Shown here: positions 1-27,720 of the stretch, piece after piece
Numbering within the stretch: position 1 is the first letter of the stretch
How the letters are laid out: each line of letters begins with the position of its first letter
Assembly (NCBI GenBank): GCA_002841685.1
Contig: PHAM01000023.1
Location: 1 to 27,720, forward strand
Direction of reading: 5' to 3'
DNA length: 27,720 nucleotides
DNA from: Elusimicrobia bacterium HGW-Elusimicrobia-2
GTDB taxonomy: Bacteria > CG03
Notes under the pieces: generated by a model
What the model was told of the DNA's origin: nothing
What the model saw: the letters and a program-made list of their open reading frames with translations, nothing else
Database searches by the model: none
Program-made: the position numbers and the translations under genes

Positions 1-78
1 GTCCCGAGCAAGATTTCTCCCTACGGTCGAAATGACATGAGCGAGGGATCCGGAATGACAGACTGTTGTTTTTGTCAT
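1..78. repeat. dispersed-repeat-like intergenic stretch
   Basis: This stretch before the first gene carries two copies of a related 10-mer, CGAAATGACA at 28-37 and CGGAATGACA at 51-60. An inverted TGTCAT at 73-78 can pair with the ATGACA at 55-60. Runs of the type 'TCGAAATGACA ... GGAATGACA ... TTGTCAT' resemble short dispersed intergenic repeats often seen in genomes of uncultured bacteria. That is recognition from memory, and only one copy lies in this window. The window edge may cut the element. No complete promoter is visible here. Confidence 0.4.
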
Positions 79-91
79 CGGAGTATGAATA

Positions 92-367
92 ATGCGGGCT
101 ATTATTTTAACGGCTGATGAGGTGGCTTTGCTGAAAAATGTCCTGTTTTTAGAGCCGGGGCTTACGGATGTGACTGAACATTTGCACCAGATTATCGGAG
201 GATATTTTGCGATATTTTCCGAAACCAATATACAAGAAGCGCGGGACTCTTTATCCTATGGAGTCCGAACTGTGGCGCAATCAGAAACCGAAAAAAGGGA
301 TTACCTGAATTTATATCAGAAAATTACAAAAAAAAATTCTGATGCGGGAACGGAAGCCGCTGCATAA
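92..367 (+). CDS. small hypothetical protein (91 aa)
   Basis: I do not recognise this 91-residue protein. It is acidic in the middle, predicted mostly helical, and has no signal peptide, membrane segment or cysteine cluster. The ATG at 92 is preceded by CGGAG about eight bases upstream, a usable Shine-Dalgarno. The stop at 365-367 lies two bases before the ATG of the release-factor-like gene, so the two are probably co-transcribed and translationally coupled. This tight coupling is the main reason to think it is real. A role connected with translation would be guesswork. Confidence 0.6.
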   Translation: MRAIILTADEVALLKNVLFLEPGLTDVTEHLHQIIGGYFAIFSETNIQEARDSLSYGVRTVAQSETEKRDYLNLYQKITKKNSDAGTEAAA

Positions 368-369
368 CG

Positions 370-783
370 ATGATAAACACGAATAAAGTCACGGCTCTTG
401 AAAAACGGCTCGCCGCCCTCGGTATAAAGGAAACGGATCTTGAGGAAAAATTCACCCGCGCTTCGGGCCATGGCGGGCAAAAGGTCAACAAAACATCCTC
501 ATGCGTATTCCTCAAACACATCCCCAGCGGTATTATGGTGAAATGCTCCGCGGATAGGCTCCGGGAGAGCAACCGCTTTTTCGCCAGAAGAATCCTCGCC
601 GATAAGATAGAAGAGAGAATCAAGGGCGCAAAGAGTGAAAAGGCGCAAAAAATCCATAAACTCAGAAAACAAAAAAACCGGCGGTCAAAAAAAGCGAAAG
701 AAAAGGTGCTGTTGCTGAAAAGAATCAAATCGGAAAAGAAACAACTCAGAAAAAAACCGGAAGGACGGACGGACTGTGATTGA
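370..783 (+). CDS. class I release factor-like protein (GGQ domain), probable ribosome rescue factor
   Basis: This 137-residue protein has only the peptidyl-tRNA hydrolysis domain of class I release factors. The hallmark is HGGQKVNKTSSCV at about residues 36-48, where GGQ enters the peptidyl transferase centre. It lacks the codon-recognition domains of RF1 and RF2. The tail (about residues 90-133) is very rich in Lys and Arg. Stand-alone GGQ proteins with basic tails (ArfB/YaeJ and the mtRF-R/C12orf65 type) release peptides from stalled ribosomes, where the tail sits in the mRNA channel or on rRNA. I infer that role here. Subfamily assignment is uncertain, so no symbol is given. It begins two bases after the preceding gene and overlaps the next by eight bases (GTG at 776). 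Confidence 0.87.
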   Translation: MINTNKVTALEKRLAALGIKETDLEEKFTRASGHGGQKVNKTSSCVFLKHIPSGIMVKCSADRLRESNRFFARRILADKIEERIKGAKSEKAQKIHKLRKQKNRRSKKAKEKVLLLKRIKSEKKQLRKKPEGRTDCD

Positions 784-1417
784 ATTCGGAGAAAATTGCC
801 GCGCTCGCGCAGCGCTGATAACACCCGTCGGCATTCTCGCGAAAAAACTGGCACACGAGCTGACAGGCCTTTCCCATTTCAGCGCGCCTGGCTGGTGGAA
901 AGGCTGGAAAGGCAGCCTCACCGGAAAAGAACTGTGCGTTATAGACTGCGGCACGGGTGAAAGGGCCGCTGACTGTATATTGTTTCTCAAAGAATCAGGG
1001 GTAAAAAAAATATTCTTTTTCGGGCTTGCCGGCAGCGTGAACAAATCCTTAAGCCCCGGCACTTTCTGCTCCGCTTCGGCCTGGGCTGGCGGAGCGTCAT
1101 TCGAGGAATTTTCCCTGAGCCTTCGTGAAGGCAAACTGCCGCGGAAAAGCGCGCGGCCTTTCAGTTCCGGGCAAACGAGGACAGATAAGGGCAAAATCAT
1201 CTATACGCTACCCTCTTTTTTCATGGAGAGGACCATCTTTGAAAAACTGGCTGAGGAAGGTTTTGATATGGTGGATATGGAAACCGCGCACGCCGCTTTC
1301 GCCGCGCAGGGAACGGATACACGTTTTTTTTATTACATAAGCGATTTCCAGATGGAATTTATAAAAACAGATATGAAAAAATTAACTGACGCATGCCTGA
1401 AATCAGTGTTATTATAA
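776..1417 (+). CDS. nucleoside phosphorylase / nucleosidase superfamily protein
   Basis: This 213-residue protein belongs to the PNP/UDP phosphorylase fold. Visible landmarks are an N-terminal beta strand ALITPVGILAKKL, a glycine-rich strand FFFGLAGSVNKSLSPGTF (about residues 81-98), and DMVDMETAHAAFAAQG near residue 165. The Met-Glu pair in the last of these is where the superfamily contacts the ribose. The substrate could be a purine nucleoside, methylthioadenosine/S-adenosylhomocysteine, futalosine or a hopanoid-pathway intermediate. The sequence does not decide between these. The start is GTG at 776 with GGAAGG upstream, overlapping the release-factor-like gene by eight bases. The 3' end overlaps the glycosyltransferase gene by 25 bases. 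A second member of the superfamily is at 13396. Confidence 0.75.
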   Translation: MIEFGENCRARAALITPVGILAKKLAHELTGLSHFSAPGWWKGWKGSLTGKELCVIDCGTGERAADCILFLKESGVKKIFFFGLAGSVNKSLSPGTFCSASAWAGGASFEEFSLSLREGKLPRKSARPFSSGQTRTDKGKIIYTLPSFFMERTIFEKLAEEGFDMVDMETAHAAFAAQGTDTRFFYYISDFQMEFIKTDMKKLTDACLKSVLL

Positions 1418-2205
1418 CAACCTACAACAGAAAAGACTTCGCATCAGAGGCGGCCGCGAGCGTCAGAAAGCAGACCTGCGCCGATTATGAACTGATTATC
1501 GTCGATGATGGATCAAGCGATGGAAGCAGTGAAACCCTGCCCATGAAAGCGGACAAATATATTTTTCAGAAAAATGCGGGGGTGAGCGCCGCGCGCAACG
1601 CCGGATTTAAAGCATCGTCCGGTAAATATATCTGCTTTCTGGATTCAGACGATTTGTGGATGAAAGACAAGCTTGCCGTTCAGATTGATTTTATGAAGAA
1701 ACACCCTTCCATGCCGCTGTGCTACACCGGTGAAAAATGGCTGAAAAACGGCATTCATAAAAATCAGAGGAAACGTCACTCAAAAAGAGGGGGCGACATT
1801 TTCAGCAAGTGCCTTGAAATGTGCATAATATCGCCGTCGTCAGCCATGATACGCAGGGAAATGCTTGAACTGCTGAGATTTGACGAAAAACTGCCGGTTT
1901 GCGAAGATTATGACATGTGGCTAAAAATATCGTCGGAGCATAACATCGCTTACATTCCCCGCGAACTGATCATAAAACGCGGCGGGCATCTGGACCAGCT
2001 GTCGGCGAGAGAGCCGGCCATGGACCGTTTCAGGATATATTCCATCGTCAAACTCCTGAAATCAGGACTGAACGCTGAACGCGCAAACTTGGCAAAAGAG
2101 GAACTCAGGAGAAAATGCGCGATAGTCAGAAGCGGCGCTCTGAAAAGAACAAAACCCTGGCTGTGGGCTAAATACGGCCTGATATCACACTTGTATGGCG
2201 GCTGA
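1393..2205 (+). CDS. family 2 glycosyltransferase (GT-A fold)
   Basis: This 270-residue inverting-type glycosyltransferase transfers a sugar from a nucleotide-sugar donor. The N-terminus shows the classic nucleotide-binding strand SVIITTYNRKDF and IIVDDGSSDGS. NAGVSAARNAGF and CFLDSDDLW follow, the latter holding the DxD-like metal and nucleotide site at about residue 95. The later motif CEDYDMWLKIS (about residues 172-182) matches the usual ED catalytic-base region. No transmembrane segment is seen, so it is cytoplasmic or peripheral. The acceptor is unknown, but O-antigen, capsule or glycolipid synthesis is typical. The ATG at 1393 lies inside the end of the phosphorylase gene and has no clear Shine-Dalgarno, which suggests translational coupling. 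Confidence 0.9.
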   Translation: MPEISVIITTYNRKDFASEAAASVRKQTCADYELIIVDDGSSDGSSETLPMKADKYIFQKNAGVSAARNAGFKASSGKYICFLDSDDLWMKDKLAVQIDFMKKHPSMPLCYTGEKWLKNGIHKNQRKRHSKRGGDIFSKCLEMCIISPSSAMIRREMLELLRFDEKLPVCEDYDMWLKISSEHNIAYIPRELIIKRGGHLDQLSAREPAMDRFRIYSIVKLLKSGLNAERANLAKEELRRKCAIVRSGALKRTKPWLWAKYGLISHLYGG

Positions 2206-2710
2206 TTTCCCCCGGGACATTGCGGAAAAAATAGAAGCGCGAAAAATAAGTTACGGCGCCGCGCTCTCTCTGCGTTTTCTCGACGAAAAGGGCAGAGGAG
2301 CCGCATGCGCGTTCCTTGAAGAACTCCGGCCGACCAGCTCTCTCATGAAAGAATTCGCGCAACACTTGGTCGATATATCAAAAAGAGACGGCATCACGGC
2401 CGGCGAAATAATAGACGGCTTAAAAGATATCACGCGGGCTAGAGGCTCAAGAAAAATAAAAACAGAAAAAGTCCGTCACGCCCTGCGCGTGCGGCGCTTT
2501 CCCTTATTGACAGAAAAAGAAAATGAATTAAAAGACGCGGTCAAAAAGCTCTCACTGTCACAGAACCTGTCGCTTAACTATCCCGAAAATATGGAGGGGA
2601 AAAAAGTGTCGCTCGTCATACGTTTTAAAAACATCGAGGAACTCCAAAAAAGCCTTGATGAAATAAAAAAGAAAGCGAATCAGATTGATGGATTCCTTGA
2701 AATTCTCTGA
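2195..2710 (+). CDS. uncharacterised helical protein with a ParB-like feel
   Basis: This 171-residue cytoplasmic protein is not confidently recognised. The start (IAEKIEARKISYGAALSLRFL, about residues 9-29) resembles the helix pattern in ParB/Spo0J proteins where 'k-g-k-I-s-x-g-x-A' precedes a helix-turn-helix. The C-terminus (VSLVIRFKNIEELQKSLDEIKKK, about 139-161) is a strand followed by an amphipathic helix, as in some ParB dimerisation regions. The middle is basic, as a nucleic-acid binder might be. There is no ParB nuclease motif, so this is at most a distant resemblance. It overlaps the glycosyltransferase by 11 bases and the radical SAM gene by 23 bases. That arrangement suggests it works with the lyase-like protein in DNA handling or repair, as an inference. 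Confidence 0.65.
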   Translation: MAADFPRDIAEKIEARKISYGAALSLRFLDEKGRGAACAFLEELRPTSSLMKEFAQHLVDISKRDGITAGEIIDGLKDITRARGSRKIKTEKVRHALRVRRFPLLTEKENELKDAVKKLSLSQNLSLNYPENMEGKKVSLVIRFKNIEELQKSLDEIKKKANQIDGFLEIL

Positions 2711-3764
2711 AATATATTTCACGGAAGACGCGGAAAACCTTCCCCTGAGCAAAAAAATATTCGCTCTGTTCAAAAGCGCGCGAAAAATACCGGTGGCATC
2801 CGCGAAAGAGCTTTATTTCGCCCCTCAAAACACCCCGGAAGAAGTGACACGAGCGAAAAAGGCCCTTTTTCTGACGGTGAAAAAAAACAATTTTATAGAA
2901 AAATGCCCCGGGACAAAAGGACATTTGTGCTGTAATTATTTCGTGGCTAAAAATATCCTCGGCTGTCCCGCGGACTGCTCTTACTGTTATCTCCAGGCCT
3001 ATCTGAACACACGCGCCATAACGGTTTTTGCGAATACCGATGGTTTTCTGCGGGATTTTGAGCGCGAGGCCTCCCGACAGACGATCAGGATAGGCACAGG
3101 AGAATTTTCGGACAGCCTGCTCATGGATGATGTCGTAAATGTGAACAGAAGCCTGATCGAGATAAGCTCTAAGACAAAATCGCTGCTGGAGCTGAAAACA
3201 AAATCAGCGGATGTTAATAATATCCTGAAACTGAATCACCGTGAGCGAACCGTGATGGCATGGTCGCTCAACCCCCCGGAGCTTTCGGAAACGGAAGAAA
3301 AAGACACCGCCGGGCCCCTTGAACGCATAAGCGCCGCCGCAAAATGCGCGGAGAACGGCTATCTCGTCGCTTTTCATTTTGATCCTCTGATATATTTTGA
3401 GGGCTGGGAAAAAGCCTATAATGAACTCACAGAACGGCTCTTCGCTGAAATATCACCGGAGCATATCGCGTGGATAAGTCTCGGCGCTCTGCGATATGAC
3501 CCTACGATAAAACCCGTTGTCTACGCGCGCTTCCCTGATTCTAAAATACTCTGCGGCGAATTCATACGCGGGGATGACGGTAAAAACCGCTATCTGAAAT
3601 ACATACGCATGGAAATGTTTTCCAAAATCCGCGCTATGCTCGAAAAACACGGGACAAACATGAGAATATACCTCTGTATGGAAAGCCCCTGGATATGGAA
3701 ACAGTCCTTCGGAAAACTTCCCCATGATATCCCCCGCCTCGATCCCATTTTCAAAACCCCTTGA
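2688..3764 (+). CDS. spore photoproduct lyase-family radical SAM protein
   Basis: This 358-residue protein has the SplB-type radical SAM cluster motif CPADCSYCYLQAYL with Cys at 93, 97 and 100, spaced CxxxCxxC. RIGTGEFSDSLLMDDV follows, along with the long conserved stretches typical of the family. Spore photoproduct lyase repairs 5-thyminyl-5,6-dihydrothymine by abstracting a hydrogen with the 5'-deoxyadenosyl radical. Homologues also occur in bacteria that do not sporulate, where the substrate is unclear. I see no sporulation genes here. An in-frame TTG at 2685 is possible, but the ATG at 2688 is more likely. It overlaps the unknown gene upstream and ends the first operon, followed by a 176-bp palindrome. 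Confidence 0.88.
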   Translation: MDSLKFSEIYFTEDAENLPLSKKIFALFKSARKIPVASAKELYFAPQNTPEEVTRAKKALFLTVKKNNFIEKCPGTKGHLCCNYFVAKNILGCPADCSYCYLQAYLNTRAITVFANTDGFLRDFEREASRQTIRIGTGEFSDSLLMDDVVNVNRSLIEISSKTKSLLELKTKSADVNNILKLNHRERTVMAWSLNPPELSETEEKDTAGPLERISAAAKCAENGYLVAFHFDPLIYFEGWEKAYNELTERLFAEISPEHIAWISLGALRYDPTIKPVVYARFPDSKILCGEFIRGDDGKNRYLKYIRMEMFSKIRAMLEKHGTNMRIYLCMESPWIWKQSFGKLPHDIPRLDPIFKTP

Positions 3765-3780
3765 GTGCGCCACCTACTGC

Positions 3781-3956
3781 ATAAATACCGCCAAAACTGC
3801 TTTTTCGCTAGACGGAAAATTTTTTACGGATAAAAAATCTAAAATTCCGCAACTCGCCCCGGCTTACCACCGGGCCTCAGACACGCGGAATTTCTTCACG
3901 ATTTTTTCTCCTAAATTTTCCTATATCGCTCTAAAGCAACTTTTGGCGGTATTTAT
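3781..3956. repeat. 176-bp fold-back palindromic element (MITE-like or structured RNA)
   Basis: The ends are a perfect 16-bp inverted repeat, ATAAATACCGCCAAAA at 3781-3796 and TTTTGGCGGTATTTAT at 3941-3956. Further matched arms lie inside, in nested order: GCTTT with AAAGC (3799-3803, 3933-3937), GGAAAATTT with AAATTTTCC (3814-3822, 3913-3921), AAAAAATC with GATTTTTT (3832-3839, 3900-3907), and AAATTCCGC with GCGGAATTT (3842-3850, 3885-3893). The apex is CCCGG with CCGGG (3858-3862, 3870-3874) around a 7-base loop. No convincing reading frame or target-site duplication is seen. It could be a non-autonomous mobile element, a structured non-coding RNA, or a bidirectional barrier between two operons. 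Confidence 0.82.
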
Positions 3957-4004
3957 CAAATGTGAATATTGAAAAGACTTTGCGGAAATGGTAATATCCA
4001 TTGT

Positions 4005-4667
4005 ATGAAGAAACAAGCAATTCGCGTTAAAAACAGCCGGCGGGGCTTTACATTGCCGGAAGTCATGCTGATCGTAGCTGTCGCGGCCATACTCACGATC
4101 GGCAGCAGCCTGAAATTTGTCCAGCTGCGCGACAACATCCGTATAGACAGGGCAAAAGCCCAGATGAAAGTCCTGCAGATCGGCCTCAGAATGTACTACG
4201 CCGATGTCGGCCTTTTCCCGATACGCGCTAAAGTCGGCGACGGCATCGGTTATGACGGTTTATCCGACTGGCAGGATTATCTTCTGACCGGCGACCGTAT
4301 AGGCGCATCGGCGAACGATGAAGACACGGATAACGACCAGAGAATCGATAACTGGCACGGCAAATATATTGATGAGCAGTCCATACTGACCGATCCGTGG
4401 GGCAACAGTTTTTTGTACATCAACTGCACGCATCAAGATTCGAGAAAATCAGGAATTCTGTGCTGGGGGCCGCAAGGATACACCGGCGCAAGCGCCGGAA
4501 CCGACTGGGCTAATTATTTCAAGAGCGACGGCACGGGGTTTTCATGGGCTTCCGGAACAAAAGATACAACCGATCCCCCTGACGATGAGGGCTTTTCGGT
4601 TTTCTATAGAAACGGTGACCCCGCAAACGCTAAAACCGACTTCATCATGGTCCTCTGGATGGAATAA
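4005..4667 (+). CDS. type II secretion-type major pseudopilin (GspG-like)
   Basis: This 220-residue protein has a prepilin leader ending RRG, then FTLPEVMLIVAVAAILTIGSSLKF. Cleavage should fall between Gly14 and Phe15, with Glu19 as the conserved Glu5 of the mature pilin. The leader is followed by a single membrane helix. The body includes DEDTDNDQRID (about residues 105-115), an acidic loop like the calcium sites of GspG pseudopilins. DPWGNSFLYIN follows near residue 130, a GspG signature. The protein is longer than classical GspG (about 140 residues), with an extended C-terminal region. The ATG at 4005 gives a normal leader; an in-frame TTG at 3969 would add 12 residues. No secretion partners or prepilin peptidase lie nearby, so it is an orphan here. 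Confidence 0.87.
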   Translation: MKKQAIRVKNSRRGFTLPEVMLIVAVAAILTIGSSLKFVQLRDNIRIDRAKAQMKVLQIGLRMYYADVGLFPIRAKVGDGIGYDGLSDWQDYLLTGDRIGASANDEDTDNDQRIDNWHGKYIDEQSILTDPWGNSFLYINCTHQDSRKSGILCWGPQGYTGASAGTDWANYFKSDGTGFSWASGTKDTTDPPDDEGFSVFYRNGDPANAKTDFIMVLWME

Positions 4668-4679
4668 GTTAAACAAATT

Positions 4680-5912
4680 TTATTTTCTTGATATAAACCG
4701 TTTCAGCCATTTCAGATATGAATCCACATTGACGGCAGAAATATCTTTTTTAATAAAAAAATCTTCTTCCGTAAGGCAAATTATTTTCCCTTCTTTAACT
4801 TTTAATCCCTGAAATACTTTTTTATACCGTTCTATGGAAGCGGCCATGCCTAAGTTTGGGGTTTTGCTCAGTTTAATTTCCAGAGGATAAACTTCCAAAT
4901 TTTTTTCCAGTATCAAATCAATTTCTAAATTATTCTGCGTCCGCAAATAAAATAAATCCGGCTTCCGCCCACTGTTCATAAAACATTTAACTGTTTCCTG
5001 AACGACAAAATTTTCAAACATGGCGCCGGCCATAGGGCCTGTCAGCAAATGCTCTTCGGTTTTTATCCCTGTCAGATAGCAAACCAGTCCCGAATCAAGG
5101 AAATATATTTTCGGACTCTTGGTAATTCTTTTGCCGTAATTCCGCCAGAAGGGCGGCAAAACATAAATAATGCGGCTTGCTTCAAGCACGGAAAGCCATT
5201 TTTTTACTGTGTTTGCGCTCACGCCCAGATCTCCTGACAAACCGCTAATGTTGAGTATTTGAGAACATCGAGAAGCCAGCAGATGGAGAAACCGCTGAAA
5301 TTCCCTGAGAATTCCCACATTATAAATTGTCCGAACATCTCTTTCCAGATAAGTTTGGATATAACTGCCATACCACACGCTTGAATCAATTTTTGAATCA
5401 ATGTTTATTTCCGGGAATGAGCCTCTCAGACAAGAATGAATAAAAGCATTTTTTACATTTAAAAGTTTCCTTTTTAGAGCCGGGATTTTTCTTTTCTCTT
5501 CTATACCGAAAGGCAGCAAATCAAACAGGGCAATTCTGCCGGCAAGAGTATCCCCGAGATTCTTAATAAGATTAAATTGCTGAGAACCCGTAAAAATAAA
5601 TCTTCCTTTCTTGCGCCGATCACCGTCAATAAGCATTTTAATATACGAAAGAATTTCGGGCACATATTGAATCTCATCAAAAACCGCTTTGCTGCCGGCC
5701 GCCTCAAGAAAAAGCTTTGGATCAGCGATGGCTCTTTCCCTTATGAGCGGATCATCAAAAGAAATAATTTTGTGACTTTTCTCAAACAGTTTTCGCACTA
5801 ACGTGGATTTACCCGACTGGCGGGGGCCGGTCAGGGCCAACGCAGAAAAACTTTTTATCTGCTTTCTTAAAACTTTCCCTATTTCGCGGTCAATATATAT
5901 TTGTTTCGCCAT
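4680..5912 (-). CDS. AAA+ ATPase with DUF4143 domain
   Basis: This 410-residue protein has a Walker A motif GPRQSGKS at residues 29-36, Walker B AVFDE at 76-80, and sensor FTGSQQF near 107. The C-terminal DUF4143 part ends in a PD-(D/E)xK-like arrangement (EIDLILEKN ... YPLEIKLS, about 335-355). The family is widespread, patchily distributed and often horizontally moved, and its cellular role is unclear. The gene is visibly richer in A and T than its neighbours, which suggests acquisition. Its stop lies 12 bases from the gspG stop (convergent). A near-consensus promoter ends seven bases before the ATG, and no ribosome binding site is visible, so the mRNA should be leaderless. It lies downstream of the giant coiled-coil genes on the same strand. 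Confidence 0.92.
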   Translation of the reverse strand: MAKQIYIDREIGKVLRKQIKSFSALALTGPRQSGKSTLVRKLFEKSHKIISFDDPLIRERAIADPKLFLEAAGSKAVFDEIQYVPEILSYIKMLIDGDRRKKGRFIFTGSQQFNLIKNLGDTLAGRIALFDLLPFGIEEKRKIPALKRKLLNVKNAFIHSCLRGSFPEINIDSKIDSSVWYGSYIQTYLERDVRTIYNVGILREFQRFLHLLASRCSQILNISGLSGDLGVSANTVKKWLSVLEASRIIYVLPPFWRNYGKRITKSPKIYFLDSGLVCYLTGIKTEEHLLTGPMAGAMFENFVVQETVKCFMNSGRKPDLFYLRTQNNLEIDLILEKNLEVYPLEIKLSKTPNLGMAASIERYKKVFQGLKVKEGKIICLTEEDFFIKKDISAVNVDSYLKWLKRFISRK

Positions 5913-5918
5913 ATCGAA

Positions 5919-5946
5919 ATTATAACATTTCTCAGCGCACTGTCAA
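5919..5946 (-). promoter_or_regulatory. sigma70-type promoter for the DUF4143 ATPase (leaderless start)
   Basis: Read on the minus strand, TTGACA (5946-5941) and TATAAT (5924-5919) are both perfect consensus hexamers, 16 bases apart. The -10 box ends at 5919 and the ATG begins at 5912. Transcription would therefore start at or next to the initiator codon. No Shine-Dalgarno exists in this space and no other Met lies near the N-terminus. Confidence 0.85.
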
Positions 5947-5979
5947 GACATATCGGCACCCACAATGCAAATATGTCTT
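5945..5979. promoter_or_regulatory. 9-bp inverted repeat overlapping the -35 box (possible operator or hairpin)
   Basis: AAGACATAT at 5945-5953 and ATATGTCTT at 5971-5979 are perfect inverted copies 17 bases apart. One arm overlaps the last two bases of the -35 element of the ATPase promoter. The other ends next to the coiled-coil stop codon (5980-5982). No T-run follows the hairpin on the minus strand, so it is a poor intrinsic terminator. Its position suits a repressor operator, or an RNA hairpin ending the coiled-coil message. Confidence 0.55.
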
Positions 5980-8900
5980 CTATCTCCCAAAAATCTTTTT
6001 CAGTATTCCCTTTTTTGATTCTTTAAGTTCTTTTTCCAAGTTCTCTATTTCCATCGCCAGCTCTTTACGCGTGGCATCGGTGAGATAGAATTTGTCCAGC
6101 AGTTCTTTCCTTTCGTTATGCCATTCGTCGCGCCTTCTGTCAAATTCAGAGAGCTTTCTGTTTATAGACGATTCGTATCTTATCCTTTCGTCTTCCCTGC
6201 TGTTTTTCTCCCTCTCAAAAAGCGTACGCAATGTCGCCAGCTCATTGCTAAGCGAGTCTTTCGCCATGCCCACCTGCGAAACACGCAGCTTATAATCGTC
6301 ACGAACCGCGTTTTCACGGGCGTAAAACTCGGCTTCGACCGCCGCCTTCTCTTTCTCGTAAAGCTCATTGCGGCTCTTGATGCCGCTTTTTAGATTCTCT
6401 ATTTCAATACCGCGTTTCTCGGCGTCAAACTGTGCCTGTTTGAGTTTTTCGCTGAAAGCATCGTAGGAAACCTTCATGGCGGCGAGATCATCAGCCATGA
6501 GATTTTTTTCGTTTCTGAATCTGCCGATAAGCTCTTCTTTTTCAGCAAGGGAGTTTTTCAGATTAACAAGGGTATTGTTAAGATTTTCTCTCTCCGAGGC
6601 GAAAGCCTCTTTTGTCCTGAGCAGTGCGTCTTTAGCGAAATGTTCGGAGGCGGCGATCCTGTTCTCCCTTTCGTTGAGCGCTCTCTCCTTAACCTGCAAT
6701 TTTTCGGCGTGTACGCTTTCCGCGACCAACTGTCTTTCCAGAGAATTTATTTTTTCGGCCGCGGCCCTCAGTTCGCTCTCACGCTCCGAGAGCCGTTTCT
6801 GCCACTCGATGGCGATGAGCTCTTTGTCATTATTGGCCTTTTTAGCGACAGCGTCTATTTTCTGCAGCTGCTCGCTGGTTTCCGTGAATTTGTTGTAATA
6901 CTTACCGACCTCTTCCCTGAGCCTGTCCCTCTCCCTCAAAAACTCAAGTGTCTTTGATTCAAGCTCATTCTTCCGCCGGCGCTCTATCTCAGAGACCCTA
7001 TCCTGCAGAGCCGCTATCTCTTCTTCCCTGCCCGACAGCTTATTCAGGAGATCCTTTTTTTCCGTTTCAAAAAATTCTTTCAGCTGGCGCTCTTTTTGGG
7101 CGCCCATCTCCTTAAAACCCCGCAGAGCGTCTTCCCTGTTGTTTATTTTGATCTCCAGAGAATTCTTTTCGCTGATAGCGCCGGAAAGCCTCGCGTTAAG
7201 TTCCCTGATATCTTCCTCGCTCTTCTTGACCAAAAGAGCCTTATCGTTCTCATATAAAGAATTAAGCTGCGATATTTTTCTGTCTTTCTCGCAGAGGATC
7301 TCATTCAGTTCGCGGACCGACGCCTCCGTGTGGATGCGGATCTCCTGAAGTTTCTTTTCCAGCCTCTCCGTTTCCTCAAGCAGTTTAGACCTTTCCATGG
7401 CGAAGGAAGAATCCCTGCCTCTAAGCTGTTCTGAATATGCCTGTGACGATCGCTCGTTTTCCCTTGAAAAACTTTCAAGCTGCAGGCGAAGCTTTTCCTG
7501 TAATTTGGATATCTCGAGTTTGAGGCCCGATATCTCTATCTCGCGGGATTTGATCTCGGATGAGAGCGCCGCTTCCCGCTCCCTCATCCTCGTGTCCGCG
7601 AAACCGAGTTCCGTTTCTCTCGCTTTAAGCGCCGCGTCAATAACGGCTATCTGCTTTTCGGCGCGGGCGCTCATCTTGTTCTTTTCGTCTTCTTTTTTGC
7701 TAAGCTCCTGCAGGAATCTTTCCCGCTCCGACTCAAACTGACGGCGGGCGGCGAAGATCTCGTCTTCAAATTTGTGACGGATTTCCGCAAGCTCCGTCTC
7801 TTTCATCCGGGATGCCGCCTGTATCACGGATTCTTTTTCGGAAAGCACTTTTTTGAGCGCCTCTATGTCATTTTCCTTCTCTTCAAGAGTTTTGGCCAGT
7901 TCTCTGGACTGACTCTCAAAAAGGGATTTGAATTCCGTGAGCTCATTTATTCTGGCGTTGAATTTCTCCACCAGTTCGCGCTCTTCCCTGCGTTGAACTG
8001 TTTTGACATCTTCTATTTCATTGAATTTCTCTTTCTGTTTGGCGAAGATCTCTTCTTCCGCGAATTTGAGGCGCCGGGACCAGTCGGAATTGACCTCGTT
8101 GATCTTATCCGCCAGGCCTCTTATCTCTTCTTCCCGAATAGCTGTTTCTTTTTTATATTCCTCGTCGCGGCCGGCGAGCATAACCCTCGCGCGCTCGGCG
8201 GAGACCTTCAAATCCTCTATCTTGGATGTAAAATTACTCCGCTGTGAATTGAGCTCCCTTGCCAGCTCCTCAAGTTCCCTCTCTTTTAGAAGCAGCGTCT
8301 GGGCAACACGCTCTTTCTCATCGGCGAGACGCTGAAAACGCTGGGCCTCATCAGCCATGCGTTTTTCAAAATTTTTCTTTTCTTCTTCCAGCCGCCCTTT
8401 TAAAAAGCGTATCTGCTCGGAGGACTGATCAGCGACAGCATCGAGCTCTCTTGTCTTGGAATCCAGGGCGATGCGAAAATCCGCCTTGTCTTTCTCTATC
8501 TGTTTCTGAAGAGCGAATATCTCATTGTCTTTCTGCCTGATATTTTCCGAAGCCGTATTCCTCGCGTTTTCAAGCTCGGCTTCAAGCGCACCTGCCTTGT
8601 CCTCTAACTCTTTTACACGCTTATCTTTTTTCTCAAGCCTCACGGACCATTCATCTCTGAGCGAATTCTCCCTCAGAACGGATTCCGCCCTTATGACATT
8701 TTCCGATTCCTCAAGTTCAAGGATACGCCTTGACCGTTCCGCCAGATCCTTCTCATATTGCTTTTGCGAATCCGCCTGCAGTTTGCGGGTATCGGATAAC
8801 CTCTCATTAAACTCTTTATCCGCCGCGGCGTACTTTTTGGAGATATCGCTCACATCCCTGTCTTTAAGCTGCACCTGGGCGGCATAATTGGCTCTTTCCG

Positions 8901-9615
8901 CCTCAAGCGAAGTCTTGAGCTTAATTATCTCATCTTTCAGATCCATGATTTTGTTATTAAGCTCATTTTCGCGCAACACATTCTCGCCCCTGACAAGGCT
9001 TGTTTCTTCTTCCGCGAAGGTCAGTTCGCCGCTCAGGCTGTCCAGTTTTTCTCTCAATTGGGCTATATTTTTCTGGTAATCCGATATTTTCGTCTCACGG
9101 CCCCGTATACACTCTTCTTTTTCAGCCCGGAAAGCGCCCTGATCATCTTCCTGTTTCTTCCGAATAAAAGAAATATTTTTCTCCAGGGCTTCTATCTGTC
9201 TGAGCAGATGCTCTTCCCTCTCCACAAATTTACGGCGCTCATGCTCCTGGCCCGTCACAGCTTCGGATTCTTTTACGGCGAGTTCCGCATAAAGGGAATT
9301 TTTCTCGAGCTCTCTGTTGTTCAGGAGTTCTTCCCAGGTTTTTCTGTCTGAGGCGTACTCGTCCCTGGCCTTGTCAAGCTGCGATTGTAAATCCTGAATG
9401 CGGGACATCAGGCTGTTTTCCCTTTCCTTGAATTCCGTGCGCAGAGCTATATTGGCGGTCGTGGCCTCAAGCAGTTTTTCCTGATGGATATTTCTGGTTT
9501 GCTCCAAAGAGTTTTTGAGAAATTCTATCTCGGAAAGCATATTTTCCTTAAGCTTGCCCAGCGAAGTCAAAGATGCGCCGTGGCGTGCCGGTTCGCGTTT
9601 GTTTTTATCCATCAT
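5980..9615 (-). CDS. giant coiled-coil protein, second of the pair (1211 aa)
   Basis: This 1211-residue protein is almost entirely predicted coiled coil. I find a single proline (residue 9), two cysteines, no signal peptide and no membrane helix. Heptads of Leu/Ile/Ala alternate with Glu/Lys/Arg to the end. A motif like (K/R)-E-x-x-(L/I) recurs near residues 63, 99, 131, 171, 214, 251 and beyond, roughly every 32-42 residues. The last residues, KKGILKKIFGR, form a short basic hydrophobic tail that could bind a membrane or a partner. A continuous helix of this length would be near 180 nm. It starts ATGATG inside the stop of the upstream partner gene (4-bp overlap), so the two are translationally coupled. 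No SMC or Rad50 ATPase head is present. A cytoskeletal, scaffold or filament role is inferred. Confidence 0.9.
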   Translation of the reverse strand: MMDKNKREPARHGASLTSLGKLKENMLSEIEFLKNSLEQTRNIHQEKLLEATTANIALRTEFKERENSLMSRIQDLQSQLDKARDEYASDRKTWEELLNNRELEKNSLYAELAVKESEAVTGQEHERRKFVEREEHLLRQIEALEKNISFIRKKQEDDQGAFRAEKEECIRGRETKISDYQKNIAQLREKLDSLSGELTFAEEETSLVRGENVLRENELNNKIMDLKDEIIKLKTSLEAERANYAAQVQLKDRDVSDISKKYAAADKEFNERLSDTRKLQADSQKQYEKDLAERSRRILELEESENVIRAESVLRENSLRDEWSVRLEKKDKRVKELEDKAGALEAELENARNTASENIRQKDNEIFALQKQIEKDKADFRIALDSKTRELDAVADQSSEQIRFLKGRLEEEKKNFEKRMADEAQRFQRLADEKERVAQTLLLKERELEELARELNSQRSNFTSKIEDLKVSAERARVMLAGRDEEYKKETAIREEEIRGLADKINEVNSDWSRRLKFAEEEIFAKQKEKFNEIEDVKTVQRREERELVEKFNARINELTEFKSLFESQSRELAKTLEEKENDIEALKKVLSEKESVIQAASRMKETELAEIRHKFEDEIFAARRQFESERERFLQELSKKEDEKNKMSARAEKQIAVIDAALKARETELGFADTRMREREAALSSEIKSREIEISGLKLEISKLQEKLRLQLESFSRENERSSQAYSEQLRGRDSSFAMERSKLLEETERLEKKLQEIRIHTEASVRELNEILCEKDRKISQLNSLYENDKALLVKKSEEDIRELNARLSGAISEKNSLEIKINNREDALRGFKEMGAQKERQLKEFFETEKKDLLNKLSGREEEIAALQDRVSEIERRRKNELESKTLEFLRERDRLREEVGKYYNKFTETSEQLQKIDAVAKKANNDKELIAIEWQKRLSERESELRAAAEKINSLERQLVAESVHAEKLQVKERALNERENRIAASEHFAKDALLRTKEAFASERENLNNTLVNLKNSLAEKEELIGRFRNEKNLMADDLAAMKVSYDAFSEKLKQAQFDAEKRGIEIENLKSGIKSRNELYEKEKAAVEAEFYARENAVRDDYKLRVSQVGMAKDSLSNELATLRTLFEREKNSREDERIRYESSINRKLSEFDRRRDEWHNERKELLDKFYLTDATRKELAMEIENLEKELKESKKGILKKIFGR

Positions 9616-12600
9616 AAGCCCTCATTGTCACTGTGCATTCCCGATTTAAAAGATTCAAGACGCAGGCGGATTGAGGAAAGTTCCTCCTCAAGAGCCCTGT
9701 TAATATCCGCCAGCTCCCGGATCTCATTATTCAATTTTATCTTATCTCCGTCAAAATTATTTTCCGCCTGATGCAGGCGTTCGGCGAAATTATCCGCGAG
9801 GATCTGTTTTTCCCGGGATAGTTTTTTGCGTTCTTCCGTGATTTCCTCTCTCAGGCCCTTGATCTCATCGCGAAAAAAAGCCATTTCTTTTCCATATTCT
9901 TCCTCTCTTTTTGAAGAAACCTTCTCATAATCCGAAGCCTTGCGGCGCGACGCGGCTTTCAGGGCGGTCATTTCCTCGGCGGCGGCATCGGCCGCCTCTT
10001 GTTTTTTCTTGGTCTCATCCTTAAGTTTCATATCGCGTATTTTCAGCTGATTCGCGAGCTGGGCCATCTGCTCTTTCGCTTTTGCGGCATCATTTTCCCT
10101 GGCTATCCTCAAAACAGTGATTTTTTCGCCCAACTCCGCTATTCTGCCCTCGAGAGCGTTTTTCTCAGAGTTCAATTCATTTTCTCTGAGCTTAATTTCC
10201 TCACGCAAAAGCTGACCGGCCTGCTCCAGCCCGGCTATCCTGCTGTTTAGCTGCGAGCTCATTTCTTCTTTTCCCCGCAGCGCCAAATCTGCGGCGGCAG
10301 CCTTTTCCTTTTTAAATTCCTCTCCTCTCACGCGGAGAGCATCCTCATTTTTCTTGATTTCCGCGTCCTTTTTAAGGAGAGCGCTATTCAATTCTTCAAA
10401 CTTCTTCTCATAGTTTTCCGCGGCCGAGATAAAAGCCTTATCTTTTTCGGCTGTCAGATCCATATAATGTTTTTTCAGATTATCCTGCGCGGAGGAAAAC
10501 TCGGTTCTTTGTCTGACAATTTCCGACTTGAGCGCAGCGGCGGACTGCTTCAGCCTGTCTGTTTCGGCGGCTTTTTCTATTATAAGGACATCCGTCTTCT
10601 TTTTCGCCTCCGTTATTTCCTCCCTGAAGCCCGATCGCAGAGAATCAAGCTCCTCTTTCAGCGCCTTGTTCTCTGAAATGATTTTTTCACGCGCGTGGAT
10701 CAGTTTTTCCTCACTCTCGCTCTTCTGAGCGGAAAGATGATTGATCTGTTCCGCCAGACGGCTGAGCTCGCTGTCCTTTGCCTTCACCATATCCGCGAAA
10801 TCCGTTTTAAGACGCTCAAGATGCCGGTCACGATCCGCGATCTCATCCTGTTTTTCAAGGAGCCTTTCACTGAACGACTGCGTAATATTCCGTTTATCAT
10901 CCTTTTCTGAGGCGAGATTAGCGGCAAGTTTCGCGTTCACGGATGAGAGCTCCGAAGACGACACCCTGCTCTTTTCCAGATCTCCCGTGAGAATAACCAG
11001 TTTCTCGTTCAAAGAGGATATACTGTTGTTCAGAGCATCTTTCTCCGAAACGCGCAGAGCGTTCAGCCCCTCAACCTCTTTTCTGTGGGCATTGAGCTCC
11101 GAGGCGAGATCCGACTCAACTTCCTTTATTTTTCCGGATAGCATCTCTTTATCTTCCTGGAATTTCCGGGCGTTCTGCATTATAGTCGCGCGGAGTTTAT
11201 CGCTTTCGGCGGCATGAGAGTCTTCTTTCTCGGAAAGCTTTCTCTGCATTTCGTCACGCATCTGGAATAAAGCCGTTTCTTTATCCGAGACGGCTTTCTG
11301 CCAATCATTTTCTTTCGCCTGGAAATAAGCGTCCTTTTCTCTGATTTTCTCAGCGAACGCTTCTCCCTGTATCCTGATTTTGTTTTCGGATTCATCAATC
11401 CTGTTTCTCATCTCTTCAGCGCGAAGATTGGAATTCCTCTCGATCTCGGCTTTTTCCTTCGCGGCCGCGTTAAAACGGATCTCACCCTCAAGCCGGGTAG
11501 ACTCCATATCTCTCTTTAATTCCAAAACGGTTTTATCACGCTCTTCAATATCTTCCGCGTGAGCGCGCTTTTCATTTTGCAGGTTCATTTCCAACAGGGC
11601 CTTCTTCTCGGAAAGTTCGGCGAACCTCAGCGCGGATTCTTTTTCTCTTTCCTTCACGAGCATATTAAGTTCGGATATTTTTGCGGCGGCGGCCTCTTCC
11701 TGTTTCCGCGATTCCTCGGCAATACGCGAAAGCTCCCCGCGAAGATTTTTGTCCGCATCTTCAAGGGCGGCGATCTTGATCTGCAGCCCTGTTGTCTGAC
11801 GGGCGGCGGCGGTTTCAATGGAGGCCATGGCCTGCTGCCTTTGAATAAGCTTCTCTTTCAGCGATGAGATTTCTTTTTCAAGAAGCTCCTGTATGTGCCT
11901 TTTTTCGTCAGCGAGCGTGAGGTACTGGGCGGAATATTTATTTTCCATTTCCCTGTTTTTTTCGCGCTCACGAACGATATCTTTTTCCAAAAGGGCCTTT
12001 TCCGTTTTAAGGATTTCCTCTTTCTCCAAGAACGCGGCGGCTGATTTTTGAAGCTGGGCATGCAGGCGTTCATTTTCGGCGGACGCCGTTGACAAAGAAT
12101 TCCGCAACTCTATCTCCATAGACCGCGAAACGGATTCCAGCTGGGCTATTTTGTTATTGTACGAGTCCTTTATATCCTCATTGATTTTTTTAAGTTCCGA
12201 AACGCTCTTGCCGAGCATCGCGGTCTCCGAAGCCTTTGACTGCAATTCGGAGTTGAGTTCATACTGAATGCTGCCATGTTTTTTCGCAAGTTCCTCTTCC
12301 CTGGTCTTTGAAGATAAACGAAGCTCATCAAGTTTCCTGCGGAGGGATTCGTTTTCGATTTTCGCTTCCTCCAGCGCGTTGCCCAGTGATGATCTCCCCT
12401 CGGAGGCCCTCAGAACCTCTCCCTTCAGCTTATCCTCATATTCGGACACTGTCTGCCTGTGCGCGTCCTTGAGGGCATTCACCGTATTTTTCAGAGCTTT
12501 TATATTCTGCTGCATCGTGAACTTCTCGCGCTCGAATTCGCCGCGTTCCACAGCAAACTGCGAAGTTAAAGCCAGATGCTCTTCTTTCCTTTTATCATTG

Positions 12601-13094
12601 GCCGCGCGGATTTCAAATTTGAGGGATTCCATCTGCTTCTCAAAATCTTCCCGGTCAGCCGAAAAATTCTTTTTCAGTATCTCTATTTCGTCTTCTTTTC
12701 TCTGCTGTTCGTGTTTTTCGGCGCGAAACTTCTGATTGAATTCAGACATGAGATCGGACTCTATCTCAACAGTTCTCAGGTTCAGTTTCTGTATGATGCT
12801 GTCTTTTTCGGCCAGGTCGCGGTCTATTTTCTTTTCGCGTTCGGTGAGGGCATATTCCCGCTGCGCGATATTTTTCTCACGCGCGTCCATCTCCGAAAGC
12901 CTGGCGCGGTAAGCCCTGTTGATCTTAGCTGTTTCTATGGATGAGCGCGCCTGAAGATATGCCCTGCTTTTTTCCAGGGCCTCTATTTTTTCCCGCAGTC
13001 TCGTTGTTTCCTCGGCCTGTCTTTTATGCAGGTCCGTGACCTGCCTCCCGAGCGCTATTTTGAAGTCTTTTAAATTATCATTTTCTGGCTGCAT
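9612..13094 (-). CDS. giant coiled-coil protein, first of the pair (1160 aa)
   Basis: This 1160-residue protein is predicted to be one long coiled coil. The only proline I find is residue 3, and I see no cysteine. There is no signal peptide, membrane segment or enzyme motif. Charged heptads (Glu, Lys, Arg with Leu, Ile, Ala) run from about residue 20 to 1150. Composition and texture are close to the downstream partner, so the two may be paralogues or co-assembling subunits, though I could not align them. It begins at the ATG at 13094 (M-Q-P-E-N) with GGAG eight bases upstream, behind a strong promoter. The stop overlaps the start of the second gene. Coiled-coil composition produces spurious similarity to myosin, SMC and filament proteins, so such database hits should be discounted. 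Confidence 0.9.
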   Translation of the reverse strand: MQPENDNLKDFKIALGRQVTDLHKRQAEETTRLREKIEALEKSRAYLQARSSIETAKINRAYRARLSEMDAREKNIAQREYALTEREKKIDRDLAEKDSIIQKLNLRTVEIESDLMSEFNQKFRAEKHEQQRKEDEIEILKKNFSADREDFEKQMESLKFEIRAANDKRKEEHLALTSQFAVERGEFEREKFTMQQNIKALKNTVNALKDAHRQTVSEYEDKLKGEVLRASEGRSSLGNALEEAKIENESLRRKLDELRLSSKTREEELAKKHGSIQYELNSELQSKASETAMLGKSVSELKKINEDIKDSYNNKIAQLESVSRSMEIELRNSLSTASAENERLHAQLQKSAAAFLEKEEILKTEKALLEKDIVREREKNREMENKYSAQYLTLADEKRHIQELLEKEISSLKEKLIQRQQAMASIETAAARQTTGLQIKIAALEDADKNLRGELSRIAEESRKQEEAAAAKISELNMLVKEREKESALRFAELSEKKALLEMNLQNEKRAHAEDIEERDKTVLELKRDMESTRLEGEIRFNAAAKEKAEIERNSNLRAEEMRNRIDESENKIRIQGEAFAEKIREKDAYFQAKENDWQKAVSDKETALFQMRDEMQRKLSEKEDSHAAESDKLRATIMQNARKFQEDKEMLSGKIKEVESDLASELNAHRKEVEGLNALRVSEKDALNNSISSLNEKLVILTGDLEKSRVSSSELSSVNAKLAANLASEKDDKRNITQSFSERLLEKQDEIADRDRHLERLKTDFADMVKAKDSELSRLAEQINHLSAQKSESEEKLIHAREKIISENKALKEELDSLRSGFREEITEAKKKTDVLIIEKAAETDRLKQSAAALKSEIVRQRTEFSSAQDNLKKHYMDLTAEKDKAFISAAENYEKKFEELNSALLKKDAEIKKNEDALRVRGEEFKKEKAAAADLALRGKEEMSSQLNSRIAGLEQAGQLLREEIKLRENELNSEKNALEGRIAELGEKITVLRIARENDAAKAKEQMAQLANQLKIRDMKLKDETKKKQEAADAAAEEMTALKAASRRKASDYEKVSSKREEEYGKEMAFFRDEIKGLREEITEERKKLSREKQILADNFAERLHQAENNFDGDKIKLNNEIRELADINRALEEELSSIRLRLESFKSGMHSDNEGL

Positions 13095-13140
13095 TCATAT
13101 TTCTCCATGATGCCCGCAAGGGCGGTAAACATATAGACTA

Positions 13141-13170
13141 TTTATACATTAAAGCGCGCCTGTTTGTCAA
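13141..13170 (-). promoter_or_regulatory. sigma70-type promoter for the coiled-coil operon
   Basis: On the minus strand, TTGACA (13170-13165) is followed after 18 bases by TATAAA (13146-13141). This gives a leader of about 40 bases before the ATG at 13094. The leader includes a small GCCC/GGGC hairpin and a GGAG ribosome binding site. The match to consensus suggests substantial expression. Confidence 0.75.
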
Positions 13171-13251
13171 TTTTCCCCATATACGGACATTATAATTAAA
13201 AACGCCGGCAAAAAGATGTTTAGCGCGACACGGCAAAAGCCGGAATAAAAA

Positions 13252-13302
13252 AATCCCGCAGAAGTTCAAAACCGTATTGCCTCATGCGACAACTCCGGGA
13301 TT
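13252..13302. repeat. inverted repeat in the divergent intergenic region
   Basis: AATCCCG at 13252-13258 and CGGGATT at 13296-13302 are perfect inverted copies. Adjacent bases (CAG and CTC, then AAGTT and AACT) extend the pairing imperfectly. The arms enclose about 37 bases. It lies upstream of the rightward promoter. It could be a terminator-like hairpin, a small element or a regulator site. Confidence 0.4.
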
Positions 13303-13316
13303 ATAGATCATCGAGC

Positions 13317-13346
13317 TTGTGTTCAGGCGGGGCAATTTGTTATCAT
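13317..13346 (+). promoter_or_regulatory. probable promoter of the udp-envelope operon
   Basis: TTGTGT (13317-13322) and TATCAT (13341-13346) are separated by 18 bases. They sit about 50 bases before the udp ATG, which has a strong AGGGGGG ribosome binding site at 13381-13387. The match is weaker than for the leftward promoter. Confidence 0.45.
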
Positions 13347-13395
13347 AGCGCCGAAACCGATTTTGGTTGATTAACTTAATAGGGGGGCAACGTTT

Positions 13396-14148
13396 ATGAG
13401 TCAGAAAGAGTATCATGTGGCGCTGGGCAAGGGCGATGTGGGAAGATATGTTCTTCTTCCGGGAGACCCGGGCAGAACGGAAAAGATCGCGAAATATTTT
13501 GACGACGCAAAAGAGATCGCGAACAACCGCGAATACAGGACATTCACGGGAACTGTTGGCGGTATTAAAATAAGCACCACTTCCACCGGAATTGGATGCC
13601 CTTCAACGGCCATCTGCGTTGAAGAGCTCATAAAATGCGGCGCTGACACTTTCATACGCATAGGCACCGCCGGTTCACTTCAGAAAGAGGTGGGGCTGGG
13701 CGATGTCGTCATTTCCACAGCGGCCGTGCGCGAAGAGGGGACAACGCGGCAGTACATACCTCTCAGCTATCCGGCCGTGGCGGATTTCGGCGTGACGCAG
13801 GCCCTGGTTGAAGCGGGCAACAAACTGAAAATAAAATATCACACGGGCATATCGCACTGTAAAGACGCTTTCTACACCGAGGGGGCCGACATGGACGAGC
13901 TGCCTCTGGGCGGGAACACAAGAGCAATGTGGAACGCATGGTATAAGGGAAATGTCCTGGCCACCTCCATGGAATCGGCGGCGCTTTTTGTCGTTTCATC
14001 CATAAGAAGGGTTTACGCCGGAGAAGTCCTAGCCATCATAGGCCTTACCTATGACGACCAGCCCATCGCGAAAAAAGTGGGAGTGGACGAGGCCATACGG
14101 ATGGCTATTGAAGCGGTGAAGATTATTGAAAAAAAACGCAATCCCTGA
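13396..14148 (+). CDS. udp: uridine phosphorylase family protein
   Basis: This 250-residue enzyme would cleave uridine with phosphate to uracil and ribose-1-phosphate in pyrimidine salvage. Visible family motifs are LLPGDPGRTEKIA (about residues 21-33, phosphate binding), STGIGCPSTAICVEEL (55-70), RIGTAGSLQKEVGLGDVV (about 84-101) and ATSMESAALFVVSSI (the ribose-binding Met-Glu, near 187-201). Length and order match Udp of enteric bacteria. Related purine phosphorylases cannot be wholly excluded, but the N-terminal PGDPxR motif with VEEL favours Udp. The ATG at 13396 is preceded by AGGGGGG. Only 25 bases separate it from the DUF5693 gene, so it is probably the first gene of the long operon. 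Confidence 0.88.
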   Translation: MSQKEYHVALGKGDVGRYVLLPGDPGRTEKIAKYFDDAKEIANNREYRTFTGTVGGIKISTTSTGIGCPSTAICVEELIKCGADTFIRIGTAGSLQKEVGLGDVVISTAAVREEGTTRQYIPLSYPAVADFGVTQALVEAGNKLKIKYHTGISHCKDAFYTEGADMDELPLGGNTRAMWNAWYKGNVLATSMESAALFVVSSIRRVYAGEVLAIIGLTYDDQPIAKKVGVDEAIRMAIEAVKIIEKKRNP

Positions 14149-14173
14149 CACCATCGGCGGTAATTAACACGCA

Positions 14174-16060
14174 ATGAGAAAAAATAACGTTATATTCTTT
14201 TTTCTTTCGCTGGGTTTTGCTTTTTCAATTTTTGTACTCTCCAGAAGGATAGCACTCGAAAAAACGCTCAACACTATTGAGACAGCTGTTGATTTCGCTG
14301 ACATCCGGCGCCTCGCGGGTATCTCCGGTAAAAGCGCCGCCGAAATAATGCCCGAGCTCAAAGATGTCGGTATCACAAGCGTCGGAGTGGAGGAATCCAC
14401 CGTCAGGGAACTGAATGACAGGGGGCTGGTCATCCTCGCCGACGGCAGAGAGGTGAACAAATGGAAATACATCTTCAACCGCTCACCCGATTTCCTCGAG
14501 TCGCAGCAAATCGCGAACAAGGCAGACTATACCTATATCTTTACCGAAAATCCCTCTCTGGGCATGATGATCAAAACCGCGCTGCTGATAAAACTTCCCG
14601 GAGTGTCTGTTGTCGGCACTTACACGGGGCGTTATTATCTCGTGATAGCTCGCGCGGACAAACTCACCGTGGAAAATATAGGGCTCGGGTTCTGGGAAGA
14701 AGAAGTGAGCGCGGTCAAAGCGGCGGGGTTCAATTATATCCTCAGGCCCAGCCATGACCCGCTGGTAACGGACGCATGGATTGAAACTCTTTTCGACAAA
14801 TATGCCGGCGATGAAAAGCTGACCGGTATTCTGCCCTCGGGAAACAGGATCCCCGGAGCTGCCGAAAAACTCGCCGAGGAAGCGGGGAAACTGAATATGG
14901 CTTTCGGCACAGTGGAGTTCGCCCAGATTGCCGGCGCGATGGAGACGGCCGCGAAACTCGGAAAGACATTCCTCTGCTTTTCCCCTAAGGGTGAAAACGC
15001 GTCGGTGAAAATCAAGGCCTGCCTGAGGAGCTTAAGAGAAAGAAATGTACAGCTCATCTACATCCATCCCGCCGAAGAGACTTATTCAGAATTCCTCGCT
15101 TACGCCGGCGCCATCAAACGCGGCCTGTCAGAGAATTCTTTCAGAAGCGGCAAATTCACCGCTCTCCCTTTGTGGGACGGAGATTCCTACTCCTTTCTTT
15201 TGATAAGCCTCGCGACGCTCGCCGGAGCCCTCTGGCTCTTATCCATTATAGCCAACACGGGACGCCAGTTTGAAATTGCCTATGTCGTCATAGCGCTGGC
15301 CTGCTCAATATTTTTTTCCGCTTCTACCTCATGGCGGCTTTTTATCGCATTTCTGGCCACGGTGACATTTCCGGTGCTGGCCATATCCAAAACATGGGCG
15401 AAACCGGAGTTGCCGCCTCTGACGGGAGCATTATGGCTTTTCCTGAAAGTTTCGTTTATCTCGCTGCTGGGAGGGATTTTCGTTTCGGCGATCCTCTCAT
15501 CCACCGATTTTATGGTGAAGATAAACACATTCAGAGGAGTAAAACTGTCTCTCATACTCCCTCCCGCCCTGGCTTTTGTCATCCTTTACGGACGTGAACG
15601 GAGCTATTTTTCAACAAGCCTGAGCAGATTGTGGCACAAACGGCTCGAGGTGCGGCACCTTTTTTTCGGGATAGGCATAGCCGTGTTTCTACTCCTCATG
15701 ATCCTGCGAAGCTCCAACAAGATGAGTTTTGTGCTTCCTTTTGAAATGGAAGTGAGGGAGGCCCTTGAAAAATTTTTCTTCGCGCGGCCGCGTTTTAAAG
15801 AATTTGCTGTCGGGCATCCTCTGATGATAATGGGTTTTTACTTTTACGCAAAGGCCCCGAAAATAAAAAAAATACATTTCCGGCCTCTCATCATCCTCGG
15901 GCTGATCGGCCAGGTGTCCATCATAAACACCTTCGCTCACATACACTCACCGATAGGGATATGCCTGTTCAGAACCGTCAACGGTATTGCTTTGGGGGCA
16001 TTGCTGGGAGCCTTATTGATCGCGGCTGACGGCTTTTTCAAATTCATAGATCATAAGTGA
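14174..16060 (+). CDS. DUF5693 family polytopic membrane protein
   Basis: This 628-residue protein has an N-terminal membrane helix (about residues 5-25) and a large soluble domain on the outer face (about 26-330). That domain includes VEESTVRELNDRGLVIL, and several short blocks resemble a TIM-barrel layout. A C-terminal region of roughly seven to eight membrane helices (about 335-625) follows. This architecture matches DUF5693 proteins, which are often encoded beside csaB, as here. The biochemical function is unknown. I infer a role in export or modification of a pyruvylated surface polymer, based on position only. The ATG at 14174 has a poor Shine-Dalgarno. The stop overlaps the GTG start of the next gene in the sequence GTGA. 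Confidence 0.8.
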   Translation: MRKNNVIFFFLSLGFAFSIFVLSRRIALEKTLNTIETAVDFADIRRLAGISGKSAAEIMPELKDVGITSVGVEESTVRELNDRGLVILADGREVNKWKYIFNRSPDFLESQQIANKADYTYIFTENPSLGMMIKTALLIKLPGVSVVGTYTGRYYLVIARADKLTVENIGLGFWEEEVSAVKAAGFNYILRPSHDPLVTDAWIETLFDKYAGDEKLTGILPSGNRIPGAAEKLAEEAGKLNMAFGTVEFAQIAGAMETAAKLGKTFLCFSPKGENASVKIKACLRSLRERNVQLIYIHPAEETYSEFLAYAGAIKRGLSENSFRSGKFTALPLWDGDSYSFLLISLATLAGALWLLSIIANTGRQFEIAYVVIALACSIFFSASTSWRLFIAFLATVTFPVLAISKTWAKPELPPLTGALWLFLKVSFISLLGGIFVSAILSSTDFMVKINTFRGVKLSLILPPALAFVILYGRERSYFSTSLSRLWHKRLEVRHLFFGIGIAVFLLLMILRSSNKMSFVLPFEMEVREALEKFFFARPRFKEFAVGHPLMIMGFYFYAKAPKIKKIHFRPLIILGLIGQVSIINTFAHIHSPIGICLFRTVNGIALGALLGALLIAADGFFKFIDHK

Positions 16061-16956
16061 CCAAAACAATATTTGCCGCCGGATATTTCGGCTACGGCAA
16101 TTTCGGCGATGAGCTGATCAGGGATATTTTCACCTCACGCATGAGCGCCTGGAACATCGCATATATCCCCCGCATGAAAACAAAACCGTTATCGGCCTTT
16201 ATCTCGATCGTGAAGTCAGACGCTGTCGTCTTTCCCGGCGGAAGCGTTTTCCAGGATGAGACATCAACGCTGTCTCTTTTTGTCTACGCATCCGTGATTT
16301 TCGCCGCCGCCCTGCTGTCCAAACCGGTCTTTCTGCTCGATTCCGGATTTGAGGTGCGTAAACCTCTCAACAAAGCGCTCCTGCGCCTGGCGCTGAAACT
16401 CACCGCTTTTATAAGTGTTCGCGACACGGCCTCTTTTGAGCTTCTGCGGGCGATGGGTCTGAGCCCTTTCAAGAGCGCCGATTGCGCTTTTTCGCTAAAA
16501 AACTTCCCATGCCGCCAGCTCGTTCCTCCAGAAACAATAGGCGTTATTCCCCGCCGAAAAACCGGCGAGGTGAAGGAGGCGATATCACTGTGCCAAAAAA
16601 AGTGGCCGGGAGCGAAATTTAAATTCGCTGTTTTCAGCCCCGGGGATATGCCTTCGGCGCGGCGTCTGGCCGGAGGCGGGGAACCCGTTCTCATAAAAGA
16701 TATGCCGGGGGTGGGAAAATTTTTCGCCGGCTGTGATTTTTTCATACTCACCCCTTACCACTCTCTATTACTGGCGGCAGTCTCCGGCGCGGATTTCACC
16801 GCCGTGACGTATTCCGCCAAGACGGCAAATTTCATGAAGGATATGGATAAACTCTCGTCTACAAACAAGAGAAACCGCTCGGAGCTGCCGCGTATCGCCG
16901 AAGAATGCGCTTTTCAAATCTTTCTGAATTTATTAAAAGATAAGCTGGAATTATGA
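16057..16956 (+). CDS. csaB: CsaB-like polysaccharide pyruvyl transferase family protein
   Basis: This 299-residue cytoplasmic enzyme belongs to the polysaccharide pyruvyl transferase family, with a GT-B-like fold. The N-terminus AAGYFGYGNFGDELI is characteristic. VVFPGGSVFQDETS (about residues 52-65) and a C-terminal ILTPYHSLLLAAVSGADF (about 231-248) also fit. CsaB adds ketal-pyruvate from PEP to a secondary cell-wall polymer, which then anchors SLH-domain S-layer proteins. That function is known from Gram-positive and a few diderm lineages. Pyruvylation is inferred here. GTG at 16057 overlaps the previous stop by four bases, and the 3' end overlaps the FtsE-like gene by four. Neighbouring DUF5693 supports the assignment. 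Confidence 0.82.
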   Translation: MTKTIFAAGYFGYGNFGDELIRDIFTSRMSAWNIAYIPRMKTKPLSAFISIVKSDAVVFPGGSVFQDETSTLSLFVYASVIFAAALLSKPVFLLDSGFEVRKPLNKALLRLALKLTAFISVRDTASFELLRAMGLSPFKSADCAFSLKNFPCRQLVPPETIGVIPRRKTGEVKEAISLCQKKWPGAKFKFAVFSPGDMPSARRLAGGGEPVLIKDMPGVGKFFAGCDFFILTPYHSLLLAAVSGADFTAVTYSAKTANFMKDMDKLSSTNKRNRSELPRIAEECAFQIFLNLLKDKLEL

Positions 16957-17558
16957 AACTACTCATTAAAGCTGAAAATCTATGGCTTGAAAACAGCCGC
17001 GCGGTTGTTTTCAAAAATGTGCATGCGGAAATAAAGCAGAGGGATTTTGTCTGGCTGGAAGGCGCGGGCGGGTCCGGGAAAAGCCTTCTTATGCGCACAC
17101 TCGCCGGTAGACTGAAACCGTCCAAAGGGCGGCTCCTTTCTTACACCGCAGTCCCCCTGTGCACACCTCAGGCCGCTCTCCTTGAGAACGAAAGCGTAAA
17201 AAACAACATTAAAGCCCTGCTACGGGAAAAAGAGGACACGACCTTTGCCATGGCGGAACTTATGAAAAGCATGCGCCTTTTCGATTTGAGAAATATCCCC
17301 GCGAAAACTCTCTCCGGAAACCAGCGGCAAATGCTGAAGCTGGCGACTTTTCTCGCGCTCGAAGATGAAATACTCTTATTTGATGATCCTCTCGCCGCGC
17401 TTGACAATGAAAACCGCATACGCTTCATCCAGGCCGCTGAAAAAAAACACGCCATGGGCACGGCAATGCTGATTTCAAGCACTCTCCCGTGCCCTGCCGC
17501 CTGCCCGGCCGGCACGAGGCATCTGCTCCTTAAAGATGGAAAACTCAGCGAGGAATAA
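16953..17558 (+). CDS. ftsE: FtsE-like ABC transporter ATP-binding protein with altered catalytic residues
   Basis: This 201-residue ABC ATPase lies directly before an FtsX-like gene, which is the basis for calling it FtsE. Walker A is GAGGSGKS (37-44), the Q-loop Gln is at 73, the signature is LSGNQRQ (120-126), Walker B ends FDD (133-135) and the D-loop is AALD (138-141). The catalytic Glu after Walker B is Asp135. The H-loop His position (GTAMLISSTL, 159-168) appears to be Thr167. The signature also reads SGNQ instead of SGGQ or SGGE. ATP binding should be intact, but hydrolysis may be slow. It is shorter than E. coli FtsE (222 residues). FtsE with FtsX controls periplasmic wall hydrolases at division. 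The 3' end overlaps ftsX by 23 bases. Confidence 0.78.
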   Translation: MKLLIKAENLWLENSRAVVFKNVHAEIKQRDFVWLEGAGGSGKSLLMRTLAGRLKPSKGRLLSYTAVPLCTPQAALLENESVKNNIKALLREKEDTTFAMAELMKSMRLFDLRNIPAKTLSGNQRQMLKLATFLALEDEILLFDDPLAALDNENRIRFIQAAEKKHAMGTAMLISSTLPCPAACPAGTRHLLLKDGKLSEE

Positions 17559-18318
17559 ACTGATTGCGCTGATGGCGCACGCGCTTTTCCTGACATGCGC
17601 GGGAGCGCTTTTTATGTTCTGCGGATCTTCGGGACGATATTTTGAAAAACTAAAAAACAGCGTCTTCATAACCGCTTACACGGAATGCCGCTCAGAGGCG
17701 GATCTGGCCGCGGTCAAAAACAGGATCGCGGCGATCTCCGGAGTCAAACACATCGTCATCCTCACGGAAAACGAGGTGTTCGCGGCGCTCGAGGGCGCAC
17801 TGGCAAAAAAGGATATACTGCTTTCGATCAAGGATATAGAAATTCCATCCATTCTGAAAATTTACCCGGGCACACTCAATTATGAACGCTTCGGAAAAAT
17901 CGCGGAGCAGATTAACGCCCTTGCCGAAATCAAATCTTCCGACACAGGGGGCAACGCCGTAAAAAAACTTTTTGTCTTCGCGTCAGATTTCAAAAAAGCT
18001 GTCCGCTTTATAACAGCCCTGCTCATATTAAGCGCCCTGGCCTCCGCGGCCGCCGCATTCGTGTCAATGAAATATCTCTCAGAAAAATTTCAATTCCTTG
18101 CTGAGAGAAATGTGCCCCGGCGAGACATCGTTTTCAAATATGCCGCTGAAATTACCCTGATTCCGCTGTCTTCCCTGATCATATCCATACTGATTCTGCT
18201 GGCCTTCTATCAGACAACCGGCGGGAACACCATGGTTTTTTTTACCTACCCGCGGACACTCCTTTTGCTGCTTCTCGCATCCCTTCCGTCTGCGGTTCGA
18301 CTTATAAAAAGTGTTTAA
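17536..18318 (+). CDS. ftsX: FtsX-like permease protein
   Basis: This 260-residue protein shows the FtsX layout: one N-terminal membrane helix (about residues 8-30), a periplasmic domain (about 31-154, starting SVFITAYTE), and three C-terminal helices (about 155-177, 200-225 and 233-255). It is shorter than E. coli FtsX and lacks the long cytoplasmic N-terminal tail. In the known system the first periplasmic loop recruits EnvC, and the gene immediately after this one encodes an EnvC-like protein, so the set is coherent. It overlaps ftsE by 23 bases and the next gene by eight. Sequence similarity is weak, so the call rests largely on topology and context. Confidence 0.8.
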   Translation: MENSARNKLIALMAHALFLTCAGALFMFCGSSGRYFEKLKNSVFITAYTECRSEADLAAVKNRIAAISGVKHIVILTENEVFAALEGALAKKDILLSIKDIEIPSILKIYPGTLNYERFGKIAEQINALAEIKSSDTGGNAVKKLFVFASDFKKAVRFITALLILSALASAAAAFVSMKYLSEKFQFLAERNVPRRDIVFKYAAEITLIPLSSLIISILILLAFYQTTGGNTMVFFTYPRTLLLLLLASLPSAVRLIKSV

Positions 18319-19498
18319 CCTGAACATATGCAGGAGAGCGATACCCGCGATAATTATTCTGTCCGTCGCGGCGGCGGCCGCGGAATTGGACTCAAAAATA
18401 AATAAAATCGAACAGGACATCCTCCGCAGCAACAGTGAATTCTTAAGCATAACGGATGAAATAGACAAACTGTCCAGTCAAATCGACGAACTGGACGAAA
18501 AAAAACAGACCACATCGATCAAAATAGACATACTGACAGCGAATATACGGGGGCTCACCTCAAAGATAAATAAACTGAACGCCGCCTATCAGGCCGGCGG
18601 GGACAATCTCAATTCACTGATTGCCGAACTCGAACAGACAGGGGCGCTGGGCAGAAAAAGCAGGATTTTTGCCGATGAAAACGCCGCGGTCATAAAAAAA
18701 CTATGCGTTTCGGACAACGGGGGGGAAATCCTTCTCATGCATGATTTTGAGGAAGGCAGCAAGGCGAGGATAAAGTCGTTCCTTCTGGGTGATCTGGTAG
18801 TAAAAGTGACCGCTTTCGCCAGGAGCTGCTCCGTAAAACAGCGAAAACTCGCCTCGGAGAAACAGACTGTGGAAAAAAAAATAGAGGAGCTTGAAGTGGC
18901 TCTCGGCGAATTCACGGCGAAAGTGACGTCCAGCAAAAAAATCCAATCCAGCTATAAACAGTCCCTGGACAAGATCCGCATACAGCAAACGGAACTCGGC
19001 AAAGAGCTTGAAGAAAAAGAAAAGAGCAAAAAAGAAATAGACCGCCTTCTTGAAACTTTTATGAGGAAGAAAAAAGATCTTCTGATTGAAAAAGAAAGAG
19101 AGCGGGAGCTGGAGGCGCTGCGGGGAACAATGCCCTGGCCGGTTGAGGGCGCCATAATCAGCCCCTTCGGAAAACAGAAGCACCCCATTCTTGATACCTA
19201 TATAGTGAACAGGGGCATCAAAATAGAAGCGTCCACCGAATGCGTGCGGAGCGTCAGAGATGGCGAGGTTTCTTTCGCCGGATACTTCAAGGGTTATGGA
19301 AAAACTGTTATTATAGAGCACGGCGGCGGATTTTATACCGTAACGTCCGGATTTAGCGAGATAGATGTGAAAAAAGGCGACAGCGTAAAAACATCCTCTG
19401 CCATAGGACGCGTTTTACGCGGAGAAACAATGTATTTTGAAATACGGCGGGGCGGCACACCGGATGATCCGGGCCTTTGGCTGCTCAAAAATTATTAA
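18311..19498 (+). CDS. envC: EnvC-like murein hydrolase activator with degenerate LytM (M23) domain
   Basis: This 395-residue periplasmic protein has a signal peptide (AIPAIIILSVAAAAAE, cleavage near residue 24). A long coiled coil (about 25-265) and a C-terminal LytM/M23 domain (about 275-395) follow. In active M23 enzymes zinc is held by a His and an Asp in HxGIDI, with His residues in the later YxHL and HFE motifs. Here the corresponding motifs read NRGIKI (near 299), YTVTSGFS (near 341) and MYFEI (near 373), so the metal ligands are absent. That matches EnvC, which has lost catalysis and activates amidases when FtsEX signals. The start is GTG at 18311, overlapping ftsX by eight bases. Target amidases are not in the window. 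Confidence 0.85.
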   Translation: MFNLNICRRAIPAIIILSVAAAAAELDSKINKIEQDILRSNSEFLSITDEIDKLSSQIDELDEKKQTTSIKIDILTANIRGLTSKINKLNAAYQAGGDNLNSLIAELEQTGALGRKSRIFADENAAVIKKLCVSDNGGEILLMHDFEEGSKARIKSFLLGDLVVKVTAFARSCSVKQRKLASEKQTVEKKIEELEVALGEFTAKVTSSKKIQSSYKQSLDKIRIQQTELGKELEEKEKSKKEIDRLLETFMRKKKDLLIEKERERELEALRGTMPWPVEGAIISPFGKQKHPILDTYIVNRGIKIEASTECVRSVRDGEVSFAGYFKGYGKTVIIEHGGGFYTVTSGFSEIDVKKGDSVKTSSAIGRVLRGETMYFEIRRGGTPDDPGLWLLKNY

Positions 19499-19502
19499 GG
19501 AG
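19497..19502 (+). promoter_or_regulatory. ribosome binding site deciding the ctpA start
   Basis: AAGGAG at 19497-19502 overlaps the last two bases of the envC-like stop and lies seven bases before ATG 19510. It favours that start over an in-frame ATG at 19477, which would add an N-terminal extension ahead of the signal peptide. Confidence 0.75.
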
Positions 19503-19509
19503 TGAGGTT

Positions 19510-20748
19510 ATGAAAAAAATTCCAGCTTTGATGCTCGCGTTTTTTATCGGTGCGGTGGCATGGGGTGCGTCCAAAACAGATTACGAGGATATGCGGCTGT
19601 TTAACGATGTGCTGTCTCTCATAGAAAATAATTATGTGGAGGAAAAGGGGACTTCCGAACTGCTCGACGGAGCCATAAACGGCATGATAAAAAAACTCGA
19701 CCCGTTTTCGCAGTTCATGAAACCCGAAGCCGCGCAGCTTATGAAAAGTGAAACCAAGGGTTTTTTCGGCGGCCTCGGCATAAAGATCACCATACGCGAC
19801 AGATGGCTCACGGTCATCACTCCCATGCCCGGCACTCCCGCTTTCCGGCAGGGGATACTCCCCGGCGATAAAATAATACAGATAGACGGAAAGAGCACGG
19901 AAGACATTGATGTGATGGGAGCCGTGACAAAACTGCGCGGCCAACCCGGCACAAAAGTGACGATCACCATAGCGCGGGACAAAGAGACGCAGGATGTGAC
20001 GATCACACGCGAAGAGATAAAAATAGAGAGCGTTCCGAAAGCCAAATCCCAAATGCTGAACGACGGAATAGCTTATATCCAGGTGACGGAATTCAATGAA
20101 AAAACCCCTGACGACTTCGCCGCGTTTTATAACGATTTCGAGAAATCCGGTATGAGGGCGCTGATACTGGACCTCAGGAACAACCCAGGGGGGCTTCTCA
20201 CATCAGCGGTGGAGGTGTCAAAACATTTCCTGGAAAAAGACCAGCTGGTTGTCTACACAAAAGGCCGGAAAAAAAATTCGGACATGAAATTTTATGCGGA
20301 AAAAACGCTTCACAAAAAAATACCCCTGGTGGTGCTGATAAATCAAGGGTCGGCATCGGGATCAGAAATTGTGGCCGGCGCGGTGAAAGACTGGGGCAGA
20401 GGCATCCTGCTGGGAGAGAAAAGTTTCGGAAAAGGCTCGGTGCAGAGTCTGATAAACCTCCCGGACGGTTCTGAGCTTCGCCTGACGACGGCTAAGTATT
20501 ACACCCCTAAAGGCATCTGTATACATGAAACGGGCATTGAGCCCGACATAAGCGTGGCACTTTCAAGAGAAGAGAGTATAAAACTGATGCAGCAGTCGGA
20601 AAAAATCTACGGCTTGACCGATGAAGATAAAGCAAAAAAAGAAAAAGAGCAAATATCCGACCGGCAGCTTGAGCGCGCCAAAGAAATACTTTTCGCGGAA
20701 ATGAAATTCTCAGGAAATTTAACGCCTCCGGAAGTTTCTAAAAATTAA
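19510..20748 (+). CDS. ctpA: carboxy-terminal processing protease (S41 family)
   Basis: This 412-residue exported serine protease has a signal peptide (KKIPALMLAFFIGAVAWGAS). A PDZ domain (about residues 90-170, GLGIKITIRDRWLTVITPMPGTPA) and the S41 catalytic domain follow. The Ser-Lys dyad is visible in NQGSASGSEIVAGA (about residues 278-291, Ser in SGSE) and GEKSFGKGSVQ (Lys near 302-307). The preceding LDLRNNPGGLL motif is a classic CtpA/Prc block. CtpA proteases trim the C-termini of envelope proteins and in several bacteria control wall hydrolases. Its place directly after ftsE-ftsX-envC supports that link. The ATG at 19510 is chosen for its strong ribosome binding site and normal signal peptide. 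The 3' end overlaps the next ATG by one base. Confidence 0.94.
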   Translation: MKKIPALMLAFFIGAVAWGASKTDYEDMRLFNDVLSLIENNYVEEKGTSELLDGAINGMIKKLDPFSQFMKPEAAQLMKSETKGFFGGLGIKITIRDRWLTVITPMPGTPAFRQGILPGDKIIQIDGKSTEDIDVMGAVTKLRGQPGTKVTITIARDKETQDVTITREEIKIESVPKAKSQMLNDGIAYIQVTEFNEKTPDDFAAFYNDFEKSGMRALILDLRNNPGGLLTSAVEVSKHFLEKDQLVVYTKGRKKNSDMKFYAEKTLHKKIPLVVLINQGSASGSEIVAGAVKDWGRGILLGEKSFGKGSVQSLINLPDGSELRLTTAKYYTPKGICIHETGIEPDISVALSREESIKLMQQSEKIYGLTDEDKAKKEKEQISDRQLERAKEILFAEMKFSGNLTPPEVSKN

Positions 20749-21830
20749 TGGCAAAACGCAAAAAGAGAACCCGGCTGCTGCCTGTGCTTTTTTTATCAGC
20801 CGCCGCGGCGGCGGCGGCATGGTTACTGCTCCTGCAAACAGAAAAACGCGTTAATGACTGCCTGAAAATAGAACAAAACATCAATAGCGTCCTTTTAACA
20901 GCCGGCGCGCCGGAGAAAAACGTCACTTCCTGGTGGGAGGAAAAGAAAAAAAACCGGGTGGAGTGGCTTAAAATAAACAAAAAAATACTCATCAGAAAAC
21001 CCCTGTGGGTGCTTTTCAGCGCCGAAAATCTTTTGAAAAATGTGGAGAACCGCCGCAAATACGCCGTCGCCGTCAAAGACGCGGATGATCACCGGTCGCG
21101 GGAGATCAAAATCCTCCGAGACGGAAATATTTATTGCCTTATAAATCTGCGCGGCGAAAAAGCCGGGCCGTCATTATGCATAATAATAGACGACTGTGGC
21201 GGCAGCAAAAAACAGCTCACGGCTTTCACGCAGCTCAACCTTCCTTTAACATACGCCATCCTGCCCTATCAGAGACACAGCCGCGCGATAGCCCAGTCAC
21301 TGTCAAGGAGCGGTTCTGACACCCTGCTTCATATGCCGATGGAACCGCATAAAGCCGACATGAAAGCTCTCGGCAAAGGCGCTTTAAGCACGGGAATGAC
21401 AGAGGGCGAAATCATAAAAAAAATCACAGCGGCGCTCGCCGCGCTGCCCGGCGTCAAGGGCATGAACAATCATATGGGCTCACTGTTTACGGAAAACAGG
21501 GAAAAAATGAAAATCGTGATGACTCTTTTAAAAAAAGAGGGTCTGTTTTTTCTGGATTCGGCCACCTCGCCGAAGAGTGTCTGCCGGGAAACGGCATCCC
21601 TGTCCGGGGTTAAATGCCTGCGGAACAATATTTTCCTTGACAACATAGATTCCGCAGAGGAAGTGAAGAAACGGCTGCTGGAAGCGGTCGCGATCGCCCG
21701 TAAAAACGGCCGTGCCATTGCGATCGGCCACGCCACCCGCAGACACACCGCGGACGCTATAAAAGAAATATCACAGGAACTCAAAGACGTGGAAATAGTG
21801 CCGCTTTCCAGACTCATGGATAATATCTGA
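20748..21830 (+). CDS. divergent polysaccharide deacetylase family protein (YibQ-like)
   Basis: This 360-residue protein has an N-terminal membrane anchor or signal (LLPVLFLSAAAAAAAWLLLL, with a KRKKR start). A linker (to about 135) precedes a divergent polysaccharide deacetylase domain (DUF610). Visible motifs are LCIIIDDCGGS (near 143-153, metal-binding Asp pair), LHMPMEPH (about 194-201), MNNHMGSLFT (about 238-247) and AIAIGHATRRH (about 324-334). In E. coli yibQ lies next to envC, and here a YibQ-like gene sits one gene away, a conserved association. The substrate is probably a periplasmic or wall glycan, but activity has been hard to show for this family. It overlaps ctpA by one base. 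Confidence 0.85.
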   Translation: MAKRKKRTRLLPVLFLSAAAAAAAWLLLLQTEKRVNDCLKIEQNINSVLLTAGAPEKNVTSWWEEKKKNRVEWLKINKKILIRKPLWVLFSAENLLKNVENRRKYAVAVKDADDHRSREIKILRDGNIYCLINLRGEKAGPSLCIIIDDCGGSKKQLTAFTQLNLPLTYAILPYQRHSRAIAQSLSRSGSDTLLHMPMEPHKADMKALGKGALSTGMTEGEIIKKITAALAALPGVKGMNNHMGSLFTENREKMKIVMTLLKKEGLFFLDSATSPKSVCRETASLSGVKCLRNNIFLDNIDSAEEVKKRLLEAVAIARKNGRAIAIGHATRRHTADAIKEISQELKDVEIVPLSRLMDNI

Positions 21831-21831
21831 A

Positions 21832-22803
21832 ATGCTTGTGCTCGGAATTGAAACTTCCTGCGATGAAACGGCCTGCGCGATCGTAAAAGACGGTAAGAAT
21901 ATATGCTCCGAAGTGGTCGCCTCTCAGATACCTTATCACCGCAGGTTCGGGGGTGTCGTGCCGGAACTGGCTTCAAGAAAACATCTTGAAGCGATAAACG
22001 CTGTTGTTGAGGAAACCCTGTTTAAGAGCGGCTTCGAGATGGAGCATATAGACAGATTGGCCGTCACCGTCGGGCCTGGCCTGGCGGGAAGCCTGCTGGT
22101 GGGAATCACAGCGGCCCGTACGCTGGGAGCAATACACGACAAGCCCGTTTTCGGGGTCAATCACATACTCGCTCACCTGTCGGTTAATTTTCTCACAGCC
22201 AACATAAGCCTGCCCTATATAGGGCTGACCGCTTCCGGCGGGCACTGCGATCTCGTCTTTGCCAAAACCCATGATGAATTCGAAATGCTCGCCCGCACAA
22301 GGGACGACGCGCCGGGCGAGGTTTTTGACAAAACGGCTAAAATGCTCGGGTTCCCCTATCCCGGCGGCGCGGAGATAGAAAAACTCGCAAAAGGGGGAAA
22401 TGAGCGGGCCGTGAAATTTCCTGTACCGCGTTTCAAAGACGGTTCTGAAGATTTTTCTTTTTCCGGCATAAAAACTTTTGTTAAAAACCTGATCCAGGAA
22501 ACCTCTAAAGAAAAACTTCCGGATCTGGCGGCATCTTTCCAAAACAGCGTGGCCTCTGTATTCTCCGGTAAGATCATCGCCGCCGCCAAAAGAAAACTCT
22601 GCCAGCGCGTGCTTGTGGCAGGCGGCGTTATGGCCAATAGCTACATAATCTCGCGGCTCGAGGAAGAATGCGCGAAAAATTCCATACAGCTCTTTTATCC
22701 TGAAGCCAGGCTCTGCACCGACAACGCGGTCATGATAGCCTGCAGAGGTTTCTGGCAGGAGAAATCACTGCCTCTGACACCGGCGCCGGATCTCAAAATA
22801 TGA
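21832..22803 (+). CDS. tsaD: tRNA N6-threonylcarbamoyladenosine transferase subunit TsaD
   Basis: This 323-residue enzyme transfers threonylcarbamoyl from TC-AMP to A37 of ANN-decoding tRNAs. It opens with MLVLGIETSCDETACAIV. The metal site HILAHLSVN has His111 and His115, and VGPGLAGSLLVGI, ASGGHCDLV and DAPGEVFDKTAKMLGFPYPGG all match TsaD. The usual partners TsaB, TsaE and TsaC are not in the window. The gene starts at ATG 21832, one base after the deacetylase stop, and ends in an ATGA overlap with glmU. Length is slightly short but complete. Confidence 0.97.
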   Translation: MLVLGIETSCDETACAIVKDGKNICSEVVASQIPYHRRFGGVVPELASRKHLEAINAVVEETLFKSGFEMEHIDRLAVTVGPGLAGSLLVGITAARTLGAIHDKPVFGVNHILAHLSVNFLTANISLPYIGLTASGGHCDLVFAKTHDEFEMLARTRDDAPGEVFDKTAKMLGFPYPGGAEIEKLAKGGNERAVKFPVPRFKDGSEDFSFSGIKTFVKNLIQETSKEKLPDLAASFQNSVASVFSGKIIAAAKRKLCQRVLVAGGVMANSYIISRLEEECAKNSIQLFYPEARLCTDNAVMIACRGFWQEKSLPLTPAPDLKI

Positions 22804-23576
22804 AAAACTCTGATTTAACCGCGGTGATACTCGCGGCCGGCAAAGGCACCAGGATGAAATCATCTCTGCCGAAAGTGCTGCACAATGTCTCCGGAAGAGC
22901 CATGATAGACCATATTTACGCTGAAACAAAAAAACTCACGGATGATATAATATTCATTATCGGATGCGAAAAGGTCAAAAATCACATCGCTGAATATAAA
23001 AACTGCCGCTATGCCTACCAGCGAAAAAAACTCGGCACCGCCGATGCCCTCGCGAAAGTCAAAAAATTAAAAGTCGGCCGACGGCTGCTTGTAATGCCCG
23101 GCGATGTGCCCCTTTTGAAATCATCCCAGCTCCGCCGGCTGATAGATTTTCATGTTTTACACGATAACGATATCAGCGTTCTGACCGCCACGAGAGATGA
23201 TCCCTCTGGCTACGGCCGGCTCATCAAAAAAAATGGCAAGGTGACAGATATAAAAGAGGAACTTGACGCTACGGCCTCGGAAAAACGCATAAAGACCGTA
23301 AACAGCGGCATTTATATCTTTCGCGCCCCGGAGATATTCGCCTTACTGGAAAAAATAAGGCCCAACCCTTTGAAAAAAGAATACTATCTCACCGATGTTA
23401 TAAAAATAGCAGCGGGTGCCGGTATGAAAATAAAAAATCTGAATTCCGTTAATGATTCTTTCCTTATGGGAATAAACTCAAAGACGGATCTTGCGATGGC
23501 GGAGAAAATCCGGAAAGAAAAGAAAGGGGACGGTTCCTATTGCGGCAATAGGAACCGTCCCCGCAAGGAGAAATAA
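22800..23576 (+). CDS. glmU: GlmU-type N-acetylglucosamine-1-phosphate uridyltransferase, N-terminal domain only
   Basis: This 258-residue nucleotidyltransferase has the GlmU pyrophosphorylase motifs: LAAGKGTRMKSSLPKVLH (11-28), GTADAL (79-84), VMPGDVPLL (98-106, metal-binding Asp102), GYGRLI (137-142), NSGIYIF (168-174) and EYYLTDVI (194-201). It would make UDP-GlcNAc from GlcNAc-1-P and UTP. Full GlmU is about 450 residues, with a left-handed beta-helix acetyltransferase domain that is absent here. The acetyl step must be done elsewhere or GlcNAc-1-P supplied otherwise. The last 16 residues include translation through a REP-like palindrome (243-254), so the native end may have been replaced. 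ATGA overlap with tsaD; prs follows two bases after the stop. Confidence 0.88.
   Translation: MKNSDLTAVILAAGKGTRMKSSLPKVLHNVSGRAMIDHIYAETKKLTDDIIFIIGCEKVKNHIAEYKNCRYAYQRKKLGTADALAKVKKLKVGRRLLVMPGDVPLLKSSQLRRLIDFHVLHDNDISVLTATRDDPSGYGRLIKKNGKVTDIKEELDATASEKRIKTVNSGIYIFRAPEIFALLEKIRPNPLKKEYYLTDVIKIAAGAGMKIKNLNSVNDSFLMGINSKTDLAMAEKIRKEKKGDGSYCGNRNRPRKEK
23526..23562. repeat. perfect 37-bp REP-like palindrome inside the glmU 3' end
   Basis: The left arm GGGGACGGTTCCTATTGC (23526-23543) and its exact reverse complement (23545-23562) flank a single central G. The GGGGACGG/CCGTCCCC ends resemble dispersed REP palindromes mobilised by RAYT-type (TnpA-REP) transposases in several bacterial phyla. That similarity is from memory. 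It is read in frame as glmU residues 243-254. It ends two bases before the AAGGAG (23565-23570) of prs, so an RNA hairpin here could alter message stability or prs translation. Confidence 0.85.
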
Positions 23577-23578
23577 AA

Positions 23579-24526
23579 ATGAAAAAGAATCAGAATCTCG
23601 CTGTTTTTTCAGGCGGTTCAAATCCCGTTCTTGCGGCCCATATCTGCGAATATCTGAATATCGCCGCAGGCAAAATCGACATCAGCTCTTTCCAGGACGG
23701 GGAATGCTCTGTAAAAATAGGAGCTAACGTCCGCGGGAAAGATGTTTTCATTATTCAGGGCACATGCCCGCCGGTCAACGATAACCTGATGATACTTCTG
23801 ACGATAATAGACGCGTTGAGAAGGGCTTCCGCTAAAAGAATAACCGCAGTGATGCCTTATTACGGTTACGCGCGACAGGACAGAAAGGTCGAGCCGAGGG
23901 TGCCGATAACGGCTAAGCTCGTGGCCAATCTTCTTACGGCATCCGGCGCGGACAGAATACTGAGCCTTGAACTGCACGCGGGACAGATACAGGGATTCTT
24001 TGACATTCCCGTCGATAACCTGTACCCATCGGTTGTCTTCGTCGAACAGATAAAAAAAATGGGATTAAGAAACAGCATTGTCGTCTCGCCCGACGCCGGC
24101 GGCGTCGATAGAGCGCGGGCGCTGGCAAAGCACATAAAAGCCGATCTGGCCATCGTTGACAAGCGGCGGCCGGGGCCGAATAAGGCCAAGATCCTCAACA
24201 TCATAGGCGATGTCAAGGGGAAAAACTGTTTGATCTACGACGATATAATAGACACCGCCGGTACCGCCGCGGGCGTGGCGGCGGCGCTCAAAAAAAAGGG
24301 CGCGGAAAAAATCTATCTCCTCGGATGCCACGCCGTCCTTTCGGGCAATGCCGTGGACAAACTGGAAAAAGCGCCCCTGGAAAAAGTCATTGTCACCAAT
24401 TCCATTCCCCTTAAAACACCGTCAAAAAAAATAGAATGCCTTTCAGTGGGGAAACTTTTCGCACAGGCGATCAACTGCATACACAATGAGACATCCCTGT
24501 CGAACCTCTTTAAGCTGAAAAAGTAA
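23579..24526 (+). CDS. prs: ribose-phosphate pyrophosphokinase (PRPP synthetase)
   Basis: This 315-residue enzyme makes PRPP from ribose-5-phosphate and ATP. It has FSGGSNPVLA near the start, the ATP-loop region YYGYARQDRKVEPR (94-107), and the PRPP synthetase signature ELHAGQIQGFFDIPVDNL (131-148). Glu131 replaces the more usual Asp. IVDKRRPG (about 196-203) and IYDDIIDTAGT (about 218-228) form the phosphoribosyl pyrophosphate-binding site. Length is standard for class I. The ATG at 23579 follows AAGGAG by eight bases, just beyond the palindrome. It is the last gene of the operon and converges on the methyltransferase 15 bases away. GlmU with Prs is a common neighbour pair. Confidence 0.96.
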   Translation: MKKNQNLAVFSGGSNPVLAAHICEYLNIAAGKIDISSFQDGECSVKIGANVRGKDVFIIQGTCPPVNDNLMILLTIIDALRRASAKRITAVMPYYGYARQDRKVEPRVPITAKLVANLLTASGADRILSLELHAGQIQGFFDIPVDNLYPSVVFVEQIKKMGLRNSIVVSPDAGGVDRARALAKHIKADLAIVDKRRPGPNKAKILNIIGDVKGKNCLIYDDIIDTAGTAAGVAAALKKKGAEKIYLLGCHAVLSGNAVDKLEKAPLEKVIVTNSIPLKTPSKKIECLSVGKLFAQAINCIHNETSLSNLFKLKK

Positions 24527-24541
24527 AAAAACTGCGCCGTT

Positions 24542-25225
24542 TCAAACTTCCGCAATAATAATATTTGTCATTCCAATTGCGTGCCGGAAGTTAAACAACC
24601 TGCACAGAGGCAGTAAGAATGCCGGTGTTTTGTTGGGCACTATCTGCCCGTATGAAAATGCATCAATAATATTCAGCCCATTTTTTTTTATCAGCCTTTT
24701 TAAAAAAGAAAGTGAAAATTTCAGCGCCTGCCGTTCTTCTTTGACTATCGCGGAAAATATGAACATTAACAAATTGTTTCTGTTAGGTTCCATAATAACC
24801 ACATATTTCCCAGACACGCGTTTCATCTCCTGTATTACGCTATCCATTTCCTGTATGTGATGCAGAACGGCATGACAGAAAACCACATCAAAACTGTTAT
24901 CTTTAAATTTCAGCCGGCGGGCATCCATTTGACAGGTTTTCTTTACAGGGTTCATCTCAAGCATTTTTTCCGAACTGTCAATTCCGCAAACATCACAGAT
25001 TTTATCAAAGTAAAAAGTAAAAAAACCGTTACCCGCGCCTATATCCAGAAGTTTTGTCTTTTTGGAAAATGTTATAATTTTTGACACTTCTTTGATTTTC
25101 GGTACAACATATTCCTTTATGACGGCGTTCGCCGGTTTCCTCCTTCTATCCAGCGCTTTGCGTTCCCAATATTTTCCGCCGGCACACGATGAAAGAAAAT
25201 TTGTTGTTTTAAATATTTGTTTCAA
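24542..25225 (-). CDS. class I SAM-dependent methyltransferase
   Basis: This 227-residue protein has a Rossmann-type methyltransferase core. Motif I is LLDIGAGNG (59-67), the acidic end of the next strand is CGIDSSEKML (80-89), and DVVFCHAVLHHIQEMDSVIQEM (about 113-134) follows, as in methyltransferase type 11 proteins. The N-terminus is rich in Lys and Cys. The substrate is unknown, although the neighbouring membrane glycosyltransferase suggests a sugar or lipid-linked acceptor. The start is a TTG at 25225 inside a TTGA overlap with the upstream gene's stop. The next Met lies too far inside. The region is AT-richer than the envelope operon, as if separately acquired. Confidence 0.85.
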   Translation of the reverse strand: MKQIFKTTNFLSSCAGGKYWERKALDRRRKPANAVIKEYVVPKIKEVSKIITFSKKTKLLDIGAGNGFFTFYFDKICDVCGIDSSEKMLEMNPVKKTCQMDARRLKFKDNSFDVVFCHAVLHHIQEMDSVIQEMKRVSGKYVVIMEPNRNNLLMFIFSAIVKEERQALKFSLSFLKRLIKKNGLNIIDAFSYGQIVPNKTPAFLLPLCRLFNFRHAIGMTNIIIAEV

Positions 25226-27684
25226 GACGGTTTTCTCTCCTTTATTTTTTCCAGCAGTTCCTTGTATTCGGGTTTAGGCGCCGCCGCGTAAGCCATGGCT
25301 GTATATTTCATTGCATTTGAATAATCATTCAGATTATAAGAACAAACCGCCTTGAGGTAAAATATCCAGTGATCTCTGATATTTTTATCGAGGAGAGCAT
25401 CCAGTTCAATAAGCGCGGATTTCCAATTTTTGCTATTGAAATTTCCTTTCACGTTGTTCAGTTTATAATTTCTGAATGCGCCTGCCGCCGAATTATAAGG
25501 CCCCCCCGGGGTTCCGCCGCTATCGGGCGTTTTTTTAATCCTATAAAGATACACCCCTCCGTATTGATAAAGTTCTGTGATATATTTTTTCCAAAAGCCG
25601 TCAAGCTTAACAATATCTTCTTTGTTAAAATAAAAGTTGCCGTAACCGGCTGTTCTTATTCCCTCGGGGGCATTGACTATCAGATGAGTAAAACCGTCAC
25701 TCTTCAGATTAAGATACACCTCATCCCCGCTCCCGCTGTTTCTGAGATACTCTATCAGCGGATTAAGCCCTTCAACGGAAAAAGCGGCAAAACGCCTGTT
25801 TATGTAAAGACATTTTGCATCCCCGAAAATAAGTATTTTCGCGTCTTCCGGAAGCGTTTCATTCGCGTATTTATACACATTATAGGACGGATAAGGATAC
25901 CCGGGACGGGAATCAGAAAGATATTTGTCTTTTGAAATTGTGCCCGAAATCAATGACAGCGGCTGATAAGTGCTAACAGCCATAGGTATCATAAAAAGAA
26001 AATTACTCATTGCCATAACAATAATTGAAATCCCAAAGATATTTTTAAGGAATTCACTCTCACGCGTTGACGCGCACACAACATAACCAATCAGCAAACC
26101 GGCAGCCGGGAGAGCCGGGCTAAAATATTTGAATTTTGTATTCGGCGCGATGCCCCATATTAGAAATGAAAATATAAAAAACAGCAATAAATTAACAACG
26201 GCGTTTTTCTTTCTAATCCTAAAGAATAGCAGTAGCGGCATAAAACCGATAAAAACCGCCCCTGACATATAGTAATCGGGAGACGCGTAATTAGTCCTGG
26301 GCCCTCCCCCCTTAATACTCATGTTCCACGGCAAAGAGAATAATGTGATTATGCCCGACGATTGTTTGAGAGGATTGTGATAATTGAATTCCGTCTCTGC
26401 GCTTACGCCATAAGGATATTTTATGTTAAAAAATTGCGTCATAAGAGGGTGGACGGGATTCCCCGAATTAATATAATTCCTTATAAACCACGGTGATGCC
26501 ACCGCAGCCGTTATAACAGTGAATAAAGCCACTGATTTAAAAATCTTTTTCAGGGCCTGTTTCGCGAAAAATTCATGAATCATCAGCACAAACGCGAGCG
26601 GAGCGATAAAAAAAACCGCCGTGTATTTTGATCCAAGCGCAAATCCCGAAAGAACAGCTGCGGCAAACAGCCATTTAGGATTTCTTTCCCCCCCGTCCAT
26701 ATAGTTTATAAGCGCGTAGAGACTGAAAAAAATAAAGAGCGTCAGGCCTATATCATTTGAGGCAAGCCATGACCTAAACATTACCGTGGGCGTAAAATAA
26801 AAAACAACGGCCGCAATAATTCCGCTTAAACGATTCTTTAACCGGCGTATTGAAAAAACCATAATTCCGGCTGCAATCAGAATGCCGAATATGAAATTAA
26901 GAAGTTTTGCCGCCGTATAATTTTTTAACAGCATACCCGCGGTAAAAAGCATTGAAATATTGAGAGGAAAATTTGAAAGTATCTTGTACGGCAACGGCGA
27001 AATCCTGTGGTTTTGAATAAAATAATTCGGAACCCCGAGATGGTAATTAAGCGAGTCATAGAACATTTCGGGAGTAAGACTCATCAACAGGTTAAAAACT
27101 GCAAGCAAAATCAGCATGGAAATCATTATTTTTTCAAAAAAATCAGTTTTTGAAAACCGGACAGCCTGGTGAAATTGTCTATTTACGTTCCTGATTCTCA
27201 CAATGCCCGCCGCCATAAGAGCGCTGAAAATGATGTAAAACACCCACCTGTGCAGGCCCCCCAAATAACCGATAATAACCGTCATATAAGCTATTAACCC
27301 CAAACCGGCCGCGGTCGCGAACAACATATTCTCGTATTTGTCGGTGAAATCCAGCTTCAGCAAAGAAAAAAAACAGCTGCCTGCGAAAAAAGCCGAAAAT
27401 GTCACAGCCAACGCGGCCGCAAGAGCTATAATATAACCGAGCAGCAGACTCACAAAAACAGAAAAACTAAATTCCCCCTGCAAATTGAAAAAATAGCTTA
27501 TGGTGAGCGGAATATCGTGATATTTATAGAAATTAACACACACCACCCCTATCCAAATCAGCGTGACAATCGAAAACAACACGACAGAAACTTTTAATGC
27601 GTCTCCCTGTTTTTTGCATGGAATAGAGCCTGTTGCACAAACAAATTTTTCAGCAACCGACGGCTTCCAACTATAATCTAACAT
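25222..27684 (-). CDS. GT-C membrane glycosyltransferase (ArnT/PMT-like, GT39-type) with C-terminal TPR-like region
   Basis: This 820-residue membrane protein has roughly 12 hydrophobic helices across residues 30-560. A first outer loop carries MFYDSLNYHLGVPNYFIQNH (near 212-231), in the position of the acidic site of GT-C enzymes that use dolichol- or undecaprenyl-linked sugars. A soluble domain (about 570-720) follows, then a short Gly/Pro linker. A TPR-like helical pair closes the protein (WKSALIELDALLD ... NDYSNAMKYTAMAYAAAPK, about 755-810). I infer transfer of a lipid-linked sugar on the periplasmic side. The start is set at ATG 27684; an in-frame TTG at 27693 would add three residues. 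Its 3' end overlaps the methyltransferase start. Promoter elements may extend past the window edge. Confidence 0.85.
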   Translation of the reverse strand: MLDYSWKPSVAEKFVCATGSIPCKKQGDALKVSVVLFSIVTLIWIGVVCVNFYKYHDIPLTISYFFNLQGEFSFSVFVSLLLGYIIALAAALAVTFSAFFAGSCFFSLLKLDFTDKYENMLFATAAGLGLIAYMTVIIGYLGGLHRWVFYIIFSALMAAGIVRIRNVNRQFHQAVRFSKTDFFEKIMISMLILLAVFNLLMSLTPEMFYDSLNYHLGVPNYFIQNHRISPLPYKILSNFPLNISMLFTAGMLLKNYTAAKLLNFIFGILIAAGIMVFSIRRLKNRLSGIIAAVVFYFTPTVMFRSWLASNDIGLTLFIFFSLYALINYMDGGERNPKWLFAAAVLSGFALGSKYTAVFFIAPLAFVLMIHEFFAKQALKKIFKSVALFTVITAAVASPWFIRNYINSGNPVHPLMTQFFNIKYPYGVSAETEFNYHNPLKQSSGIITLFSLPWNMSIKGGGPRTNYASPDYYMSGAVFIGFMPLLLFFRIRKKNAVVNLLLFFIFSFLIWGIAPNTKFKYFSPALPAAGLLIGYVVCASTRESEFLKNIFGISIIVMAMSNFLFMIPMAVSTYQPLSLISGTISKDKYLSDSRPGYPYPSYNVYKYANETLPEDAKILIFGDAKCLYINRRFAAFSVEGLNPLIEYLRNSGSGDEVYLNLKSDGFTHLIVNAPEGIRTAGYGNFYFNKEDIVKLDGFWKKYITELYQYGGVYLYRIKKTPDSGGTPGGPYNSAAGAFRNYKLNNVKGNFNSKNWKSALIELDALLDKNIRDHWIFYLKAVCSYNLNDYSNAMKYTAMAYAAAPKPEYKELLEKIKERKPS

Positions 27685-27698
27685 TTTTTTCAAATTTT

Positions 27699-27704
27699 AT
27701 AATA
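27699..27704 (-). promoter_or_regulatory. possible -10 box for the GT-C glycosyltransferase
   Basis: On the minus strand TATTAT lies 14 bases upstream of ATG 27684. Any -35 would fall beyond base 27720 and cannot be seen. There is no Shine-Dalgarno between it and the ATG. If real, the leader would be only a few bases, similar to the ATPase gene. Confidence 0.35.
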
Positions 27705-27720
27705 CCCAAAAATTATTTCC

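Follow-up and report, generated by a model that had tools for sequence, protein, structure and literature searches.

What can two very large coiled-coil genes, encoded side by side, build together in a bacterial cell? Giant coiled-coil scaffold proteins that have no enzymatic head are already known; headless large coiled coils with a role in setting length or shape have been described from only a few bacteria, and mostly as single proteins. Here, we have analysed such a pair of genes, which we refer to as A and B, in a window of 27,720 nucleotides (the whole stretch of DNA that was studied), which belongs to a 1.8-Mb assembly from an uncultured candidate lineage. A preliminary description of this DNA had read the two genes as a translationally coupled filament or scaffold system, built of rods and expressed from a strong promoter of its own.

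Composition and predicted fold of the two proteins

Gene A (9612-13094) and gene B (5980-9615) are intact, lie on the minus strand, as do all the features of the pair that are given below, and encode headless coiled-coil proteins of 1160 and 1211 amino acids, with exactly the coordinates and lengths first described. The single proline that the preliminary description saw in each chain is confirmed by a residue count (residue 3 in A, residue 9 in B); at the rate of the 16 other proteins of the window (189 prolines in 5196 residues), ~86 prolines would be expected in A and B together. The two chains were also said to have no membrane span, and their hydropathy agrees with this (over 19 residues, the Kyte-Doolittle mean never exceeds 0.5); what had been overlooked is an amphipathic tail resembling that of MinD at the C-terminus of B.

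No match has been found in Pfam or in PHROGs for either protein, nor in the sequences of the PDB for A or for the B profile, while the sole match in NCBIfam is a sub-threshold SMC coil on B (E 0.0016 and 16 bits, where the cut-off is 567). The models of AlphaFold2 are helical nearly throughout both chains, with low-confidence gaps at residues 710-749 and 1000-1017 of A, and with short breaks and a predicted turn near residue 837 in B; since their confidence is low (pLDDT 63 for A and 65 for B, pTM 0.22 and 0.27, respectively), they say only that no folded domain is seen. Independent folded domains, which would have spoken against a rod, are thus predicted in neither protein by Pfam, PHROGs, NCBIfam or AlphaFold2, and the rod-like, headless character that had been proposed for both proteins is supported.

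Neither A nor B can be assigned to a known family; we have searched both for the features that define the FilP/DivIVA group, the crescentin-type heptad rod and SMC proteins, and these are missing. The FilP/Scy/DivIVA group comprises long coiled coils in which heptads occur together with hendecads, the largest being Scy, at ~4 times the size of FilP, and is defined by an N-terminal GYDxxEVD motif that precedes the heptad coiled coil (PMC9858780); there is no GYD in A or B, and no match to the DivIVA family of Pfam. Crescentin and intermediate filaments have a heptad rod (period ~3.5) with a single stutter, a head and a tail, whereas A and B keep to a period of 3.576-3.578 throughout and have no separate head. 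The ABC-type ATPase head and the hinge of SMC, Rad50 and MukB are likewise not seen, both proteins being all helix with no Pfam domain.

Inheritance and expression of the pair

Seven genomes have contigs that permit a check, and A and B are inherited together in every one of them, so that the pair is kept in every relative where its conservation, on which the preliminary description had made its proposal depend, could be followed. These genomes span four genera and two families of one class: G000, G001, G002 and G003 form one genus, G005 and G006 belong to the same family, and G007 represents another family, with identities down to 22-29%. An eighth contig, in G004, ends inside A, and the contig of G002 breaks near the start of A; in G005, what looks like a frameshift (L020:8300-8490) divides gene A in two, and is either an assembly error or a real break. 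Orthology with the most distant family is well separated from chance for both proteins: the blastp E-value of A with G007 is 3e-15 versus 0.9 for the reversed-sequence control, and the phmmer E-value of B is 6e-52, with no match for its reversed control. The B profile matches 7 of the 386 genomes searched, all within the class and none outside it, and has no match in viral contigs and plasmids, while the A profile matches 8 of the 16 genomes of the phylum; in the phylum's other classes, no giant proline-free ORF has been found near the homologues of the flanking genes.

Selection on both genes is purifying, with dN/dS at 0.17-0.27 in A and 0.09-0.11 in B. The length of A is steady, at 1154-1163 amino acids, down to an identity of 22-24%, and many of the indels between the families measure 7, 11, 14 or 18 residues, which preserves the phase of the hydrophobic stripe described below. 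The indel rates of A and B are low, but not below that of SMC, and have therefore been dropped as special evidence. Three blocks stand out. Between the families, A is most conserved at residues 24-63 (12906-13025), with 48% in the best 40-residue window versus 21.5% overall, a value that lies at, and not above, the 99% permutation level. Near the other end of A, residues 1130-1143 (9666-9707; DINRALEEELSSIR) form a conserved C-terminal block, a candidate nucleation or docking site. In B, the conserved block is central (residues 603-642, 7690-7809) and exceeds the 99% permutation level, with 58% between the families versus 26% overall.

The A-B unit has a promoter (13141-13170) with the elements TTGACA (13170-13165) and TATAAA (13146-13141), separated by 18 nt, and with a conserved TTTAATGTATAAAT around the -10 element; this arrangement is kept upstream of A within the genus, a similar element occurs in G004, G005 and G006, and a weaker one in G007. 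The promoter attributed to the pair hence exists, is consensus-like and is conserved, but the strongest promoter in the scan of the window (5946-5919) belongs to the DUF4143 ATPase gene that lies downstream. A GGAG ribosome-binding site (13103-13106) is located 8 nt ahead of the start of A. The stop of A and the start of B share a 4-bp ATGA overlap (9612-9615), present in the window as first described, but conserved only in G000, G003 and G007 and missing in G001, G002, G005 and G006; because most relatives have lost it, the argument for translational coupling and equal synthesis of the two proteins is not supported.

The hydrophobic stripe and the C-terminal tail of B

The power of the hydrophobic periodicity is 72 in A and 30 in B, versus a permutation maximum of ~11. 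In A, it forms a single spectral line at 3.577 residues, i.e. one unbroken stripe, with a power of 68-85 in the orthologs (permutation maximum ~10) and a block coherence of 0.88-0.91 versus a null maximum of ~0.6. Across A and residues 1-950 of B, in four A and five B chains, the period is constant at 3.576-3.578 (parametric 95% ranges of about +/-0.001), versus 3.51-3.52 in SMC controls from the same phylum and 3.49 in the arms of E. coli MukB. An undistorted helix has 3.63 residues per turn, and by the same relation (PMC9858780) a period of 3.577 corresponds to a left-handed supercoil ~40% as strong as that of heptads. In B, the stripe shifts its phase by roughly half a period; this jump follows residues 957-983 in the first family and residue 1010 in G007, and is conserved (residues ~960-1000, 6616-6738), in a segment that evolves fast.

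Three short coiled proteins from the phylum's other classes (including L052:10030-10734 and L058:5009-5713) have periods of 3.56-3.58, so that the common period of A and B is no proof of their co-assembly and may be a general preference within the phylum. The same caution applies to a common origin of A and B, which hhalign suggests with a probability of 98.5% (E 2e-15), and which we do not claim, because the signal is largely one of common composition and period: reversed B still scores 4.5e-10, reversed A against B scores 8e-12, and one half of A against the other scores 3e-10.

At the C-terminus of B, the peptide KKGILKKIFGR (5983-6015) is a predicted membrane-targeting tail, in which KKGILKKIFG matches the membrane-targeting helix KKGFLKRLFG of MinD. 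Both proteins carry, at the C-terminus, a K-G-hydrophobic-hydrophobic-x-K/R-hydrophobic-F peptide that is identically spaced (PMC8155659); MinD is an ATPase, and B has only this tail in common with it. B ends in ESKKGILKKIFGR, its counterparts in G006, G005 and G007 end in EANKGIFRKIFGK, EAKRSFLSKLFKKTK and RLRKGFFSRLFGK, respectively, and E. coli MinD, as read from NC_000913, ends in EEEKKGFLKRLFGG, with KKGFLKRLFGG as its last residues. All seven B proteins carry this basic amphipathic pattern (KG-phi-phi-x-K/R-phi-F) at the C-terminus, while none of the others among 358 ORFs does so, and it has no internal match in 123,048 amino acids. The hydrophobic moment does not separate the tail of B from internal 12-mers, and neither does it separate the tail of MinD itself. 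In MinD, the tail is an amphipathic helix that targets the membrane, binds it firmly only when two or more copies are present and still works once moved to other proteins (PMC8155659). We take the tail of B as a putative membrane anchor; no MinD above the NCBIfam cut-off has been found in the window's own genome.

A proposed membrane-attached scaffold and its alternatives

The reading that we favour, at somewhat less than even chances and from sequence evidence, is a scaffold attached to the membrane and made of rods of fixed length (~170 nm), with A and B as its two chains. Each chain would coil in parallel into an extended rod of ~170-180 nm (1160 residues x 0.1485 nm give ~172 nm), whose left-handed supercoil is slow, and the length of the scaffold would be fixed, as it is set by the length of the chain. 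The C-terminal tail of B would fasten it to the inside of the cytoplasmic membrane, and would bind well only once coiling gathers several copies; a coiled-coil dimer or oligomer of B would provide the extra copies. A, which has nearly the same length and the same stripe period, would run alongside B or assemble with it. The oligomeric state, the membrane binding and the contact between A and B are candidate features of this scaffold, and a role in cell shape or in the organisation of the envelope is conceivable. The scaffold or filament reading of the preliminary description has thus been kept as far as the headless rods, their own promoter and the conserved pair are concerned, but not for translational coupling and equal synthesis; the membrane attachment gains new support from the tail of B. 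Neither MreB nor bactofilin is replaced by the pair, as MreB occurs in all 16 genomes of the phylum and bactofilin in 14 of these.

The closest functional precedent, by analogy, is HMW2 of Mycoplasma pneumoniae, likewise a very long coiled-coil structural protein restricted to related species: HMW2 is the molecular ruler of the attachment organelle, the length of which is determined by the HMW2 helix of ~190 nm, at ~0.15 nm per residue (PMC8191905). HMW2 has 1818 amino acids with 11 predicted coils over 1257 of them (PMC8191905), whereas A is one unbroken stripe, and the system described here has two genes and a membrane tail; the likeness is functional and we claim no relation in sequence. 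If the scaffold is real, a paired rod with a membrane tail would be an independent route to an internal scaffold of fixed length, with a stripe period held constant over ~1160 residues in a lineage that also has MreB and bactofilin. B also offers a clean test of a MinD-like tail as the anchor of a giant rod.

In a related reading, A, B or both are subunits of long cytoskeletal filaments, grown by end-to-end or lateral polymerisation, that set cell shape. Crescentin, FilP and the Ccrp proteins of Helicobacter form such filaments, and coiled-coil-rich proteins without other domains often polymerise; the conserved N-terminus of A and the conserved C-termini of both proteins are what end-to-end contacts would need. 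Polymerisation is, however, not predictable from coiled-coil content alone (PMC7002697), and A and B have no detectable relation to crescentin or to the FilP/DivIVA group. The charges do not favour it either: no long-period charge repeat is clearly common to all orthologs, and neither A nor B has a conserved attractive stagger beyond the i+3/i+4 signal within the helix, so that lateral packing of the intermediate-filament kind is not supported. Low p values for antiparallel self-correlation have been set aside, as the null is unsuited to self-comparison, and the acidic-residue periods near 12 that are seen in B orthologs are noted with no function deduced. We regard such filaments as possible, though rather unlikely.

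Known filament formers differ from the pair in several respects. Ccrp59 and Ccrp1143 of Helicobacter are two coiled-coil-rich proteins of a single genome with a shown or proposed cytoskeletal role (PMC2776988), and the Ccrp proteins of H. pylori make filaments and influence the helical shape of the cell; unlike A and B, they are encoded at separate loci (HP0059 and HP1143), are described as heptad-based, have filaments shown by experiment, and are described with no MinD-like tail in the accessible part of the source. Crescentin resembles the proposed scaffold as a coiled-coil rod that is membrane-associated in the cell, but has 457 amino acids, a heptad rod with one stutter and the ability to form filaments, and its association with the membrane needs its first 27 residues and is probably indirect (PMC10873595).

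In a stronger version of the scaffold reading, which we consider unlikely, A and B would wind into one heteromeric rod of ~170 nm with constant twist, tethered to the membrane by many MinD-like tails, i.e. a two-component, length-setting membrane cytoskeleton, which would be restricted to a single class of an uncultured phylum and would have no sequence relation to known cytoskeletal proteins. Equal periods and lengths fit a heteromeric rod and are no proof of it, and the charge correlation between A and B has no preferred stagger, parallel or antiparallel.

B could alternatively act as a golgin-like tether or spacer, with its C-terminus on the membrane and its far N-terminal end capturing a cytoplasmic object such as the nucleoid, a vesicle or an inclusion. 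The anchor at one end of B only, the conserved patches in its middle and at its C-terminal end, and the phase jump near residues 960-1000, which might serve as a flexible joint on the membrane side, all suit a tether. There is no indication of which object B would capture, and the equal length and period of A favour a joint rod over the second, separate rod or adaptor that A would then have to be; we hold both the tether and this role of A to be unlikely.

It is very improbable that the pair serves a type IV pilus or a type II secretion machine as an accessory, a reading suggested by a GspG-like pseudopilin gene (3969-4667, plus strand), convergent with B and kept beside the pair in both families, where it is one or two genes away in G000-G003, G006 and G007; it lies on the opposite strand and so is not in an operon with the pair, does not adjoin it in G005, and has no other pilus gene nearby. 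A headless descendant of an SMC-like or Rad50-like chromosome protein is hardly credible in spite of the faint NCBIfam match of B, given the missing ATPase domain and hinge, the period of 3.577 against that of SMC, profile comparisons that are not significant (probabilities of 5% and 1.5%) and the ordinary SMC of the phylum's other classes.

The genes around the pair call for a few further observations. An AAA_14/DUF4143 ATPase gene (4680-5912, minus strand) lies between B and the pseudopilin gene only in the window's genome and is probably a recent insertion, since it is missing from the sister genome G003, whose B is 97% identical; its promoter is a perfect TTGACA-16-TATAAT that ends 7 nt ahead of the gene start. 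On the plus strand, from 13396 to 18318, a nucleoside phosphorylase, DUF5693, a polysaccharide pyruvyl transferase, an ABC ATPase and a membrane-protein-like ORF of 260 amino acids follow in a row; in the phylum's other classes, DUF5693 and the polysaccharide pyruvyl transferase are located a few genes from smc instead. In G007, a small membrane protein (L022:1165-1701) is encoded beside MurI/QueD-like genes, and its relatives number 2-11 matches in each other phylum genome searched.
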